From a virus: 64,000 bases of DNA. This document shows, in pieces, positions 1 through 64,000 of the stretch (the first letter of the stretch is position 1; each line of letters begins with the position of its first letter). Made by a program: the position numbers and the translations under genes. The notes beneath the pieces are model-generated. The model did not search any database, had not been told where the DNA came from, and saw only the letters and a program-made list of their open reading frames with translations. The stretch covers positions 1-64,000 of the IMG/VR virus record IMGVR_UViG_3300027763_000034; one strand, given 5' to 3'.

Positions 1-529
1 ATGGTGCTTCATCTTTTGCCAATGGAATGATTGTGTAACTTGTGTCTGTCTTTGTTCCAGAACGCTTTACACGCCACATCAAATTAGTGATGCTTCCCAT
101 TTCGCCAGCATATTCAATTAATGTTGGAGTAATTGTTTTACCGCTTGAACCCTGAGAAAGAATAGCCACGTATGGATCTTCTTTGCCATCGTCAACAAGA
201 ACATTAATGTAAAGTCGTGAACGACCCTTCCATCCAGCCTTGTAATCTTTACGGTGTTGTTCGCATCCGTAGCACTTGCCTTGGTCTTCCATTGTGCAAA
301 GTCCTTTACGGCGATAATCTTTTGGATTTGTATGCTCTACGGCAATAAATCCAAGCCCAGCCTTTTCGCTGTATGTTGGTGAGTCTGGATCAAGTTCTTG
401 CAAGAAGCGAATCTTGACGCTCTCTGCATCTTCTAGCTTTACCCAGCGACCTTTTGTACCTTCGCCACCACTTGATTGTGGCTTGTCCATAACTTTATTA
501 AGATCTTTTAGACCTTTTACTATTCCCAT
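1..529 (-). CDS. Single-stranded DNA-binding protein, T4 gp32-like (3' end cut by window)
   Basis: The reading frame starts at ATG 529 and runs off the left edge, so only about 176 residues are visible. It begins MGIVKGLKDLNKVMDK. Residues H66, C78, C86 and C89 reproduce the H-C-C-C zinc ligand spacing of T4 gp32, and basic/aromatic residues surround it (RRKGLC, GWKGRSRLYINV). It would coat single-stranded DNA at the replication fork. An AGGAGA ribosome site lies 5 bases before the start. It is the last visible gene of the leftward replication block, just downstream of primase. The assignment rests on the zinc motif and context. Confidence 0.82.
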   Translation of the reverse strand, partial: MGIVKGLKDLNKVMDKPQSSGGEGTKGRWVKLEDAESVKIRFLQELDPDSPTYSEKAGLGFIAVEHTNPKDYRRKGLCTMEDQGKCYGCEQHRKDYKAGWKGRSRLYINVLVDDGKEDPYVAILSQGSSGKTITPTLIEYAGEMGSITNLMWRVKRSGTKTDTSYTIIPLAKDEAP

Positions 530-571
530 ATTTTTCTCCTTTGTAGTTGATGGTATAAATCCATCTGTTTA

Positions 572-1576
572 TTATTTTTGATGGGTCCAAGATTGATATT
601 CAATATTGGAAACTGCGTTTTTAATACAGGCTTTAATTTCCTCTTCGGTCAAATCGCCAGCATCTTTTGCATCATGTGGATATATCTTACCATATTCATA
701 CGAAGCCCACAAGAGGTCTTTATTCTTTAATCTAGATGCTATGCTGTTAGCAAGCTCACGCCCAGCATGGTCCGCATCGGTCATTAAGGTGACCTTATTA
801 AAATATCTATTTATTAATGCCAAGTTTTCTGTGGATATATGGCCACCAAGTGTTGCAATAACATTGGGGAACCCAGCCTGATGCACACGGATTGCATCAA
901 AGCTAGACTCTACAATAATAACATTGTCACCTATTTTTTTAGCACGGTGAATGTTAAACATAGTTTTACTTCTTGGCAAATTAGTACTGTTCTTAAATTT
1001 CTTTTCTGATATTGATCGGCCAACAATACCAACTGCGAGTCCGTCTGGACTGTGTACTGGAACTGTAACCATGTCTTGTTTTGGAGAGTAGCCCAAAGAA
1101 AAATGAGCAATTGAAGACATATCAATGCCTCTAGACTTAAAATAATTTTGTGCCTCTTGGCTAGAAACCAAATCATTATATAAACTCTTTAATATCTCTT
1201 CTGGGAATTCTACAAAGTCTGGCTTATCTTCCATCACATCGCTTAGCAGGTCGTCAAAATTTTCTAATGTCTCGGCTTCTTTTGAATAAACATATCTCAT
1301 TGCTTCAAAATCATTCTTGTGTAAAACTCTTTTAACTATCTCTATCAATGATCCAGTTTCACCACATGCTGGATTAAAACACAACCATGCTCCAGTTGTT
1401 TTACTTATACTACAGCTTGCACTATGTCTGTTGGAATGAAATGGGCAGTAGAAAGAGATCTCTATATCTGTTTCACCAGCTACCTGTAAGCCAAGGCTTT
1501 TTACAATTGCCTTTATATGCTGCTTAGAGTATTGCGTGGTATCAGCTTTCCTTGCGTAATTGCTTCGTGCCGCCAT
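572..1576 (-). CDS. DNA primase, CHC2 zinc finger plus TOPRIM domain
   Basis: A 334-residue primase that would synthesise RNA primers for lagging-strand synthesis. The N-terminal zinc finger has C44, H47, C66 and C71. The TOPRIM core is seen as the acidic VIIVESSFDAI segment (about residue 220) followed by LMTDADHAG (about residue 263). The frame is open up to 1627, but ATG 1576 (MAARSNYARK) is preferred because GTAGGAAAGAAG precedes it. With that start it overlaps the upstream small gene by 64 bases. The domain order is that of DnaG-type phage primases, without a helicase-binding C-terminus recognisable by eye. Confidence 0.88.
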   Translation of the reverse strand: MAARSNYARKADTTQYSKQHIKAIVKSLGLQVAGETDIEISFYCPFHSNRHSASCSISKTTGAWLCFNPACGETGSLIEIVKRVLHKNDFEAMRYVYSKEAETLENFDDLLSDVMEDKPDFVEFPEEILKSLYNDLVSSQEAQNYFKSRGIDMSSIAHFSLGYSPKQDMVTVPVHSPDGLAVGIVGRSISEKKFKNSTNLPRSKTMFNIHRAKKIGDNVIIVESSFDAIRVHQAGFPNVIATLGGHISTENLALINRYFNKVTLMTDADHAGRELANSIASRLKNKDLLWASYEYGKIYPHDAKDAGDLTEEEIKACIKNAVSNIEYQSWTHQK

Positions 1577-1803
1577 GCCGTCTTCTTTCCTACATATGTT
1601 CCATAGAGTGTCATTAAGAACATCCATGTCGTGCCGTCAAATTCTACCGAAAAATTAGTATCTATGTCAAGCACCCTAAGATACCCTTTGTCTCTCATTT
1701 GGTGCGTAAGCATGCTTTCATATTGATGCTTAATGCGAACCATATCAGAGTCGTCAAGGAATTCAACTCTAACCTGGAATCTTTTTATCGGTTTGTGATT
1801 CAT
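1513..1803 (-). CDS. Conserved small phage protein between helicase and primase, unknown function
   Basis: A 96-residue protein starting MNHKPIKRFQVRVEFL. The frame is open to 1824, but ATG 1803 gives a smaller overlap with the helicase end (35 bases). The protein has no membrane segment. It reads as a mixed alpha/beta domain with the conserved-looking block LTHQMRDKGYLRVLDID and the end LYGTYVGKKTAWRHEAITQGKLI. Proteins of this look accompany primase/helicase pairs in actinophages (from memory, not searched). Wedged between helicase and primase with overlaps on both sides, it probably acts in replication, but no activity can be assigned. Confidence 0.65.
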   Translation of the reverse strand: MNHKPIKRFQVRVEFLDDSDMVRIKHQYESMLTHQMRDKGYLRVLDIDTNFSVEFDGTTWMFLMTLYGTYVGKKTAWRHEAITQGKLIPRNTLSSI

Positions 1804-3031
1804 TATTTTGGAACGGATTCTCATAAATCTCTTTGACGATACCTTTGTTGATATCCCAATCTAAGTATAAACCAAATTCATGCCCATGTCGATTTTTTCT
1901 TGAGACAATCTCAATCATATTAGTGCCTGGGTATTTATGTACTGCCATAGCCATATCGGCATCGTATTCAATAGCCTTTGACCAAGCAACCTGTGACATC
2001 ATTGGTGGATTGTCTTGGTCTGAGACATCGTCCGCTGTCGCTGCAGTAATATCAATGATAGGAATGTTGTTTGATACTGCAAGCATCTTAAATTCACGAG
2101 AAACATTTCGGTTTCTTTCAACTTCAGAATTGCTTCTCTTGTTGTCGTTAAACAGCTGATGGTAGTCAAGGATAACTAGGTCTGGCTTATGCTGATCTAT
2201 CTTGCCTTGAATAGTTGCTGGGGTAACTTCTGTATTGCCCTCGTTTGAAATAAGAATAAAACTATTTTTATCTGCAAACTTTTTTGTAGACCATGATCGG
2301 AAATCATCAATATTGATATCCCCCCTAGAGAAATCAGAAGCTTTAAATAAACCAGATCCAAGCATTGTGTAAATGCGATCACGCATATTTTCTGGTGACA
2401 TCTCAAGAGAAACAATCATTGGTTTAAATCCTTGCTCCCAAGCTTTGCATGCAAGGTAAGAAGTGAACCAAGTCTTTCCACGACCTGGCCAACCAATTGC
2501 AACAATCAAATGTCCTGGGGCCATTCCAGTTGGGTATGCCAAATCAATTGCCTCAAACCCTGTTTTAATTCCTGGTGAGCCACCCATTTCTGCGGAGCGC
2601 TCTCTCAACAATTCCATATATCTAATTGCAGACTCTGCATCTGTAATATCTAAGTCTCGAACGTTATTAGTAAACCTGCTTAATCCAGCTAATTGTGACT
2701 GCATGTTTTCAAGAACTCTTGATGCGGCATCTTCTTTGAGTGATGATCCTGCACGAAGAATAATAGTCTTAAGTTTGTTAGAGATAAATTCATTCTTAAG
2801 TGTATCTAGGTAGTATCCAGTTTGTCCTTTAACATCTACTGGCTCAAAGTCTTTAAATTTTTCCTGTAAGATTCCAGCCTCTGGAACTGCTTTAAACTTA
2901 TAGTAATAAGACTTTAGCCCATCCCAAATGTCTTTATGTGATGTAAATAGGTCGTCTACGTTATCTGCAAGTAGTGTGCTTATATCTTTATTTTTACATA
3001 CCGCTGAGATTAGTTCCGCTTCTGTATTCAC
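1769..3031 (-). CDS. dnaB: Replicative DNA helicase, DnaB family
   Basis: A 420-residue RecA-fold ring helicase. The N-terminal helical region (about 1-110) is followed by the ATPase domain. Walker A is GWPGRGKTW near residue 180, and the Walker B strand is LVILDYHQLF near residue 290. Further motifs are SLEMSPENMRDRI (RecA-like H1a region) and SRKNRHG near the C-terminus. It unwinds parental DNA at the phage fork together with the neighbouring primase. The start ATG 3031 overlaps the end of the upstream gene by four bases (ATGA), implying translational coupling. Length is close to cellular DnaB, slightly shorter at the N-terminus. Confidence 0.92.
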   Translation of the reverse strand: MNTEAELISAVCKNKDISTLLADNVDDLFTSHKDIWDGLKSYYYKFKAVPEAGILQEKFKDFEPVDVKGQTGYYLDTLKNEFISNKLKTIILRAGSSLKEDAASRVLENMQSQLAGLSRFTNNVRDLDITDAESAIRYMELLRERSAEMGGSPGIKTGFEAIDLAYPTGMAPGHLIVAIGWPGRGKTWFTSYLACKAWEQGFKPMIVSLEMSPENMRDRIYTMLGSGLFKASDFSRGDINIDDFRSWSTKKFADKNSFILISNEGNTEVTPATIQGKIDQHKPDLVILDYHQLFNDNKRSNSEVERNRNVSREFKMLAVSNNIPIIDITAATADDVSDQDNPPMMSQVAWSKAIEYDADMAMAVHKYPGTNMIEIVSRKNRHGHEFGLYLDWDINKGIVKEIYENPFQNNESQTDKKIPG

Positions 3032-3351
3032 TCTACTCCGCCTTGCTCTACCATCTTCTTCGTTTCTTCTAGTAACAAACGACGCTTCTCTTTATCTTTT
3101 TCAATTTCGGTTCTTACAATATCCATTTTATCAAAGTTGTATAGAAAAAACTGTATAGTGTGGGCATGCTTTGTTAAATGAAAATAGTATTCAAGCAACT
3201 CTTTTGCACGGTTAAATCCTACACTATCAATGACATCTTGCATAGCCCACTTTTCACGGAATTTGTTAATTGATGCTTCTTTGCCATATTTCTCTTTATA
3301 TAAATTTTGAAATAAGCTAAGTAGGATATAGGGCTCTTTGCTATTTGCCAC
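3028..3351 (-). CDS. Small helical protein upstream of the helicase, unknown (loader-like position)
   Basis: A 107-residue protein beginning MANSKEPYILLSLFQNLYKEKYGKE. It is predicted mostly helical, with a charged C-terminal helix (EIEKDKEKRRLLLEETKKM). Its stop overlaps the DnaB start (ATGA). That coupling and the helical, charged character fit a helicase-loading or primosome accessory protein, but no loader motif is visible, so function is inference only. It overlaps the next upstream gene by 11 bases. Confidence 0.6.
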   Translation of the reverse strand: MANSKEPYILLSLFQNLYKEKYGKEASINKFREKWAMQDVIDSVGFNRAKELLEYYFHLTKHAHTIQFFLYNFDKMDIVRTEIEKDKEKRRLLLEETKKMVEQGGVE

Positions 3352-3544
3352 GCTTTAGCTCTTCCTCGACCTCTTCTGTTTTTTGAATTAATTTATTCTC
3401 AACAAAAGCATAGACTCGCTCTGTGGCTGCGTCTACAGTTTCTCCTTGTCTTACATCATCTTCAATGCCCACGCCAATTTTAATGCTCTCATAGTTACCA
3501 AGATTTCTAGTAAATGAAAGATCTACTTTTACTCTCGTTGTCAT
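3341..3544 (-). CDS. Small conserved phage protein, unknown function
   Basis: A 67-residue protein starting MTTRVKVDLSFTRNLGNYES. It has a beta-rich N-terminal half (SIKIGVGIEDDV) and a helical, acidic C-terminus (RVYAFVENKLIQKTEEVEEEL). Similar short proteins with the SFTRNLGNYES opening are common in actinophage replication blocks (recollection). Its start ATG overlaps the stop of the 37-residue zinc-finger gene (ATGA). No catalytic motif is visible. Confidence 0.62.
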   Translation of the reverse strand: MTTRVKVDLSFTRNLGNYESIKIGVGIEDDVRQGETVDAATERVYAFVENKLIQKTEEVEEELKRGK

Positions 3545-3654
3545 TTGTGTTCCGCCTTCTTATGTCTATTAAGTGTATCGCTAGCAAATATGCCCCAACG
3601 AACCTCTACGTCCCGATTACAGATATCGCAAGTAACTACTCTACTTTTTTCCAT
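3541..3654 (-). CDS. 37-residue zinc-finger microprotein
   Basis: ATG 3654 opens a 37-codon frame beginning MEKSRVVTCDICNRDV and ending HKKAEHK. It contains C9-x2-C12 and a C-terminal histidine pair separated by four residues, a plausible C2H2-type zinc site. Its start overlaps the stop of the helix-turn-helix gene (TAATG) and its stop overlaps the next start (ATGA). This tight coupling on both sides is the main evidence that so short a frame is real. It may bind nucleic acid or a replication protein. Confidence 0.6.
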   Translation of the reverse strand: MEKSRVVTCDICNRDVEVRWGIFASDTLNRHKKAEHK

Positions 3655-4139
3655 TACTCCGCCTTCCATACTGGAACAAATTTTCCGTCTTCGGTCTTAG
3701 TATACAACACTAAGTTGTTTTTGAGAAGAGCTTGAACCTCTGCTTTTGAAGGAATTTCTTTTGAGTGTCCTGAATCTAATATATGTTGATGTATGTCCAA
3801 TATGTTCTTTTGATTAAACATATACTGAGACCAGTTTTCACTATCTGGTTGTCCTATAGGATATATCTTTTGAGGGGTAGCAACCTTCTCATTCAATATA
3901 TATTCTTGTATAGTTACCCTATGCTTATTAAGCATATAGGCAACTTCTACAACAGTGTATGCAGTCTCCATATTCTTTTTAACTTGAGAATATGAATACA
4001 TAACTCTCTTCTTGTCTGGGTAGCACCAAGCAATCATTTCATCCTTTGATCTGGATGCTTTTAAAACCTTATGTATCTTATCGTTTAAGAAGAAATACCG
4101 TAAGCTTTTTGATTTGCCGTCTCTTTTAATTCCAGCCAT
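3654..4139 (-). CDS. Helix-turn-helix DNA-binding protein
   Basis: A 161-residue protein beginning MAGIKRDGKSKSLRYFFLND. The segment AYTVVEVAYMLNKHRVTIQE at about residues 60-80 is a MerR/excisionase-type helix-turn-helix (TVVEVAYML, then HRVTIQEYI). The C-terminal half carries SKAEVQALL and ends FVPVWKAE, both typical of an actinophage family I recall as helix-turn-helix DNA-binding proteins. It may regulate the early block or act at the origin. The 5' end overlaps the upstream zinc-ribbon gene by 55 bases. Confidence 0.72.
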   Translation of the reverse strand: MAGIKRDGKSKSLRYFFLNDKIHKVLKASRSKDEMIAWCYPDKKRVMYSYSQVKKNMETAYTVVEVAYMLNKHRVTIQEYILNEKVATPQKIYPIGQPDSENWSQYMFNQKNILDIHQHILDSGHSKEIPSKAEVQALLKNNLVLYTKTEDGKFVPVWKAE

Positions 4140-4270
4140 TTTCCGAAAGCACTCGTTTCTTTATTGCACATCCAGCGTTTGCCGCACATGATACAAAATA
4201 ATTCCATATGTAGTTTTTGAGAAAAAACTCTATCTACAAAAACTCTACCGTTGCATTTTCCACACCACAT
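4085..4270 (-). CDS. 61-residue zinc-ribbon protein
   Basis: The frame is open to 4384, but ATG 4270 (MWCGKCNGRVFVDRVF) overlaps the phosphoesterase stop as TAATG and is the likely start. C3-x2-C6 and C26-x2-C29 form a zinc ribbon. The protein is otherwise small and basic. Coupled to the phosphoesterase upstream and overlapping the helix-turn-helix gene downstream, it is likely an accessory factor of the replication/repair block. No enzymatic residues are visible. Confidence 0.62.
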   Translation of the reverse strand: MWCGKCNGRVFVDRVFSQKLHMELFCIMCGKRWMCNKETSAFGKWLELKETANQKAYGISS

Positions 4271-5070
4271 TATAAAGTAAACAACTTTCCATCTACAACG
4301 CAGGAATAATCTGGTGCAATATGAATCATTTGAATATGTGGGTAGTCGTTGACGATATGTGCAACAGCAAATCCTTTTTGCCAATCATGGTGTTGACTAT
4401 ATTTCATTCCGTCACTCTTTTCATCACACATGTGTCCAATTTCATAGCCACGAAGAGTCTCTCCCTCGCCACCGTTTCTAAGTTCATATGTTACCATATG
4501 CGAAGCAATTCTGTGTGAGTGTCCACGAATAAGGGAAACCTGTAAGTCTTCCATGTCTTTTCTAACTGATCCTGATGCTGCAATTGAGAGGCCGTGGTGT
4601 ACGTGGATGTCTCCGAAGCGTCGTTTAGGTAGTTCATTATAATAAATGTATTCATATCCTAAAGAGTCTAAGCTCCACAAAGATTCTGGCGTAACCTCAC
4701 TAATATATTCTGGAAGCTTGGCATCTACATAATTAAAAACTCTAATGTCATGATTACCCAATGCAGAAAATAGTTGAGCGTCTGGGAGCATCTCTCTTGT
4801 CTTTGCATAAAAATCTCTAGCGCCTTTTGCTTCGTGACGCATCATTGGAACAATTAAATCACCGCTTTCAGTCTTATGATAATTTAAAAACTCTGCCGAT
4901 CTTCCTTCTGTATACTTACTGTAACACGCCTGATCATCCGTATCGCCTAGGTAATCAACAACGTCTGGCTTAAACCATTTCATTACTTTGAACCACAGGG
5001 CAATCATCTTATCATCTTGATACGGGAACTGCTGATCGGATGAAAGCATCCATTTTAAATCGTTGCTCAT
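4270..5070 (-). CDS. Calcineurin-like metallophosphoesterase
   Basis: A 266-residue enzyme with the ordered metal-binding motifs of the family: D12-x-Q14 (an unusual DxQ in place of DxH), GD at 42-43, GNHD at 105-108, H158/H159 and GHSH at 183-186. These would hold two metal ions and hydrolyse a phosphoester, probably nucleic acid or a nucleotide. It is the first gene after the 5.09-5.15 kb promoter/terminator element. The start is preceded by AAGGTAG. The His-to-Gln change in the first motif is seen in related phage proteins (recollection) and is compatible with activity. Confidence 0.85.
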   Translation of the reverse strand: MSNDLKWMLSSDQQFPYQDDKMIALWFKVMKWFKPDVVDYLGDTDDQACYSKYTEGRSAEFLNYHKTESGDLIVPMMRHEAKGARDFYAKTREMLPDAQLFSALGNHDIRVFNYVDAKLPEYISEVTPESLWSLDSLGYEYIYYNELPKRRFGDIHVHHGLSIAASGSVRKDMEDLQVSLIRGHSHRIASHMVTYELRNGGEGETLRGYEIGHMCDEKSDGMKYSQHHDWQKGFAVAHIVNDYPHIQMIHIAPDYSCVVDGKLFTL

Positions 5071-5090
5071 TTTCTACCTTAATACGTAAA

Positions 5091-5112
5091 AAAGTCACGG
5101 GTACGTGACTTT
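5091..5112 (-). terminator. Rho-independent terminator or attenuator before the replication block
   Basis: A perfect 9-bp stem (AAAGTCACG / CGTGACTTT) with a 4-base loop ends, on the minus strand, in a run of six T. It lies after the last virion gene and only about 10 bases downstream of a consensus-like promoter on the same strand, so it can end the virion transcript, attenuate the early one, or both. Confidence 0.75.
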
Positions 5113-5113
5113 G

Positions 5114-5134
5114 ATGTTACAGTAATTGTAACAT
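5114..5134. promoter_or_regulatory. Inverted repeat, probable operator over the -10 region
   Basis: ATGTTACA, a 5-base spacer and TGTAACAT form a perfect 8-5-8 palindrome covering the -10 box and start point of the leftward promoter. That is the usual position for a repressor operator. A helix-turn-helix protein is encoded in the operon downstream (3654-4139), which makes autoregulation possible but untested. Confidence 0.55.
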
Positions 5135-5152
5135 ATTGGTATGGCTTGTCAA
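5125..5152 (-). promoter_or_regulatory. Sigma70-type promoter of the replication block
   Basis: On the minus strand TTGACA (5152-5147) is followed after 16 bases by TACAAT (5130-5125). The predicted transcript start is near 5118, inside the 8-5-8 inverted repeat listed separately. Confidence 0.65.
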
Positions 5153-5161
5153 TAGGCTTAC

Positions 5162-5608
5162 TTAAGCCTGTGTGTTATTATCTACGTTTCCTACTGCAAT
5201 CCATCTTATTACTAGGCCGTCGGTGCCAGTCATTAAAGATGATGGTATAAGCAAACATTTAAAGCCTAGTTTTGTAGATTCAGTTAAATATACTGCATGC
5301 AGGGACTTAACACTGGCATTTGGATTTTCTATTTGTAGTGTAACTGAAGGAATATCTGTGAATGTGACATTTTCGTAAGTCACTGTATAGGGAACAGTTT
5401 TTTTAGCTTCCGCTTTTGCCGTAAATGAACTATGCAAGGTTGTATTGGCTGATTTTAGTACAGATGTTCCAGTTGTATTTGAAATATTAATTACAGTAAT
5501 TTTTTCTCCAAGAGCAACTTTAGCTATATTAGAGTTCATTCTTTGAATTACTTCAGCTGAAACTGGGTCTCCGTCATTAATTACTACTGGATCTATATTG
5601 ATTGCCAT
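5162..5608 (-). CDS. Virion-associated beta-rich protein, unknown
   Basis: A 148-residue protein beginning MAINIDPVVINDGDPVSAEV. It has a short N-terminal helix (QRMNSNIAKVAL) and then a Thr/Val-rich beta-sandwich-like body. It is the last gene of the leftward virion block and is coupled by TAATG to the coiled-coil gene upstream. The composition and position downstream of tail-tip proteins suggest a tail-tip or fibre decoration domain. No specific family is recognised. Confidence 0.6.
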   Translation of the reverse strand: MAINIDPVVINDGDPVSAEVIQRMNSNIAKVALGEKITVINISNTTGTSVLKSANTTLHSSFTAKAEAKKTVPYTVTYENVTFTDIPSVTLQIENPNASVKSLHAVYLTESTKLGFKCLLIPSSLMTGTDGLVIRWIAVGNVDNNTQA

Positions 5609-5763
5609 TATTTTTCCTTCTCAGTTGAATTTAATTTATTTGATAATTCTGTAATTTCTGCACGAAGAACTGCAATGTGTATCTCATATTGTGAGACAAT
5701 TTCTCCAATTCTTTGCTGAAGTGCTTGTGTGATTAGTTCTGTTTTTTCTATTGCATTGCTCAT
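5608..5763 (-). CDS. 51-residue coiled-coil protein
   Basis: ATG 5763 starts MSNAIEKTELITQALQQR. The whole product is one long amphipathic helix (heptad-like I/L/V spacing, ending ELSNKLNSTEKEK). Its stop overlaps the next start as TAATG, and it starts three bases after the preceding gene. Short coiled coils at this place may oligomerise with the adjacent tail protein or resemble tail-associated chaperones. Function is unknown. Confidence 0.6.
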   Translation of the reverse strand: MSNAIEKTELITQALQQRIGEIVSQYEIHIAVLRAEITELSNKLNSTEKEK

Positions 5764-5765
5764 GG

Positions 5766-6071
5766 CTATTCCTTTTCTTCAAAATATCTTTTCATAAGTA
5801 AAAAAGATTCATAGTTTATTCTGTGTTTAATAAAAGCTATGTCAGCATTATTTAATGCTTGCCCATAAATAATATCTATATCTTCTAGCAAAGATTGTTT
5901 TGATATTTGAATAAAATCAGCTAGATCATTTTCTGTTATTTGATTTAAAATAGATTTAAATGACATTGGAGCTTTATCAAATAATACATTATTATCATCA
6001 TAATAAACAATGGTTGGCCTATAAGACCCGTATGCGCTTGGGTCTATTTCAAACTCAATTTCTTTTTTCAT
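5766..6071 (-). CDS. Hypothetical protein after the tail-tip genes
   Basis: A 101-residue acidic protein beginning MKKEIEFEIDPSAYGSYRP. The N-terminal half has beta-strand-like segments (PTIVYYDDNNVLF), and the C-terminal half is helical (SLLEDIDIIYGQALNNADIAF, KRYFEEKE). No family recognised. AAAGGATA precedes the start. It belongs to the end of the virion operon and may be a tail-fibre assembly helper, but this is position-based only. Confidence 0.55.
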   Translation of the reverse strand: MKKEIEFEIDPSAYGSYRPTIVYYDDNNVLFDKAPMSFKSILNQITENDLADFIQISKQSLLEDIDIIYGQALNNADIAFIKHRINYESFLLMKRYFEEKE

Positions 6072-6109
6072 ATTTACATTATATCCTTTGGAATTAATTT
6101 AGTCAAGCA

Positions 6110-8599
6110 CTAAAACTGATTATTTGATGTATTAAGAGCTATCCAATTTAAATACACTCCAGTAGAGCTAAATTGAAGACCTGCACGGTGGAACATTTCA
6201 ACCGTTGCGGTAGTGCTGGTTCTACTTCTAACTGAGCATACAAGGTCATATGTTGGGTCTTCTGGGGTAACAACAATTGTACAGTTAGCATTTCCTAAAT
6301 TATGAGTAATTGTTATTGTTCTTGTATTCTGATTTGAGAATGTAAATGGACCAGATCTTCCTCTATATATTGCTGCTGCATACAAGCCTTGAGTTAAATT
6401 AGTTCCAGTTGTTGGTGATATTGAAATAGAATTACCAGCTATAAGGGTTAAATATTCTCCTCTCATTCTTATGCTATTTGTGTTTTTAGAAAAGTCAATA
6501 TAGTTATAGGTCCAATCTGTTCCAACTTCCATATCGTTACTACTATATGAAGCAACCCACCCAGCAACAGAGTGATCTTTTCCATAAACAAGAAGACCTG
6601 GCATATTAGATTGTCCAGTAACCGCACTTTGAGTTAATGCCACTCCTCCATTTATAAAATTAAGTCCGTATGATGGATGATATCCTTGATAAATTTCTTT
6701 TCCATATATGTATGATGCAACTATATAGTCTGCCCCAACTGTTCCTTCAACAAGAAGGGAACCAGAAATTTTTGCAGTATTTGTAATGCCAAGAGATGCA
6801 TTTATTTTTCCTATTATAGCTGCTGCACTAAATGATGTGCTAATTTTATTGTCAACTGTATCTGAGGTAACTTTAGTATTTAAAGAATCTATTAAAGAAG
6901 CCATGCTACCGTAGCCAGTAATAGATGCACCACTTAATGCTCCAGAAAATGTTCCATTAGATTGCAAAGCATTATCTGCTTTTTGTTTTATATCTCCAAT
7001 TGTTGAACCGTCCGAAAATGAAGATCCAATATCTATATTATTTAATGTTGCGCTTGTAGCATATAATTTTCCACCAGATGTTACTCTAAAAGCTGCAGTT
7101 GTGGGATCATTGCTTCCAATCCACATTCTGTATGTGTTTCCATCTGAAGAAGATGTTTCTGATGATGACATTTTTATGATAGTTCCAACATTTGAGTTTC
7201 CAAGCTGTATGTATCCAGAGCTATCAAGCACAGCATTATTTTTAGAAATCTGAGTTCCACTTAAAGACCAATTACCGATGCTTCCAGCATTTGCAGTTAT
7301 TGTTCCTGTTGCTGCATCCAATGTTACTGAGTTAGATCCATTTGCTACCTTAAGTCCAGTTGAATTAAGAGCAAAACCATTGCCTGCAAGTGTTCCATTT
7401 GGATTAATTGAACCATTGTAAATTGATGCCCCAGATGTAGAAAGATTAATATTACCACCAATGGTTGCAGTTCCTGTTGCACCTATGTTTCCATCTATGC
7501 TTAAAGTTTCGCCGTCCCATTTAATATAATTTGATGTCGGTCCACCAACTTTAAATTCTGCTGTGCTACCAGAATTTATATACCAATAATTACTTGAGTT
7601 AAATAAAAGACCACGTTTTCCGCTTACAACCCCATCACCAAATTTAAATGCACCAGCAGATATGTATCCGTTCATTACTGGTGTTCCTGGAATTTCTAGT
7701 GTGCCACCAGAAACATAACCAGACGTTGTGTTATTGTATTGATCATATGTTGCAACTGCAAACTCGTATGTTACTCCAACACCAAGTCCTTCTAGCTTGT
7801 ATGATGTGCCAGAACCAGGAGAATCGGCATATGAATATACAGAGCCTCCGACAGGCTTAAATCTTATTCTGTACCCTCGAATGTCGCCAGATGTAACCGC
7901 ACCCCAGTTTATGTTTGCATAGCCATTAAACCCAAGATATGCGTCAGGATCAATTCCACCACTAACTGATGCAGATCCAACTGCTGGGGGGCCAGTTATA
8001 TCAACAACAATAGGATCCACTGGTTTTATTGGACCCCTAATTACAAATTTATTTGCGCTAGTTGTATTTGAATGAAAAAATTTATCTCTATGTAATATTT
8101 TAATATATCTATCTGCTGTGCTTGATGCAAGAATGTTAGCCTGTGTTCCAGTTCCAGTCCAAACTACTGGCTCGGAGCCATTAAAGGAACTTGATGTGCC
8201 TTCCCATATTATAGTATCCGTATAGTTTGTCCATACTGGCTTGTCCCATGTAACCTGATATGACAGAACTCCGCCTGTTGCTACAACATTTGTTGGTGCT
8301 TCTGTATAGTCAGGGATTGCTGCTGCAACTTGAGCTTGTGTTACAACAAATCGTGGTGATGGTGGACCAACTACAATTGTAGTATCTTGAGGATCATCAT
8401 TAGACAATATATAAGAAAATACAAAACCATAATCTTTATATAAATTTAAATCTATATTTTCTATTATAACTTCATAAGAATTTTGAGACCCAGATACAAC
8501 TGCATTGGCAGCTTGTACAGCGGTAATTGAAAGGTCTGGGGCAGCAACTTGTTGTGAAGGCTGGTATCCTCCTGAATCTAGGTAGTCAGGTAAACGCAT
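6110..8599 (-). CDS. Tail-tip fibre protein with fibronectin type III domains
   Basis: An 829-residue virion protein. Residues about 95-300 contain two fibronectin III-like repeats (PTNVVATGG...VTWDKP; ANINWGAVTSGDIRGYRIRF). The middle (about 330-560) is the Gly/Ser/Asn-rich beta-helix type seen in central tail-tip proteins (ATGTATIGGNINLS, ANAGSIGNWSLSG). The C-terminus is a compact beta domain (ITHNLGNANCTIVV). It would form part of the central tip or receptor-binding fibre. It starts immediately after the upstream stop (TAAATG). Confidence 0.72.
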   Translation of the reverse strand: MRLPDYLDSGGYQPSQQVAAPDLSITAVQAANAVVSGSQNSYEVIIENIDLNLYKDYGFVFSYILSNDDPQDTTIVVGPPSPRFVVTQAQVAAAIPDYTEAPTNVVATGGVLSYQVTWDKPVWTNYTDTIIWEGTSSSFNGSEPVVWTGTGTQANILASSTADRYIKILHRDKFFHSNTTSANKFVIRGPIKPVDPIVVDITGPPAVGSASVSGGIDPDAYLGFNGYANINWGAVTSGDIRGYRIRFKPVGGSVYSYADSPGSGTSYKLEGLGVGVTYEFAVATYDQYNNTTSGYVSGGTLEIPGTPVMNGYISAGAFKFGDGVVSGKRGLLFNSSNYWYINSGSTAEFKVGGPTSNYIKWDGETLSIDGNIGATGTATIGGNINLSTSGASIYNGSINPNGTLAGNGFALNSTGLKVANGSNSVTLDAATGTITANAGSIGNWSLSGTQISKNNAVLDSSGYIQLGNSNVGTIIKMSSSETSSSDGNTYRMWIGSNDPTTAAFRVTSGGKLYATSATLNNIDIGSSFSDGSTIGDIKQKADNALQSNGTFSGALSGASITGYGSMASLIDSLNTKVTSDTVDNKISTSFSAAAIIGKINASLGITNTAKISGSLLVEGTVGADYIVASYIYGKEIYQGYHPSYGLNFINGGVALTQSAVTGQSNMPGLLVYGKDHSVAGWVASYSSNDMEVGTDWTYNYIDFSKNTNSIRMRGEYLTLIAGNSISISPTTGTNLTQGLYAAAIYRGRSGPFTFSNQNTRTITITHNLGNANCTIVVTPEDPTYDLVCSVRSRTSTTATVEMFHRAGLQFSSTGVYLNWIALNTSNNQF

Positions 8600-9577
8600 T
8601 TAGAAACTAAGTCCAAGCTTATACTCTATATCCATTTGTTTTCCAGAAACTTTTGTTATAGGAGAAGATAAAACTGATCTGCTTATTAATCCGTATATTG
8701 GATCAAAGGAATCTTCATCATTAATTTTTAGACCATCCATGTAAACAGTAGTTCCAGATATTGTTTTTGATTTTGCCCCAACTAGTATTTTATTAATTGA
8801 AGTTGCATCGGGTGTACCAGACTTATACAAAGATCCAAAAAGTTCTGACAGCGAGTTACTTTTAATTTTATTTGGGCTTTCTGGTGATGTTATTGAAGAA
8901 TCACCAATAATTCTAGTCTCAAAGTAATCAGTATTACCACTATAAAATCTAATATAAATATAATCTAAATTAGTATCCGCTTGTCTAAATGCTAAAGTTA
9001 AACTGTCATAGATACTGTACCCAGATAAATCAAAGCTAGCATTAAACCAATATTCTTTTGTAGAATAAGTTGATGGAGAAGTGACTACTGGTGTAGTCAA
9101 TTTAAATAGAGATGCTCCTAGTCTTGGCTCTGGTGTTGTTACAAGAACTGGATTATCTCCTAATGAATCAACCCAAGGCAAAGCATTTTCAAATGAGCTT
9201 ATGTATCTGTCTGAATAATCTTTTTTATTTGTTGATTGTGATGGAAATAATCCAACTTCTTTAATTAAACCAACAACATCATTTGGTAAAGATGTTTTAT
9301 ATATAACAGAATATGTAGTTATTCCAGTAATTGAATTTGTCTCTATATTTGGAGAGTTTACTTCTACGGGTGCTTTATAAAATTCAAAATCAAGTCTTGT
9401 ATCATCTACTGTTGCTTCATTTGATCCTATTCCTATAGCAATAGCTTTGCTTGTAAATCCTAATGTGCCAGCTAAATAGTTTGTTAAAAATCTTTTTCCA
9501 AATTTAGTTAAAATATTATTTTGTCTATGAACTTCTACGCCGTCTTCATAAAATATATACGTTCCTTTTAATTCCAT
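8600..9577 (-). CDS. Minor tail protein
   Basis: A 325-residue protein beginning MELKGTYIFYEDGVEVHRQN. The N-terminal third (GTYIFYEDGVEV, KFGKRFLTNYLAG, KAIAIGIGSNEATVDDTRL) resembles the distal tail-fibre connector type common in actinophages. The rest is beta-rich and could be a carbohydrate-binding-like sandwich (YSIYDSLTLAFRQADTNLDY). It is coupled by TAATG to the upstream gene. A structural role at the tail tip is inferred from position. Confidence 0.66.
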   Translation of the reverse strand: MELKGTYIFYEDGVEVHRQNNILTKFGKRFLTNYLAGTLGFTSKAIAIGIGSNEATVDDTRLDFEFYKAPVEVNSPNIETNSITGITTYSVIYKTSLPNDVVGLIKEVGLFPSQSTNKKDYSDRYISSFENALPWVDSLGDNPVLVTTPEPRLGASLFKLTTPVVTSPSTYSTKEYWFNASFDLSGYSIYDSLTLAFRQADTNLDYIYIRFYSGNTDYFETRIIGDSSITSPESPNKIKSNSLSELFGSLYKSGTPDATSINKILVGAKSKTISGTTVYMDGLKINDEDSFDPIYGLISRSVLSSPITKVSGKQMDIEYKLGLSF

Positions 9578-9957
9578 TATCCACCAACTCCTTTGACGCC
9601 ACGAACTGCATCAGCTGCATTATTTTTTACTGTAAATTTAAATCTTATTTTTGAACTTTTATTTATGTCTTGATATATTTCTATATTTTTTAAGCTTATG
9701 TCTGATAATGTAGGGAATGGTCTTTGATCTGATGTGTCATCAGTAATTAGAATATCTTCACCTTTTGAGTAATTGCTAGAGCCTGATTTGCTATTTGGTA
9801 GAGTTAAAATAACGCTTCCATCTAACTGTGCTGTAATAACTAAATCATAGTACTGGCTTTTTAATATGCCTACAAGGGGATCATCTGCGGGAAGTTGAAT
9901 TTTTTGCTTAGTAGTAAAACCACTAAACTTTATCTTATTATTATCTACAGTTGCCAT
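9577..9957 (-). CDS. Small minor tail protein
   Basis: A 126-residue protein beginning MATVDNNKIKFSGFTTKQKIQL. It is beta-rich (YDLVITAQLDGSVILTLP; KNIEIYQDINKSSKIRFKFTV) with no enzymatic motif. It sits between the large tail-hub protein and the next minor tail protein, with a one-base overlap downstream. Probably a tip decoration or adaptor. Confidence 0.6.
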   Translation of the reverse strand: MATVDNNKIKFSGFTTKQKIQLPADDPLVGILKSQYYDLVITAQLDGSVILTLPNSKSGSSNYSKGEDILITDDTSDQRPFPTLSDISLKNIEIYQDINKSSKIRFKFTVKNNAADAVRGVKGVGG

Positions 9958-9974
9958 TTTATTATTCTACCATT

Positions 9975-12900
9975 TCATCCAGTATAAATCGACCTACATC
10001 TTACTGAGGTAGATAAACCACTATCCCAGGAATGCCCTACATCTAATATAACATATTTACTTGCATATTTACCAGATGGAATAGTATCATCTGACGAGTA
10101 TATGGAATTAAATGGGTATGATATTTCAACCATATCTCCTACTTGAATTAATGGGTTTGGGAAACATTGTATATCTATTGCTGTTTGTTGTCTAGACCAT
10201 TGATCTTTCATCCATGTAGATAACTCTTTTGCTTCCCGCTCTTTTTGTATCCAAGTTGAATCAAAACCAATAATTTCAATATCTTTTAATTTTGCAATTT
10301 CTGGATCAATGTACTCGAATGGGTCTGTGGCAACAATCTGATCTCCTATGACCTGGAAGCTTCTTGTTTGCCCATCTGCTAATGGAACAAACGTTCCTGC
10401 ATTATTTAATACATATGCCTCTAGCCCAAAAGAATTTGTAGATGAACCCAATAAGGTAACAAAAGGATTTAAAGTTATTTGTGCAAATCTAGGTTGTCCA
10501 GGCCTTTGTGCATATTTGGCATTTATATACTTTAGCTCTCTTGCTACTGGGCCAAATTCTTTAAAGAAAGTCGGTGCCGAAACTTTAGATCCTTTAGTTA
10601 AAACAAAATCTCCAAAAGATTGAGAGAGATATGATTGTGATCCCAGCATTCCACTATAAGGGTTATAAGTAGTTGTTGATGCAAACTGAGATTCTGATAT
10701 AGCATTACTATATAAATAGTCGTAGCTAATAGATCCCTTTTGTGAAAATAGCCCAACCTTTTCTGTTATTGGAAGAACATAACTAGAACCATTATCTGTA
10801 GCTACAATAGTTGTATTGTCAAAATTAATTTTGAATGTTCTTCTAGATGTGTCATAGTTTACTTTAACATCAAGATTATATAGCTGCCCGCCAGAAACAC
10901 CAGTCACGGTTGTTGAATCTCCTTTTTGAGAGTCAGTTATAGCAACCTGATACGGTTTTGCACCCTTCTTAAATCTCCAAAGAGTAATATTTTTATCAGT
11001 AAGCTTTCCAGTTGCAGTAGTTTGTTCTGTTTTAATTTCAATATAATAGCCTGTTGCACCATTATCTGAAAGGCAAATAGCAAGTCCACCAATTACTTGA
11101 TCTGCCCCAGTAAGTCTTCCATATGAATCTTTTGTTAAAGGAAAATAAAAGCTTGTTCCTACACAAAAATTTTTAGTAGTTGCATCAATAAATTTTGCAT
11201 TAGTTGTTGCAACAGTATAATTTTTATTTAATGACACAGTTCCTGGTTGTGATACCGTAAGCATGGATCTTGCAACATTTTTACCAGAACTATCTGATGC
11301 TTCTATTGATATTTTAGAATTGTCTATTGTTGGAGTTCCTGTAGTTTGTGTTGCTTCAGTTAGCATCCGTACTTCAAAATCTGTTTTGTATCCAGCAATA
11401 TCTATAGTGTGAGCAGATACAGTAGTTCCAAATGCGCCCCTAGCTTTAATTCTATATTCTCCTGTCGGTTTAAAACTATTTACTTGTCCTAAAGCTTGAT
11501 ATTTTTGAAGGTCTACATCTGATTCAATCCATTGGCTTTGAGGTGTACCTGCAGTGTCTATATACGAATATCTAATTGCATCGTATTCTATGACCTCATC
11601 ATTAAGAACAAGAAATCCAGTTTTATTAAGAGCTCTTAAATCAAGCCCATCCATTGTTGTTATTAGATTAATCCAAAGAGATGATCCCGCTAATGCTGTT
11701 GATTCTAAATTTTTTACTAATGCACCAGCTCCAAGAGAATAAACTGGGGACTGCCAAAGTAAATCTGAACTAGCATTGTATGATGAGCTCATTTGTGGCC
11801 TATAAAGAATTTTAACTCCCTGAACTGAAGGGAGGTCCTCTTTAGACATAGATATAATATTTGCTTCTTCTTGTGTAATGCCGCTAGATATTAGAGGGTC
11901 ATATCTAAATGTAAAAGATTTAGTTTTGTTTTTATTATAAATCCACTCTCTTGTATAAAATTGAAGTACATTATCTTCATCAAATGTAGCTACCATTTGA
12001 GTATCTTTACAAAGATCTTGAATACACTCCCATACTGTTTTTGTGTCGTCTGTGTACCAGTAGTAAGGAGTTATTGCAGATTTATCTTTACCATCGGGAG
12101 ACAAATTAAAATTGTAGTTTGTAAATCCTATGCCATCCAATAACCTTTTAATAATTGCAGGTGATGGTGCATCTTTAATTAAAATATCTGGTGCTATTAT
12201 TTTTTGCAGAAGTAGAGCTTGGTCTAATGCTTGAAGATCCACTTGACCAAATTCATCCACATTCCAAGAATCAGCATAAAAATATCCTTGCTTTATTTTT
12301 TCTATAGTATTATCTGATTTTTTAATATTATAAAATGGCTTAAATAATACATTGTTGTAAAAATATGATTTTGTTTTATCAAAAGAAAATGTTTTATCGA
12401 ATGATATCCCAGATCTATCTTCAAAAAATAAATTTGCATTTAAAGAATTTGCTGTTACATTTCCTACTGGAGTGAGGCCATTGGATGAATCAGATGCTCT
12501 TTTTTGAGTACTGAAAGATATTAAGTTATCCGTTAAATCTTTTACATATCTAGCGGATATTTCAATTACCCCAAGATAAGTATCTGCAACGTTAATTGAA
12601 TTAATTTCAACTATTATTGAATCTATGTCTACGGGCGCTGCTGGTGAGGTGCTCCATTCCGTAGTAGACCATGTTGTTCCATTCCAATATAAATTAACAA
12701 CACCATTTGAATCAACATTTCCATTAGTTAAAATTGTTGTAGTTGTTGCACCTTTTGTAATTTTTACTGTCCATGTTACTGGCTTTACATAAGTCATATC
12801 TGACCATACTTTTGATGTACCATTGTCTGAGACTAGGCTTCGCATCCCATATGAAGTTTCAAATTTAATGGCTATTTTATTTGCTACCGCATTTTTTTCA

Positions 12901-13331
12901 GAAGGATACGCAACGGTTAGTTTGCAGTTTGATAAAGAGGTTCCGCTTGATTTTGGCGTTACCCAATATTGATATTTATTTTTTGATCCAGCATAGTACA
13001 TTCTATATGGCTCTTTTATCAAAGTATTGTATGGCAACAAAGCATTATAAGTAATGCCAGAATTACTTGTATTGTTAGATATAAAATATTTAATTCCAGC
13101 AGAAGATGGTCTTTTGGGGCTTATAATACTTGCAAGTGGGAATAACTTTAAAAATGGTTTATACTCTACACCAGCTGCATCTTTTAATGTTACTGTTTCC
13201 CCACCTAAATTTGTAGCAGTAACTCCAGTTATTAAATCGTTCATATTGTACTCTGCCCAAAGACCTGGGGACATTGATATGGTTGAAGACTTTTTAATTT
13301 GATCTAATACGTCTGTTGATGCACTTAACAT
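9975..13331 (-). CDS. Large tail-hub / tail-associated protein
   Basis: An 1118-residue virion protein. ATG 13331 (MLSASTDVLDQIKKSS) overlaps the upstream stop as TAATG and is chosen over the open frame to 13364. The N-terminal half looks like a baseplate-hub domain (ISPKRPSSAGIKYF; TPYYWYTDDTKTVWECIQDL; VATFDEDNVLQFYTREW, typical of phage tail-associated proteins). Residues about 690-880 form a ConA/LamG-like sandwich insert. The C-terminus returns to hub strands (AIDIQCFPNPLIQVGDMVEI). It likely closes the tail tip below the distal tail protein. Confidence 0.72.
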   Translation of the reverse strand: MLSASTDVLDQIKKSSTISMSPGLWAEYNMNDLITGVTATNLGGETVTLKDAAGVEYKPFLKLFPLASIISPKRPSSAGIKYFISNNTSNSGITYNALLPYNTLIKEPYRMYYAGSKNKYQYWVTPKSSGTSLSNCKLTVAYPSEKNAVANKIAIKFETSYGMRSLVSDNGTSKVWSDMTYVKPVTWTVKITKGATTTTILTNGNVDSNGVVNLYWNGTTWSTTEWSTSPAAPVDIDSIIVEINSINVADTYLGVIEISARYVKDLTDNLISFSTQKRASDSSNGLTPVGNVTANSLNANLFFEDRSGISFDKTFSFDKTKSYFYNNVLFKPFYNIKKSDNTIEKIKQGYFYADSWNVDEFGQVDLQALDQALLLQKIIAPDILIKDAPSPAIIKRLLDGIGFTNYNFNLSPDGKDKSAITPYYWYTDDTKTVWECIQDLCKDTQMVATFDEDNVLQFYTREWIYNKNKTKSFTFRYDPLISSGITQEEANIISMSKEDLPSVQGVKILYRPQMSSSYNASSDLLWQSPVYSLGAGALVKNLESTALAGSSLWINLITTMDGLDLRALNKTGFLVLNDEVIEYDAIRYSYIDTAGTPQSQWIESDVDLQKYQALGQVNSFKPTGEYRIKARGAFGTTVSAHTIDIAGYKTDFEVRMLTEATQTTGTPTIDNSKISIEASDSSGKNVARSMLTVSQPGTVSLNKNYTVATTNAKFIDATTKNFCVGTSFYFPLTKDSYGRLTGADQVIGGLAICLSDNGATGYYIEIKTEQTTATGKLTDKNITLWRFKKGAKPYQVAITDSQKGDSTTVTGVSGGQLYNLDVKVNYDTSRRTFKINFDNTTIVATDNGSSYVLPITEKVGLFSQKGSISYDYLYSNAISESQFASTTTYNPYSGMLGSQSYLSQSFGDFVLTKGSKVSAPTFFKEFGPVARELKYINAKYAQRPGQPRFAQITLNPFVTLLGSSTNSFGLEAYVLNNAGTFVPLADGQTRSFQVIGDQIVATDPFEYIDPEIAKLKDIEIIGFDSTWIQKEREAKELSTWMKDQWSRQQTAIDIQCFPNPLIQVGDMVEISYPFNSIYSSDDTIPSGKYASKYVILDVGHSWDSGLSTSVRCRSIYTG

Positions 13332-13792
13332 TATACCTGTTCCAGTGTTAGACTTACATCCCAAAATTCTTGTGGATCTACTCCGCTTACCATTTTGACA
13401 TTTCTCTTATTAACAGTAAAGCTGCAGTTTGTTATCATTACAGAAATTATTTCATCTCTTGCAGAAATTCCGTTATAAGATATTTTTAATTTAAATGCGC
13501 CAGTTCCTTTACCTTTATAAAAAGACCTAATCTGCTCTGCACCGTAACCGCCATCTACTGTCATTGTATCTGTTGATGGAAGTAAAGTCCATGAAACTTG
13601 AACTGATGATTTATCTGCAATAAATATTTTACGCATTGTGCCATTAGCCATGCGCTCTGATCTTTCAATTCTATTTGAATCTATTGATACTGGCTGTCTA
13701 TTATGCTCAGACAACTTGGTCCAGGTGGGAGTAATTGCATTTGTACCTGTGTCTATAAATAGTAGTGAGCCTACTGGTAAAGTTAGTGCCAT
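13331..13792 (-). CDS. Minor tail protein next to the tape measure (distal tail-like)
   Basis: A 153-residue protein beginning MALTLPVGSLLFIDTGTNAI. Its place directly after the tape measure, and beta content with the segment SVQVSWTLLPSTDTMTVDGG and the ending DPQEFWDVSLTLEQV, fit the distal tail / tail-tip adaptor position of siphoviruses. Coupled by TAATG on both sides. Confidence 0.65.
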   Translation of the reverse strand: MALTLPVGSLLFIDTGTNAITPTWTKLSEHNRQPVSIDSNRIERSERMANGTMRKIFIADKSSVQVSWTLLPSTDTMTVDGGYGAEQIRSFYKGKGTGAFKLKISYNGISARDEIISVMITNCSFTVNKRNVKMVSGVDPQEFWDVSLTLEQV

Positions 13793-16700
13793 TATGTTCT
13801 CTTTACTCCTACCATTTTTTCATTTTGCTTTAGCGTAGCCTGCAAAAATTCAACTGCAGCAACCTTTGCTTTAGTTATTAATTGAGCTTCATTCATTCCT
13901 GGGGAAGCATGGATATGTTGTGTGTAATTAATTATACCTTGTCCTGCATTTGCATCACGCATTGGCTCAAACATTTTTGCTGCTTGATTAACATCGTATC
14001 TTGGAGATGCATATGGAATCTTTGCCATGTTTGGAATAACCATTCCGCCAAATGCCATTTCTGGGCCACGATCTCCAACAATTGTAGGAACCTTTGGATC
14101 AAGTCTCATTGTTCCATATCCAGCTTTTTTAGTAATAGATAGTCCAGCTCTTCCGCCATCACCAGAGACTACCCATTTTTTACCATCTTTATCCAAAAAC
14201 TCTACGCCAACCCAAGTGCTGCTTCTACCAGATGCATCCATCTTTTGAGTTGCTCCAGCTTTTTGAAGTTCTTGTGGCTGAATAAATGTAGAGCCAGAGT
14301 ATGCTCCATTTCCTGCTGGTATTGTGGTTGGTACCGTTGAAAGTTTTGCCATTCCAGTTGTTTTGCCCATATCAATCTTTTTGCCATTAACTATTAAATC
14401 ACCGTTTAAAGTAATTCCAGATTTTTCTAAAGCAGCTTCAATTCCAGGAGCAACTTTATCAAATAATTCTTGTCCTGCTTTTATGCCAAGATTTCCATCT
14501 TTGTCTTTACTTAATCCTGTTGTATCAACTTTAGCTGCAGTTGCTGCTGCAGTTATAGCTGCAAGCATACCTCTATATTCATCTGTTGTTTTCCATTTAG
14601 CTAAATCATCTTTATGTTTGGTTATAGCCATTTGATAAGCAGTAATTGCTTTATTAAATGCATTCATTGGTGTTTCTAGCTTATCAATTTCCTTAGTAAG
14701 GTCTCCCATTTTTTCGCCAGCCAAAGCAGCAGCATCTCCCATGGCCTGCTGTTTATTACTAATAGCCTCAGCTTGTTTTTTAAGTGGTTCTATATCTGCT
14801 TTTGCTTTTGCATCAATAGCTTTAATTTGTTGATCATATTGTTGCCCTTTAACAAGACCTTCTAAATCTAACCTTGCCTGTTGTGCGCCAGCAGTATTGC
14901 CAGTTGCTTCAGCATTTTGCAATTCAAGCTTTTTAGCTTCAATTGCTCTTCCAGTATCCTCGGTATTCTTTTTATCTTCAAGGGCTTTTTTTCTAGCATC
15001 AGCAAGTTTATTAATTGCATCAATTTGTTTATTAATTGCGGCAAGTCTATCTCTATCTGAAATTTGAGCTGCTACTGATTGGCCTTTCATGGCCTTTGTA
15101 TATTTTTCTTGCAAAGCTTTAAGTTTATCTAATGAATCATATTGTTTTTTTAGAAGACCAACTCTATTTTGTCCCTCAACATTTGCTGCAACTGCTTCCG
15201 CCATCTTATAAAGTGCTGCTGTTTGCTGTGCATTTAATGCAGAAAGGTCTCCAGTATATCCTCTTGCTTCAAGTCTAGTTTTTTGCCATAGACTTAATAC
15301 AGTATCTTGAGTAGTTGCAATTTTTCTAATCTCTGGATTTTCTTTTGCTAGTTCGTCAATTGTTTCTTTTGTTAAAGTTCCCTGTGTTTTAAGCTTTCCA
15401 TTAATAGCATCAAGAGTTTGAGATTCCGCATCTAATTTCATTTGATCTAATTCACCAGTACTAATAAATGAAGGTTTTGTTTTATCCTTTTTTCTTGCTT
15501 TTAGCATTTCATTATATTTAGTTGATATTGCTGTGTCTGTGCCCATCAATGCGGTATTTAATGCATTAGCCTGCTCAGTTGCATCTCTATTTGTTGAAGC
15601 CGCCTTATCGTATGTTCCAATTGCTCCTACTGCTCCAGTAACTGCATCTTTTCTATTTACAAATCGGCTATTGCCAAATGTATATAGTGAGGCAGAGGCT
15701 GCTTTATTTGAAAGCTTATACATAGTATAAATTTTTGCTGTGGCTTGTTCTGCTGACATTCCCATGGCAATAAATTGTTCTTTAAGTCTTACTGCTAAAT
15801 CTGCCTGATCTTTTCCACTTGTTTTATTAATTAAAGCAATTTGATCTTTGTATGTAGACTTAACTTCAGTTTTTAATTTTTTGTATTGCTCAATAGTTAA
15901 TTTAAGTGGGGTGCCAGATGTTGTCATGCTTTCATAAAGCATTTTATTATGCTCAATAACAGACTTAGCATCTGTTACTACATCTTTCATTTTGCCATTA
16001 AAATCAGTAAATTTAAGTCCAGCTTTTTGTGCAGCTTCTGCAGTCATGCCGTATCCAAGTGCATTTAATCTCATACTTTCGTTATGAGCTTTCCATACCT
16101 TAATTCCAATTGTTATTGCAGTCACTGCACCAAATGCAATCAAATTAAATCTTGTCATAGCAAGACCAAGCTTTCCAATAATTCCTTGGAATCTTTTTCC
16201 GCTAGAAGCCATTTCTGTCATTGCAGTTCCATATTTAGTAAGTCCACCAGTTTTTCCAGATATTACCCCAACTGGTGTTGTCATAGAGGCTGGCAACTTA
16301 GACATTAATCTTCCGCCTTTACCACCTTGTCCTAATGTTGCAGACTGCATCATCATTGGCAACATAAATCCTAATTGTTGCACTATCATTGATGCTATTG
16401 GGTTTGCAATCTTACTTGCAATCATTCCTGCTCCAACCATTGCTGCAATACTTCCAGCAATTTGTCCGCCAGCGCCATATTTATTTGGAATAATTCCTCC
16501 AGCATTTCTAGGAACAAATAACTCTGGGCCTTTTTCTCCAACAACATAAGGCTGTCCAGCATTAACTGGTCCGCCCTTTTCTCTTCCTTCTAAACCAAAG
16601 ATAATCTTTTTTAGAGATTCTGTAAGAGGAGTATCTTTTTTAGATTCCCAATTTAAATACTTATTTCTTAAAATGTCTTTGTCTATTGGTGATAGTTGTT

Positions 16701-19700
16701 TTAATACAGACCTATCTCCAATCAAATCTGATGCGGCTGATCTTACAACTGAGTCTAGGATGTCTGGTTCTAGTGCATTTTTTAATGAACCTTTTGCATC
16801 TTTGACATAACCATAAGGCTTTTCTTTTGCAAGAGCTGCTGCAAATTTATCGTAGAATAATTTTTGAGTATGCTTTCTTAATCCAGTATTTGCAAATAAA
16901 GTATTGGCCATTTCAATAGAAAGTGAATTTACACCCCATGGCGCTGACTCATACATACTTGGCTTTGGTGCACCTGTTGGTCCAAATCCTGCACCTATTC
17001 TATGCATTGCTTTACCCTTTAATACGTTACCAATCATTCCACCAATTGCAAATCCATTTGCTGAAGATTTAAATCCAGCATCAGATAGGCTAACAATATG
17101 GCCAGACTGTCTTCTTTTTAATTCTTCTGCCGCTGCAATTTTAGCAAGGGCTGCTGGTGTAAGATTTGTTTCTTTTGATGCAACAACTGCTGAGTGTACG
17201 CCATGAAGTTTATTCCAATTAACATCTCTTGCATCTTCTAATCTTTGAATCATCTTTGCGTAAATAACTTTTTCTTCTTGATTTAGATCAAAACTTCCAA
17301 TAGTCTTTTTTAATCTTGGCAAAGTTGTTTCAATTTCTGAAAGCATTCTTGAGTGATACGCATCCGCTGTCATTCCAGCAGGAATATCCATTGTTGATTC
17401 AGCAAAGAATTTCTTTGCTCCGCTTCCCTTTACTCCAAGCAAATTAATCATAGCTTGATTGCCAACAGATGGCATCATTGCTGAATAGTCTCTTACGCCA
17501 GAAGCAGTTGAAAATACCCCAGCTGTTCCAACATCTGCTAAAACATTTCCAGATAAATTACCTCTGCCTAAATCTTTATCCCCACGAAGTGATGAAGCAA
17601 GCAGCTGTCTAAAATATTGATCTGTTGTAAATTTGCCATCTTGGACTGTGAGTGCCTTATCAAATTGTGATTCAAGAACAAGAAGCTTTCTTAATCCCTT
17701 TGGATCAGTTGGATCACGCATTACATTAACGCTTTGTTTTGGAGCCTTTAGCCCATGTGCTTCACGAGCAATTTGTGTTGCTCTCATTTCAGCAAGTGCA
17801 GCTTTTTCGTCAAGCATTGGTTTAACAAAAACCTTTTCGCCATTTCTTGTATAAACTCCGCCAATTCCAGGAACTGGGAAACTTCTTCCAGATGTAGGCT
17901 CTAATAAATCTCCATACTCTGTTACTGGGTGCCTTGCAAATCTAGAATCTTTTACTGCAAGATCTGCTTTCTCCATTGCTGCTTTCATTGCTCTTTGTTG
18001 TTCTACCTGCTTAATTGTTTTAGGTATACCAAGGAACATTGCTTTTCCTCCGCCAAATAATCTTTGTGCAAATGAACCAGGAATCTCTCCACCCGAATTT
18101 GCTGCAATTTCTCTTGTTAGCGGAAGGGCTCTACCTCTTGTAAGAAGAAGCCTCATCATCTGAGTAATCATATGACCTCTTTGAATTACAGGCATTCTTT
18201 TAATAAGGTTTTGTGCATTTCCATATTTAAGCTCTTTTGCTAGCAAGTCTGCAGTTTCTTTTGCAGCATTTCCAGTCAAAGGTACTCTATCTACAAATTT
18301 ACCCTGTGTCATTGAGGCTAGCCAATTTGTAAAGCTATTAACTTTACTGCTTCCTGCCATTGCCAAATATGCGTTTCCTCTTGTCCTATTACTCTTTAAA
18401 TTTCCATTTTCTGTAGTAAAGAAATTTCTATCCTGATCTAAATGCTCTGAAGCATAATCAAGTTTTCCATTTGATGTAAATGTATTCATTACTCTCTGTA
18501 AAGAAACTTGATCTATGTCTGCTCTGGCCATAAGAGCAGCAACCAAACTTCTAGATGGCTGAACTCTTGAATTTGCCGAAGGCCTTCCACCAGGTTTTAG
18601 TTCTTCTGGTTTATCTTGCCATAATAAATCTTTATATTTTGCTTTTGAGGTTGAACCATCTTTATTTACTACTGTTCGTCCCATTCCCTGCATATCAATA
18701 TACTCTTGCATGCGTCTGGACTGCTCTATTCTAAATCTATTAAAAGCTTTTCTATCTACCTGACCAGTTTTTGGATCTTTAGTTCTTTGCATAGCTTCTT
18801 CAAAATCTCTTTTTGCCATAGAGACTGCTTCGTCTTCACTAAATCCTAAATGATTTAATACTGCTGCATCGTGTAATATGACTCTATTTTTTAAAGATGC
18901 GTCATAGCTAGGATCTGAATTTCTTGTTAGCCAGCCCTTTAATCCAGTAAATAAGTTTTCTGAAAGTCCTCCTCCAAGATTTCTTCCAAGGCCAGATGTA
19001 TTTCCAGGCCCACCATTTAATGCATGCATTAGTGGCATATTGTCTTGTGCAATATCTGCTGGAACGACTGCTTCGCCAGGTGTTAGAACTACTGGTACTT
19101 GACCTCCATCTGCAAATGTTGGGGTTCCGCCAAGAAGATTGCTTATGATTGGCATATTTTCTTGTGTTGATTTTTTATTAATTACAAATGATCCAGCCTC
19201 AGCTGTTGTATGGTATGTATCGCTATTTCCTGTTCCAGGGACTATTCCTCCATCTGCAAACTTAGGTTTTGTTGTTTGAATATTATATCCTGCGCCTGAT
19301 GTTCTAACTCCACCAAGTGCTCTTGCAATCTTATCAACAATATCTTTTGTTGTTCCTTTATGGAACATTTCCTTCATGTTTGATTTTCCAGTTAAAGGGT
19401 CTACCACTGGTTGTGCTGTCAATGGGACTGTAGTTAGATTTGCAACTCTTCCCATGCCAGCTGCAGTCGCTGCTGCAGTTTCGGCAAGCATTGCTTCTAC
19501 GGTTGCATTCATTGAAATAACTTTTGCTCTTGCCTGATCTACCGTTATTTTGCTTGCTTGAAGTTCTGCAACAATTGCTTGTGTTTCAGCTGCTGCAAGT
19601 TGAGTAATCTCAGAAAATTGTGGAAGGAGTGCTTGATATGATTCTGCCAAACTAGATGTAATTGTTCCAGTAGCCATGACTTCTGCTTTTAATGTTTTAA

Positions 19701-21963
19701 TTTCTGCTTCTGACTGCATCGCTATTGCTGCTGTCATTGCATGCCATTTTGCTGCTTCTTGTGCAACAATGCCAGTAGATGTTCCATTTACTGATGTGAC
19801 ACCAGGAATCTTTGGCATATCTTGATTCATATATGCTTGTGGGTTTTTTCCAATTCTTACATTAACTGGGCCTGCTCCAGGAACTGTTCCAAATATTGTT
19901 CCCATTTGTGGGCTTTGTGATGGTATGAGATGCGACATATCTCTTGAATATGGCTGTCCTACTAATGGGTTATTTTTATCTACAACTCTTTGGCCTGCTC
20001 CGCCAGAAGCAATTACTCCACCTGCTACGGTAGATATTGCTGGTTGGACTGCAACTTTTGCTGCATTTGCTTTAATCTCAAGATTATTAAATGATTCTGT
20101 TAAAGTATTTACTGCATTTGATAATACAATTGTTGCTTCTGAATCTGAATAAAATGATGTTGCTAATCCTTTTGCTGCTGCTTCTGCAGCCATTATTTCT
20201 GGTGTTAGTAACTTGAACCCTTGTCCACCCTTTGCAAGTTGTCTTAAATGGAAAATTCCTTTTATAACATAACCAATAAAGTTACCCATAACACCAGCCA
20301 ACATAATGAGTGGTCCAGCAATTGCTGTTATTCCACCTAATGCATTTAAAAATGTTTTAATTGGTCCTGGCAGGTGCTGGAAAAATTTAATAATAGAATC
20401 AACAACTTTTAATACTTGTGTGCTTATTTTTAAGAACTGCTCACCTGTTTGTGCTAAATCTGCTTGTACTGAAGCCCATGCTCTTTTAAACTGTCCAGAG
20501 GCTGACTCTGTCATAAGCTTTAATTCTCGCTCGGATATGCTTGCAAGGTCTACTGCACTTGCTTTCATTAGATCCATAACTTGAAGCGTTTGTGAGCCCT
20601 GTTTGCCTAAGTTTTCAAATAGTGCAGACATTCTTGCAAACTGAAACTTACCAAATAATTGTTCAATTGCTCTTGATTTATCTAATGGATTTAGTTTATC
20701 TAGTGCTGATTGCAGTGCCATGATGGTTCCCGTTAAATCACCAGCATTAGTATTTACTATACCCTTTAAATCAATTCCAAACGATGCAAACTGTTCTGTT
20801 GCAACTTTAGTTGGATTAATAAGTGATGCCATTGCTGACTTGATTGCATTTGCACCTTCGGCAGCATTTACTCCACCTTCTTTCATTGCTGTAAGGTATA
20901 GTGCTAAATCTTTTACATCTCCGCCGAGTGCTTTAATTACTGGGCCAGCTTTTGGAATTGCTTCAGTTAAATCTGCAAGGCTTGTTGATGTCTGGTTTTC
21001 AACTGCGTTGAGGAAGTCAATTGATTGTGTTAATTCTTCTGTGTTTTGTTTAAATGCATTTTGAATAGCAAGAGTTGCTTTCATTGCATCTTGTCTATCA
21101 ACTTCTCCAAGTACTGCAAGTCTTGTTGTTTGCTGTGTGGCCTGAAGTAAATCATTACCTTGTTTACCAGTTGCAGCAAGGTCTGCTGCTAGGGAGATTG
21201 TGTCTTTAAATGCAACACCATATGAACCAGCAATTTCTTTTGCTGTGTCAGAAACATCTTTTCTAACTTTTGCAAGTTCTTGAGATGAAACTGCTGACAG
21301 CCCACCATAAACTTTTGTAAGTCTTACTAATTCTTGATCAGCTTCTTTAAATGCTTTTTGTGCAGCCATTCCAAATGCTGCAAGGGGTACAGTTAATCCA
21401 ACTGTTAATTGGCGACCAGCCCACTGCGTGTTTTTACCCCAGTTAATAAGTTGGTTAGATCCATCAAGCATAACCTTATTCATGATTGCTGCTTCTTGGC
21501 GAGCAAGTGCCATCTTATTTTTTACTTCATCAAGACCTTTTGCAACCATTACGTTATACTGCATTAAGCCCTGTGCATTTTTACCAACAGGTTGAACTAT
21601 TGCTTGCTGCAGCATTACCTGCTGTTTTGCAAGATCTTTAATTAAATTGCTAGTCTTTTTTGTATGGCCATTCCAAGCATTATAATAATCGTTGAGCTTT
21701 AAACGGCCTCTATCTAAGTTCTTTCCGAACTTGTCTACGTCTGAAGATAGTGATACAAAGTGTGAGGAGAACTGGCCAGTTGAGCGCATCGTTTCTGCAA
21801 ACGATTTGTTCATTACTGCAATTTGATTTGCAAGCTTAGCGTTAGTTCCCGCTGTTGTTTCTTGTAATTTTACGAGTTGGGCAGTAACCGCAGCTAGCTG
21901 AGTTCTTAAACTCGTAAAGTCTGCGTGGGCGGTAATATTGGTCGTGATTAAATTATCTGCCAT
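13792..21963 (-). CDS. Tail tape measure protein (2723 residues)
   Basis: The longest gene. The N-terminal quarter has the phage tape-measure core of the TP901 type (AGSYGVAFKDTISLAADLAA, GGVNAAEGANAIKSAMASLI), then a hydrophobic segment (PIKTFLNALGGITAIAGPLIML). Several copies of the motif built around FADGGIVPGTG / GEKGPELFVPRN / VGDRGPEMAFGG follow. A second membrane-like stretch (GSIAAMVGAGMIASKI) and long charged helices (about 2240-2450) complete it. It sets tail length; at roughly 0.15 nm per residue the tail would be near 400 nm. Residues about 1345-1580 look like an inserted globular domain (see findings). The ribosome site is weak. Confidence 0.92.
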   Translation of the reverse strand: MADNLITTNITAHADFTSLRTQLAAVTAQLVKLQETTAGTNAKLANQIAVMNKSFAETMRSTGQFSSHFVSLSSDVDKFGKNLDRGRLKLNDYYNAWNGHTKKTSNLIKDLAKQQVMLQQAIVQPVGKNAQGLMQYNVMVAKGLDEVKNKMALARQEAAIMNKVMLDGSNQLINWGKNTQWAGRQLTVGLTVPLAAFGMAAQKAFKEADQELVRLTKVYGGLSAVSSQELAKVRKDVSDTAKEIAGSYGVAFKDTISLAADLAATGKQGNDLLQATQQTTRLAVLGEVDRQDAMKATLAIQNAFKQNTEELTQSIDFLNAVENQTSTSLADLTEAIPKAGPVIKALGGDVKDLALYLTAMKEGGVNAAEGANAIKSAMASLINPTKVATEQFASFGIDLKGIVNTNAGDLTGTIMALQSALDKLNPLDKSRAIEQLFGKFQFARMSALFENLGKQGSQTLQVMDLMKASAVDLASISERELKLMTESASGQFKRAWASVQADLAQTGEQFLKISTQVLKVVDSIIKFFQHLPGPIKTFLNALGGITAIAGPLIMLAGVMGNFIGYVIKGIFHLRQLAKGGQGFKLLTPEIMAAEAAAKGLATSFYSDSEATIVLSNAVNTLTESFNNLEIKANAAKVAVQPAISTVAGGVIASGGAGQRVVDKNNPLVGQPYSRDMSHLIPSQSPQMGTIFGTVPGAGPVNVRIGKNPQAYMNQDMPKIPGVTSVNGTSTGIVAQEAAKWHAMTAAIAMQSEAEIKTLKAEVMATGTITSSLAESYQALLPQFSEITQLAAAETQAIVAELQASKITVDQARAKVISMNATVEAMLAETAAATAAGMGRVANLTTVPLTAQPVVDPLTGKSNMKEMFHKGTTKDIVDKIARALGGVRTSGAGYNIQTTKPKFADGGIVPGTGNSDTYHTTAEAGSFVINKKSTQENMPIISNLLGGTPTFADGGQVPVVLTPGEAVVPADIAQDNMPLMHALNGGPGNTSGLGRNLGGGLSENLFTGLKGWLTRNSDPSYDASLKNRVILHDAAVLNHLGFSEDEAVSMAKRDFEEAMQRTKDPKTGQVDRKAFNRFRIEQSRRMQEYIDMQGMGRTVVNKDGSTSKAKYKDLLWQDKPEELKPGGRPSANSRVQPSRSLVAALMARADIDQVSLQRVMNTFTSNGKLDYASEHLDQDRNFFTTENGNLKSNRTRGNAYLAMAGSSKVNSFTNWLASMTQGKFVDRVPLTGNAAKETADLLAKELKYGNAQNLIKRMPVIQRGHMITQMMRLLLTRGRALPLTREIAANSGGEIPGSFAQRLFGGGKAMFLGIPKTIKQVEQQRAMKAAMEKADLAVKDSRFARHPVTEYGDLLEPTSGRSFPVPGIGGVYTRNGEKVFVKPMLDEKAALAEMRATQIAREAHGLKAPKQSVNVMRDPTDPKGLRKLLVLESQFDKALTVQDGKFTTDQYFRQLLASSLRGDKDLGRGNLSGNVLADVGTAGVFSTASGVRDYSAMMPSVGNQAMINLLGVKGSGAKKFFAESTMDIPAGMTADAYHSRMLSEIETTLPRLKKTIGSFDLNQEEKVIYAKMIQRLEDARDVNWNKLHGVHSAVVASKETNLTPAALAKIAAAEELKRRQSGHIVSLSDAGFKSSANGFAIGGMIGNVLKGKAMHRIGAGFGPTGAPKPSMYESAPWGVNSLSIEMANTLFANTGLRKHTQKLFYDKFAAALAKEKPYGYVKDAKGSLKNALEPDILDSVVRSAASDLIGDRSVLKQLSPIDKDILRNKYLNWESKKDTPLTESLKKIIFGLEGREKGGPVNAGQPYVVGEKGPELFVPRNAGGIIPNKYGAGGQIAGSIAAMVGAGMIASKIANPIASMIVQQLGFMLPMMMQSATLGQGGKGGRLMSKLPASMTTPVGVISGKTGGLTKYGTAMTEMASSGKRFQGIIGKLGLAMTRFNLIAFGAVTAITIGIKVWKAHNESMRLNALGYGMTAEAAQKAGLKFTDFNGKMKDVVTDAKSVIEHNKMLYESMTTSGTPLKLTIEQYKKLKTEVKSTYKDQIALINKTSGKDQADLAVRLKEQFIAMGMSAEQATAKIYTMYKLSNKAASASLYTFGNSRFVNRKDAVTGAVGAIGTYDKAASTNRDATEQANALNTALMGTDTAISTKYNEMLKARKKDKTKPSFISTGELDQMKLDAESQTLDAINGKLKTQGTLTKETIDELAKENPEIRKIATTQDTVLSLWQKTRLEARGYTGDLSALNAQQTAALYKMAEAVAANVEGQNRVGLLKKQYDSLDKLKALQEKYTKAMKGQSVAAQISDRDRLAAINKQIDAINKLADARKKALEDKKNTEDTGRAIEAKKLELQNAEATGNTAGAQQARLDLEGLVKGQQYDQQIKAIDAKAKADIEPLKKQAEAISNKQQAMGDAAALAGEKMGDLTKEIDKLETPMNAFNKAITAYQMAITKHKDDLAKWKTTDEYRGMLAAITAAATAAKVDTTGLSKDKDGNLGIKAGQELFDKVAPGIEAALEKSGITLNGDLIVNGKKIDMGKTTGMAKLSTVPTTIPAGNGAYSGSTFIQPQELQKAGATQKMDASGRSSTWVGVEFLDKDGKKWVVSGDGGRAGLSITKKAGYGTMRLDPKVPTIVGDRGPEMAFGGMVIPNMAKIPYASPRYDVNQAAKMFEPMRDANAGQGIINYTQHIHASPGMNEAQLITKAKVAAVEFLQATLKQNEKMVGVKRT

Positions 21964-21972
21964 ATACTTATG

Positions 21973-22347
21973 TTACTCTATAGAGTATCCTAATCCTGCT
22001 CCGATACCAAAACCAGCTTCGCTGGCAAAGGCCCCTTGTAGTGAAACTACATCATCTGCTGATGCATTTATACCAAGTGCTCTTCTTTTAATATCTTCGA
22101 AGGTTGATTCCCCCTCATTTTGATTACTGCTTTCATTTAAATCTACACCCTGAATTGAAGCTAAGAATTTTCTTTTCTCCGACTCAGACTTTTGCATTGA
22201 TTTAAAAGTCTGGATTAACTCTGGCATTGAAAGATTATCTTCTAGTTGTTCGTAATTTATCCAATTACCAAGAAGAAAAACTTCCCCTTCTAAAGCGGCT
22301 AGATCTAGTTCTGACCAGCCAGTACTGCTGCCGCTAGTAGGTTTGGG
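21973..22347 (-). CDS. Tail assembly chaperone, -1 frameshift extension (gpGT-type)
   Basis: From the slippery heptamer at 22347-22341 the -1 frame is open to the stop at 21973 and encodes SELDLAALEGEVFLLGNW, then MPELIQTFKSM and FLASIQGVDL. This sequence style is typical of the gpT part of actinophage tail chaperones. An in-frame ATG at 22227 exists but has no good ribosome site, so expression as a fusion with the upstream gpG-like gene is more likely. The fusion would bind the tape measure during tail assembly. Directly upstream of the tape measure, as expected. Confidence 0.8.
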   Translation of the reverse strand, partial: PKPTSGSSTGWSELDLAALEGEVFLLGNWINYEQLEDNLSMPELIQTFKSMQKSESEKRKFLASIQGVDLNESSNQNEGESTFEDIKRRALGINASADDVVSLQGAFASEAGFGIGAGLGYSIE

Positions 22348-22637
22348 TCGTCCATCTTAATTCCTCCGCAAACTTCTAGAATGCGATTGATAGTTGGAAC
22401 GTCAAGTGTGTCTTCAAATGCGTCTTTATCTGCTACTAGGTCTGGCAGTTGCTTTTTTAGTGCCACTCCACATGCCTCAATAAGAATTGTTAATGTCTCA
22501 TCTTCTGATGTTACTTCTTGTGTTCTTTGAATGACCTTCATAAACTCACGAAGCTCTTTAATTGTTAAAGGCTTGAGTTTAACTGTTGCGCCATTTTGTA
22601 GTTGAATTTCTTCAACATCATATACTGTAGTTGCCAA
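22305..22637 (-). CDS. Tail assembly chaperone (gpG-type)
   Basis: A 110-residue protein beginning MATTVYDVEEIQLQNGATVK, with KPLTIKELREFMKVI and ending LLAAAVLAGQN. Length, helical character and position between major tail protein and tape measure match the shorter tail assembly chaperone. AGGAGGA precedes the start; the first codon is TTG (CTAGGAGGATTAAATTGGCA). The slippery site CCCAAAC lies 14 codons before the stop. Confidence 0.83.
   Translation of the reverse strand: MATTVYDVEEIQLQNGATVKLKPLTIKELREFMKVIQRTQEVTSEDETLTILIEACGVALKKQLPDLVADKDAFEDTLDVPTINRILEVCGGIKMDDPNLLAAAVLAGQN
22341..22347 (-). promoter_or_regulatory. Programmed -1 ribosomal frameshift site
   Basis: On the minus strand C CCA AAC sits exactly in the X XXY YYZ register of the gpG-type frame (GAC GAC CCA AAC CTA). 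Slippage by -1 enters the open frame that continues into the gpT-type sequence with no intervening stop. This is the canonical arrangement of tail chaperone frameshifts. Confidence 0.85.
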
Positions 22638-22666
22638 TTTAATCCTCCTAGGATTCTGTCTTAATT

Positions 22667-22695
22667 ATTGTATCATATTCAAAATATCATAGCAA
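22667..22695 (-). promoter_or_regulatory. Promoter for tail chaperone / tape measure genes
   Basis: On the minus strand TTGCTA (22695-22690), a 17-base spacer and TACAAT (22672-22667) with an upstream TG (extended -10, TGATACAAT). It begins immediately after the terminator that follows the major tail protein, so it restarts transcription toward the tape measure. Confidence 0.6.
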
Positions 22696-22696
22696 T

Positions 22697-22722
22697 AGAA
22701 AACCCCCCAATTTCTTGGGGGG
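22697..22722 (-). terminator. Rho-independent terminator after the major tail protein
   Basis: CCCCCCAA / TTGGGGGG 8-bp stem with a 4-base loop, followed on the minus strand by TTTTCT. It would limit read-through from the highly expressed tail-tube gene. Confidence 0.85.
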
Positions 22723-22745
22723 CATCTATTAATTAATTAAATTAA

Positions 22746-23483
22746 TTATGCTGAAAGAACACGGTCTACAATGAAACCATATTCTGCACCTGAGTGAGCT
22801 GAGTCACCAGATGGAAGCAAACGGAATGTTACTGGGAATGTTGATGCTGCGTTACGAGCCAAAGAGAACTGTGACTGTTGTACAGAAAGAACACGACGTG
22901 CATAGTATACACGCTCAGTCTTAGGATCTGATTCTGAAGTTGGTGCTTGACCAACTGCAATAAGCTGACGCTCTGTTGGTGCTTCACCAAGAGCTCCACC
23001 TGCAAGACCTAGCTTTTTGCCAGAGTCTGTAAGTGTAGTTGATGCCTGACCAAATACAGCAAGAACGTTCTCAAGAGTACCTTCTGCCATTTCTGTTGCG
23101 ATCATAACTTCCATTGTCTCCTTGAATAGCTTTGCTGAGTCAAGAAGCTGATCTACTGTTACTGAACCGTATGATGGGTTGTATGTAACCTGAAGACCGT
23201 TGTTTGTGTAACCTACGTTACGATAAAATGCACCCTTTGTGTCAAGCGCTGGTGAAATTGCACCAGTTGCTGCTGTTGCAGTATCAATCTTGTTCAAAGA
23301 ATCTGTATAAGACTCTCCAGTTTTAAATGCTGGAACTGTCTTGTTCTTGTTTGCTGTGAATGCATTGAGTGTACCAGCTGGTGCTGATGTCACGTAATCT
23401 GGGCTAGTGATGTCATTTACTGAAAGAAACAGTGGTGACGCACCAACGAGAATATTTCTAGCATTACCTGTATTTTGTGCCAT
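22746..23483 (-). CDS. Major tail (tube) protein
   Basis: A 245-residue protein beginning MAQNTGNARNILVGASPLFL. The opening (an NILVGASPLFL strand followed by FKTGESYTDSL) and a beta-rich body are the pattern of actinophage major tail proteins. It lies between the tail terminator and chaperone genes and has the strong ribosome site AGGAGG. A dedicated terminator follows. Codon use is visibly more GC-rich and regular than in neighbours (AAC, GTT, CGT), as expected for a high-abundance virion protein. Confidence 0.87.
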   Translation of the reverse strand: MAQNTGNARNILVGASPLFLSVNDITSPDYVTSAPAGTLNAFTANKNKTVPAFKTGESYTDSLNKIDTATAATGAISPALDTKGAFYRNVGYTNNGLQVTYNPSYGSVTVDQLLDSAKLFKETMEVMIATEMAEGTLENVLAVFGQASTTLTDSGKKLGLAGGALGEAPTERQLIAVGQAPTSESDPKTERVYYARRVLSVQQSQFSLARNAASTFPVTFRLLPSGDSAHSGAEYGFIVDRVLSA

Positions 23484-23605
23484 GTTGTAAAACCTCCTGT
23501 TAAATAAATATATATATATTGACTTACATTTTAAATCTAATCAAAGCTGGCTAGGCTCTCTTTTTCCTCTTAGCTAATTTTACTGGATAACTAGACTAAA
23601 AGCAA

Positions 23606-24115
23606 CTAGTTAAATCGACCCTCGGAATCTGTAGTTCTTGAATATTTGACCTCTAGGATTACATCTGTGGACATAAAGCCCTTAAGTTCTGCTGAAGGCT
23701 CTATGGGTGATGTCTCGACTACATGAATGCTGTGGAAAATTAGTTTATTCGTGTCCCTAACTGCATTTGCATCTCTGGCAGACTCGTCCATTCTGCGGAA
23801 CAAGTCCATCATAAGGTTTCTTATTTCATAGACCTCTGTGATGTCTGTCGAGTAAATTGTAAATAGGACTTTTTCGCAGCATATCAACCAAATGTCTTCA
23901 TATGACATTCCGATCTTGTCATAAACAATATGCTTTTTACCATTTAGAAATTGATCCATTTCTGGTGATTGCTGTACTGGTATGATTGGGATTATCTCTG
24001 TTCCAAGATTATCTGAATAGTAATTATAGGGATCAAATATTCCCGCATCTTTTAACTCTTTCCACAAAAATTTACGAAGCTCGAACATTGCGTCTATTTT
24101 ATAATCTACCGTCAT
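23606..24115 (-). CDS. Tail terminator / tail completion protein
   Basis: A 169-residue protein beginning MTVDYKIDAMFELRKFLWKE. Features are the N-terminal helix, the middle EDIWLICCEKVLFTIYST segment and the C-terminal strand DVILEVKYSRTTD. The gene order connector - this gene - major tail protein is that of tail terminators capping the tube. Start ATG overlaps the upstream stop (ATGA). Identification is mainly positional. Confidence 0.65.
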   Translation of the reverse strand: MTVDYKIDAMFELRKFLWKELKDAGIFDPYNYYSDNLGTEIIPIIPVQQSPEMDQFLNGKKHIVYDKIGMSYEDIWLICCEKVLFTIYSTDITEVYEIRNLMMDLFRRMDESARDANAVRDTNKLIFHSIHVVETSPIEPSAELKGFMSTDVILEVKYSRTTDSEGRFN

Positions 24116-24900
24116 AGTGAGCCTCCAAATGCTGCCTGTAGTGATGCGTCCGCCTGTGTTCTTATTTTACCAGGGCTGAAGCTATATTGCACCTTCTTTA
24201 TATTCATTGGAAGATTTAGTGCTTTTGTCATTTTTGAATTAAATATTCTTTGTAGTCCAGATGATTTTATTGATGAGTTTACCAACTGCCCACCAAAAAA
24301 TCTTCCATATGACAATGAGAATTGATTTGTGGCCTGTGCTCCACCAGGCCTCTTAACGGTCACTGACGTACCTTTGGGCATGAAGACAGTTTCACCATCT
24401 AGCTCGAATACTAGGCGCTCAGCCGACCTTGGACGGATTACTATGGGCATTCCAGTTTCCATCACAAGAGCTTTGTTTGCAAATATATATTTCTTTTTTT
24501 GTTTTTTATTTTTAGACGGCACGGATGACTTAGATAATTTAAAGTCATAGTTTATTTTAAATGATAAGCCATCTAGATCTAGTCTTGAAAGTTTAAATAG
24601 TCTTGCGGTTGGTACTCCAACCTTATTCCATTCGTATACATGATGTAAAGATCTTGGCTTTACTCTTGACTGCGAATCAATATAGTCGCCAAAGTCTTTT
24701 TCTATTTGATTAAATATTGTTGTTTTAAATAAATTCTTAAACTCAGCATTTGTTGTTAGCTTAGAAAGGACTGCTGCTTCATAATATAAAAATGCAGAAA
24801 CTTGTGCTACTGTGCTATCCCTAAGAATTCCTGGGGCTGATCCAGCCATTAATCTTTCAAGTCCGCTGGCAGTTTGAATTAACGCTACGCTAGAATCCAA
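24112..24900 (-). CDS. Head-tail connector / minor capsid-tail joining protein
   Basis: A virion joining protein of about 262 residues. The frame is open to 24954 (ATG possible at 24948), but TTG 24900, preceded by CGGAGAACCAGGAAA, overlaps the upstream gene by only 11 bases and is favoured; the start is uncertain. The N-terminal helical part (LERLMAGSAPGILRDSTVAQ) and basic C-terminus (VTVKRPGGAQATNQFSLSYG) suggest the HK97 gp10-like neck protein seen at this position. No enzymatic motif. Confidence 0.6.
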   Translation of the reverse strand: MDSSVALIQTASGLERLMAGSAPGILRDSTVAQVSAFLYYEAAVLSKLTTNAEFKNLFKTTIFNQIEKDFGDYIDSQSRVKPRSLHHVYEWNKVGVPTARLFKLSRLDLDGLSFKINYDFKLSKSSVPSKNKKQKKKYIFANKALVMETGMPIVIRPRSAERLVFELDGETVFMPKGTSVTVKRPGGAQATNQFSLSYGRFFGGQLVNSSIKSSGLQRIFNSKMTKALNLPMNIKKVQYSFSPGKIRTQADASLQAAFGGSL

Positions 24901-25315
24901 TTTCCTGGTTCTCCGATCTCTTTGCAACAGAGTTGTATGCAAGAACATTACCAAATGGATCGGTAATCGGGGTAGAGCTTATGACTTCAAATACTGTTGG
25001 TGTATTATTTGGGTAGTTAATTTCTTTCCAAACAACGTTACCAGACATATCTCTAACATTGGTAATCTTTTCTCTATATGTTATTTGATCAGGTGTTCTG
25101 ATTTCAAGCATTTGTTCATTTGAATACTTATTGTTAAATATCTGCTTGTCGCCGCTTCTTCCAGAACCAGAATTTGAAATTATTCCTTTTGCCGCACATG
25201 GGACAGACCTAGTAAAAATCCATTCTTTTTTAATGGCTCCAGTATTTTCATCTTGAGTGTCTAATTGAAGATAGATATCTAGCTTCATTGGCATTAATGA
25301 AGTTGCTAGGCTCAT
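24890..25315 (-). CDS. Head-tail stopper-like protein
   Basis: A 141-residue beta-rich protein beginning MSLATSLMPMKLDIYLQLDT. The pattern KLDIYLQLDTQDENTGAIKK...FTRSVPCAAKGII and TVFEVISSTPITDPFGNVLA is that of small neck (stopper) proteins that close the portal channel. It lies between the adaptor and the joining protein, two bases from the adaptor stop. Confidence 0.68.
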   Translation of the reverse strand: MSLATSLMPMKLDIYLQLDTQDENTGAIKKEWIFTRSVPCAAKGIISNSGSGRSGDKQIFNNKYSNEQMLEIRTPDQITYREKITNVRDMSGNVVWKEINYPNNTPTVFEVISSTPITDPFGNVLAYNSVAKRSENQEIGF

Positions 25316-25316
25316 T

Positions 25317-26303
25317 TTAGAACGCTACCATTCCGTTCAATACATACGGTGCAAGTAGTTGGTCTGCATACAAGTTTCCAGTTCCTCTATGTGCATCCTG
25401 CAAGAATTCAAACTTCCAGTCAAATGTACTAATGTTCTTAACATACTTATCTTTCCATGCACGATCCTGATCAAAGTATTGCTTAATTAATACTATGCAT
25501 GCCTCTTCAACATTATCTGGTATTGAGGACCATCCAAATCTTCCTTGAACAGAATATCTGCGATCTTTTTTAAATGCAGCGGAAAATCCTTGGTCGTTAA
25601 TTGTTGGCTGGACCATTCCGTTTGCAGAATAAATCATGTCGTCCATCATCTGCTGCCTGTTGACTCTGATTCCAAATCCCGATTCAGAAATCATTGGTTC
25701 GTATATCCAGTTTTTAACATTGTTTATATTATCAATTAAAAGGACATCGTTTTCATATACCTCATGAATTTCATTAAGTTTAAATGGCATAGGCAAAATG
25801 TCTGAGCCTGAGCCATAAACAATCTGCTTATCATCGTATAAATGAAAAATCTGATTTGTATAAATTTCAATAAGTTTTCTGGCATACTTTTCAGCCATCT
25901 GTAGCTCGTGATATGATTTATAGTTAGGGTCAGAAGGATCTGTTCCAAAGTTTAAATCATCAATGATGTCTGATAGATTTGCATATGGTGTTACTACGTC
26001 TGTAAAGTATATGTGTGAGGCCTGATTATTATTGACCGTGTACCGCCACTCTACTTTAAATTTTCTATTTCTTCTGCATAAAGATAACGGCAAAACAACC
26101 TGATACGTTCCCATATCAGTTTCTAGTTTTGTAGCAGTAAATGTTCCTACTGGAACTGTTGGGCTAACTGCTGGGGATACTGTATTGTCTTCGGTAATAT
26201 CGTATATAACCGCTGTAACAGATCCATCTGCATCTACTAGTTCTCCACCCCAAAATATTTTTGTTTTAATTGGTGAAGTTTGATCTTTGTATATTTCTGC
26301 CAT
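25317..26303 (-). CDS. Head-tail adaptor with N-terminal beta domain
   Basis: A 328-residue protein beginning MAEIYKDQTSPIKTKIFWGG. Residues 1-110 form an extra beta domain (FKVEWRYTVNNNQASHIYF). The remainder is helical with AEKYARKLIEIYTNQIFHLY and EEACIVLIKQYFDQDRAWKD, the pattern of gp6/gp15-type adaptors that sit below the portal. The extra N-terminal domain is longer than a minimal adaptor and resembles fibre-attachment Ig-like folds. Confidence 0.7.
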   Translation of the reverse strand: MAEIYKDQTSPIKTKIFWGGELVDADGSVTAVIYDITEDNTVSPAVSPTVPVGTFTATKLETDMGTYQVVLPLSLCRRNRKFKVEWRYTVNNNQASHIYFTDVVTPYANLSDIIDDLNFGTDPSDPNYKSYHELQMAEKYARKLIEIYTNQIFHLYDDKQIVYGSGSDILPMPFKLNEIHEVYENDVLLIDNINNVKNWIYEPMISESGFGIRVNRQQMMDDMIYSANGMVQPTINDQGFSAAFKKDRRYSVQGRFGWSSIPDNVEEACIVLIKQYFDQDRAWKDKYVKNISTFDWKFEFLQDAHRGTGNLYADQLLAPYVLNGMVAF

Positions 26304-26319
26304 TAACTTATGTTAACGT

Positions 26320-26712
26320 TTAGTTGTAGAAGTCCTGAACTTCCTTTGGTGTCGCTAAACGAAAACCCTCCTCTGTATCAAAGATATTTTGAGCATCTTC
26401 TTCAGACATTGCTACAAAAGGATGATCTTTTGTAAAAGTATATCCGTGGATATCGTATCTGTGATTGTCTCTTGTCATTCTTACAAGTAGGGTATCTTCT
26501 GCCTGAGCTTTTGGATCAAACTTTGGAAGAACTTCAATTTCTTCTGTGTCTCTTTCAATTGCTTCTAACGTGCTTTGATATACACTCCAAGTAACGCCTT
26601 CTTCTGCTAGAGCTGCAATAATGTCTTTTTTATTTTTTAGGCCTTCTGAATCAACTGCAAAATCTGTTGCAATTACTTTTAACTCAGCCACTTTTAATGT
26701 GTCAAACGACAT
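26320..26712 (-). CDS. Capsid-adjacent protein with SAP/Rho-N-like domain
   Basis: A 130-residue protein. Residues about 5-40 (TLKVAELKVIATDFAVD, then NKKDIIAALAEEGV) read as a Rho-N/SAP-type small helical fold that often occurs in phage capsid-region proteins. The C-terminal half is a beta module with HRYDIHGYTFTKDHPFVAMS, as in short head proteins that follow the major capsid gene. It may be a head decoration or head-completion protein. ATG start with AAAAAGGAGA upstream. Confidence 0.6.
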   Translation of the reverse strand: MSFDTLKVAELKVIATDFAVDSEGLKNKKDIIAALAEEGVTWSVYQSTLEAIERDTEEIEVLPKFDPKAQAEDTLLVRMTRDNHRYDIHGYTFTKDHPFVAMSEEDAQNIFDTEEGFRLATPKEVQDFYN

Positions 26713-26742
26713 ATTTTATTTCTCCTTTTTCTAGGTCCTTTA

Positions 26743-26771
26743 ATTATAGCATTGTTAAATTTAAATGAAAA
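26743..26771 (-). promoter_or_regulatory. Promoter for connector genes after the capsid terminator
   Basis: On the minus strand TTTTCA (26771-26766), 17 bases, then TATAAT (26748-26743) with TGC before it. The -35 box uses the T-run of the preceding terminator, giving a terminator-promoter tandem. Confidence 0.6.
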
Positions 26772-26793
26772 GCCCCCAAAATTAATTGGGGGC
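26766..26793 (-). terminator. Rho-independent terminator after the major capsid protein
   Basis: GCCCCCAA / TTGGGGGC 8-bp stem with a 6-base loop followed on the minus strand by TTTTCAT, 27 bases after the capsid stop codon. Confidence 0.85.
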
Positions 26794-26819
26794 CTTTCTG
26801 TAGTCTAATTCTTAATTAA

Positions 26820-27869
26820 TTAAGAAGCAACCTTAACGTTCTTTACAACTACCCAAGCGTCTGCCTGCTCGATTTGAACGCCAACACGAGTATACATTGT
26901 GTACTCGATTGAGTCCTTACGTGGCCAGAAGAATCGGTAAACAGTAACATCACGCTTGATACCAATAACAACGTTATTTGGGAATGTCAAGTGGATATCT
27001 CCGTGTGAACCTGATGGGCTTGCATATGTACCTGTCTGTGTCTCAGGAAGCAATGGAACTTCAACGATTGGAATACCAAATGCGTATGGAGCTACATATC
27101 CTGCTGGACCTCCAAGAACTGGAACATCACCACGGATGATGCCTGAAGCAATATCCTGTGGAGTAACGTTCTGGATGTTCTGTGAGTTAGAGTATAAGTA
27201 ATCCTGGATCAAGTTTGATCCTGAAAGGAAGCGAAGGTCTGTACGACGTTGCTTGTACTTACGTGGAAGAGCCTTTAGAGCTGAGTTAAATACTGCACGA
27301 GAAATTCCCGCACCTGCAGCATCGACAACACGTCCGTGTGTCTTTGCCTTCTTAACTACACCGTCAAAAGACTTGTATAGTGCATCGCTTGAAAGAGATG
27401 AGTCACCGTTAAGAAGAAGATCTTCGATGTCATTTCCTGCTTGTGTTGCCATCATACGTGCAATGTGATCTTCTAGATCTGCACCTTCAATGTTGTCTTC
27501 TAGAGACTCTGTTGAAAGCTCCCAGTCCATGCGGAGTTTCTTTGTTGAAAGAGAAATTTTTGAGAAAGTAACACCGCTGTTAGCAGCTGTGTTTTCGCCT
27601 TCGGATGCAAGCTTTACAAGCTTTTCTCCTACGGACATACGATCAATTTCTGTTGTGTCGGATTTCATTCGGACTGTACGTGCAACCTTACCAATTACGG
27701 TAGCATCGAACATATAGTCCAAGAATCGTGCTGATTGTTCTGGGTTTAGAAGTCCACCGTTGCCATTTTCTGAAGCAACATGAACGCCTGAACCACCTGT
27801 TGAAGAACCGAACCCAGTTGATACTGTTGCACCAGCTGCTGCGGCCTTTTCTAATAATTCATTACTCAT
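26820..27869 (-). CDS. Major capsid protein (HK97 fold)
   Basis: A 349-residue protein. It follows the protease gene and has the typical HK97 pattern: a helical N-terminal arm (ELLEKAAAAGATVSTGFG), ARFLDYMFDATVIGKVARTV, the spine region LEDHIARMMATQAGNDIEDL and the C-terminal strand YRFFWPRKDSIEYTMYTR. It forms the icosahedral shell. Codon use is smoother than that of neighbours. A dedicated terminator follows. Confidence 0.9.
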   Translation of the reverse strand: MSNELLEKAAAAGATVSTGFGSSTGGSGVHVASENGNGGLLNPEQSARFLDYMFDATVIGKVARTVRMKSDTTEIDRMSVGEKLVKLASEGENTAANSGVTFSKISLSTKKLRMDWELSTESLEDNIEGADLEDHIARMMATQAGNDIEDLLLNGDSSLSSDALYKSFDGVVKKAKTHGRVVDAAGAGISRAVFNSALKALPRKYKQRRTDLRFLSGSNLIQDYLYSNSQNIQNVTPQDIASGIIRGDVPVLGGPAGYVAPYAFGIPIVEVPLLPETQTGTYASPSGSHGDIHLTFPNNVVIGIKRDVTVYRFFWPRKDSIEYTMYTRVGVQIEQADAWVVVKNVKVAS

Positions 27870-27890
27870 TTTTATTTCACCTACCTTATT

Positions 27891-29255
27891 TTAGTTAAAG
27901 ATTTCATTTACGGAACCGAGGAAAGCTCCAGACCATTTTGATTTTGATTTAGTAAATACCTCAGACCCGCCAAGGTCAGAGGACTTCTTAATTGCGGTAT
28001 CGCCTTCTACGGCATCTACCTGCTTTTGAACACCTTCGATGGTGCCCTTTATTTCTGACACAGCATCACTAAGTGCGCTGTGCTTTTCTGCCAACTCAAG
28101 AATTCTAGCATCGACATTTTTGCTGAAGGCTTCGACAGATGTTTTAATTTCTGTAACCTGTGCAGCAGATGCCTCTGTAGCCTTTGTGAGTGTATCGGAG
28201 AAAAAGCCTTTTAGATCGCCTAACATTTTTGCAAAATCAGGTTCATCAACCATAACTTCTACTGTATCGGCTGCTTTTTCAACGTTGTCGGCAGAGGTAT
28301 CTTCAACTGTAGAATCTACAGCTTCCAATGATTTGTCAAAAAGATTGACGTTTGAGTCATTGTTAGCTTCCGCTACAACTGTCTCAACTTCTGGAGTAAC
28401 TTCGGCTGGCGCTTCAACAACTGCTTCTGCAGCTACTTCAACATCATTACCTACATTAAGTTTTTCCATGTCATTACCTCCTTCTACGTTTGCCTGTTTT
28501 GCTAATTGTGTTTCAGGCAACGGTAATCTTGACTTCTTGAATGAAGCAAGAATTTTATCTATTTCTTTTGACTTGTTAATGTCTGAACTTTCTACCCAAC
28601 CGATTAGCGCAGCTGGTTTTCCAGATATTGGTGAATCAAAAGTTTTTTCTGTGGACATAAACACTGAGTCGCTGTCTTCGCAATAAAAAATATTTTCTGT
28701 TACTACACTTGTAGCAAGGCCTTTGTAAATCATTTGCCCATTAACTTTTTCGATTGACAAAATATTACATAGCTCATTTGCTGGTGAGTCAACAATTGAA
28801 AGTTCAACAAGATCATAGTCTTTAATAAATCTAACTGCTTCTCCTGTTGCCTTGTTAACCTCATTGTCTGATTCTTTAATCTTTCCGCCGATTGAAAAAC
28901 CAGAAAGAGTGCCATCAAGAACTTTCTCCCAAGTATCTTGTGCACCCTTTGAAATGTATGAAGTTACATAAACTCCATTGTAAAAAGTTTGAGACTTTTG
29001 GTCATAGTATGTTTCTGGCTTAAATGAAACAACTTTACCAACTGCATTTGACTGATGCATCTCACGAAGGTTGCCTCTAAAGTTTTCAAAAGCTTTTACG
29101 CTTGCTTCTGCTGTGACAACATCTCCTGTTTGGTCAACATTATCTAATGTTGCAAAACCAGATACAGTTCTATTTTCTCGATTAACCTTAGTGAAAGGAA
29201 TCGACAAATGTAGGTTTTCGCCATTACTAGACCAATGGCCTTTTTCAATGTTCAT
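27891..29255 (-). CDS. Capsid maturation protease fused to a scaffold-like domain
   Basis: A 454-residue protein. Residues about 15-165 are an HK97-type prohead protease with candidate catalytic H67 (REMHQSNAVGKV) and S121 (GTLSGFSIGG). The C-terminal part (from about 260) is very acidic and helical (VAAEAVVEAPAEVTPEVETV; ATEASAAQVTEIKTSVEAF), fitting a scaffolding segment that the protease removes during maturation. It lies between portal and major capsid genes as expected. Confidence 0.85.
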   Translation of the reverse strand: MNIEKGHWSSNGENLHLSIPFTKVNRENRTVSGFATLDNVDQTGDVVTAEASVKAFENFRGNLREMHQSNAVGKVVSFKPETYYDQKSQTFYNGVYVTSYISKGAQDTWEKVLDGTLSGFSIGGKIKESDNEVNKATGEAVRFIKDYDLVELSIVDSPANELCNILSIEKVNGQMIYKGLATSVVTENIFYCEDSDSVFMSTEKTFDSPISGKPAALIGWVESSDINKSKEIDKILASFKKSRLPLPETQLAKQANVEGGNDMEKLNVGNDVEVAAEAVVEAPAEVTPEVETVVAEANNDSNVNLFDKSLEAVDSTVEDTSADNVEKAADTVEVMVDEPDFAKMLGDLKGFFSDTLTKATEASAAQVTEIKTSVEAFSKNVDARILELAEKHSALSDAVSEIKGTIEGVQKQVDAVEGDTAIKKSSDLGGSEVFTKSKSKWSGAFLGSVNEIFN

Positions 29256-29308
29256 ATGGTCAATTTTAGTGGTTTATCTACTATAACGCAAATAACAGTT
29301 GATTAAAC

Positions 29309-30898
29309 TTATTTGACTTTTGGACCGTCGCCCTTTGGATTTCTAGCTTCTCCGCTTTTATCTGGGGCATTTGCGGATCTTTGCTGATCTCGCTTTTTAT
29401 TGCCCGTCGACTTTGCTTTTTGATCGGCTACTTGCTGGGGCTTTAAATCCACCATTTCGTCTCCGCCTTCAACAGTTGTCATATTCTTTCTAAGACGAAC
29501 TTCGTTAGGGGTAATAACCTGCATTCTCAAATAAATTTCATCAATACGGCTTTGAGTTTCCTCATCAGTAAGACTTAATTCGTTAAACTTTAATTGCACA
29601 ACATCTGTCTTTTCTGCAATTAAATAATTCAATTTCTTTTCAAGTCTATCTTGTGATGGACGGCAAACCTGCTCTTTAAATGTCTTATCAGCATCCCTGG
29701 CAGCGGCTAAATTGATTCCTTCTGGAATACCAATTTTGCTAATTGGAACACGATGAGCTAACAGAATTTCATCTCTATTAGACTTACGATAGATATTAAA
29801 TGAGGACTCTTGTTCTCCTGCTTCAATTGGCTCCATCTTAAATTCAGTTTTTGAATCTGGAGTGTCTGCTGGAAGTGGGATATAAAGAGATCTATGATTC
29901 TTTCCCTTTAATCCGACCTGGAAAAATTCAAGAAGTTTTCTTTCTGATTCTGGGGAAAGCTTTGCTCCCTTTACTGTAATAATATATCTTGGGACCGCCT
30001 TATTTTCAAAGTAGTCTAAGTTATATCTACCAGCAAATTCGTTTCCTGCCAGGGCTTGCTGTGCTGCAATAATATCTGGTACTCCGTAGTAGTTATTCAT
30101 TGGAGTGTATTTCTTTAAATGAATAATCTCATTTGGTCTATCTTCTTGACCAGCAATTGGACTTGGAGTTTCAAGATCACCAAAGTTGCGGAAGTAAACT
30201 GCCTTTCCATAAAGTAGCTGAATAAATCCGTCACGGAATCTACGTACACGCATCGTTTTAGCTGGTATATGGCCTATATAGCCTATATCTCCAGCAGTGG
30301 TACGTCCTATCTCTATGTACCCGTTTCCAGTCGCCTCAAGGTCTGTGTAGGCTTTTATAAGGGTCTCTGTAAATGATTCTTCTTCATTGCAATCATCTAG
30401 CCATTTGTCTAGCTGAGTTTTAATTCTATCAATTTTTGAACGAGCTCTATCTGCCTGTTTTTGATCAGTTATAGCATCCATTGCATCTTTTGCTTTAGAT
30501 GTTTCTGTAAACATATATCCTAGGCCAACAATATTTGAAACCTTAGCATTGATGGCTGCATAGTTATAAGTAGAGACTTCATAAATTTTTGAAAGGTATT
30601 CTAAGTTATATGTTGGCTCTACGAGATCAAATAATGCATATCCGCTAATTGCTTGCTGAAGAAGATTCTGTTGTGTGCCTACGCCAGATGTTCCAACAAA
30701 TGCTTTTGAAAAATCACGATTAATTTTACGTTTAAAATTTGTTCCAAGGCCTCTTAATTTTTTAATTTCTTCTAGACCTATTTTAAATGGATCTTCTGAC
30801 TCTTCTGCTTTTTGAAAATGAAACCAGTCAGATGTATTTGAAATATCTATTGTATTTGATGAATTGTCATCTTCTAAAAATTCTATGTTGCGTGTCAT
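29309..30898 (-). CDS. Portal protein
   Basis: A 529-residue protein of the HK97/SPP1 portal type: GYIEIGRTTAGDIGYIGHIP, AKTMRVRRFRDGFIQLLYG and NEIIHLKKYTPMNNYYGVPD are the recognisable core, with a helical stem after it (NEFAGRYNLDYFENKAVPRY). The C-terminus is Lys/Asn/Pro-rich and probably disordered. It forms the dodecameric DNA gate at one capsid vertex. Its start overlaps the upstream small gene (ATGA). No terminase precedes it in this window. Confidence 0.9.
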   Translation of the reverse strand: MTRNIEFLEDDNSSNTIDISNTSDWFHFQKAEESEDPFKIGLEEIKKLRGLGTNFKRKINRDFSKAFVGTSGVGTQQNLLQQAISGYALFDLVEPTYNLEYLSKIYEVSTYNYAAINAKVSNIVGLGYMFTETSKAKDAMDAITDQKQADRARSKIDRIKTQLDKWLDDCNEEESFTETLIKAYTDLEATGNGYIEIGRTTAGDIGYIGHIPAKTMRVRRFRDGFIQLLYGKAVYFRNFGDLETPSPIAGQEDRPNEIIHLKKYTPMNNYYGVPDIIAAQQALAGNEFAGRYNLDYFENKAVPRYIITVKGAKLSPESERKLLEFFQVGLKGKNHRSLYIPLPADTPDSKTEFKMEPIEAGEQESSFNIYRKSNRDEILLAHRVPISKIGIPEGINLAAARDADKTFKEQVCRPSQDRLEKKLNYLIAEKTDVVQLKFNELSLTDEETQSRIDEIYLRMQVITPNEVRLRKNMTTVEGGDEMVDLKPQQVADQKAKSTGNKKRDQQRSANAPDKSGEARNPKGDGPKVK

Positions 30899-31233
30899 TG
30901 TACTTTACCGCCTCTTAGTACAGAGTCTTTATAGACTCCGATATCGTATGGGTCTGGTGGGAGTCCCCATTTAAGTCGTTGTTCTTGTTCTGCAAGCTCT
31001 TCGTCATCAATCTTTCTGCGCCCAGATAAAAATTTGGGTTCACCCTCATAAATACCATATGAGCGAACTTCTCTAGCCAAAGCATCGATTCTGGATCTAT
31101 TGCCTTTGATTGACGTGATCGAAAGAAAATTCCCATCGTCATCTCCAATCCATCTGCCGTCTGGCATCATCCATACGTATATGCCTAGGGTTGTCTCTTC
31201 GACAATCTTAGTATTTTTCTTTAAGATATCCAT
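30895..31233 (-). CDS. Small conserved protein upstream of portal
   Basis: A 112-residue protein beginning MDILKKNTKIVEETTLGIYV. The WMMPDGRWIGDDDGNFL motif and the end WGLPPDPYDIGVYKDSVLRG are typical of a small actinophage protein near the portal (recollection, not searched). It has no recognisable catalytic residues. It is the first gene after the promoter at 31242-31270. Confidence 0.65.
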   Translation of the reverse strand: MDILKKNTKIVEETTLGIYVWMMPDGRWIGDDDGNFLSITSIKGNRSRIDALAREVRSYGIYEGEPKFLSGRRKIDDEELAEQEQRLKWGLPPDPYDIGVYKDSVLRGGKVQ

Positions 31234-31241
31234 AGACCATA

Positions 31242-31270
31242 ATCATACCATTATCTAGTGCCAAAGTCCA
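31242..31270 (-). promoter_or_regulatory. Promoter of the portal-capsid segment
   Basis: On the minus strand TGGACT (31270-31265), a 17-base spacer, then TATGAT (31247-31242) preceded by TGG (extended -10). It reads into the small gene, portal, protease and capsid genes. Confidence 0.55.
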
Positions 31271-31291
31271 GATTTTGTACCAACAATTACA

Positions 31292-33121
31292 CTAAATGGT
31301 TATATTTGAACCAGCTAATTCAATAGAATAAATAGAGTAGGGCAATGAGTCATTACCAGATGCAGACTCTGATATCGATAGTCCTTCTGACCCAACTGAG
31401 TTAGACCAGTTGCCAATATAATAATTATAATGGTTTGTTATTTGGCTTAAAGTTAAGGCTGTTGGATATATGGCAATATTATTATAGTTTGATCCTAGGC
31501 CGTACGACGTGCCAGCAACATTTTGATTAATTTTAATTAAGCCAGAAGTAACGCTTGAAAGAACTAAGACTACGTGATGTGGGAACCCTACTGTAAAGTA
31601 ACTTGAGCAGTTTGTTTGGGAAGTCACATCTTTCCCATTTACGTATACACTTGTAATCCCACTCTTATTTATGGTGCCGTCTGTGAGCCATTCAAATATT
31701 TTTGATCCATTTGAAAATAAAACATTTTTGCCCGATCCTGGGGTATATATCATTTCAATAGACCTAGAGGGTGATGCTGCTTCTATATTGAAACCTCCAG
31801 ATTCATGCATTGATAATCCATTATATCTGCTATATGAAAGTATTCTTTCGTTATACCTAGACAAATCATAGTCTTGGTCTGAGTATATTCTGTCTCCAGA
31901 GTTATCTGCATAGTAGTCCATATTATTAAAAAAATCAATTGAAACGGACTCTATTTTTGGAATATCAAATGATGTATCGGATGAGGACATTGTTGTTCTT
32001 ACATAAACACGTTCATATGTAGTTAAATTATTTTTTGTAAAATAAGGCAATGATTTATTATTGTAACAAGTTTGCCATCCAGATAATCCGTCTAAACTTA
32101 TTTCAAATAATATATTTTCAAAGTCTGGTTCATACTTTAGTTGTGAACTGTTTATTCCAATTCCAGATGGAACAATTATCTCTTGTGTAAAATTAAAACT
32201 GGCTGGGGATGCGGTGTCAGTTTTAGCAAATGTAACATAGTCATGATCTATAGATAGAACTGCATCTCCATTAATTAGATCTGACCATTTAATTGCAGAT
32301 GGGTAGTAGTATTGTTTTACTGGCATTATTTTTGAATGATTCAATGTAAATAAAACTCCACCGTCTGGTTCTACTATCTGTAGGTGATTCAGCTCGTATG
32401 AGCCAGCAGTGTAATGATTTTGTATTTTACTTTCAGAAAGAGAATATCTGTAGAATGCAACACAATCAATTACAAATGGTTCAGATTCATTAGAAGGACC
32501 ACTCATAAATGAAACTGTTAGGTTGCTAAACGGGTACGGCTCGGAAATAGATTTAGTTGATTTACTTACTCCATTAACATATAATATAATTGAAGATCCA
32601 TTGTATACGGCAGAAATGTAAGAAGCGGATGTTTTTTCTATTTTGGCAACTGCAACCGACGAACCTATTTTAAATAAAACATTTCCATTTTTATAAGTTA
32701 AGCCAATTAAATTTGTTGTGTCAAATGCTAAAGGTATTTCATTGGTGGATGTTTGTGGCGGTTTAAACCATAAGTCTATAGAAAATGGATTATTTTTGTA
32801 TGTTGATGTTGCCATTCCTGGAGTTATGTATATAATTTTTGTATCTGAATTCATTTTTGTTCCAGCTATCGATCCAGGAACTAATGGCATTAATACTGCA
32901 TTTGATGAGTTAAACGATACTCCATTATTACTATTTCCAGAATAATCATATATTACCGACCCTCCGAGATTGGCATAAGAAATACCATTATCTCTTAAAT
33001 CAGCGTATGTAGCATATTGTGTTTTAAGGGCATCATATGAAACTGTGGTGCCAGATATTACTTCATCTAATAAATAAAATGATGTTGGGTGGTCATTTAA
33101 GACTACGCTTTTGTATGACAT
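31292..33121 (-). CDS. Fibre or adhesin protein with LamG-like domains
   Basis: A 609-residue protein beginning MSYKSVVLNDHPTSFYLLDE. Residues about 55-235 are a concanavalin/LamG-type sandwich (YDYSGNSNNGVSF, NPFSIDLWFKPPQTSTNEIP, SYISAVYNGSSIILYVNGVS). A second related sandwich appears near 420-590 (SRSIEMIYTPGSGKNVLF; YNNIAIYPTALTLSQITNHY). Such domains bind glycans. It lies at the portal-proximal end of the fibre gene series. Confidence 0.72.
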   Translation of the reverse strand: MSYKSVVLNDHPTSFYLLDEVISGTTVSYDALKTQYATYADLRDNGISYANLGGSVIYDYSGNSNNGVSFNSSNAVLMPLVPGSIAGTKMNSDTKIIYITPGMATSTYKNNPFSIDLWFKPPQTSTNEIPLAFDTTNLIGLTYKNGNVLFKIGSSVAVAKIEKTSASYISAVYNGSSIILYVNGVSKSTKSISEPYPFSNLTVSFMSGPSNESEPFVIDCVAFYRYSLSESKIQNHYTAGSYELNHLQIVEPDGGVLFTLNHSKIMPVKQYYYPSAIKWSDLINGDAVLSIDHDYVTFAKTDTASPASFNFTQEIIVPSGIGINSSQLKYEPDFENILFEISLDGLSGWQTCYNNKSLPYFTKNNLTTYERVYVRTTMSSSDTSFDIPKIESVSIDFFNNMDYYADNSGDRIYSDQDYDLSRYNERILSYSRYNGLSMHESGGFNIEAASPSRSIEMIYTPGSGKNVLFSNGSKIFEWLTDGTINKSGITSVYVNGKDVTSQTNCSSYFTVGFPHHVVLVLSSVTSGLIKINQNVAGTSYGLGSNYNNIAIYPTALTLSQITNHYNYYIGNWSNSVGSEGLSISESASGNDSLPYSIYSIELAGSNITI

Positions 33122-33128
33122 CCCAAAC

Positions 33129-34232
33129 CTACTTTTCTTCTAGTGATTTTACTCTTGCTGTAAGTTCTTGTACCGCTTTAATTAATGGAGAAATAAATTC
33201 TTCGTATCTTAATGCTTGTTGTCCTTCTGCATCATTCACATCAGAAATTACCCAGCCGCCGAAGTCAGCAATATTGACTTCATCTAAGACAGACTTTACC
33301 TCTTGTGCAATTAATCCGTAATGTGTTCTATCTCCACCAATTTTATTATATTTAACTGGGTTTAATTTATTAATAAAATTTAATCCAAGGTCAGATGTCA
33401 ATATATTTTCTTTTGTTCTTTCATCTGATATAACAGTTGCTGCTGAGTTTAAATATATGTTTTTCCATCCTCTAGTTACGTTATCTGTTCCAGAGTTAAT
33501 TGGACCAAGCAAACCTAAAGTAAATGTATTTGTTGATAGTGGATACCAGGCAGAGTTGACTCCAGTTGTAGATGTTGCTGTTGTTTGTAGCGCAATTCTT
33601 GTTGCAATTGGATCAATAACAGCATTTGATCCTGCTGCGCCAGTTGCGCCAGTTGCACCAGTTGCGCCAGTATCTCCACGAGGAATTGTAAAATTTAAAA
33701 TAACATTGCTAGATGTTCCAGTATTTGTAACAATAGCGTTTGTTCCTGCTGCACCTGTAGTTACTGGGCTAGCAATAGTAATTGTTGCTGCTGCATCACC
33801 TTTTGGACCAGTTGCTCCAGTTGCTCCAGTTGCTCCAGTTTCTCCAGTTGGTAAAACTAAATTTAAAACTTGAGATGGAGATGTGCCAGTAATTGTTGCA
33901 GAAGCTAGTGCGCCAGATACAACTGTTCCAATTGTTAAAACATTTGATGGACCAGGGCCACCAATTACTCCATCTTGACCTTTTGGAATATTAAATGTTA
34001 AAGATTGTGATGGAGATGTTCCGCTAATAGTTACCGAAGCATTTTGACCAGCATTTATTGTATTTGTTGAAGCAATGGTTAAAACGTTTGAAGGGCCTGT
34101 TGCTCCTTGGGGTCCAGGATGAGCAGCAATATATGTAGCAATATCATTACCTAAAATACCAAGATCTCTAGGTACATCGGGAGAATCCGAGTAACTTGGG
34201 AAGTGCCATCCATTAACGCCTGTAGTTGCCAT
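33129..34232 (-). CDS. Tail fibre with collagen-like repeats and S74 intramolecular chaperone
   Basis: A 367-residue fibre. Residues about 115-200 carry GXY triplets ([33 protein letters not shown]), a collagen-like triple helix. The C-terminus (SDERTKENILTSDLGL, then YGLIAQEVKSVL) is a peptidase S74 chaperone domain that trimerises the fibre and cleaves itself. It is immediately upstream in transcription of nothing but the LamG gene, and directly downstream of the oxygenase cluster. Confidence 0.83.
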   Translation of the reverse strand: MATTGVNGWHFPSYSDSPDVPRDLGILGNDIATYIAAHPGPQGATGPSNVLTIASTNTINAGQNASVTISGTSPSQSLTFNIPKGQDGVIGGPGPSNVLTIGTVVSGALASATITGTSPSQVLNLVLPTGETGATGATGATGPKGDAAATITIASPVTTGAAGTNAIVTNTGTSSNVILNFTIPRGDTGATGATGATGAAGSNAVIDPIATRIALQTTATSTTGVNSAWYPLSTNTFTLGLLGPINSGTDNVTRGWKNIYLNSAATVISDERTKENILTSDLGLNFINKLNPVKYNKIGGDRTHYGLIAQEVKSVLDEVNIADFGGWVISDVNDAEGQQALRYEEFISPLIKAVQELTARVKSLEEK

Positions 34233-34238
34233 TTTTTA

Positions 34239-34247
34239 ATTATACCA
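34239..34247 (-). promoter_or_regulatory. Extended -10 promoter candidate before the S74 fibre gene
   Basis: TGGTATAAT on the minus strand overlaps the stop codon of the oxygenase gene ahead. The -35 region is poor, so it would rely on the extended -10. Confidence 0.4.
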
Positions 34248-34911
34248 TTAAGCCTTTATACACAGAAAGGTGTGAGGTATATCTTTTGCCAGACAAAACT
34301 TCATTTACCTTATGAAGATACGGCTCTTGACTTGGAAATATTATTAGGCTGCCCTCTTGTGGCTTTATTGACAAGCCTTGGTTTGGAAACTCTATCTCGC
34401 CACCCTCATAGTCATCATTCAGATAAGCTATCATTGAGAATGCTAGTGTTGTATGTCCGTCATAGTTATCACAATGTGGCCCCATGCCAGAACCTGCTGC
34501 CCATTCTCTAATTGGAATTTCTCCCATTGGAAGTATATAATTTTTTCCGTCAATATTTCTTGACTTTAAATAATTATCAAGACACATTTCAAATGCCATT
34601 TTTAAACTATTACTTATGTAAAGAATTTTTTGATCTAGTCTGGAACCAGAATTATTTTCTTTTATGCTATTAGTTAAAACATTTTTATTTTTTCCGTATA
34701 CAACATTGACATCATCACTTGCTGTCCATGGGCTCCACTGTGTTATTTTTGAATAACTATCTTGGCTTTCATCGACCTCATTGATAAAATCAACTAGTTC
34801 TTTTGGATAGCTTAAAACATTTTTAAAATGCCATATGCCATCTTCTAAAGCATTTGGTATGAACATGTGATACATGTCATTTGGATTAAAATCTTTTTTA
34901 TCTTCTATCAT
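34240..34911 (-). CDS. 2-oxoglutarate/Fe(II)-dependent oxygenase 1 (prolyl-hydroxylase-like)
   Basis: A 223-residue double-stranded beta-helix enzyme with the full metal triad H146-x-D148 and H200, and R210 to bind 2-oxoglutarate; between them is the family strand YLNDDYEGGEIEF. Such enzymes hydroxylate a substrate with O2, producing succinate and CO2. The substrate is unknown; prolyl/lysyl-type protein hydroxylation is the nearest comparison. It is coupled by TAATG to the next oxygenase upstream and precedes the collagen-like fibre gene. Confidence 0.87.
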   Translation of the reverse strand: MIEDKKDFNPNDMYHMFIPNALEDGIWHFKNVLSYPKELVDFINEVDESQDSYSKITQWSPWTASDDVNVVYGKNKNVLTNSIKENNSGSRLDQKILYISNSLKMAFEMCLDNYLKSRNIDGKNYILPMGEIPIREWAAGSGMGPHCDNYDGHTTLAFSMIAYLNDDYEGGEIEFPNQGLSIKPQEGSLIIFPSQEPYLHKVNEVLSGKRYTSHLSVYKGLMV

Positions 34912-35669
34912 TAGATATTCTCTACTTCTGAGGCTGGGACTGGTGCTCCGTACGGAGTTAGTCTTAATCCTTTGTCACGGATTTCTTTCCATTCTTCTTG
35001 CTCGCCTTTTTGATGTGCTCTGACTTTAGCTAACTCGTCTGCCCATTCATCTCTAATTTCTTGAGGATAATCAGACTCTTCTCTATCGTCCCAAAAAGAT
35101 CCAAGCGTATATCTTGGCGCTCCTTTTACTACGGTAACCTCATGCATGTTTTTATGACCACCATGAAATATTAAAAATGACCCAGCTTTTGGAATAACTT
35201 CAAGTGGGGTTTTTCCATGTCTTGCATCAAACTTTAATGTTCCGCCTTCAAAATCATCATTTAAATATAAAAAACCAGCATATCTACTTCGTGTAAACGC
35301 ACCCATTTTTCCTTCTGAGTCGCTGTTGTCTGAGTGCTTTGGTGCAAAAGCTCCTGGAAGCCATCTTTGCACATGAAAGCTAATCTGAGACATGTCTTCG
35401 AAAGACTTATTTGCTACATCTGCAGCAGCCTGTCTAAATCTATTTTTAAGATCAGTAAACCATGTAGGGCTTAAATTAAATTCAGCAAGCACTGCTTCAC
35501 CATCAAATGGGTATCTGGCAGAGTATGACTCATAAAAAGATATTCCCTTCCAGTAGTCATCGTCAGTCTCAGCAAGTTTTTCTAGCAGCCCAATGACAGA
35601 TTTGCATTCTTCTTTTGATATAAAATCTTCATAGAGATCTATATCTTCTGTTAGTTTAGTAAGCTTCAT
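34911..35669 (-). CDS. 2-oxoglutarate/Fe(II)-dependent oxygenase 2
   Basis: A 252-residue oxygenase with H112-x-D114, H176 and R186; the strand FLYLNDDFEGGTLKF and the segment VIPKAGSFLIFHGGHKNMHE complete the fold. Its C-terminal 50 residues (from about 195) form a charged helical tail (EIRDEWADELAKVRAHQKGE) absent from the paralogues; it may dock to a partner. TAATG coupling on both sides puts it in the same translation unit as its two neighbours. Confidence 0.87.
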   Translation of the reverse strand: MKLTKLTEDIDLYEDFISKEECKSVIGLLEKLAETDDDYWKGISFYESYSARYPFDGEAVLAEFNLSPTWFTDLKNRFRQAAADVANKSFEDMSQISFHVQRWLPGAFAPKHSDNSDSEGKMGAFTRSRYAGFLYLNDDFEGGTLKFDARHGKTPLEVIPKAGSFLIFHGGHKNMHEVTVVKGAPRYTLGSFWDDREESDYPQEIRDEWADELAKVRAHQKGEQEEWKEIRDKGLRLTPYGAPVPASEVENI

Positions 35670-36490
35670 TACATACCCCCTGGCCCAGATTTATCTCCAG
35701 ATAGATCATCATATTTGGTCGGAACCCCATCCTGTAAGTATCTCATGTTTCTAGGATTGTCGTGCTTTAATCTTTCAAATTCTTTTTTCATCCAATTAGC
35801 GGCTCCTAATTTCTTTTGATTTTCGAGCCATTCTGGGTGTCCGTCGTAAGGGTACATAACAAAATTTCTTACAAAGAATTTTTCTCCATTATATATTGTT
35901 TTTACGCCATGAAAATATGGTTCATCTGATGGAAAGACAAGGATGTCTCCAGCCTGTGGTTTATGATTTACCCTATCCCCATTAACAAAAAATTCAATAT
36001 CTCCGCCGTCGTAATTATCATTTATATACATTGTGCAGGTTAATTGAAATTTAGATCCTGGCATGTCTCTTTCTGAAATAATAAAATCTGTGTGATATTG
36101 CATAGTCATTTTATTATCTAGGACATCAACTTGATCCGTATACTTTGAAAAAGAACATCCGCTAAAATGCCAATTAGGTTTTAATTCAATGCCGTGCCTA
36201 TTAATATAATCAAGCAATACTGCATCATAGGCGGACTGAATTTGATCCACAAAATCTTTTTCTTCTATAAACATTGGGTCGGACTTTTGAGTATCATCTA
36301 CTTCTAATGAATTTTTTGCTTGGGAATAGGTGCCAAAATGTGCCCAAGGGTCCCAAGTCTTTAAAAGGTACTTGCCTTCAGATGTCTGCTCTGATTTTTT
36401 CATTGTCTCATACAGGGCCTGCGGATCTTTCAAAACATTTCTGTACACATCCACTTTTGGATATAGCTCTACGTATTCTAAATTTGTCAT
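35669..36490 (-). CDS. 2-oxoglutarate/Fe(II)-dependent oxygenase 3
   Basis: A 273-residue oxygenase. ATG 36490 (MTNLEYVELYPKVDV) has CAGGAGAAAG before it and overlaps the upstream stop (ATGA), so it is preferred over the open frame to 36526. The triad is H133-x-D135 and H194. The usual 2-oxoglutarate arginine position is K204 (GEKFFVRNF), with R208 nearby, so co-substrate binding may differ. The strand TMYINDNYDGGDIEF is intact. The C-terminus is polar and probably disordered. Confidence 0.85.
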   Translation of the reverse strand: MTNLEYVELYPKVDVYRNVLKDPQALYETMKKSEQTSEGKYLLKTWDPWAHFGTYSQAKNSLEVDDTQKSDPMFIEEKDFVDQIQSAYDAVLLDYINRHGIELKPNWHFSGCSFSKYTDQVDVLDNKMTMQYHTDFIISERDMPGSKFQLTCTMYINDNYDGGDIEFFVNGDRVNHKPQAGDILVFPSDEPYFHGVKTIYNGEKFFVRNFVMYPYDGHPEWLENQKKLGAANWMKKEFERLKHDNPRNMRYLQDGVPTKYDDLSGDKSGPGGM

Positions 36491-37164
36491 GGCTGTCTTT
36501 CTCCTGTGTGTTTCATTATCGTCCAAAAAAATGGCGAAGTAAATCTATTTCCTGCTGTTACTGGTCTTACCCCGTGTGTGTAGTGCATGTCTCCTGGGAA
36601 GAAATATGCTGCGCCTGCTTTTGGCTTAAATTCAATTCCGTGCTGTGGGAAGTATAGCTCTCCGCCTTCATAGTCATCATTAAAATAAAATAGTCCTGCT
36701 AAGTCATACCATGGAAAATCATTTGGTCTTCCCTTTTCTATTCCAGTGTGAAACTCTTTGTCTGCGTGTGGTTCTTGTCTTGCCCCAACTGGCCATCTAA
36801 CAATTGCTGGGCCTGTCTCTTGAGCATCAACAGAAAAAAATTTATCCACTTCAATTTTAAGTCTTGCTATCATTGAGTTAATTAATTCTAATATTGTTGG
36901 GTCAGACTCCATTAAAGAGTTGTGAGTGCAAACCCTATCTTTCCATATATTTGCATCATACAAAACTAATCCGTCTTCATCAACATGAGTTTCGGTTTGA
37001 TCCCAAACTTTATTGTTTAAAGCAAAACTTATAAGCCTTTGCCTTTCATCTTCAGTCAAAAAATTTTCTAGCTCTATAATATTATCTGAGGATGAGCCAA
37101 AGAAACCTGAAGGCGTTATTGACTTCGGTGCATATAGCTGTATGTCTTTATTTGCAATTTTCAT
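36487..37164 (-). CDS. 2-oxoglutarate/Fe(II)-dependent oxygenase 4
   Basis: A 225-residue oxygenase with H133-x-D135 (EPHADKEFHTG), the strand FYFNDDYEGGELYF, H197 (YTHGVRPV) and R207. It is complete and predicted active. A 44-base gap separates it from the next gene upstream, so it may have its own ribosome loading (CAGAAAGAGAACTA before ATG). Confidence 0.86.
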   Translation of the reverse strand: MKIANKDIQLYAPKSITPSGFFGSSSDNIIELENFLTEDERQRLISFALNNKVWDQTETHVDEDGLVLYDANIWKDRVCTHNSLMESDPTILELINSMIARLKIEVDKFFSVDAQETGPAIVRWPVGARQEPHADKEFHTGIEKGRPNDFPWYDLAGLFYFNDDYEGGELYFPQHGIEFKPKAGAAYFFPGDMHYTHGVRPVTAGNRFTSPFFWTIMKHTGERQP

Positions 37165-37208
37165 TAGTTCTCTTTCTGTTAATACTACAATATAATTTTA
37201 CCATGCTA

Positions 37209-37913
37209 TTAATCTTTATTATCAATGACTTTTAATCTTATTGCTTTTACTTGGTGCTTCCCTAAAGATACTCCAAGGTGGTCTGTAGCATTACGGTAAA
37301 AATTAGTCCATTTCCCAACCGCATTTGATTCCGACCCAGCTTTGCTATATTCTTTAGAATCAAATGTTCTTTCTGGCATTTTTGAAGAGTCAAAAAACTC
37401 TATTTCGGAATCCTGCAAAGCTTCAAGGTTTATTGGCATTATTGAAAATATGGGCGTGTTAGCTTTTATTGTTATTTCAACATTTGGCCTAGTTACTCGG
37501 ATCGCACAAGATAAATCTCCACTATAAAAAGAAGAACTCATTATTGTTGTAAATGGCTCATACCCGTCTACAAAATTATTAGGGACTGGCATAGTGAGGA
37601 GGCTGTGGTTTTCATCTGTTTTAAATGTTATGCCAGTGTTAAAACTTACCGTAGCATTTGATCTTTCGGCATAAGCATATTTATCTCCAGATAATATTTT
37701 TACGTGATCTGGTGTGGAATCAGATATTCCGTCCCATATAAAAGTTATATCTTCTGGGAATGAGATAGACCAGCCCATTTGATTTGGTAATCCAACTGGA
37801 AAACATTTATATGCGTGAGCTTCCCAAGTTTCATCCATCCAATCTCTTTTTACTGATAAGGGGAGGACTGTGGCTGAAATATCTTTTGCTCTATAGGCTT
37901 TGAGTTTTACCAT
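37209..37913 (-). CDS. Beta-rich protein in the oxygenase cluster, unknown (DUF6065-like)
   Basis: A 234-residue protein beginning MVKLKAYRAKDISATVLPLS. The block RDWMDETWEAHAYKCFPVG and GWSISFPEDITFIWDGI are highly distinctive; I associate them with a domain of unknown function, DUF6065, from phage and bacterial genomes (memory, unverified). No HxD motif is present, so it is not a further oxygenase. Lying between two oxygenases and overlapping one by 23 bases, it may process or bind the same substrate. Confidence 0.72.
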   Translation of the reverse strand: MVKLKAYRAKDISATVLPLSVKRDWMDETWEAHAYKCFPVGLPNQMGWSISFPEDITFIWDGISDSTPDHVKILSGDKYAYAERSNATVSFNTGITFKTDENHSLLTMPVPNNFVDGYEPFTTIMSSSFYSGDLSCAIRVTRPNVEITIKANTPIFSIMPINLEALQDSEIEFFDSSKMPERTFDSKEYSKAGSESNAVGKWTNFYRNATDHLGVSLGKHQVKAIRLKVIDNKD

Positions 37914-38565
37914 CGTTTAATCTTTTTTCTACAAGTGCACGATACTCATCATTATGAGTGTTATCGTTATAATCTAGCATTGTAACTATAGAATATTTTT
38001 TGCCTTCTTCTACTGGCATTGCAACATGAGAATAGATATATGTGGACGGGAATATGTATAAGTCACCAGCTTTTGGCTTAATTTTTAAGTCTAATTTTGG
38101 GAACCATAGCTCTCCGCCAGTGTAATCATCATTTGGATACGCTACCAGAGACACCGTTGCTGTATAAGAAAACCCGTGGTCGGCATGCTCTTGAAAATGT
38201 TGTCCTGGACCATAAGAAATAAAATTCATTACTTCCCAAAAATCCATTCTTACGCTATGAAATGAACAATAGTCTTCTGCTGCTGGCCCCTGTGTATCTT
38301 TGGCATCTTGCCATATATCATTTATTCGTCTATCAAAATCATTTCTTATTGTTGGCACTGGGCCTATCTTTACATCTTGGCAATCTCTATAGCTTGGCCT
38401 TGTTTCATCATAGCCAACTGTTGCGCCTCTCCAGTTGTACTGCCCATTGCTTTCATTAACAACAGAGACAAGCCTTTCCATTAAATTTAGTTCTGGCTTA
38501 ACTACGTCTCTATATACCCATAACCCAGGAAATAGGATTTCTTTGCTTGACCAAGTTTGATTCAT
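37891..38565 (-). CDS. 2-oxoglutarate/Fe(II)-dependent oxygenase 5
   Basis: A 224-residue oxygenase with H127-x-D129 (QEHADHG), the strand VAYPNDDYTGGELWF and H180 (YSHVAMPV). As in oxygenase 3, the co-substrate arginine position is a lysine (K190 in GKKYSIV). Ribosome site AGAAAGAGAAAA precedes ATG. It starts 13 bases after the aspartyl-hydroxylase-like gene. Confidence 0.85.
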   Translation of the reverse strand: MNQTWSSKEILFPGLWVYRDVVKPELNLMERLVSVVNESNGQYNWRGATVGYDETRPSYRDCQDVKIGPVPTIRNDFDRRINDIWQDAKDTQGPAAEDYCSFHSVRMDFWEVMNFISYGPGQHFQEHADHGFSYTATVSLVAYPNDDYTGGELWFPKLDLKIKPKAGDLYIFPSTYIYSHVAMPVEEGKKYSIVTMLDYNDNTHNDEYRALVEKRLNDGKTQSL

Positions 38566-38578
38566 TTTTCTCTTTCTC

Positions 38579-39157
38579 TCATATATAGTTTATCATATCA
38601 TCTGGTAATATGTCAATAATTAAATGCACTCTATCAAAATCAGTTGGGTTAGAAACGGAGTGTGGCATTTGATTATTAATTTCATACCATCCGCCCTCTT
38701 CCATATGTATTGTATTGTCCATTACAGTAAATGTTATTAAATCTTTTGTTATTATGGGTACATGAACTCTTCTAGAATAGTGAAGCAGGGCTCCACCATC
38801 AACATGCTTTGGTATATAAGAATTAGAATTTAATTTAACAAATTCACACCTTATTATTTTGCCAGAATAGTATGACTCTAAATCAATAAAAATTTTTTTA
38901 AGCTCTTGATCTGATAGACTATTTTTAAGAAGATTTACATAATTGGTTTCAACTGGGTCGCCAACAATCCAATCGTAATCTGTTTCACAAATTCTAAACA
39001 TCTGTGTGCTTTTGTGAGTATACCCTTTTTCTTGCCTGCTTTGATCAATCAGCCATTCATTTGAAAAATTAGAAATTTCATCTTTAATATGATTTATTTC
39101 AAAATGACCTAGGTGAAGTATTGACCACTCAGTATTCTTTTTTAATCTTTTGTACAT
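38579..39157 (-). CDS. Aspartyl/asparaginyl beta-hydroxylase-like oxygenase
   Basis: A 192-residue protein with H118-x-D120 in IPKHVDGGALLHYSRRVHVP, H166 in NNQMPHSVSN and R176. The RRVHVPI strand and MPHSVSNPTD turn are those of the aspartyl/asparaginyl beta-hydroxylase family, distinct from the prolyl-hydroxylase-like paralogues nearby. It would hydroxylate Asp/Asn side chains or a related small substrate. It overlaps the sulfotransferase gene by 29 bases, implying coupled expression. Confidence 0.83.
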   Translation of the reverse strand: MYKRLKKNTEWSILHLGHFEINHIKDEISNFSNEWLIDQSRQEKGYTHKSTQMFRICETDYDWIVGDPVETNYVNLLKNSLSDQELKKIFIDLESYYSGKIIRCEFVKLNSNSYIPKHVDGGALLHYSRRVHVPIITKDLITFTVMDNTIHMEEGGWYEINNQMPHSVSNPTDFDRVHLIIDILPDDMINYI

Positions 39158-39836
39158 ATTCGTATACCTCCATGTCCAATAAATTAATTTCTTCTATTCT
39201 ATTTATATGTCTTTTATCAAATTTAATTCCTATATCATAAGAGGAATTTGCTTTGTCGGAATGTTTAAATGTTGAAAATCCAAATTGTTTTAATAAGCTT
39301 TTATTTAAATCTATTTTAAATAAATCTAGTTCTTCTAGCGTATAAGCTTTCATTTTTTCAAGACTTGAAATTACATTTTTTATATCTAATTTATATCCTT
39401 CTAAATACCAACCGCTGCTAACTGTATTTTGAAATTGTAATATATCCTGATTAAATTTTTCTATATTTAATTTACCAGTTAAAAATTTTGACTGCAGGTT
39501 GGATTGCATTTCGCATTCTTCCCCATAAAGCCATCTATCTAATTTTTCTTCAGCTTCTTTTCCCGCTCTTATTGGTCCTGTTGTATATTTAAAATAGCTT
39601 ATAAATCTTTCTACTGGGTCTCTAACTATTGTAAAAATTTCTGGACTGTCCATATAATCTAAAGGCATTAAGCCAAAATGACCACCAACAAACCTACTTT
39701 TTTTTATTTTTTCTACATCTATTTTATTCCTATTGGATATACAATGCTCTACCCCATTTGATATCAAATGGGGTATTACATTATTCTTTATGTATATACC
39801 AGATGTTCTTGGAATATGCAGATGGTATATTGACAC
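39129..39836 (-). CDS. Sulfotransferase family protein 1
   Basis: A 235-residue protein. HIPRTSG at 7-13 is the 5'-phosphosulfate-binding loop and IVRDPVERFISYF at 70-82 the 3'-phosphate-binding segment of PAPS-dependent sulfotransferases. It would transfer sulfate to a hydroxyl or amine. The start is GTG 39836, overlapping the TAG stop of the Hint-domain gene upstream, so the two are translationally coupled. PAPS would have to come from the host, as no PAPS synthesis gene is in the window. Confidence 0.82.
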   Translation of the reverse strand: MSIYHLHIPRTSGIYIKNNVIPHLISNGVEHCISNRNKIDVEKIKKSRFVGGHFGLMPLDYMDSPEIFTIVRDPVERFISYFKYTTGPIRAGKEAEEKLDRWLYGEECEMQSNLQSKFLTGKLNIEKFNQDILQFQNTVSSGWYLEGYKLDIKNVISSLEKMKAYTLEELDLFKIDLNKSLLKQFGFSTFKHSDKANSSYDIGIKFDKRHINRIEEINLLDMEVYEYVQKIKKEY

Positions 39837-41128
39837 TAAAAAGCTTTACGGTTGTGTACTACTAGATCTCCCGCAATTAAAATATCATTTGGAGAAGCAT
39901 CAAATTCATAAACGGTTCTTTCTTCATTTATAATTTTTGTTGATTCTACTACTACCTCTTCAAAAATATTTTCATTATTTTTTACAAATATTGAATCTCC
40001 TGGTTCAAGAATTCCTGTTGTGCTAAAGAAATATGTGTCATTTTTCTTTGCAAGAATTGTTTGTTCTAGTGAGAATCTCTTAGAAGAGTCATCATTAATA
40101 ATCATAGTTGCATCTTTTATAGAAGGCTTTACGGCTCTAATTTCAGTTTTTACTAGATGTATATTATTAATTGAATCTGTAGACCATGTATAAGGATCGA
40201 TTTCAAATTCATCAAGCAATCCATCCCATGTTGCTGACCATACTTGGTCACCTACTTGAATTTCTTTTGCTTTTTTAAATTCTACTGTGTCATTTGGACC
40301 CACTGTCATTACAAGAGTGTCTTGATCAATGCAATAGAACCCTGGTGGGGCAAAGAACCCTGGTGGGGCAAAGAACCCTGGTGGGGCAAAGAACCCTGGT
40401 GGGGCAAAGAACCCTGGTGGGGCAAAGAATGATGGTGGTGCGAAGAACCCTGGTGGGGCAAAGAACCCTGGTGGGGCGAAGAATGATGGTGGTGCGAAGA
40501 ACCCTGGTGGGGCAAAGAAGCTTGGCGGGAAGAACGGTGCCAATGTTGTAACAGAATTTGATGATGCTGAATATGAAGAGTCTCCGTTACCATTTGTAGC
40601 AAGTACTTGATATGACTGTGCAGTGTTTGCTGTTTCTGGTACAGTGTGGCTTACTCCAGCTATTGAATATATTGGGCCATCGCTTGACTTAAGCTTGTAT
40701 CCAGTTATTGCTTTTCCTCCATCAGCTGGTGCAGACCAGGTAACATAGTCTTGGTTAATCTGTGCTGTAGCTGTTGGTGCTCCTGGGGTAGAAGGAACGG
40801 TTGTTGCGGTAACTGAGGCTGAAGCGGTTGATGGCTCGGAATCTCCAAATGTATTTTTTGCAACAACTGTATAGGTGTAAGGTGTATTAGAAAGAAGACC
40901 AGTGACTGTAATAGGAGAAGAAGTTCCTGTTCCAGTTCGACCTCCTGGGCTAGCTGTTACAACATACTCTGTTGCTGCGTATGGCCCATCTGGTGTAAAC
41001 GATACTGTTGCTGCTCCATCATTAAATGGACGGTTGGTTCCAACATCTGTTGCGCTTACATTGATTGGCTTAAATGGCATCAGGAAGTCATTCGAGCCCT
41101 GGCTCATTCTACCTACTTGTTTTGACAT
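39836..41128 (-). CDS. Fibronectin III / FFAPP-repeat protein with C-terminal Hint domain
   Basis: A 430-residue protein. Residues about 20-195 are two fibronectin III-like domains (PINVSATDVGTNRPFNDGAA; PGAPTATAQINQDYVTWSAP). Residues about 199-263 are FFAPPG/FFAPPS hexapeptide repeats. C266 to N426 is a Hint (intein-like) domain: it opens CIDQDTLVMT, has EIQVGDQV, and ends LVVHN followed by only RKAF. The block-B histidine expected in a T-x-x-H motif appears as Q in FSLEQTIL. It may auto-process its C-terminus or cross-link; a virion adhesin is likely. Confidence 0.8.
   Translation of the reverse strand: MSKQVGRMSQGSNDFLMPFKPINVSATDVGTNRPFNDGAATVSFTPDGPYAATEYVVTASPGGRTGTGTSSPITVTGLLSNTPYTYTVVAKNTFGDSEPSTASASVTATTVPSTPGAPTATAQINQDYVTWSAPADGGKAITGYKLKSSDGPIYSIAGVSHTVPETANTAQSYQVLATNGNGDSSYSASSNSVTTLAPFFPPSFFAPPGFFAPPSFFAPPGFFAPPGFFAPPSFFAPPGFFAPPGFFAPPGFFAPPGFFAPPGFYCIDQDTLVMTVGPNDTVEFKKAKEIQVGDQVWSATWDGLLDEFEIDPYTWSTDSINNIHLVKTEIRAVKPSIKDATMIINDDSSKRFSLEQTILAKKNDTYFFSTTGILEPGDSIFVKNNENIFEEVVVESTKIINEERTVYEFDASPNDILIAGDLVVHNRKAF
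40340..40519. repeat. Tandem 18-bp repeats, about ten copies (FFAPP[GS])
   Basis: Ten nearly identical 18-bp units encode FFAPPG or FFAPPS on the minus strand, with a degenerate FFPPS copy at the 5' side. Two units differ by the same GATGATGG variant, implying duplication of multi-unit blocks. Copy number could change by slippage or recombination. Confidence 0.92.
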
Positions 41129-41151
41129 GGTTATTCTCCTTTAATTTTTGA

Positions 41152-43776
41152 TTAAGCTGTTAGGTCTCCGAAGATTAACCATCCAGTTGAAATTTTTAGT
41201 GCAGTTACAACTGAATTGTTAGCTCTGAATTTGCGTCCTGGTGTTCCAATTACTCCATTTGTATCTGCAAACGAAGCTCCTGTTCCAGTTTTTTGCCAGA
41301 AGTCAATTGATTGACCAGTTGAATATCCTGTTGCAGGAAGTGTTACAACAACTGCTCCTGATAGTGGAATAAACTTATCTTGTTCTCCAGCTCCAAGTGT
41401 TACAGAAGAAACAACTTCTGTTGCAATTGTTGTGATAGATGGTACACCTGCCCGTGCCTGTGTGCCATCAGAGAATACGATTCCTGCTGCTGGTAGAGTT
41501 ACTGTTCCAGTAAATGTTGGAGAAGCAAGTGGGGCAAATCCTGCAATGCTTGCTCCTGCTGGTATTGTAACTGTTCCTGTGAATGTTGGGGAAGCAATAG
41601 GTGACTTTGTTGCAATTGAGTTTGTAACTGTTGTTGAGAATGATGCGTCATTTCCAAGTGCAGATGCTAACTCGTTAAGAGTATCAAGTGCTGCTGGTGA
41701 TGCTGCTACTAGATTTGAAACAGCTGTTCCTACGAATGCTGTAGTTGCAACCTGTGTAGTATTTGTACCAGCTGCTGCTGTTGGTGCAGTTGGTGTACCA
41801 GTAAGTGCTGGTGAAGCAAGCGGCGCCCGTAGGGCAATTGATGCAGCTTGTGCTGTTGAAACTGGCTTATCTGCATCTGCAGTGTTATCAACAGATCCAA
41901 GTCCTACCATTGTCTTTGTAATTCCAGACACAGTACCTGTAAATGTTGGTGAAGCAAGATTTGCTTTAAGCGCTAATCCTGAATTAACAGTTGCAGTTAA
42001 TGCAAGTGCTGAGGTGTCTGCAATTCCATGAATATTTGTTGTATCTGCTTCGTGTGATGCAAGTGATGCAGATGAAGCTTTTGTATTTACAGATGTTTGT
42101 AATGTTGCTGCAGCAGTATTTATTGCTGTAACATCTGACTGCAATCCTGTAATTGCATTTTCTGCTGTATTCAAGTCTGTTGTCAGAGTTGAAGTATCGG
42201 TAAACAATGTTGCTATTGATGAGTCGTAGCTTGTAACCTTTGCAGCTAATGCATTTGATACAGTATTAATCTGGTACTGTATTCCAGAAGTAACTCCATT
42301 TACATATCCAAGCTCTGTTGCGCTTACATCACCAATTGTGGTGTCTGTTGGAAGGACAACTGATCCTGTGAATGTTGGAGAAATCTTTGGTGCTTTTCCT
42401 GCAAGATCGCCAGTCAAATTTGCAATCTTTGATTGTGCAATTTCTGCATAATCATTAACGTCTGCGTTGACTATTGTGCCATCTAAAATCATTCCAGCTG
42501 TTACTGTTCCAGATGGAAGAGTTACTGTACCTGTGAATGTCGGTGATGCTTTTGGAGCATATGTTCCTTCTGCTACAGTTGTAGAAAGCTTTGCATCAAT
42601 TTGAGACTGGATACCGCTTGTTACACCTGCTAAACGCTGTATTTCTGCATTTACTACAGAACCAACTCTTAATGAATCTGCGACGAGGCCGCCAACTTCA
42701 AGTGAGTCTTTTGTGTATGTTGTAAAGTCAACAACTGTTGTAGGCTCTGCTGTTACGCCAGAGAATAGTTTCCATACGCCATCTGAGGCATCTCTTACAA
42801 GGCCTGAGTGCTGGTATGTACCGTTATTGAATGCTCCAACTACACCAAGATCAAGAACGTTTGACTGGTTGTTTTCACCAATATAAATCATTGGATCATC
42901 AATTGTAACGTTAGTTGAATTTACAGAAGTTGTTGTTCCATTAACTGTTAGGTTTCCTGAAACTGTAAGCGCTCCAAGAGTTGCTGTGTCTGCCTGTACT
43001 TGATCTACTTGAACAAGAGGTCCAGTAAATTTAGTTGTTGCTGTGATTGTTGGGGACAATGAAAGTATGATGTCTAGGTTATCTGTTGCATCTGTCTTTA
43101 CTATTCCACCTTGTGCTCTAATTGCTGCAGAAACAACTTCTTTGCTTGTTGCGTTATCCCATGTTGAGCTAACTCCTCGTCCAGAAGTAACTGTTGAATC
43201 AATTAATGATGTAACTGTATTTGTAATATCTAGCTCTGAAGCTGGAATTTTACCTGAGTTATTTAATGAAGCAACTCCGCCAGCATTTCCTCTGTCTGCT
43301 AAAGGAATGTAGTCTAGGTCTACTGTATTTCCAAGTGCTGATACAGCTGAATCTACGTAGCCTTTGTTTGCTATGATTGATGTGTCAACAGAAACTGTTA
43401 GCTGGTTTGTTCCGTCATTGTATGACTTAGAAATACCATTTCCTGCTACAAGAGCTGTATTAACTGCATCCTGTGCCATTTCTGTAAAATATGAATCTGC
43501 TACTGCTATTGTAATAGTATTTGCGCCATCGTTGTATGTCTTTGTGAGACCATCTCCTACAACAAGGGCAGCGTTAATTGCATCTTGGGAAATTTCACCA
43601 ATTGCTACGTCTGAATTATTTGCATATGCAAGGGCAGTCCATGTAGAAGATCCGTTACCGAATTTAAATAGGTTTGTGTCTGACTCGACACCCATTTCTC
43701 CTGCTGCCAAAATTGGATTTACTGAGGTCCACTGTGAAGCGGTTCCTCTTCTTACTTGAATTCTTACTGTTGACAT
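41152..43776 (-). CDS. Long tail fibre with SPTFTGTV repeats
   Basis: An 874-residue fibre; ATG 43776 (MSTVRIQVRRGTASQW) is better placed behind AAGGGGTGG than GTG 43785. The N-terminus (NPILAAGEMGVESDTNLF) is a fibre attachment module shared with the gene at 48655. The body repeats [11 protein letters not shown]-like units at least eight times, between helical coiled-coil pieces. The C-terminus is a small beta domain. Confidence 0.8.
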   Translation of the reverse strand: MSTVRIQVRRGTASQWTSVNPILAAGEMGVESDTNLFKFGNGSSTWTALAYANNSDVAIGEISQDAINAALVVGDGLTKTYNDGANTITIAVADSYFTEMAQDAVNTALVAGNGISKSYNDGTNQLTVSVDTSIIANKGYVDSAVSALGNTVDLDYIPLADRGNAGGVASLNNSGKIPASELDITNTVTSLIDSTVTSGRGVSSTWDNATSKEVVSAAIRAQGGIVKTDATDNLDIILSLSPTITATTKFTGPLVQVDQVQADTATLGALTVSGNLTVNGTTTSVNSTNVTIDDPMIYIGENNQSNVLDLGVVGAFNNGTYQHSGLVRDASDGVWKLFSGVTAEPTTVVDFTTYTKDSLEVGGLVADSLRVGSVVNAEIQRLAGVTSGIQSQIDAKLSTTVAEGTYAPKASPTFTGTVTLPSGTVTAGMILDGTIVNADVNDYAEIAQSKIANLTGDLAGKAPKISPTFTGSVVLPTDTTIGDVSATELGYVNGVTSGIQYQINTVSNALAAKVTSYDSSIATLFTDTSTLTTDLNTAENAITGLQSDVTAINTAAATLQTSVNTKASSASLASHEADTTNIHGIADTSALALTATVNSGLALKANLASPTFTGTVSGITKTMVGLGSVDNTADADKPVSTAQAASIALRAPLASPALTGTPTAPTAAAGTNTTQVATTAFVGTAVSNLVAASPAALDTLNELASALGNDASFSTTVTNSIATKSPIASPTFTGTVTIPAGASIAGFAPLASPTFTGTVTLPAAGIVFSDGTQARAGVPSITTIATEVVSSVTLGAGEQDKFIPLSGAVVVTLPATGYSTGQSIDFWQKTGTGASFADTNGVIGTPGRKFRANNSVVTALKISTGWLIFGDLTA

Positions 43777-43808
43777 ATTTGCCACCCCTTATTTAGACTT
43801 ATTTGGTA

Positions 43809-43837
43809 ATTATAGCATTACAATAATTCCAAAACAA
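43809..43837 (-). promoter_or_regulatory. Promoter for the long tail fibre
   Basis: On the minus strand TTGTTT (43837-43832), 17 bases, TATAAT (43814-43809) with TGC before it. The -35 box overlaps the end of the preceding gene. Confidence 0.55.
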
Positions 43838-44209
43838 TTAGCTAATTGTTCCAGAATCAAAGGTCATGCTGTATGTATCTGTGGAATGATTTCCACCATC
43901 CGCAAATTTTGTAGCTGTAGTATTTACTCCATTTGCAAAAACTGTATATACTGGCTGGCCGTCATAATCTATTGCCAGTCCTATATCCATAAATGTTAAA
44001 GCTCCTAGATCTTCTGCCGCATCTGTAAGGAGGGCAATTTCCTTCCAAGCACCATTAATCTGGATCTTTAATCTTCCAGTTGATGAGTCGAAGGCAAGGG
44101 GGGTTGAATTTAAGACTAAGTTGTCTACATTTACTGCTGCATCAAATGTTGCAGGTCCTGCTACGTTAAGGCCATTTTTAACCTTGAAGTTTTTATTTAC
44201 TATTGCCAT
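43838..44209 (-). CDS. Short fibre-associated protein
   Basis: A 123-residue protein beginning MAIVNKNFKVKNGLNVAGPA. The first 14 residues match those of the next gene upstream (MAIVNKNFRVKNGL), so the two are related by duplication at least at the N-terminus, probably a fibre-docking peptide. The rest is beta-rich (RLKIQINGAWKEIALLTDAA). Unknown function in the fibre complex. Confidence 0.65.
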   Translation of the reverse strand: MAIVNKNFKVKNGLNVAGPATFDAAVNVDNLVLNSTPLAFDSSTGRLKIQINGAWKEIALLTDAAEDLGALTFMDIGLAIDYDGQPVYTVFANGVNTTATKFADGGNHSTDTYSMTFDSGTIS

Positions 44210-44273
44210 TTAAGTTCACATATCCCCTAATTGTTTTGGTGGGGTTTTGGAAGGACCCCATACCTTTTATTAA

Positions 44274-45815
44274 TTATTTAATTAGTGTTGCATAAACCAT
44301 TACATCTGTTGATGCGTAGGTTGTTGTTACTGATATTGAAACGCTACCTGAAGCATATGCTGCTGATACTGTTCCTAGGTCGGTTCCAGTTGTAATTGAA
44401 CCAAATTCTGTTATTGCTACGTTATTGCTTGTATCAAGTGTTAGGAGAACTTCAGAAACCTGAGTGTTTACTCCATTCTTAAACTTAACAAGTGCCTTTG
44501 CTGTACGGTAGTCAGATCCTGACCATGTTAGAGCATTTACAGTTCCAGCTGAAGAAACTGTTGTGGTTGCTGCCCGTACTGCTGCCACATCATTTACATT
44601 AACTACTGTAAATGGTGTTGTACCATTCTTTACGGCTGTAAGAGCGCTAGCTGCTGTGGCTTCCGCTGAAGCCTGTGCTGCAGACTGTGCAGTTGCAATT
44701 GCTGAGTTACGATCTGTAACTTCACCTGAAATTGCTGTTGAAATTGCTGAATTACGAGCTGTAGCTTCTGCTGCAACTTTAGCTGTAGCGTCTGCTGCTG
44801 CTGTGGCTTCTGCTGCTGCTTTGGCAGCGTTGGCTTTTGTAGTTGCATCTGTTGCTGCTGCAGCTTGTGCTGCGTTAGCCTTTGAAGTAGCATCTGTTGC
44901 TGCAGTTGTGACTGCTGAAGCAATATCTGTTGCAACCTGTGTAGAGTTAGCTTTTGTTGCTAATGCTGTTGTAATAGTAGTTGTGTAATTAGCATCATCA
45001 TTAATTGCTGCTGCTAATTCATTTAGAGTATCAAGTAAAGCTGGTGCTCCGTCTACTACTGCTGAAACTGCTGTTGAAATTGCTGTGTTACGATTTGAAA
45101 CTTCTGTTGAGATTGCTGCGGTAAGTGCTGCTGCTGCTGTAGCCTCTGCTGCTGACCGTGCTGCGTTAGCTTTTGTAGTTGCATCTGTTGCTGCTGCAGA
45201 TATTGCTGCAGACTGTGCTGCGTTAGCCTTAGATGTAGCGTCTGTTGCTGCTGCAGACTGCGCTGCGTTAGCCTTTGAAGTAGCATCAGCGGCTGCTGTA
45301 GCTTCTGCTGCAGTCTTTGCTGTTGCAATTGCAGTATTTCTATCAGCAACTTCTGTTGCAATTGCTGATGCAATTGCTGAGTTACGTGCTGTGGCTTCTG
45401 CTGCTACTTTAGCTGTGGCATCTGTTGCTGCATTTGCCTGTGCGCTTGATGCTGCACCTGCTGCATCGTATGCTGCTGCTGTTGCAGCTAATGCACGAGC
45501 ATTTGTGAAATATAGATTTGATCCTTCTGCAAGATCTCCAGTATCATGGTTTGAAAGACTTGAAACTGTTCCTGTTACGTTACCAGTTAAGTTACCAACA
45601 ATGTTTGCTGTAATTGTGCCTGCTGCAAAGTTTCCTGAGCCGTCACGCTTTACTACAGTATTAGGAGTGTTGGCTGTATCTGCTGATCCGCCGACTGTGC
45701 TGATGATAAAGGCTGTTGATGCCTCTGTTAATACGTTATATCCGTTTACCGTTGCGACGGAACCGTCGACGATAAGACCATTTTTTACTCTAAAGTTTTT
45801 ATTTACTATTGCCAT
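44274..45815 (-). CDS. Alanine-rich coiled-coil tail fibre
   Basis: A 513-residue fibre. After the docking peptide MAIVNKNFRVKNGL and a beta segment, residues about 105-400 are extremely Ala-rich repeats (ATDATSKANAAQSAA; EATARNSAIASAI), suited to a long trimeric coiled coil. Residues 410-513 form a C-terminal beta knob (TYRTAKALVKFKNGVNTQ-like strands). No enzymatic residues. Confidence 0.78.
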   Translation of the reverse strand: MAIVNKNFRVKNGLIVDGSVATVNGYNVLTEASTAFIISTVGGSADTANTPNTVVKRDGSGNFAAGTITANIVGNLTGNVTGTVSSLSNHDTGDLAEGSNLYFTNARALAATAAAYDAAGAASSAQANAATDATAKVAAEATARNSAIASAIATEVADRNTAIATAKTAAEATAAADATSKANAAQSAAATDATSKANAAQSAAISAAATDATTKANAARSAAEATAAAALTAAISTEVSNRNTAISTAVSAVVDGAPALLDTLNELAAAINDDANYTTTITTALATKANSTQVATDIASAVTTAATDATSKANAAQAAAATDATTKANAAKAAAEATAAADATAKVAAEATARNSAISTAISGEVTDRNSAIATAQSAAQASAEATAASALTAVKNGTTPFTVVNVNDVAAVRAATTTVSSAGTVNALTWSGSDYRTAKALVKFKNGVNTQVSEVLLTLDTSNNVAITEFGSITTGTDLGTVSAAYASGSVSISVTTTYASTDVMVYATLIK

Positions 45816-45838
45816 AATTTATGACTCCTCTTACTGCT

Positions 45839-46393
45839 TTATTTTAACGCTGTTCTGAAATACCTTACAGTTACTTCGCCTGATACTGGTGTGACTGTTA
45901 AACTAATTATACCATTCGCAGATTCAAAAGCTGTCGTTGCAATTGATGAATTAGCGTTTGTTACAATGTTAGACTCTGATACATATATGTCAGAAGATCC
46001 TCTTAATGCGGTTATGTTGGAAAAATATGATTCTCCAGTGGATGCCTTTACAATTTGTAGAGCATATGATGCCGTACGATAATCTGCTGAGGCATATGAG
46101 TCTATAGTCGTCTTGTTTTGAATTCCTGCGATTGTTAGATCGTTATTTCCTTCTAGGCCCATCAAGGTTTCGATGCTTGCCGATGTATTAGCAAGTGTTG
46201 CCACTGAAGTTGATAGCGAATTGATTTTATATGTCAACGAGCCTGAATCTGTGGAGTTTGTTACACCAACCACATTTTCTAATGCTTCAATTGCGTCATT
46301 TGCGTTAGCATGTTGTGCTGCATGTCCAGATAATTCATCCGTAGATGCTGGATTTGTGAGATTGTCTTTGCTTACTGGAAAGTTACTTGCCAC
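45839..46393 (-). CDS. Small fibre or fibre-cap protein
   Basis: A 184-residue protein starting with GTG 46393 (read as MASNFPVSKDNL) behind AGGAGGACATA. The opening DELSGHAAQHANANDAIEAL is a helix-rich trimerisation-like segment, and the rest is beta with Ser/Thr. The C-terminal pattern ending EVTVRYFRTALK resembles the knob of the Ala-rich fibre next door. Probably a fibre-tip or adaptor. Confidence 0.66.
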   Translation of the reverse strand: MASNFPVSKDNLTNPASTDELSGHAAQHANANDAIEALENVVGVTNSTDSGSLTYKINSLSTSVATLANTSASIETLMGLEGNNDLTIAGIQNKTTIDSYASADYRTASYALQIVKASTGESYFSNITALRGSSDIYVSESNIVTNANSSIATTAFESANGIISLTVTPVSGEVTVRYFRTALK

Positions 46394-46423
46394 TATGTCC
46401 TCCTGGCGGTATTGCCTTAGATA

Positions 46424-46432
46424 ATTATACCG
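46424..46432 (-). promoter_or_regulatory. Extended -10 promoter candidate
   Basis: GGTATAAT on the minus strand, 30 bases before the GTG start of the small fibre gene. The -35 region lies in an AT-rich TTTATTTGAATAAA palindrome and is not clear. Confidence 0.4.
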
Positions 46433-46456
46433 TATGTTTTTTATTCAAATAAAGAA

Positions 46457-46687
46457 TTACCATTTTTTAAGTGGGCACTCAGCTCTTAAAAGTTTTGTTT
46501 TTAATGGCATAAAACATCCGCATTGTTTACACTGTTTTGTTAAATCTATTAGTTCTGGGCAGGCCTTGCAAATGTCATATCTTCTTTCAGATTCTGATTC
46601 CTCGGCATATTCGGTATTAGGATTTAATAGATCCCAAGGCCTTGTTTCCCCTAATTTTTCTTTGTACTGCTGCCATCTACTTGTCAT
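46457..46687 (-). CDS. Zinc-ribbon protein, T4-like small family
   Basis: A 76-residue protein beginning MTSRWQQYKEKLGETRPWDL. Its C-terminal half has CKACPELIDLTKQCKQCGCF and ends AECPLKKW, giving two Cys pairs and a last Cys for a zinc ribbon. Similar short proteins occur in T4-like and cyanophage genomes (recollection). It is coupled to the upstream gene by ATGA. No function is established. Confidence 0.72.
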   Translation of the reverse strand: MTSRWQQYKEKLGETRPWDLLNPNTEYAEESESERRYDICKACPELIDLTKQCKQCGCFMPLKTKLLRAECPLKKW

Positions 46688-47058
46688 TCATAAACTCCTG
46701 GAATTATGAATTGACCTCCTTGATATAGCCAGCCAGGTTCTGCTCTGTCTGCATGCCTCTGGACATCTAAAGTTACATGTACAATAATTGGGTCTGAAAC
46801 CATAATTGAATATGTTTTTTCATTTGCCATTACAGTTTCACCATCCATATGAAATTCAAATACTTCTGGATCTACTTCTCCAATATCGGTTATAGAAGAT
46901 AAATTTAAAAATTTTTCTGCTAGATCTGGTCTAACTCCAATAAAATCAACAATTGCTCCGTCTATAATTAAAGCTAGCTGTTTAGCTGTATTGCCAGATG
47001 CAATTTGTCTAGACTTTACTCCTTCAAGAAACCAGTCTTCTTCATTTAAATTAATCAT
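46684..47058 (-). CDS. Hypothetical protein coupled to the zinc-ribbon gene
   Basis: A 124-residue acidic protein beginning MINLNEEDWFLEGVKSRQIA. It contains a helical first third and a beta second half (TYSIMVSDPIIVHVTLDVQR; GWLYQGGQFIIPGVYE). The stop overlaps the start of the zinc-ribbon gene. No family recognised. The pair may assemble fibres, given their location inside the fibre series. Confidence 0.6.
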   Translation of the reverse strand: MINLNEEDWFLEGVKSRQIASGNTAKQLALIIDGAIVDFIGVRPDLAEKFLNLSSITDIGEVDPEVFEFHMDGETVMANEKTYSIMVSDPIIVHVTLDVQRHADRAEPGWLYQGGQFIIPGVYE

Positions 47059-47096
47059 AGTTTATTATACCTTTCAATACAGATGGTGTCAATATG

Positions 47097-48647
47097 TTAT
47101 GCATAACAAGTGTCTCTTGATCCGTCTGAGTTATATCGAGCATCGCAAGCACCTACGCTATAGCATGTTGAATAGTTTGTACTTGCTGAGTTTGTTACAT
47201 CGTATGACTTGCAAGCATATTTTCCAGTAGCAGTTTTAGTAACATTTGGACAATTAGCATTTGTAGTTGTTCCGCTTAGTGAACCAGCTCTTGTAGATCC
47301 TCCTGGACAGGACTCTGGTGCAAAGTGATAGCTCATTGTAGGTGTTGTTGTGTAATTACATACACATGCAACATAAGTACATGCTCGTGACTGATAGAAT
47401 GGACCTTGTTCTGTTATAAGTGCTGTTGAGCAGTCTGCATACCGATAAGTTCTTGTTCTTCCAGCGGAAGTTCCGCCTTCTAATGAATTACTTCCACAAA
47501 CGCCAGACCACGAAACATTATATGTGTAGTCCGCATCTACCCAACCTGCAGTACATGTAGGAACACAATATCTTGATGTTGAATATGAACCATATTCCAT
47601 TATATTATCTTGAGTACAATCTGCATATCGATACAGTCTGTATCTCCAGCTATAAGTTCCAGACTCTGAATTGTTTGAGCAGGTTCCGCTCCAAGTTGCT
47701 CCACCGTATGTCCAGTCTGCATCTACCCATGCAGCAGTGCATCCTAAAGTAACAGTAGCAGTACCAGGTGAACCAGTTTTATTAGATGTCATTACAGATG
47801 TTTGTACTCCATAGCCTTGATAAAGGGTAGATCTTGGATAAACAGTAAAATAATTTCCTTCATTTCCAGTAAGAATTGACCATGTGTAATTTAGCTGTGT
47901 TGAGGGAACGTTTATTGTTGTAGTCTCATTATTTCCATATTTAACAACGTCATAAGAAACGGCTCCAGGTGCTGCCGTCCAATACATGTAGACTTGCTTG
48001 TTTGTATTTATTGGAGTTACTGTTACAGTAGCACTGCCAGATGTTCCAGTTCCAGTAAATGCTCTGTTTCCCTGATCTGTAACTGATCCATTGTTTGTTG
48101 TTACAGAATATGTTGTTGCATTTGACGATGCCGTCCAAGAACCGCTATATGAAAATCCAGAATTTGAAATGCTTACAGATGGCTGTGTCGGAGTTGCAGT
48201 TGTTTCTGATGCCGTCATTGTTGATACAACTGGAAGAACTATAGTTCCAATATCTCCAGTTACAGAAACATTTCCTCTACCATTAATTGCAGTGACTGTG
48301 CAACTTAAAATTTGATCAATGTCTGCTACTGCTGCTGTATACGTTTGTGATGTTGCTCCAGATATTGGTGAAGAACCACGCTTCCATTGATATGTATAAG
48401 AAGCTGGGGCGTATGCTGGTTCTGATTTCCATAAAGAGCTAACAGTTAAAACGGCACCAACTTGACCTCTATATGTGGTGCCAGTATGTGTAAATGTTGG
48501 TGTTCCTAATGATTGTGGTAAATTTGGATATGCAAGTTGCCAGCCATTATTATAAACATAGGCTTTTTTAGCAGCAACAAATTGTGATCCAGTATTTATT
48601 TTTAGATCTTTTGCCTCTTGCCAATTTGAGCCATCATTTATTTTCAT
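47097..48647 (-). CDS. Fibre/adhesin with cysteine-rich tandem repeats
   Basis: A 516-residue protein. The N-terminus MKINDGSNWQEAKDLKINTG is a fibre docking style. Residues about 55-290 contain Ig/fibronectin-like domains (YTYQWKRGSSPISGATSQTY; VYMYWTAAPGAVSYDVVKYG). From about 300 there are tandem repeats of about 60 residues of the form CTAGWVDADYTY..SWSGVC..RYADC, each with several Cys, ending in a further Cys-rich tail. Disulfide-stabilised repeats suggest an extracellular host-binding fibre. Confidence 0.72.
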   Translation of the reverse strand: MKINDGSNWQEAKDLKINTGSQFVAAKKAYVYNNGWQLAYPNLPQSLGTPTFTHTGTTYRGQVGAVLTVSSLWKSEPAYAPASYTYQWKRGSSPISGATSQTYTAAVADIDQILSCTVTAINGRGNVSVTGDIGTIVLPVVSTMTASETTATPTQPSVSISNSGFSYSGSWTASSNATTYSVTTNNGSVTDQGNRAFTGTGTSGSATVTVTPINTNKQVYMYWTAAPGAVSYDVVKYGNNETTTINVPSTQLNYTWSILTGNEGNYFTVYPRSTLYQGYGVQTSVMTSNKTGSPGTATVTLGCTAAWVDADWTYGGATWSGTCSNNSESGTYSWRYRLYRYADCTQDNIMEYGSYSTSRYCVPTCTAGWVDADYTYNVSWSGVCGSNSLEGGTSAGRTRTYRYADCSTALITEQGPFYQSRACTYVACVCNYTTTPTMSYHFAPESCPGGSTRAGSLSGTTTNANCPNVTKTATGKYACKSYDVTNSASTNYSTCYSVGACDARYNSDGSRDTCYA

Positions 48648-48654
48648 TTATATC

Positions 48655-50826
48655 CTAATATTGTATATAAATATCTCCAGCAACCATGCCTGTAGTAGGA
48701 AGTGTGCCAGTATTATTATAGAATGTTTTTGCTCCTGCTGATATTGTTGTTGAGCCTCCAAGTGCTACTGCCGTTCCATTTATAGTAATAGATGAATTTG
48801 CTAACTTATTGTTGGCTATTGAGCCAGCAAGCATTGTATTTGTTACAGTTGCAGAATCTAAAAGTGTAACTGCTGTTCCAGATATTTTAGATTTATCAAT
48901 TGCTGCTGAAGCACTGATATCTGAATTAACAATAGTTCCATCAGCAATCATTGTTGATGTTATTGTTCCAGAAGGAGCAGAAAATGTTCCAGTAAATGAT
49001 GCATTATTAATTGGTGCATAGGCTGCTAAATTAAGAGTTGCCCACGATGGAGATGTACCATCAGTCATTAAATATTTTCCAGCATTGTTAAGTTGTGCTG
49101 GGAGAATTGAAATACCAGATACTGTTGCACCAGAAAAATCTACTGTTCCAGTAAATACTGGTGAAATCTTTGGTGCATAAGTTGATGATGCTGTTGATAT
49201 AGATAATTTAGTATCTAATGCGGATTGTGTAGCAGTTGATATTGGTTTTGATTCATCAGTTGTATTATCTACATTACCAAGACCAATCATTGTTTTTGTA
49301 ATACCATTTACTGTTCCAGTAAATGTTGGGGAAGCAATTGGTGCATATGTAGATGCGGCAGTTGCAGAAGATAATTTAGTTCCAACTAATGTTGTTAATG
49401 CTGTCCCTGCAGATTGATCTGTTGATATGTAATCTGCTATTTCTTTAAGTGTATCAAATGAAGATGGTGCTCCATTTACAACATTTGCTATAGCTGTGGT
49501 TATGTCAGATGTTCTTGCAATTGTTGAAGGTATAACTGTATCTAGTATTTTTCCACTAGATAATCCAATTTTTGCATATCCTCCTGGCAGATCAGCATCT
49601 GCTTCAGAAACATATGCATCTAATGTATTACCAAGTCCTGCTGATGTTAAGAAATGTGAATTTGCATATGCTAATAAATCATCGTTAGCTTGATTTAAAT
49701 TAACATATACATCTGTAAATCTTTGGTTAGTAGCTGAGATTGCTCTTGCATCTGTGAAATAAAGATTATTTGAGCCTTCTGTTATTGCATCTGTTGTCCC
49801 AGAAAATGTTGAACTTCCTGAACCAGCTGGACCCTGTGGACCAGTTGCGCCAGTTAATCCTCGTTCACCTTGTGGGCCTGTTGCGCCAGTGTCGCCTTTT
49901 AATCCCTGTGGACCAGTTGCACCAGTTGCGCCAGTGTCGCCTTTTAATCCCTGTGGACCAGTTGCGCCAGTTGCGCCAGTTGCCCCAGTAGCACCAGTGT
50001 CACCTCTTAATCCTTGTGGGCCTACGTCTCCACGAGGAATTGTAAAATTAAATAACGGTGCAGTTGGTGTTCCAGTATTTGTAATAGAAACAGATGTTCC
50101 TGGGTTTCCAGTTGAAACTGTTCCAAGCGTAATTGTAGATGATGCTCCACCTGAAGACAGTCCAGAAACAGCTGCATTAATTGCAGTATTCCTATTTGTA
50201 ATTTCAGTTGATATTGCTGTATTTATTGCAGTATTTCTATTAGATATTTCTAATGCAATTTTATTATCTGTATAAACATTTGCTGATGAGGTTGCTAATG
50301 TTACTGCTGCTTCGTCTTTAGAATCTGCTGAGGTTCCTGCCGCTGCTAAAGTTTCTATTTTTACTGCAGAAGTTTTGCTACTTGCATCGGCTGCTGCTGT
50401 TGCAATAGCTTCTGATTTGGCAGCAGATATAGCTGTATTTCTATTTGTAACTTCCGTTGCAATTGCTGCAGATATTGATGATGCTACTGCATCTATTGCT
50501 CTTTGGTTTGTAAAATATTTATTGCTACCTTCTGATACAGAGGTTGTTGATAGCGTTGCAATTGCTGTTGCTAAATCTGCAGATACGGACATTGAGTCTG
50601 GAAGTTGTGAGGTGGGTATTTTACCAAGAGCATTTAGTGTTGCTACTCCATTGGCCTCTCCAGCTTTAAATGCATAGGAAGTTGTTGCATTCCATCTTGA
50701 GCCATTACCAATTTTAAACTTTAGGCTGTCTGTCTCAATTCCTAGTTCACCTGATAATAGTATTGGGTTGTTGGACACCCAGTTTGCTGCTGTGTCTCTT
50801 CTAAGTTGTATTCTTAATGATGCCAT
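48655..50826 (-). CDS. Tail fibre with collagen-like triple-helix region
   Basis: A 723-residue fibre. ATG 50826 ([16 protein letters not shown]) lies behind AGGAGG and is preferred to 50850. Residues 1-40 ([18 protein letters not shown]) match the attachment module of the fibre at 41152. Residues about 260-340 are uninterrupted GXY triplets with [13 protein letters not shown] units. The rest has [10 protein letters not shown]-type repeats. The long collagen-like rod is a candidate for hydroxylation by the phage oxygenases (inference). Confidence 0.8.
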
Positions 50827-50827
50827 T

Positions 50828-51286
50828 TTATGAACCTCCTGCATCAACAATTATACCATCGTTGTCTGCAGAACTTCCTCCTTCTAAAACTTCGTCTTGT
50901 ACTACTGTAACGCTGCCTTCTGGGTTTCCGCCATCAAGCAATGTTTGGTTTTCAAATGTTCCGCCTTGGTTTGATGTTGAAGGACTTTGTCCGTCGTATC
51001 CAATTACAAGTGGTAATACTAGATCGGGAGAATCTGAAGTATTTGTTTCCTTAAATGTAATCTTATTCTGAACATCAATTGTATGAACATTTCCATCAAA
51101 TGTGTGAGTATGCATATAAAATGGTGTTGGGTCTGTGCTCGGCGGGGTAAGCTCTACCCAAACCATACCATTGTATATTCTTAAATTCTTACTTACTACA
51201 TTGAAGTATATATCTCCAACAGTGGCTATGTCGGGGTTCTCCATAGAAGTAAGAAGATTAAGTGCAACCTTCATTTGTCTGGACAT
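50828..51286 (-). CDS. Small fibre-associated protein
   Basis: A 152-residue protein beginning [20 protein letters not shown]. The first half has [20 protein letters not shown], a short beta module found at fibre N-termini. The second half is a Gly/Ser/Asp-rich linker ([20 protein letters not shown]). It contains [13 protein letters not shown], a histidine-rich patch that could bind metal. Function unknown; one base separates it from the next fibre gene. Confidence 0.62.
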
Positions 51287-51290
51287 TTTA

Positions 51291-52490
51291 TTATCCTACA
51301 ACTACTACTTTATATTCTCCAGCTGACGGGGCTATTGCAAAGTCTACTGTTACTGTATTCGAGCTAGTTCTTTTTACATCAGCTTCAACTTGTGCAAACG
51401 GTGATGCTGCTTCAAATATTTGAACAGTTACATCAGTTGTTCCTAAATTGTGTGTTATTGTATAAGATGTGGCAGACGCACCAAGTGTTTCTGCATATTT
51501 TCTAGCAATTGCATGATAGGCTGTTCCATTATTTGTTAATGCCCAGTTGTCTGATGTTTCATTCCATAGGATTTCTACATCTGTCTCTAGTCCACGCTCT
51601 ACTGTTATTCCAGCATCTGTTGTTGGGGTGCCAGCAAAATTGCTATTTAGCTTTACCTTATTATCTTCAATATTAATCTGTGTTGTATTTACAGAGTTAA
51701 CAGTTCCAATAACATTGAGGTTTCCACCAACCTGTAAGTTTCCAGTAATTTCTACATTGTCTGGCAAGCCTACGGTTACCGCTGCGTTGTGTCCGCTATT
51801 TGGAGAAACAGTAATTTCATTTGCTGTTCCTACAATAGTTGCTACATAGTCGCCTGTTGTTTGTGAATCTAAATTAATATCTTTTACAGATACTACGCCT
51901 GCGTTTACATTAAAGTCTGCTGCATCAAAAGAAGCGACACCTTTGTTTGTTGTGCTTGCGTCTTCACCAGAAATTGTAATTGCATTATTTGTTACAGCAA
52001 CATCAATTCCTTCTCCACCATTTACAGTTAATCCTTCTGTAAGTAATGAAATAGATGTATTTCCAGTGTCTCCAGTTATTGCAAGCTCTGTTGCTACATC
52101 AACCTGACCAGCTGCAGTTAATCTACCTTGCTGATCTACTGTGAATGTTGGTATCTTTGTTTGTGATCCGTATGAACCAGTTGTTACTGCTGTATTGTCT
52201 AAATCTATTGTTGTGATTCCTGTAGAATCAACGTATGTTCTTGTTAAGCCAACTCCGCCTTCAATTGAAGCGCCGATTACATCTTGAATTACTTCTTGAG
52301 AACCACTCATTGATTGCCATGGACCGTTTGGTGATGCTAATCCATTGTAGTAGTACATAACATTGTCGCCACTGTTATAGTAAATTTGACCAATTACTGG
52401 GTTTGATGGAGCTGAGCCTAAATTCTGAATTCTAGCATTTAAGAGCTCATTTTTATTGAGATCAATGCTAACTAAAAACTTTTTTGCCAT
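51291..52490 (-). CDS. Tail fibre protein
   Basis: A 399-residue fibre beginning MAKKFLVSIDLNKNELLNAR. The opening (GSAPSNPVIGQIYYNSGDNV) is a fibre trimerisation/attachment motif common in T4-like and cyanophage fibres (recollection). The body has TTDAGITVERGLETDVEILW and ends in the beta strand SYTITHNLGTTDVTVQIFEA, related to the end of the tail-tip protein at 6110. Virion adhesin. Confidence 0.75.
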   Translation of the reverse strand: MAKKFLVSIDLNKNELLNARIQNLGSAPSNPVIGQIYYNSGDNVMYYYNGLASPNGPWQSMSGSQEVIQDVIGASIEGGVGLTRTYVDSTGITTIDLDNTAVTTGSYGSQTKIPTFTVDQQGRLTAAGQVDVATELAITGDTGNTSISLLTEGLTVNGGEGIDVAVTNNAITISGEDASTTNKGVASFDAADFNVNAGVVSVKDINLDSQTTGDYVATIVGTANEITVSPNSGHNAAVTVGLPDNVEITGNLQVGGNLNVIGTVNSVNTTQINIEDNKVKLNSNFAGTPTTDAGITVERGLETDVEILWNETSDNWALTNNGTAYHAIARKYAETLGASATSYTITHNLGTTDVTVQIFEAASPFAQVEADVKRTSSNTVTVDFAIAPSAGEYKVVVVG

Positions 52491-52502
52491 TTTCTTTCTC
52501 CC

Positions 52503-52940
52503 TTATGACAGATATGCTGTCCCTGAAAACGGTTGTGCCATAGTCAGTGTTAATATGTTTATACTATTATAGTCTATCCCAGTTTCTAATATATCCCCAG
52601 CACTTGACTTAACAGTCACATTGGGGTGGAACCCAAGGTTATGTGTTATTGGCAACGAGTAAATTCCATTTACTGGACCAACTATCTGTGCTAGTTCCCA
52701 AGAATGAGTCAGTGATATCTGCTTATCTAGAATGAAACTTTGTGCTATATTCCACGTATTTGTCTGTGTGTCTTTTGGACCCCAGAATCTTGTTGTATTT
52801 GTATCAAAATAAAAATCTCCAGGAACTCCAAGAGCATTATTTGGATTTCCTTGTCCGCTTATAATTGTGCGCCCTGGCGCACCAGTAGATCTTACAACTA
52901 CTAGGGGATTATTTTCGGTTACTATTAAACGTGTTGCCAT
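52503..52940 (-). CDS. Small fibre or baseplate-like protein
   Basis: A 145-residue protein beginning MATRLIVTENNPLVVVRSTG. The N-terminal GVPGDFYFDTNTTRFWGPKD is an attachment-type motif, and the C-terminal SLPITHNLGFHPNVTVKSSA is a beta module like that closing the neighbouring fibre. It overlaps the upstream gene by one base (TAATG). Likely a short fibre. Confidence 0.65.
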   Translation of the reverse strand: MATRLIVTENNPLVVVRSTGAPGRTIISGQGNPNNALGVPGDFYFDTNTTRFWGPKDTQTNTWNIAQSFILDKQISLTHSWELAQIVGPVNGIYSLPITHNLGFHPNVTVKSSAGDILETGIDYNSINILTLTMAQPFSGTAYLS

Positions 52941-53284
52941 TATACCGTTACTGACCTATTTAGAGTCATGTACCCTTCTAATAATCTTGTCTTATTAACG
53001 CTTGGATCAACTATAACTAGGTCGTATGCAGATTTTGGATAAAACATTTTATTTGTTCTGTCTGAAGAAATAGAGATCTTTAACTTTCCTTCAGTTGGGC
53101 TAATGTTTATTCCATCTTGCTCTGTTAAAGTAAATGCTAATTTTTTACCACCTTGGGTGTCTCTAACTTGAAGTTTGGCGGTGTGAAAGTTTAATTGAAT
53201 TGGGGTTTGGTCTTCGTCCAAATACTGAACTTCAAACGTAAAAGTTGTATTTTGGTCTACTTCAAAATTTTTTTGCGCTGCCAC
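52940..53284 (-). CDS. Small virion protein with Ig-like module
   Basis: A 114-residue protein beginning MAAQKNFEVDQNTTFTFEVQ. The pattern TFTFEVQYLDEDQTPIQLNF...AKLQVRDTQGGKKLAF with SAYDLVIVDP is a phage baseplate/fibre-root Ig-like fold. It is translated together with the next gene (TAATG) and precedes the terminator at 53302. It may anchor fibres to the tail. Confidence 0.65.
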   Translation of the reverse strand: MAAQKNFEVDQNTTFTFEVQYLDEDQTPIQLNFHTAKLQVRDTQGGKKLAFTLTEQDGINISPTEGKLKISISSDRTNKMFYPKSAYDLVIVDPSVNKTRLLEGYMTLNRSVTV

Positions 53285-53301
53285 ATTTACCCCTAAATTA
53301 G

Positions 53302-53333
53302 AAAAGCCCTTATGCCAATTTTAGCATAAGGGC
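53302..53333 (-). terminator. Rho-independent terminator after the holin gene
   Basis: GCCCTTATGC / GCATAAGGGC 10-bp stem, 8-base loop, followed on the minus strand by TTTTC. It separates the holin gene from the fibre genes; read-through or a promoter inside is needed to express the latter. Confidence 0.82.
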
Positions 53334-53352
53334 GTTCCCAATCAACTATAAG

Positions 53353-53592
53353 TTAGGCTTTGTTAACAAATCCAAAACTCTTGTCATTTGGATTTAATGC
53401 CTTTAAAATTACGGGTGCTACTGCTGCGACTCCGCCAAGTAATAAATCTTTAGGATTTGTATTACCTGTCATATATAAGGCTAGTGCTGCTGAAAGAAAT
53501 GCTCTTCCGTAGCTTGCTAGCGCTGCTAGGATCTGTTCTTGCATGCTGACCTTTCCATCTTTGTTTAAATCTGCTTTTGCAAATTTAGCCAT
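53353..53592 (-). CDS. Predicted holin with EF-hand-like calcium loop
   Basis: A 79-residue protein. Residues 8-19 (DLNKDGKVSMQE) follow the EF-hand rule D-x-N-x-D-G-x-V-S-x-x-E. Two hydrophobic segments follow (ALASYGRAFLSAALALYMTG; DLLLGGVAAVAPVILKAL), fitting a two-pass holin that would make membrane lesions for the endolysin. The C-terminus is short and basic. The ribosome site is CAAGGAGATAATAAA. Alternative: another membrane-associated virion protein. Confidence 0.68.
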   Translation of the reverse strand: MAKFAKADLNKDGKVSMQEQILAALASYGRAFLSAALALYMTGNTNPKDLLLGGVAAVAPVILKALNPNDKSFGFVNKA

Positions 53593-53653
53593 TTTATTAT
53601 CTCCTTGTTGGGCAATTTGCCCCTGGAATTTTCGGCCTTAGCCGAATACTATA

Positions 53654-53682
53654 ATTCTACCACTATGCTGAAATATCTACAA
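53654..53682 (-). promoter_or_regulatory. Promoter for the holin and fibre segment (weak -35)
   Basis: On the minus strand TTGTAG (53682-53677), 17 bases, TAGAAT (53659-53654). It starts inside the 3' end of the reductase gene. Two small hairpins (TTCGGC/GCCGAA and GGGCAA/TTGCCC types) follow in the leader before the holin start. Confidence 0.42.
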
Positions 53683-55597
53683 GCTCGCAATTACCGTCTG
53701 AGCTACAAGCAAGCGTGGCATTTATGGAAGTACCATCTTCTGTCTCATAAAAAGACAAATCTTCCCAACGAATACTTTTAGGCATTTTTGCCGCTAAGTC
53801 CTCGTACTCTTTTTCTGAAATTTCTTGATATGGTGCCTGTTTATATGTATGCTCTGAATGAGGAAGGAATGATATACCAGACACTTCATCAAAGTTTTTG
53901 TAAACCCAGGCCCCTACTTCCATCCATTCGTCTTCTTTAACTGATACGGTAATGGAGGGCTTATGTTCACACCATGCACGTTGATATACCAGCCAAATAT
54001 TTAAATGATCAATAGCTGTTAAATCACTTCTAACAATTGCACCCTCTGGCGCTTTAATTGGAAATGAGAATACGTATGTATCGTTTGGCTTCATAACATC
54101 ATCTTCTACTGGAATTCCAACTTCCTTCAAAAATGTAGAGATTGGATCTCCCTTTGCTCCACGAACTGTACGAATGTAATATGGCGAATGCCAAGCATGC
54201 ATTCCTGAAGATACCCCGACCAATTGAGATACTGTTCCTGACGGCTTTACGCATGTAATAGCGGCAGACTCAGGAATCCCAATTTTTCCAGCCTCATCTT
54301 TATTTTTTGCTCTTGCTAATTCTCTAAGCGTCATTAAAAAAGCTTCTAGTGAAACAAGGTCTTCTTTACCTGACATAAACTTGTGTCCAAATTGTCCAGT
54401 TAGAGAAACACCTAATAAGCGCTCTTCTTCTGTATTGTCTTTCCATATCTTGCGAAGATATTTAAAGTCTGTAAGAGTTGACTGCCACGTCCCAAGGATA
54501 GTTGCAAGTTCAACCTTACGTTCAATTTCTTTCTTTGTATCATTCTCACGTAGTACCACTTCTGAAAGGTTACAAAACTGATAAGGACGTAGGATAATCT
54601 CTGAGCACGGGTTAGTTCCATAGTGTATATCTGGATCTCTTCTTCCATACTTGGCTGCTTGGGCTTGAGCTGCGGCCACATTGTATATGCCTCGTTCTCC
54701 TGATTTTGAATCATATAGAGATTTCCATTCTGCAATAAATTGCTCCATCTCTGGCTTGCGTGAGTAAGCAACAGAGTTATTAGATAAAGCACGTTGCGTA
54801 TTAGCTTCCCACCAGTTACCTGACTTAGCCTGTGCCATTTCAATATCGTTAATGTTAGAAAGAGAAATCATTGCTGATCGGCGAACTCCGCCTACAACAA
54901 CTACCTCACCAATCTTGCACATAATATCGTGGCATTCAATTGGTTTAAGGTTTCTTCCTGTGGCGCTTTTGAACTTTGCAATTGTAAAATCAAATAGATT
55001 AACAAGTGGTTGTGGACCTGATGATCTTCCACCCATTGTCTTAAGTCTTGCACCTGCTGGCCTTACCTTAGAAACATCAATTGCTGGAATCTGTCCAGAC
55101 CAAAGTAATGCTAGCAACTCACGGTATGCTTTAGCCCAACCTTGCTTAGAATCTTCTACTGTAATTACTGTAGTTGACTTCTCCAGTAACTCTGGGACGG
55201 CAGGAAGTTTATTAATGTACTTGTACTCAACAGAGAATCCAACGCCAGTGCCACACATGAGAATATACATTGTCTCGTCAAATGAACGTGGTGAATCAAC
55301 TGGAAGAAAAGCACAATTGTATCCTGCTACATTATCTCTTTCTAATGCTGGTCCTGAAGTCATTACTGATCTCATTGATGGCATTACATTTCGTTCAAAT
55401 ACAAACTCTTTTAATTCCGCAACTAGCTTTTCATTTGGAATATAATTATGGTTTACCTTTAAATGGTTAGTCATAAACTCAAAATATCTATCTACTGTTT
55501 CTCCCCATGTTTCTCTACGGCCTTCTGCCTGTACCCATTTTGCATATCTGGATAAAGCAATAAAGTTTTCATAAGGATTTTCAATAGTTTGTGACAT
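53663..55597 (-). CDS. nrdJ: Adenosylcobalamin-dependent (class II) ribonucleotide reductase
   Basis: A 644-residue enzyme reducing ribonucleotides to deoxyribonucleotides using coenzyme B12. C95 (YNCAFLPVDSP) and C331-x-E333 (NPCSEI) match the active-site Cys/Glu of class II enzymes. The ending ACSSDGNCELVD supplies the CX5C redox pair. GTGVGFSVEYKYIN, RRSAMISLSNIND and CVKPSGTVSQLVG are further family blocks. Length is near monomeric class II enzymes, slightly shorter. It needs B12 from the host. First gene of the leftward 50-kb block. Confidence 0.93.
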   Translation of the reverse strand: MSQTIENPYENFIALSRYAKWVQAEGRRETWGETVDRYFEFMTNHLKVNHNYIPNEKLVAELKEFVFERNVMPSMRSVMTSGPALERDNVAGYNCAFLPVDSPRSFDETMYILMCGTGVGFSVEYKYINKLPAVPELLEKSTTVITVEDSKQGWAKAYRELLALLWSGQIPAIDVSKVRPAGARLKTMGGRSSGPQPLVNLFDFTIAKFKSATGRNLKPIECHDIMCKIGEVVVVGGVRRSAMISLSNINDIEMAQAKSGNWWEANTQRALSNNSVAYSRKPEMEQFIAEWKSLYDSKSGERGIYNVAAAQAQAAKYGRRDPDIHYGTNPCSEIILRPYQFCNLSEVVLRENDTKKEIERKVELATILGTWQSTLTDFKYLRKIWKDNTEEERLLGVSLTGQFGHKFMSGKEDLVSLEAFLMTLRELARAKNKDEAGKIGIPESAAITCVKPSGTVSQLVGVSSGMHAWHSPYYIRTVRGAKGDPISTFLKEVGIPVEDDVMKPNDTYVFSFPIKAPEGAIVRSDLTAIDHLNIWLVYQRAWCEHKPSITVSVKEDEWMEVGAWVYKNFDEVSGISFLPHSEHTYKQAPYQEISEKEYEDLAAKMPKSIRWEDLSFYETEDGTSINATLACSSDGNCELVDISA

Positions 55598-55649
55598 TTA
55601 TTATACGACCTTCTCTCCGCCTTGCGGTGTTAATTTTAAGTGAAGTCCT

Positions 55650-55678
55650 AGTGTATCAAACTTTTATTTATCAGTCTA
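55650..55678 (-). promoter_or_regulatory. Promoter of the reductase / leftward block
   Basis: On the minus strand TAGACT (55678-55673), 17 bases, TACACT (55655-55650), preceded by TGA (extended -10). It lies in the 196-base region between divergent genes. Confidence 0.5.
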
Positions 55679-55736
55679 TGGGTAAAAATATTTTTTATTT
55701 ATCTCATTATGTAAGATAGCATCTTGGTTGACTAAC

Positions 55737-55766
55737 TTGACAGTTGTTTATATTTAATGCTATTCT
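55737..55766 (+). promoter_or_regulatory. Promoter of the endolysin operon
   Basis: TTGACA (55737-55742), 18 bases, TATTCT (55761-55766) on the plus strand, divergent from the reductase promoter. Ends about 25 bases before the endolysin ribosome site. Confidence 0.55.
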
Positions 55767-55799
55767 TATAGTTCGTTATCTCTATAGGAGGAAATGCCA

Positions 55800-56342
55800 A
55801 TGGAGAATATAAAGCAACAGTTTAGCGATTTGGTTCGTGACTGGACAATAATAGCAGTAACAATGTTATTTTTGTTTGGCAACTCAGCAAACGCTTTAAC
55901 TGTAGTAGCACCTTTAGTGAAAACTGAAGCCCAATTAAAGCAAGAAGTCTTAGATAGTTTTAGTAAAGAGATTTACAAGCCATCTGAGATGCTTACAGAC
56001 AAAGAGTTAAAACTATTACTTGAGACTGTAGGATTCGAAGGGTCAGGCCTTAAAAAAGCTTGGTCTATAGCAAAGCGTGAATCTAATGGAAGACCGCTTG
56101 CATATAACGGGAATAGGAATACAGGAGATAGTTCTTACGGATTATTTCAGATAAATATGATTGGAAATCTTGGTCCGCAAAGACTTGAGAAATTTGATCT
56201 ACAGAGTAACAAAGAGTTATTCGACCCAGTAACAAACGCAGAGATAACGTACTATATGACCGATGGCGGCAATGATTGGTCAAGCTGGAAGGGTATGACC
56301 CCAAAAGCTAAGGAATTTTTATTAAAATTTCCGACAAAGTAA
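55800..56342 (+). CDS. Secreted lytic transglycosylase-type endolysin
   Basis: A 180-residue protein; ATG 55800 (MENIKQQFSDLVRDW) is 8 bases after AGGAGG, better than ATG 55794. Residues about 15-32 form a hydrophobic signal segment (TIIAVTMLFLFGNSANA) with a cleavage-like A-N-A. The body has the lysozyme-like signature AKRESNGRP with catalytic E94, then TGDSSYGLFQINMIG and a TYYMTDGGNDWSSWKG ending. It would cleave peptidoglycan, exported by the host Sec system, perhaps as a signal-arrest-release enzyme. Confidence 0.82.
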   Translation: MENIKQQFSDLVRDWTIIAVTMLFLFGNSANALTVVAPLVKTEAQLKQEVLDSFSKEIYKPSEMLTDKELKLLLETVGFEGSGLKKAWSIAKRESNGRPLAYNGNRNTGDSSYGLFQINMIGNLGPQRLEKFDLQSNKELFDPVTNAEITYYMTDGGNDWSSWKGMTPKAKEFLLKFPTK

Positions 56343-56352
56343 AGGAGATGGG

Positions 56353-56568
56353 ATGAGGATACAGTATGTATCAACTTACATCTCCATGTCAGAAGAAGGA
56401 TTGGTTGAAAAGCTTTTATGCCCAGTAGACCAATCCATTCTTTTTTCTAATCAAAGCCTTTTAGATGAAATATACTTATATTGCTTAGAGTGCGATTATA
56501 AAAAGGCTCTTGGAACGGCAAGCTATCAAAAAATAGTTGATGAGGTGAATAAACACAAAAATGTGTAA
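56353..56568 (+). CDS. Small protein with partial zinc ribbon
   Basis: A 71-residue protein beginning MRIQYVSTYISMSEEGLVEK. C23 (LLCPVDQ) and C44-x2-C47 (YCLECDYKK) suggest a metal site. GGAGATGGG before ATG is a good ribosome site. Located 11 bases after the endolysin stop in the same operon. Possibly a host-interaction or regulator protein; function unknown. Confidence 0.6.
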   Translation: MRIQYVSTYISMSEEGLVEKLLCPVDQSILFSNQSLLDEIYLYCLECDYKKALGTASYQKIVDEVNKHKNV

Positions 56569-56671
56569 AGAAAATTGTATTTGTAATTTAGAAAATGATT
56601 CGGTTCCGATACAGGTAACTGACGCAATGGGTAGAGAGGTTTTTTGGTTAGATGCAGGAAGGCCAGAATAA
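56561..56671 (+). CDS. 36-residue Cys-rich microprotein
   Basis: ATG 56561 overlaps the end of the previous gene by 8 bases and encodes MCKENCICNLENDSVPIQV, ending WLDAGRPE. Three Cys within the first eight residues (CKENCIC) could bind metal with a partner. It lies in a tight operon and its end overlaps the next frame by 20 bases. Coding is supported only by the overlap pattern and composition. Confidence 0.5.
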   Translation: MCKENCICNLENDSVPIQVTDAMGREVFWLDAGRPE

Positions 56672-56867
56672 TCAAATTTCAAATGATTTAGAAGATAATT
56701 TGCCTATGGTAAATTACATAATGCTTCATAGAATATATGACATGCTTAGCCTTATAGCAAAGGGATCGGTTGGGCAGGAAGAAGTAAGCAAAATGATTGC
56801 TTACCACGAACAGGGATATTTATTGGGCCCATCTCCAGCCTTTACCCCAGGAGATCAAAATGATTGA
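56652..56867 (+). CDS. Small hypothetical protein
   Basis: A 71-residue protein beginning MQEGQNNQISNDLEDNLPMV. A helix MLHRIYDMLSLIAKGSVGQE dominates, with an acidic start and a Pro/Gly-rich end. AGAGG is 12 bases before the start. No family recognised. It overlaps the next gene by 8 bases. Confidence 0.52.
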   Translation: MQEGQNNQISNDLEDNLPMVNYIMLHRIYDMLSLIAKGSVGQEEVSKMIAYHEQGYLLGPSPAFTPGDQND

Positions 56868-57063
56868 TCCATTAAAACAAAGAATGATATTAAAAGATAT
56901 GCACAAAAAGTTTCAAGATTTAAGTACTGATCTTGCTAAACTTAATGGCCTTTCTTTAGAAGAAGCTAATATATATGCAGACAACTCAAAAGAATCAACA
57001 TTTTGGCTTTTAGATAAAGTACTTCAAGACATGGTAGAAAAAAAATATATAAAATTTGATTGA
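56860..57063 (+). CDS. Small helical hypothetical protein
   Basis: A 67-residue protein; ATG 56860 (MIDPLKQRMILKDMHKKF) has CAGGAGATCAAA before it and is preferred over the open frame to 56797. It is nearly all helix with alternating hydrophobic positions (LSTDLAKLNGLSLEEANIYA; STFWLLDKVLQDMVEKK), probably a dimer. It ends one codon before a very strong promoter. Function unknown. Confidence 0.58.
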   Translation: MIDPLKQRMILKDMHKKFQDLSTDLAKLNGLSLEEANIYADNSKESTFWLLDKVLQDMVEKKYIKFD

Positions 57064-57088
57064 CTATTATAGATTCTTGTAATATAAT
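57060..57088 (+). promoter_or_regulatory. Near-consensus promoter before a terminator (small-RNA or attenuator)
   Basis: TTGACT (57060-57065), a 17-base spacer, TATAAT (57083-57088) on the plus strand, the best promoter match in the window. The -35 starts at the end of the preceding gene. A terminator follows within 70 bases. Confidence 0.7.
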
Positions 57089-57094
57089 TAAAAC

Positions 57095-57156
57095 TCAGGT
57101 TGAGTTATGCTCCCTGTTAAAACCCTAGTCGGATCCGCCTCTGACTAGGGTTTTTT
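57095..57156 (+). ncRNA. Candidate small RNA or 5' attenuator
   Basis: Transcription from the promoter at 57060-57088 would start near 57095 and pass AACTCA ggt TGAGTT, a 6-3-6 inverted repeat that starts at 57092, so its left arm is only partly transcribed. It then passes a linker with CTCCC, and ends at a strong terminator with six T at 57151-57156, giving a transcript of about 62 bases with no ORF. It may act in trans (CUCCC can pair with ribosome sites) or attenuate the oxygenase gene behind it. Prediction from sequence only. Confidence 0.55.
57119..57156 (+). terminator. Strong rho-independent terminator
   Basis: AAAACCCTAGTC / GACTAGGGTTTT 12-bp stem with a 12-base loop, then T-run (57151-57156). 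Also terminates transcripts of the endolysin operon. Confidence 0.85.
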
Positions 57157-57169
57157 AATACCATAGCCG

Positions 57170-57178
57170 TGATACAAT
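57170..57178 (+). promoter_or_regulatory. Extended -10 promoter for oxygenase 6
   Basis: TGATACAAT on the plus strand 28 bases before the start. The -35 region is the T-run of the terminator, repeating the terminator-promoter style seen after the capsid gene. Confidence 0.45.
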
Positions 57179-57205
57179 TAGGTTATATTATCAATGGAGG
57201 CAAAA

Positions 57206-58051
57206 ATGTATTTTTATGACAGACCAGATTGTATAAAACTTTCAAGCTACACCGACGCTTATGGAACCCCAAGCGGTATATTTTTGTTTAAAAACATACT
57301 GCCCGAAGAATTAATGTTAGACCTTGAAAACGAGCTGGACTCAATAGACTACCGAGACACCTTTAAATATTCAGGAACACTTATTAGCTGGTATGAGAAT
57401 AAGATGGCCCCTAGACCAAAAAAACTATTAGAGTTTTGGGAATTTATTAGTGAGCTTCTTTATCCACATTATGTTATTCACCCTTCACAATCAATCTTAA
57501 ATATAAGACCTGGGGACGGTGGAATGTTTACACATTCAGATAGTCCTGGAAAGGGTGCTTGCCATCTTTTATCTCAAGACGACAAATATGCAACATGCTG
57601 TGTAATTGACTACGGTCTAGTTGCTTATTTTGGACACTTTACTGGCGGAGAAATATTTTATCCAGACATCAACCCAGATGGAACTATAAAAACTGATGAC
57701 AACAGACAAGCAGGTCAATACGAATACCTTCCTCAGCGTGGAGACATACTTATTCACAGCGCTTTTGATCCATACAGCCACGGAGTAAAAGAAGTTGAAT
57801 CTGGTGTAAGGTATGCGTTTTCAAACTTCTGTTTAAAGACAGAAGACAATCCAGGAACATTCTACAATTACAAAACTCCAGAGTATTACGAACAAATAGG
57901 AAATGGAACAGAGGATGAGCTTGATAAGTGGATGCAGCCATTAAGAGAAAATCCACAGTTCTCAAAAGATAGAATTGCAATTATGCAAGCATCAGGCCTT
58001 GAAGGTAAAGAATTAGCATCTACATTTATGTCCGAATTCAAAGAGCATTAA
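57206..58051 (+). CDS. 2-oxoglutarate/Fe(II)-dependent oxygenase 6
   Basis: A 281-residue oxygenase; ATG 57206 (MYFYDRPDCIKLSSYTD) follows TGGAGGCAAAA and is preferred over 57194. The triad is H110-x-D112 (FTHSDSPG), H192 (YSHGVKEV), with R202 for the co-substrate. HFTGGEIFYPDINPDG is the family strand. Unlike the five others it is on the plus strand and far from them, with its own promoter, and has a longer C-terminal tail. Substrate unknown. Confidence 0.86.
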   Translation: MYFYDRPDCIKLSSYTDAYGTPSGIFLFKNILPEELMLDLENELDSIDYRDTFKYSGTLISWYENKMAPRPKKLLEFWEFISELLYPHYVIHPSQSILNIRPGDGGMFTHSDSPGKGACHLLSQDDKYATCCVIDYGLVAYFGHFTGGEIFYPDINPDGTIKTDDNRQAGQYEYLPQRGDILIHSAFDPYSHGVKEVESGVRYAFSNFCLKTEDNPGTFYNYKTPEYYEQIGNGTEDELDKWMQPLRENPQFSKDRIAIMQASGLEGKELASTFMSEFKEH

Positions 58052-58120
58052 GATCATTTAGTGCAAAAGTGAAAAAATTGAAGTGCGGCGGCGGTAGAAG
58101 ATACCATTTGGAGGATATGA

Positions 58121-58279
58121 ATGCCTAGAGACCATTTTAGTAAGATGATGAAGAGCCCATACTTCCAAACAGATCATTTTAAAAATGAATCCCATGAAGC
58201 TTTACTTGAAGCAAAAATAGAAAATGCTATATTTAAATTCTTTAATAGATTTAAACTTAAGCGATACAGGGCCAAATAA
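58121..58279 (+). CDS. 52-residue basic microprotein
   Basis: ATG 58121 behind TTGGAGGATATGA encodes MPRDHFSKMMKSPYFQTDHF, then a helix ending FNRFKLKRYRAK. Basic, helical C-terminus and a strong ribosome site make it probably real. Could bind nucleic acid or a host protein. Last plus-strand gene of this group. Confidence 0.6.
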   Translation: MPRDHFSKMMKSPYFQTDHFKNESHEALLEAKIENAIFKFFNRFKLKRYRAK

Positions 58280-58472
58280 GGCTCTTTGAGTAAAGTTCTA
58301 CCAGTTACACTGGTTAAATTCTCTGATGGCCTTCTGAGCCATTATAAGACCCATTCTGACAGAATCTGACAGTAGACAATATGAATATATTCTAGTCAAC
58401 TAGGATATATATACACATACTGCATATATAGATATCAATACCCATGAACATATGATTACAGTCTTATAGAAC
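58280..58472. other. Convergent intergenic region with inverted repeats
   Basis: No ORF of note. Contains ACCAGT/ACTGGT hairpin at 58300-58314, a direct repeat of TCTGACAG near 58358-58374, and an imperfect 12-2-12 palindrome at 58385-58410 (left arm ATATATTCTAGT, centre CA, one mismatch). It separates the plus-strand and minus-strand sets and may hold terminators or a protein-binding site. No strong T-run was found. Confidence 0.5.
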
Positions 58473-58616
58473 TTAGAGCTGATCATTGTCTATATCCTCA
58501 TTTAGGTCAAAATCAAAGATTTCTTCTTTACCCGCCCAATTTAAAAATCTAGACAATGCAACTCCTGAAAGGATTGCTGTCGCAATTAGACTTACCAATG
58601 CCCATATCTTTTTCAT
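58473..58616 (-). CDS. 47-residue single-span membrane microprotein
   Basis: ATG 58616 encodes MKKIWALVSLIATAILSGVA, a hydrophobic span of about 18 residues after two Lys, then FLNWAGKEE and a very acidic tail. Its start overlaps the stop of the 25-residue gene (ATGA), so the two are coupled. It may be a small inner-membrane protein (second holin, antiholin or spanin-like), or a secreted leader. Prediction. Confidence 0.55.
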   Translation of the reverse strand: MKKIWALVSLIATAILSGVALSRFLNWAGKEEIFDFDLNEDIDNDQL

Positions 58617-58690
58617 TTAATATCATCCCAAAATGCAATAATAGCAATAACTATTGGTCCAAATATAATTGATGCTTGAAGCCAGTTCAT
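58613..58690 (-). CDS. 25-residue membrane microprotein
   Basis: ATG 58690 encodes MNWLQASIIFGPIVIAIIAF and then WDDIK, a single hydrophobic span. It is coupled to the sulfotransferase by ATGA and to the 47-residue gene by ATGA. Being so short it is uncertain, but overlap coupling on both sides supports it. Confidence 0.5.
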   Translation of the reverse strand: MNWLQASIIFGPIVIAIIAFWDDIK

Positions 58691-59322
58691 AGGTCATACC
58701 CAAATGTATGAAATTCCCATGCCCATTCATATGATATATTCTCCATCTGCTCTTCTGAAAACACATCTTTTGCAGTTATTTCTTTTGGTCTATGAGCTTT
58801 TTGATATACATTTAAATCTAAATGCAATCCTTTGGGCTCTAAAATTTTATTAATTCCTGGCTCAATTCCATCCTCATATTTAATAACATTTTTAACCTGA
58901 ATAACACCATCTTTGGAGTATAACCCTTTTGTACTTTTTAACCACCCACGCCATTCTTCTCTTAAAGTGTTTTCAAAATATCTATTTACAAAATTAGATC
59001 TATCTCCAGATAAATAGTTTTGCATATTACCTGTATACTCTAGCTGCAAAAAGAAATCTGACATGACTGTATCGTATGGGTTTCTGACCACAACGCATGA
59101 GTCTACTTCAGATAAATTTTCAATCAGTGTTTCTAATTCTGAGTATGGGATATGATTAAAAAACTTTTCATCATTTCTTGGACTATGTCTTTCATCTATT
59201 GGATGTACTGGAGTTACAACAGCATCATCGTCCATTATTTGAGATAAACAAATTTCAGTTGAAGACCCTCCAACTTTTTTATTTTTTAAATATAAAAAAT
59301 TATATTTTTTTGAATATATCAT
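58687..59322 (-). CDS. Sulfotransferase family protein 2
   Basis: A 211-residue protein. YLKNKKVGGSSTE at 11-23 is the phosphosulfate-binding loop, and VVVRNPYDTVMSDFF at 77-91 the 3'-phosphate segment of PAPS-dependent sulfotransferases. The remaining sequence differs strongly from sulfotransferase 1 and 3, so the group is not a recent duplication. Substrate unknown. Downstream, two tiny membrane proteins are coupled to its stop. Confidence 0.78.
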   Translation of the reverse strand: MIYSKKYNFLYLKNKKVGGSSTEICLSQIMDDDAVVTPVHPIDERHSPRNDEKFFNHIPYSELETLIENLSEVDSCVVVRNPYDTVMSDFFLQLEYTGNMQNYLSGDRSNFVNRYFENTLREEWRGWLKSTKGLYSKDGVIQVKNVIKYEDGIEPGINKILEPKGLHLDLNVYQKAHRPKEITAKDVFSEEQMENISYEWAWEFHTFGYDL

Positions 59323-59335
59323 TTAATGCCTCCAG

Positions 59336-59410
59336 TAGGGATACTGGGATTTGAACCCAGAATCTATTGTATATAAGACAAGTGCTTTAACCAGATTAAG
59401 CTATATCCCC
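59336..59410 (-). tRNA. tRNA-Ile, anticodon UAU
   Basis: On the minus strand: 7-bp acceptor GGGGATA / TATCCCT, D stem GCTT/AAGC, anticodon stem TTGT/ACAA with loop CTTATAT giving anticodon TAT, T arm CTGGG TTCAAAT CCCAG. No CCA is encoded after the discriminator A. One C-T mismatch closes the anticodon stem. It would read AUA codons, frequent in this AT-rich genome. Located just after the zinc-ribbon gene. Confidence 0.88.
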
Positions 59411-59416
59411 TAGGGA

Positions 59417-59533
59417 CTAGCGTATTCGGCTTGCTACTAGCTTTTCAATGCAAGATGTGCAAAAGTTTTCAAGTATGCCTTTAGCGTTTATACGCTCTAC
59501 ATACTTTGGGTTTTCACAAAAATCACATTTCAT
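59417..59533 (-). CDS. 38-residue zinc-ribbon microprotein
   Basis: ATG 59533 encodes MKCDFCENPKYVERINAKGI, then ENFCTSCIEKLV. C3-x2-C6 and C25-x2-C28 form a zinc ribbon. It lies right before the tRNA. A -10-like TATACT precedes it. Function unknown. Confidence 0.6.
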   Translation of the reverse strand: MKCDFCENPKYVERINAKGILENFCTSCIEKLVASRIR

Positions 59534-59553
59534 AGTATTAGTATACCATAATT

Positions 59554-60153
59554 TTAGTTGACTGCAATTTTATATTTGTATTCCCAATATCTATCATAGG
59601 TCTGCTTGACAATGTCGCTTGATTCAACCGCAGCTTTTAATATTGGTTTTTCTGGTGTTCCTATATTTCTATTTCTTCTAGCAAGTGGATAATTTACATC
59701 AGAAAGGTTTGCAACTAACTTTTCATCTACCCATTTATCAGTTACATCAAAATCTACAATAGGTATATTAAACTTATCAGAAATCTTTTGTACTAGATCC
59801 ATTGGATTATTTCTCATATCTTCATACACATAAATTAATACGTTGTCCCTTTCAAAATCATCCATGAAAACGTTGTATAGCGTATTATAATATTTTATTT
59901 TTAGTTTTAATGTATCTGAATTAGATATTTCAAATTCCCGCAAATCTGGAGAATCTATGCCTTGAAAATGTCTTTCTAAGCCTGAGACTATTGCGTAATA
60001 TGGATCTCTAAGTATGTATACCTGATTTCCGCCTTCTGTTAGCAGATGCGGCTGATGTGTTGTTTGAAACCATTTTCCAAAAGCTTTTTGTAAAATAGTG
60101 CTACAATAAGTTGTACCTGATCCTGGGGCTGAGTTTATAATTAAGTCATCCAT
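59554..60153 (-). CDS. Sulfotransferase-like P-loop protein 3
   Basis: A 199-residue protein beginning MDDLIINSAPGSGTTYCSTI. SAPGSGTT (8-15) is the phosphosulfate loop and YILRDPYYAIVSGLERHF (46-63) the 3'-phosphate segment. It overlaps the fused gene upstream by 8 bases. The loop resembles that in the fused gene (SPPGCGNTF), so the two may share substrate or form a pair. Substrate unknown. Confidence 0.75.
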   Translation of the reverse strand: MDDLIINSAPGSGTTYCSTILQKAFGKWFQTTHQPHLLTEGGNQVYILRDPYYAIVSGLERHFQGIDSPDLREFEISNSDTLKLKIKYYNTLYNVFMDDFERDNVLIYVYEDMRNNPMDLVQKISDKFNIPIVDFDVTDKWVDEKLVANLSDVNYPLARRNRNIGTPEKPILKAAVESSDIVKQTYDRYWEYKYKIAVN

Positions 60154-61447
60154 TTATATTTTCCTTTTCTATTTGTTTTTTATACTCCAAAAATAATTCT
60201 TTCATTGGCTCATATTCACGTATTCTATTATTAATAAGGCTCCTTAAAGGATTTATTTTTTTTGGAATTCTTTTTTCAGCAAACTTATCATTTTTCATTT
60301 TATTAATAATAATTTCTTGAATTAAATTTGAATCAAAATCTTTTAGTTTAGCATTAAATTTATTAGAAAATTTATTTAAAAAGTTTTCTGGTGTTTTTGT
60401 TAAAAACTCAAATGTGCACAATAAAGCATGACTACTTTCTTCTTTATTTAATTGATTTAAAAAATACCTATAATCTTTTATACATCTTTCAAACATATCA
60501 TCTAATATAAATCTATCAAATTTTATTTGATTCATAAATCTAGCATTCTCGAGATAGTTAAGTGAACTTGAGTTTTTACTTAAATCAAGTTCTATACAAG
60601 ATGCTATTGATTCGTATGGATCTCTTATTATTGATACATCAAAAATATTTTTATTAAAAGATGTGTAGTCGTGGTGCTGCGATTCGTACCTGGAGTCTTC
60701 AACATATTCATGTAGTAAATTTTCAGCAAAAGTATTTCCACATCCTGGTGGTGATATCAGACTGAACTGAACAGTTTTAATCAAAGATGCTTTTTTAATA
60801 AATAAATCATATATCTTGCTCCAATATTCTCTCTTTAAAGAATCTTGTGGATGAGGGGCCCATGTTGCAGTATCTTCTGGGGTAAATTCAGATAGTCCAA
60901 CTGCCTCTCTAATTTCTAATTGAGTTATCGGTTTAAGCATATTATGATCTCTAACATACTTGTTAAGAGTGCTTATAAATATGCCATTAATTTTTCTTCT
61001 TTCTTCGTAAGTATAGCTTGGAGAAATCCCATCATACTTTAGAAGCATTTCAGTGAATTGCGGAAGTGGTTCTATTAACTGTATTGTTGAGCCCTTAAAG
61101 TATTCTCTAACACGGTCTAAATACTCTATAACTGTTTGCTCTGTATTTTGATGTTTTGGTAGCCACTGTCTAATGTCTACATATCCCAGCCATAACATAA
61201 CTATGTCTGAATCTTTAAATTCGTTAAATGGTCTTACCCAGTAATCTCTTTGCTTTACACAATAATCGCTTCCGCTTTCTATTCCACTGGATTCCGCTTT
61301 TTCTTCCTCAAGTTTTTTTGGATCAAATGCCCATGCTGTCATACCAGCAACTCCCCAGACCTTAAAATCTACTGGGCAATCTTCTGGATTCCAATGCTCC
61401 CATATTCTGGTTGAGTGGCAATCTCCTATAAGGTTTACTGATCTCAT
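60146..61447 (-). CDS. Fusion: SGNH-like domain plus sulfotransferase-like domain
   Basis: A 433-residue protein. Residues about 1-215 resemble an SGNH hydrolase: block I G8-D9-C10-H11-S12 (usual GDS), DIVMLWLGYVDIRQW as the block III strand, and APHPQD in place of the usual D-x-x-H. Residues about 225-430 are a sulfotransferase-like P-loop domain with SPPGCGNTF (about 232) and SIIRDPYESIASCIELDL. A deacetylase/esterase joined to a sulfotransferase suggests glycan tailoring. The SGNH catalytic set is incomplete, so activity is uncertain. Confidence 0.68.
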   Translation of the reverse strand: MRSVNLIGDCHSTRIWEHWNPEDCPVDFKVWGVAGMTAWAFDPKKLEEEKAESSGIESGSDYCVKQRDYWVRPFNEFKDSDIVMLWLGYVDIRQWLPKHQNTEQTVIEYLDRVREYFKGSTIQLIEPLPQFTEMLLKYDGISPSYTYEERRKINGIFISTLNKYVRDHNMLKPITQLEIREAVGLSEFTPEDTATWAPHPQDSLKREYWSKIYDLFIKKASLIKTVQFSLISPPGCGNTFAENLLHEYVEDSRYESQHHDYTSFNKNIFDVSIIRDPYESIASCIELDLSKNSSSLNYLENARFMNQIKFDRFILDDMFERCIKDYRYFLNQLNKEESSHALLCTFEFLTKTPENFLNKFSNKFNAKLKDFDSNLIQEIIINKMKNDKFAEKRIPKKINPLRSLINNRIREYEPMKELFLEYKKQIEKENING

Positions 61448-61576
61448 ACTTTATTGTATCATTCTATGTATCACTTGATCTTAGGTCTTAGGTCTTATAT
61501 ATTTAATATTTATTATTTATTGATTTACTGACCCCCCGACCCCCCTATTGGAAGTATACTAAATGAAAATTCTATG
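61448..61576. other. Intergenic region with short direct repeats
   Basis: No gene. Contains CTTAGGT repeats near 61480-61494 and a C-run pair (CCCCCCGACCCCCC) near 61530-61545. A minus-strand extended -10 (TGATACAAT) precedes the fusion gene and is listed separately. Confidence 0.4.
61453..61461 (-). promoter_or_regulatory. Extended -10 promoter for the sulfotransferase set
   Basis: TGATACAAT on the minus strand, six bases before the ATG of the SGNH-sulfotransferase gene, so the transcript would be nearly leaderless. The -35 is poor. Confidence 0.4.
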
Positions 61577-62227
61577 TCAAGGCATTACGGAAACATTACC
61601 AACACGATCAATCCCAAATAATAAAATATTTTTTTGAGATCCTTTTTTAAAAGTAATTACTGGCATATATAAATTTTGTGTATCTTCTGGTATATAGTAC
61701 GCATTGTCTGGTATGTCCGCTTTAAACTCTTTGCAGCTGAAGTCCATGTCACAACTTAGAAATATTGGAGTATCTCGATCTTGATACCAAGAAAACTTAG
61801 CTCCAGGGTTTACATGGTTTTTTGCTATCTGATTATAAAATTGATATAGCCTTAATGTAGACTTATCTGTATAGTCATCATGTGGAGAATCATCTAGAAA
61901 TATCGTATCATACGTCCCAAGGCCATTTAAAGCCTTTTGCCAAGATCCTTCTACAATTATGACTCTATGCCTTTGTTCTCCCGCCCACTTACGAGCCTTC
62001 TGAAGTACCTCTGGGCTACTTTCAATGATGGTGTGTGACTCTATGTCATGCATCTGTATTTCAGTGGCTGAAAACCCCATTCCAAAGCCGATTTCCAAAA
62101 CATGACCTTTGGGATTTAAATTTTTAATAATAGCTTGCATATACGGCTTTTCCCATTCCATCATTACCTGGAAATTATTTTTATCAATTAAAATATCTTT
62201 GTCGTACTGATCTTTTCCGTATTCCAT
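61577..62227 (-). CDS. Class I SAM-dependent methyltransferase (GAMT-like)
   Basis: A 216-residue protein. Motif I VLEIGFGMGFSATEIQ (43-58), the acidic residue E69 after HTIIES, and the motif IV segment YDTIFLDDSPHDDY (106-119) give a Rossmann methyltransferase. GFGMGFSA is the style of guanidinoacetate/arginine methyltransferases, so a small amine or guanidine substrate is possible. It is alone, 129 bases from the fusion gene, and divergent from the right-end early genes. Confidence 0.72.
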   Translation of the reverse strand: MEYGKDQYDKDILIDKNNFQVMMEWEKPYMQAIIKNLNPKGHVLEIGFGMGFSATEIQMHDIESHTIIESSPEVLQKARKWAGEQRHRVIIVEGSWQKALNGLGTYDTIFLDDSPHDDYTDKSTLRLYQFYNQIAKNHVNPGAKFSWYQDRDTPIFLSCDMDFSCKEFKADIPDNAYYIPEDTQNLYMPVITFKKGSQKNILLFGIDRVGNVSVMP

Positions 62228-62233
62228 ATCTTA

Positions 62234-62242
62234 ATTGTAGCA
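62234..62242 (-). promoter_or_regulatory. Extended -10 promoter of the methyltransferase
   Basis: TGCTACAAT on the minus strand, six bases before the methyltransferase ATG; the -35 is not clear. Confidence 0.4.
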
Positions 62243-62298
62243 TTTGTATTTTAGTCGACTGCTATTTCATATTTCTAAAAATGTTAATATATTTTTAT

Positions 62299-62313
62299 TA
62301 TGTATGATACATA
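62299..62313. promoter_or_regulatory. Perfect palindrome, candidate operator
   Basis: TATGTAT, one base, ATACATA: exact 7-1-7 inverted repeat between divergent transcription units. Confidence 0.5.
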
Positions 62314-62419
62314 CCTAAAAACAAAACGGACATTTGGGATAGACCGCACATATTAAGCGTGAATGTGTCCTATCTCACAGGATAATTCTAAGATTTATTC
62401 CGACACGCCGAGAGATAAC

Positions 62420-62449
62420 TTGATAAATGTCAGTCCCCTAGTGTAGAGT
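62420..62449 (+). promoter_or_regulatory. Promoter 1 of the right-end early set
   Basis: TTGATA (62420-62425), 18 bases containing AATGTCAG directly after the -35, then TAGAGT (62444-62449). Followed by the leader ATAACAACAAACGAAAGGAG. Resembles the promoter at 62683. Confidence 0.5.
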
Positions 62450-62482
62450 TATCTTATAACAACAAACGAAAGGAGTCACACA

Positions 62483-62659
62483 ATGACTCAACTTACAGAA
62501 ACACTATACAGCACTATTGTGCACGACTTCCATAATGGTGGGGTCAAGTCCTCTTATGGACTCAATGCCTATACACGCAAGGCTCTATTGCGTGACCTAC
62601 TCTCTAGCAAGGCTTGCTATTGCATAGAGTGCGTGTGTGAGGTAACTCACACCGCATAA
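62483..62659 (+). CDS. 58-residue early protein with Cys cluster
   Basis: ATG 62483 behind AAAGGAGTCACACA encodes MTQLTETLYSTIVHDFHNGG and ends with ACYCIECVCEVTHTA. Five Cys in the last 14 residues (C45, C47, C50, C52 region) may bind metal. The fold is unknown. Typical of small host-takeover proteins at the start of an early block. Confidence 0.62.
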   Translation: MTQLTETLYSTIVHDFHNGGVKSSYGLNAYTRKALLRDLLSSKACYCIECVCEVTHTA

Positions 62660-62682
62660 GGCTCACGCTACGGCGTGTCGCC

Positions 62683-62711
62683 TTGATAATGTCAGCCCAC
62701 TAGGCTACAAT
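62683..62711 (+). promoter_or_regulatory. Promoter 2 of the right-end early set
   Basis: TTGATA (62683-62688), 17 bases with AATGTCAG after the -35, TACAAT (62706-62711). Preceded by CGGCGTGTCG (62671-62680). Followed by the leader TATAACTACTAACGAAAAGG. Confidence 0.62.
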
Positions 62712-62749
62712 ACTTACTATAACTACTAACGAAAAGGATAGAAAATAAA

Positions 62750-62902
62750 ATGAAGATAACTTACTCACTATGGGACGGCGCTCAACTACTAGGCGTGGAT
62801 TTCACCGCTAATAGCGCAGACGAAATGAATAAGGTCGTAGCAGACCTAATGAAAGTTTCTCGTAATGTCGTAGCACATATGCGAAAGGTAGAGCAGAACT
62901 AA
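62750..62902 (+). CDS. 50-residue early protein
   Basis: ATG 62750 encodes MKITYSLWDGAQLLGVDFTA, ending VVAHMRKVEQN. A beta-hairpin then a helix. Its stop overlaps the next start (TAATG). Function unknown. Confidence 0.58.
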   Translation: MKITYSLWDGAQLLGVDFTANSADEMNKVVADLMKVSRNVVAHMRKVEQN

Positions 62903-63084
62903 TGTCATACGCATACTCATACCAAACTAACTCAATAGATAAATATAACTCTATTCAATCAGATGTCGCAGACGCATACGCATACCTTGATGAAGAAGAA
63001 ACAGAGCAACCCCCTGTTGATGATTTTGATGATGTAGATGATGAAGAATTGGCGCAAGTATTCGCACTAAGTTGGGATAACTAA
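62902..63084 (+). CDS. 60-residue very acidic protein
   Basis: MSYAYSYQTNSIDKYNSIQS then an acidic run around DDFDDVDDEELAQ. Composition is that of a DNA-mimic or host-inhibitor protein, although this is only a composition argument. Coupled on both sides by TAATG. Confidence 0.55.
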   Translation: MSYAYSYQTNSIDKYNSIQSDVADAYAYLDEEETEQPPVDDFDDVDDEELAQVFALSWDN

Positions 63085-63221
63085 TGAACTTAGAACTAAA
63101 CGGATATGGTCTATGCCTAGATAGCGATTGGTTCTATGTCGCACTAGATTGGAAACTAATAACACTAACCGCCCTAGTGGTAATCGCCTATAAGATTTAT
63201 AAGAGAAAGAAGAATAAGTAA
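63084..63221 (+). CDS. 45-residue single-span membrane protein
   Basis: ATG 63084 encodes MNLELNGYGLCLDSDWFYVA, then LITLTALVVIAYKIY, a transmembrane span, and a basic tail KRKKNK. Coupled to neighbours by TAATG. Function unknown. Confidence 0.52.
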   Translation: MNLELNGYGLCLDSDWFYVALDWKLITLTALVVIAYKIYKRKKNK

Positions 63222-63331
63222 TGACTACTAATCGCCTACTAACTACCCTAGTGCAACTGGGTATTGGTATCCCCGCCCTGCTTATGCTACGCCTTGCTAT
63301 AAAAGACTTCTTAGAGAATGGACTAGATTAA
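63221..63331 (+). CDS. 36-residue single-span membrane protein
   Basis: ATG 63221 encodes MTTNRLLTTLVQLGIGIPAL, then MLRLAIKDFLENGLD. One hydrophobic stretch of about 15 residues. Coupled by TAATG on both sides. Function unknown. Confidence 0.48.
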   Translation: MTTNRLLTTLVQLGIGIPALLMLRLAIKDFLENGLD

Positions 63332-63525
63332 TGAAATCGGAATTAGAGAGAGATTTAGAAATCAAAGAAAGTTTTATTGATTTACTAAATGATGTTTATC
63401 CTACTGTAAAAATCGGTTACTCTACATTCACACCCGCCGAGATTTTGGAGTGTTGCGATCCTATCGCTTTTTCTATCGGACTAATTGAGCACCAAGATTA
63501 TTTAGAAGAATTAGAAGAAGAATAA
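63331..63525 (+). CDS. 64-residue acidic early protein
   Basis: MKSELERDLEIKESFIDLLN, mostly helical and acidic, ending IEHQDYLEELEEE. The middle segment TPAEILECCDPIAFSIGL has two adjacent Cys. Last gene of the coupled set starting at 62750. Function unknown. Confidence 0.58.
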   Translation: MKSELERDLEIKESFIDLLNDVYPTVKIGYSTFTPAEILECCDPIAFSIGLIEHQDYLEELEEE

Positions 63526-63615
63526 CGGCGTGTCGGCTTGACAATGTCAAGCTGGCCCGCAAAGGCACGGGGTCGGGCGTGTCGTTACGGGCTTTGCATA
63601 GAACCCCTAGAATTT

Positions 63616-63631
63616 TGTGATTTTTATCACA
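63616..63631. promoter_or_regulatory. CRP/GlxR-type inverted repeat
   Basis: TGTGA-N6-TCACA exactly matches the CRP consensus, also the consensus of the actinobacterial regulator GlxR (knowledge). Centre is about 84 bases before the predicted start of the 63736 gene transcript. Confidence 0.45.
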
Positions 63632-63695
63632 TAGGTTGAGCGTCTCAGTATTTGGATTTACTGGCTAGTAATTATCTTATGTCAGTGGGTTCGTG

Positions 63696-63701
63696 TATAA
63701 T
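63696..63701 (+). promoter_or_regulatory. -10 box of promoter 3
   Basis: TATAAT on the plus strand preceded by TG; ATGTCAG is upstream. The -35 is weak. Leader ATAACAACAACGAAAGAAGG follows. Confidence 0.5.
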
Positions 63702-63735
63702 GTCTACTATAACAACAACGAAAGAAGGTCAATTC

Positions 63736-63855
63736 ATGAACCTAGATGAATTCAAGGCGCATGTTATCGCCACCCGTCAAGCAAGCAAGGCAGAAGCCTT
63801 GTCAGTGCTATCTGCTACAATGTCAGTATCAACAACAACGAAAGAAGGAAAGTAA
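63736..63855 (+). CDS. 39-residue early protein
   Basis: ATG 63736 behind GAAAGAAGGTCAATTC encodes MNLDEFKAHVIATRQASKAE and ends STTTKEGK. A longer upstream frame to 63652 exists but runs through the promoter and leader and is rejected. The 3' half contains a copy of the leader of its own gene, so part of the protein derives from duplicated regulatory DNA. Confidence 0.5.
   Translation: MNLDEFKAHVIATRQASKAEALSVLSATMSVSTTTKEGK
63816..63821 (+). promoter_or_regulatory. Possible -10 box inside the 63736 gene
   Basis: TACAAT preceded by TGC inside the duplicated leader. No acceptable -35 at the correct distance (TTGTCA is 11 bases away). Confidence 0.3.
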
Positions 63856-64000
63856 TGTCAGCAAATGTTTACAATGTAACCGATTTACTAATCGGAAAAA
63901 CTTATCGCTCAAATTCCGTAACTGGAGAAATTATCTCAGCGGAAATTCACCCGCAAGCAATTTGGTATGAAGGCGCAGAAGCGTATCGTGTCCAAATTAG
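63855..64000 (+). CDS. Early protein cut by the right window edge
   Basis: ATG 63855 overlaps the previous stop (TAATG) and encodes MSANVYNVTDLLIGKTYRSN, then AIWYEGAEAYRVQIR up to the edge (48 codons seen). Beta-rich start. No family recognised. Preceded by AAAGAAGGAAAG. Confidence 0.55.
   Translation, partial: MSANVYNVTDLLIGKTYRSNSVTGEIISAEIHPQAIWYEGAEAYRVQI

What the first reader, a model, noticed from the sequence alone, without database searches (positions are those of the whole stretch)
34240..39836. Candidate phage hydroxylation-sulfation module inside the fibre operon
Seen: seven adjacent co-directional genes, largely overlapping or near-touching, encode five prolyl-hydroxylase-like oxygenases with complete HxD...H triads, one aspartyl-hydroxylase-like enzyme and a DUF6065-like protein, followed by a sulfotransferase coupled to a virion adhesin gene. 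Known: such oxygenases create hydroxyl groups and PAPS-dependent sulfotransferases sulfate hydroxyls. Inference: they act in series on virion fibres or on host-surface glycans, as a tailoring system. I know of phages with single oxygenases, but not of this combination and density.
Basis: partly seen in the sequence, partly recalled or inferred. Interest (0 to 1): 0.9.

Follow-up and report, generated by a model that had tools for sequence, protein, structure and literature searches.

The report
Phage proline-hydroxylase cassette beside repeat adhesin
Many uncultured phages carry a fixed set of four to six protein-hydroxylating enzymes directly beside one gene for a surface protein packed with Phe-Phe-Ala-Pro-Pro-Gly repeats, which suggests that they chemically finish their own adhesin and gives a concrete substrate to test for a large enzyme family in phages that has none.

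Summary
Eight co-directional genes (34240-39836, minus strand) encode five 2OG-Fe(II) oxygenases with intact iron sites, one Asp/Asn-hydroxylase-family oxygenase, a DUF6065 protein and a sulfotransferase, coupled to an adhesin-like gene. The interpretation needs splitting. The core is a hydroxylation cassette: P4H1-5 plus DUF6065 lie at the same site in portal-sharing relatives and are tied to one gene whose product carries (FF[A/S]PPx)n repeats. Finding those repeats by DNA pattern alone leads to a P4H just downstream in 54 of 60 cases, against 38 of 398 control genes. That gene holds 11 of the 17 Pro-Pro pairs counted in the window's proteins; the collagen-like fibres have no Y-position proline. 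The repeat adhesin is therefore the best substrate candidate. Sulfation is an optional add-on: sulfotransferase, Asp-hydroxylase and the adhesin's Hint domain travel as one block. It is credible because the fold matches PAP-bound heparan sulfate sulfotransferases, and sulfotransferase-bearing phages also carry an APS-kinase-like gene (12 of 13, versus 0 of 10). A serial hydroxylate-then-sulfate pathway is not shown. Multiple oxygenases per phage are already known; the dedicated cassette and paired repeat substrate appear new. No chemistry has been demonstrated.

The parts
39836..41128 (-). Adhesin-like repeat gene (REP): two fn3 domains, FF[A/S]PP[G/S] repeat tract (about 40344-40540), C-terminal Hint/intein-like domain (about 39839-40335; starts CIDQDT, ends VVHN-RKAF); proposed substrate
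   Evidence: Pfam fn3 and weak Intein_splicing; sequence; 11 of the 17 PP pairs counted in the window's proteins; repeat/P4H adjacency
39129..39836 (-). Sulfotransferase (PF03567; HS2ST/HS6ST-like fold), optional member
   Evidence: alignment A2 with HIPRT[S/A]G and RxPxxRxxSxF motifs; PDB 5t03 E 7e-8; model pLDDT 90.6, top match 4ndz with PAP
38579..39157 (-). Asp_Arg_Hydrox-family 2OG oxygenase (PF05118), optional member, travels with the sulfotransferase
   Evidence: invariant HxD, distal H and R; nearest PDB L-proline cis-4-hydroxylase 4p7w E 7.5e-7
37891..38565 (-). P4H5, 2OG-Fe(II) oxygenase (PF13640)
   Evidence: triad invariant in 116 orthologues; nearest PDB bacterial P4H 3itq E 4e-5
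37209..37913 (-). DUF6065 protein (PF19541); predicted dUTPase-like (beta-clip) fold
   Evidence: model pLDDT 91; Foldseek 3c2t E 6e-5; no sequence-profile support for dUTPase homology
36487..37164 (-). P4H4, 2OG-Fe(II) oxygenase (the most conserved of the five)
   Evidence: one clade in the tree
35669..36492 (-). P4H3, 2OG-Fe(II) oxygenase (start re-assigned from the TTG at 36526 to the ATG near 36490)
   Evidence: one clade
34911..35669 (-). P4H2, 2OG-Fe(II) oxygenase
   Evidence: one clade
34240..34911 (-). P4H1, 2OG-Fe(II) oxygenase
33129..34232 (-). Collagen-like fibre with S74 chaperone; neighbour of the cassette in many relatives, less likely substrate
   Evidence: Pfam PF13884; 0 of 12 G-X-Y triplets have Pro in Y; not detected in several loci that keep the cassette

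Best explanation
The locus is an adhesin-maturation cassette. Shown by comparison: five anciently separate, catalytically intact prolyl-hydroxylase-type oxygenases and DUF6065 are inherited as a block beside a gene for an fn3 protein with FF[A/S]PPx repeats. Inferred: during assembly these enzymes hydroxylate the repeat prolines (perhaps different ring positions, residues or repeat contexts per enzyme), giving a stiff hydroxyproline-rich stalk, while DUF6065 binds or presents the proline-rich chain. In a subset of phages a Hint-domain version of the adhesin comes with its own sulfotransferase and Asp-hydroxylase-family oxygenase, which add a second modification to that version of the protein, with PAPS possibly supplied by a phage APS-kinase-like enzyme.
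For: Repeats found by DNA pattern without reference to oxygenases have a P4H within 2.6 kb downstream in 54/60 (strict) or 67/73 cases, versus 38/398 control ORFs. In 12 large records 13/16 repeat clusters have a P4H within 2.3 kb, random mean 2.2, never reached in 20,000 draws. The cassette is at the same site next to the portal in relatives with enough sequence. The link recurs in phages without a matching portal (G014, G015), and loci of that type have P4Hs that are sisters of P4H4 and P4H5. Within the window the repeat gene holds 11 of 17 counted PP pairs, while the collagen-like fibres have no Y-position Pro. Triads invariant; dN/dS well below 1. Closest solved relatives of P4H5 are prolyl 4-hydroxylases, with chlorovirus P4H 5c5t at the edge of significance. 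Sulfation branch: HS sulfotransferase fold with PAP, APS-kinase-like gene in 12/13 ST-bearing and 0/10 ST-lacking records, Hint-ST-AspH block exchange.
Against: No enzyme activity, hydroxyproline or sulfate has been measured. That the repeat protein is in the virion is inferred from its position among fibre genes; it has no tail-family hit. Adjacency may partly reflect shared ancestry of related phages. Five enzymes for one short repeat is more than the simplest model needs. Some long repeat proteins have no adjacent P4H. In chloroviruses hydroxyproline was not found in virions despite an active P4H (PMC7019647).
Confidence: 0.62

Rival explanations
1. The oxygenases hydroxylate the collagen-like S74 fibre and other collagen-like fibres (classical collagen maturation), and the repeat adhesin is only a neighbour.
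For: A collagen-like fibre directly follows P4H1 in most relatives; bacterial P4Hs are the nearest solved relatives of P4H5.
Against: 0 of 12 and 0 of 23 G-X-Y triplets in the two collagen-like fibres have Pro in the Y position that collagen P4H uses. In several relatives no collagen-like gene was detected while the cassette and the repeat gene remain (L249, L253, L254, L257, L277, L278). In G014/G015-type loci the repeat gene lies next to P4H and DUF6065 in a different gene order.
Confidence: 0.13
2. One reading: a serial pathway in which hydroxyls made by the oxygenases are then sulfated by the sulfotransferase, on fibres or host glycans.
For: Sulfotransferase and oxygenases are in one operon; the fold is that of O-sulfotransferases; an APS-kinase-like gene co-occurs.
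Against: The oxygenase cassette usually occurs without the sulfotransferase; the sulfotransferase tracks the HN-type Hint domain (21/21 with, 0/71 without) and is swapped with Hint and AspH while the P4Hs stay. No glycan-active gene was identified inside the cassette.
Confidence: 0.15
3. The oxygenases serve infection metabolism or nucleic-acid repair (2OG draw-down, DNA repair), as proposed for cyanophage 2OG oxygenases, and their position next to fibre genes is incidental.
For: Such roles are the published proposals for cyanophage homologues (PMC9146016, PMC3037559); two further oxygenases in this genome lie next to terminase- and RecA-like genes (106.0-106.6 and 110.7-111.5 kb).
Against: These five are fixed next to one Pro-rich repeat gene across divergent phages, and the nearest solved relatives of P4H5 are prolyl 4-hydroxylases.
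Confidence: 0.1

Closest known systems
Cyanophage 2OG-Fe(II) oxygenases (PHROG 61; e.g. nine copies in S-SZBM1, PMC9146016; Phold survey PMC12774648)
   Same: Same superfamily and PHROG; several copies per phage; conserved iron-binding residues.
   Different: There they are scattered, with proposed roles in DNA repair or 2OG metabolism; here five form an ordered operon tied to one repeat-protein gene and DUF6065. P4H4 is only about 25-31% identical to the nearest GenBank phage hits.
Chlorovirus PBCV-1 prolyl 4-hydroxylase (PDB 5c5t; reviewed in PMC7019647, citing Eriksson et al. 1999)
   Same: Virus-encoded small P4H that hydroxylates Pro-containing peptides sequence-specifically.
   Different: Eukaryotic virus, no comparable cassette described in the review; hydroxyproline not detected in virions (PMC7019647).
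Bacterial prolyl 4-hydroxylase (PDB 3itq, 5hv0)
   Same: Closest solved relatives of P4H5 by sequence.
   Different: Cellular enzymes; substrate repeat differs (own knowledge).
Heparan sulfate 2-O-/6-O-sulfotransferases (PDB 4ndz, 5t03)
   Same: Best fold and profile matches of the phage sulfotransferase; PAPS-site motifs mostly conserved.
   Different: About 17-19% identity; Arg replaces the P-loop Lys in nearly all homologues; smaller protein (235 aa); substrate unknown.
Hydroxyproline-rich glycoproteins / polyproline-II rods of algae and plants (PMC11015965)
   Same: The proposed end product (a Hyp-rich extended stalk on an extracellular protein) would work like them.
   Different: Works-like comparison only; repeat FFxPPx differs and no glycosylation was tested.

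Membership tests
2OG-Fe(II) oxygenase, P4H-like (PF13640) | Profile match above curated cut-off | tested here: met
   Five genes, 37.5-48.6 bits vs 27
2OG-Fe(II) oxygenase, P4H-like (PF13640) | HxD...H iron triad plus basic 2OG residue | tested here: met
   Invariant triad in all de-replicated orthologues; R/K conserved
2OG-Fe(II) oxygenase, P4H-like (PF13640) | Peptidyl-proline hydroxylation | not testable with these tools
   Substrate inferred from gene neighbourhood only
PAPS-dependent sulfotransferase (PF03567) | Profile match above cut-off and sulfotransferase fold | tested here: met
   27 bits vs 22; Foldseek 4ndz E 2e-5, probability 1.00; 5t03 by profile E 7e-8
PAPS-dependent sulfotransferase (PF03567) | 5'-PSB P-loop (PKTG-type) and 3'-PB (RxPxxRxxS) motifs | tested here: inconclusive
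   3'-PB R72/S80 invariant; P-loop is HIPRT[S/A]G with Arg for Lys except in L098; pocket not modelled with PAPS
Asp_Arg_Hydrox (PF05118) | Profile match and HxD...H...R residues | tested here: met
   43.3 bits vs 22.6; invariant H118, D120, H166, R176
Hint / intein-like (BIL) domain | N-terminal Cys, block-B T-x-x-H, C-terminal HN | tested here: inconclusive
   Cys and HN present; block-B His is Gln in the window and most ST-linked copies; Pfam match below cut-off
dUTPase (for DUF6065) | Sequence-profile homology to dUTPase | tested here: not met
   hhalign probability near 0; only fold similarity
Collagen P4H substrate (S74 fibre) | Pro in Y position of G-X-Y | tested here: not met
   0 of 12 triplets
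APS kinase (G000 96019-96780) | PF01583 match over the whole domain | tested here: inconclusive
   57 bits vs 21 cut-off, but only positions 4-91 of 152; C-terminus resembles a nucleotidyltransferase

The most novel reading that the evidence does not exclude
A complete phage-encoded production line for a hydroxyproline-rich, sulfated tail adhesin: dedicated oxygenases and DUF6065 convert an FFxPP repeat into a hydroxylated rod, and in some lineages a phage APS-kinase-like enzyme plus sulfotransferase sulfate its tip, making it a bacteriophage counterpart of extensin- or HRGP-type surface proteins.
Probability: 0.25. Interest if true: 0.92.

Novelty: new variant of a known kind. Interest (0 to 1): 0.78.

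Why it matters
2OG-Fe(II) oxygenases are common accessory genes of aquatic phages, yet their substrates are unknown. Here a whole set is locked to one gene with a simple repeat that can be made as a synthetic peptide, so the question becomes directly testable. If true, phages chemically mature their own adhesins, which would bear on host recognition, virion stability and the evolution of post-translational modification outside eukaryotes. It would also give DUF6065 a first functional context.

Tried and rejected
Cultured phages: no DNA match to the cassette and no tblastn match for DUF6065 or the sulfotransferase in 50,697 records; the adhesin only weakly matches an intein tail protein of phage NCTB that lacks the FFxPP tract. 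Collagen as substrate: rejected as main reading on Y-position counts. DUF6065 as an active dUTPase: fold similarity only, profile comparison negative. DUF6065 in bacteria: next to a polyproline autotransporter in Sinorhizobium and a collagen-like outer-membrane protein in Ochrobactrum, but no such neighbour in Niveispirillum or in one genome drawn from the Bacteroidota search, so suggestive only. DUF6065 scan of GTDB genomes: one hit, a short contig in a Chitinophagaceae MAG that carries the same repeat/P4H/DUF6065 set and is probably phage. Literature: no paper names DUF6065; none found on phage hydroxyproline adhesins or a phage fibre sulfotransferase, judged from titles and abstracts. Only open-licence papers are held, so absence is weak evidence.
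Full report
What is there. The window is part of a 116,155-bp uncultured virus record. Its portal is up to 57% identical to that of about 130-kb Streptomyces phages and its G+C is about 37%, which suggests a low-GC actinobacterial host (inference). On the minus strand, in transcription order, lie: an adhesin-like gene (39836-41128), a sulfotransferase (39129-39836), an Asp_Arg_Hydrox oxygenase (38579-39157), P4H5 (37891-38565), DUF6065 (37209-37913), P4H4 (36487-37164), P4H3 (35669 to about 36490), P4H2 (34911-35669), P4H1 (34240-34911) and a collagen-like S74 fibre (33129-34232). Gene ends overlap or nearly touch, which suggests translational coupling.

The enzymes look functional. The five P4Hs share only 23-48% identity with one another in BLAST matches, yet the iron triad is kept in every de-replicated orthologue of each (42 to 116 sequences), and the 2OG-binding basic residue is conserved as R or K. 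Pairwise dN/dS against relatives is 0.02-0.47 for the P4Hs, and below 0.3 for DUF6065 and the sulfotransferase; the Asp-hydroxylase is 0.17-0.21 at non-trivial divergence. In a maximum-likelihood tree P4H2, P4H3 and P4H4 each form one clade across phages, and all five positions together need 5 label changes where 4 is the minimum. These are old, separately maintained enzymes, not recent tandem copies.

The core is a hydroxylation cassette tied to a repeat protein. Searching viral contigs with DUF6065 gave 80 loci, most with the same gene order: repeat adhesin, (sulfotransferase, Asp-hydroxylase), P4H5, DUF6065, P4H4, P4H3, P4H2, P4H1, often followed by the S74 fibre. The adhesins found there carry repeats of the type FF[A/S]PPx or FFPP; over 138 distinct tracts the hexad is FF-[A 727, S 533, G 115]-PP-[G 645, S 177, A 121 ...]. 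To avoid anchoring on the enzymes, viral contigs were scanned with a DNA pattern for the repeat alone. A P4H lay within 2.6 kb downstream on the same strand in 67 of 73 de-replicated repeat genes (54 of 60 when at least 2.6 kb of downstream sequence existed), against 38 of 398 other ORFs of at least 200 aa around the portal. The exceptions are long (519-807 aa) repeat proteins; in two large records with a distant repeat cluster (G013, G016) a second repeat cluster does adjoin the cassette. In 12 large records 13 of 16 repeat clusters have a P4H within 2.3 kb, random mean 2.2 and maximum 9 in 20,000 draws. Loci fetched by the portal gene alone show the cassette at the same place whenever enough upstream sequence is held, with L235 as a reduced case. 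Two records without a matching portal (105 kb and 205 kb) carry a short repeat protein beside P4Hs and DUF6065; in loci of that type (L136, L161) the P4Hs group with P4H4 and P4H5.

Why the repeat protein is the best substrate candidate. Of 17 Pro-Pro pairs in the 49 window proteins examined, 11 lie in this one gene, directly beside the enzymes. The two collagen-like fibres of the window have no proline in the Y position of any of their 12 and 23 G-X-Y triplets. The nearest solved relatives of P4H5 are prolyl 4-hydroxylases. This is inference from context; no reaction has been observed. That the repeat protein is a virion adhesin rests on its fn3 domains and its place among fibre genes; it has no tail-family match.

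The sulfation branch. The sulfotransferase profile matches heparan sulfate 6-O-sulfotransferase 3 (5t03, E 7e-8), and its confident model (pLDDT 90.6) matches heparan sulfate 2-O-sulfotransferase with PAP best (4ndz, E 2e-5). The 3'-PB Arg and Ser are invariant, while the P-loop has Arg instead of Lys in nearly all homologues. The protein occurs only where the adhesin ends in an HN-type Hint domain: 21 of 21 with, 0 of 71 without. In L004/L005/L096 the stretch 38.7-40.3 kb (Hint, sulfotransferase, Asp-hydroxylase) falls to 56-72% nucleotide identity, while the P4H/DUF6065 side is mostly 80-99% and the repeat tract at 40.6 kb is 94%. These three therefore move as a block, separate from the P4Hs, which argues against one serial pathway and for a second modification specific to the Hint-bearing adhesin. 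The phage also encodes an APS-kinase-like protein at 96019-96780 of the record, next to an alkanesulfonate-monooxygenase-like gene and a second, divergent sulfotransferase-like gene. Across 23 records the APS-kinase-like gene is present in 12 of 13 with a sulfotransferase of this profile and in 0 of 10 without (Fisher p about 1e-5, 3e-5 after removing near-duplicates). Shared ancestry is not corrected for, and the kinase match covers only the N-terminal part of the domain.

DUF6065. The model (pLDDT 91) resembles trimeric dUTPases (3c2t, E 6e-5), but profile-profile comparison finds no sequence relationship. In Sinorhizobium plasmids the gene lies 10 bp behind an autotransporter with a long polyproline tract, and in Ochrobactrum behind an outer-membrane protein with a collagen-like tail, with no PF13640 gene on the Sinorhizobium replicon tested. 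Two other bacterial contexts show no such neighbour. A role in handling proline-rich repeat chains is a lead, not a result.

Comparison with the known. Several 2OG oxygenases per phage are known (nine in S-SZBM1, PMC9146016; present in 14 of 16 cyanophages in PMC3037559) and were proposed to act in DNA repair or 2OG metabolism. A chlorovirus P4H hydroxylates Pro-containing peptides sequence-specifically, but no hydroxyproline was found in its virions (PMC7019647). Viral P4H genes have been linked in discussion to collagen in tail fibres (PMC9301287). I found no description of a multi-oxygenase cassette with a dedicated repeat substrate, nor any GenBank phage with DUF6065 or this sulfotransferase, within the limits of the held libraries. 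The finding is a new variant of a known kind: virus-encoded prolyl hydroxylation, here organised as a conserved adhesin-maturation cassette.

Verdict. Observation confirmed; interpretation partly supported. The hydroxylation cassette with its repeat partner is solid as a genomic fact, moderately supported as a mechanism (0.62). Sulfation is plausible but optional, and its substrate is open.

Noticed in passing
G000 78073-81557 (L107): A second oxygenase cluster outside the window: five 2OG-Fe(II) oxygenase-like genes interrupted by a glutathione-peroxidase-like gene (79736-80245).
   Followed up: partly
G000 109703-111537 (L108): A second DUF6065 gene close to a P4H3-like oxygenase, beside a RecA-like gene; the DUF6065/oxygenase pairing recurs within the same genome.
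   Followed up: partly
G000 95095-97523 (L316): APS-kinase-like protein with a nucleotidyltransferase-like C-terminus, an alkanesulfonate-monooxygenase-like luciferase-family protein and a divergent sulfotransferase-like gene: a possible phage sulfur module.
   Followed up: partly
window 59554-60153 (-): A further small protein with a Sulfotransfer_1 match (E 5e-7).
   Followed up: no
window 39836-40335 and relatives: The Hint domain has lost the block-B His in most sulfotransferase-linked copies, and other copies lost the terminal HN; some adhesins lack the domain altogether.
   Followed up: partly
L307, L308, L312: Bacterial DUF6065 genes directly behind polyproline or collagen-like surface-protein genes in Sinorhizobium and Ochrobactrum.
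   Followed up: partly
L235 (G005): A portal-sharing relative in which the cassette is reduced to two detected oxygenases plus a distant Asp-hydroxylase-family gene; it has no FFxPP pattern match and only a weak DUF6065 match.
   Followed up: no
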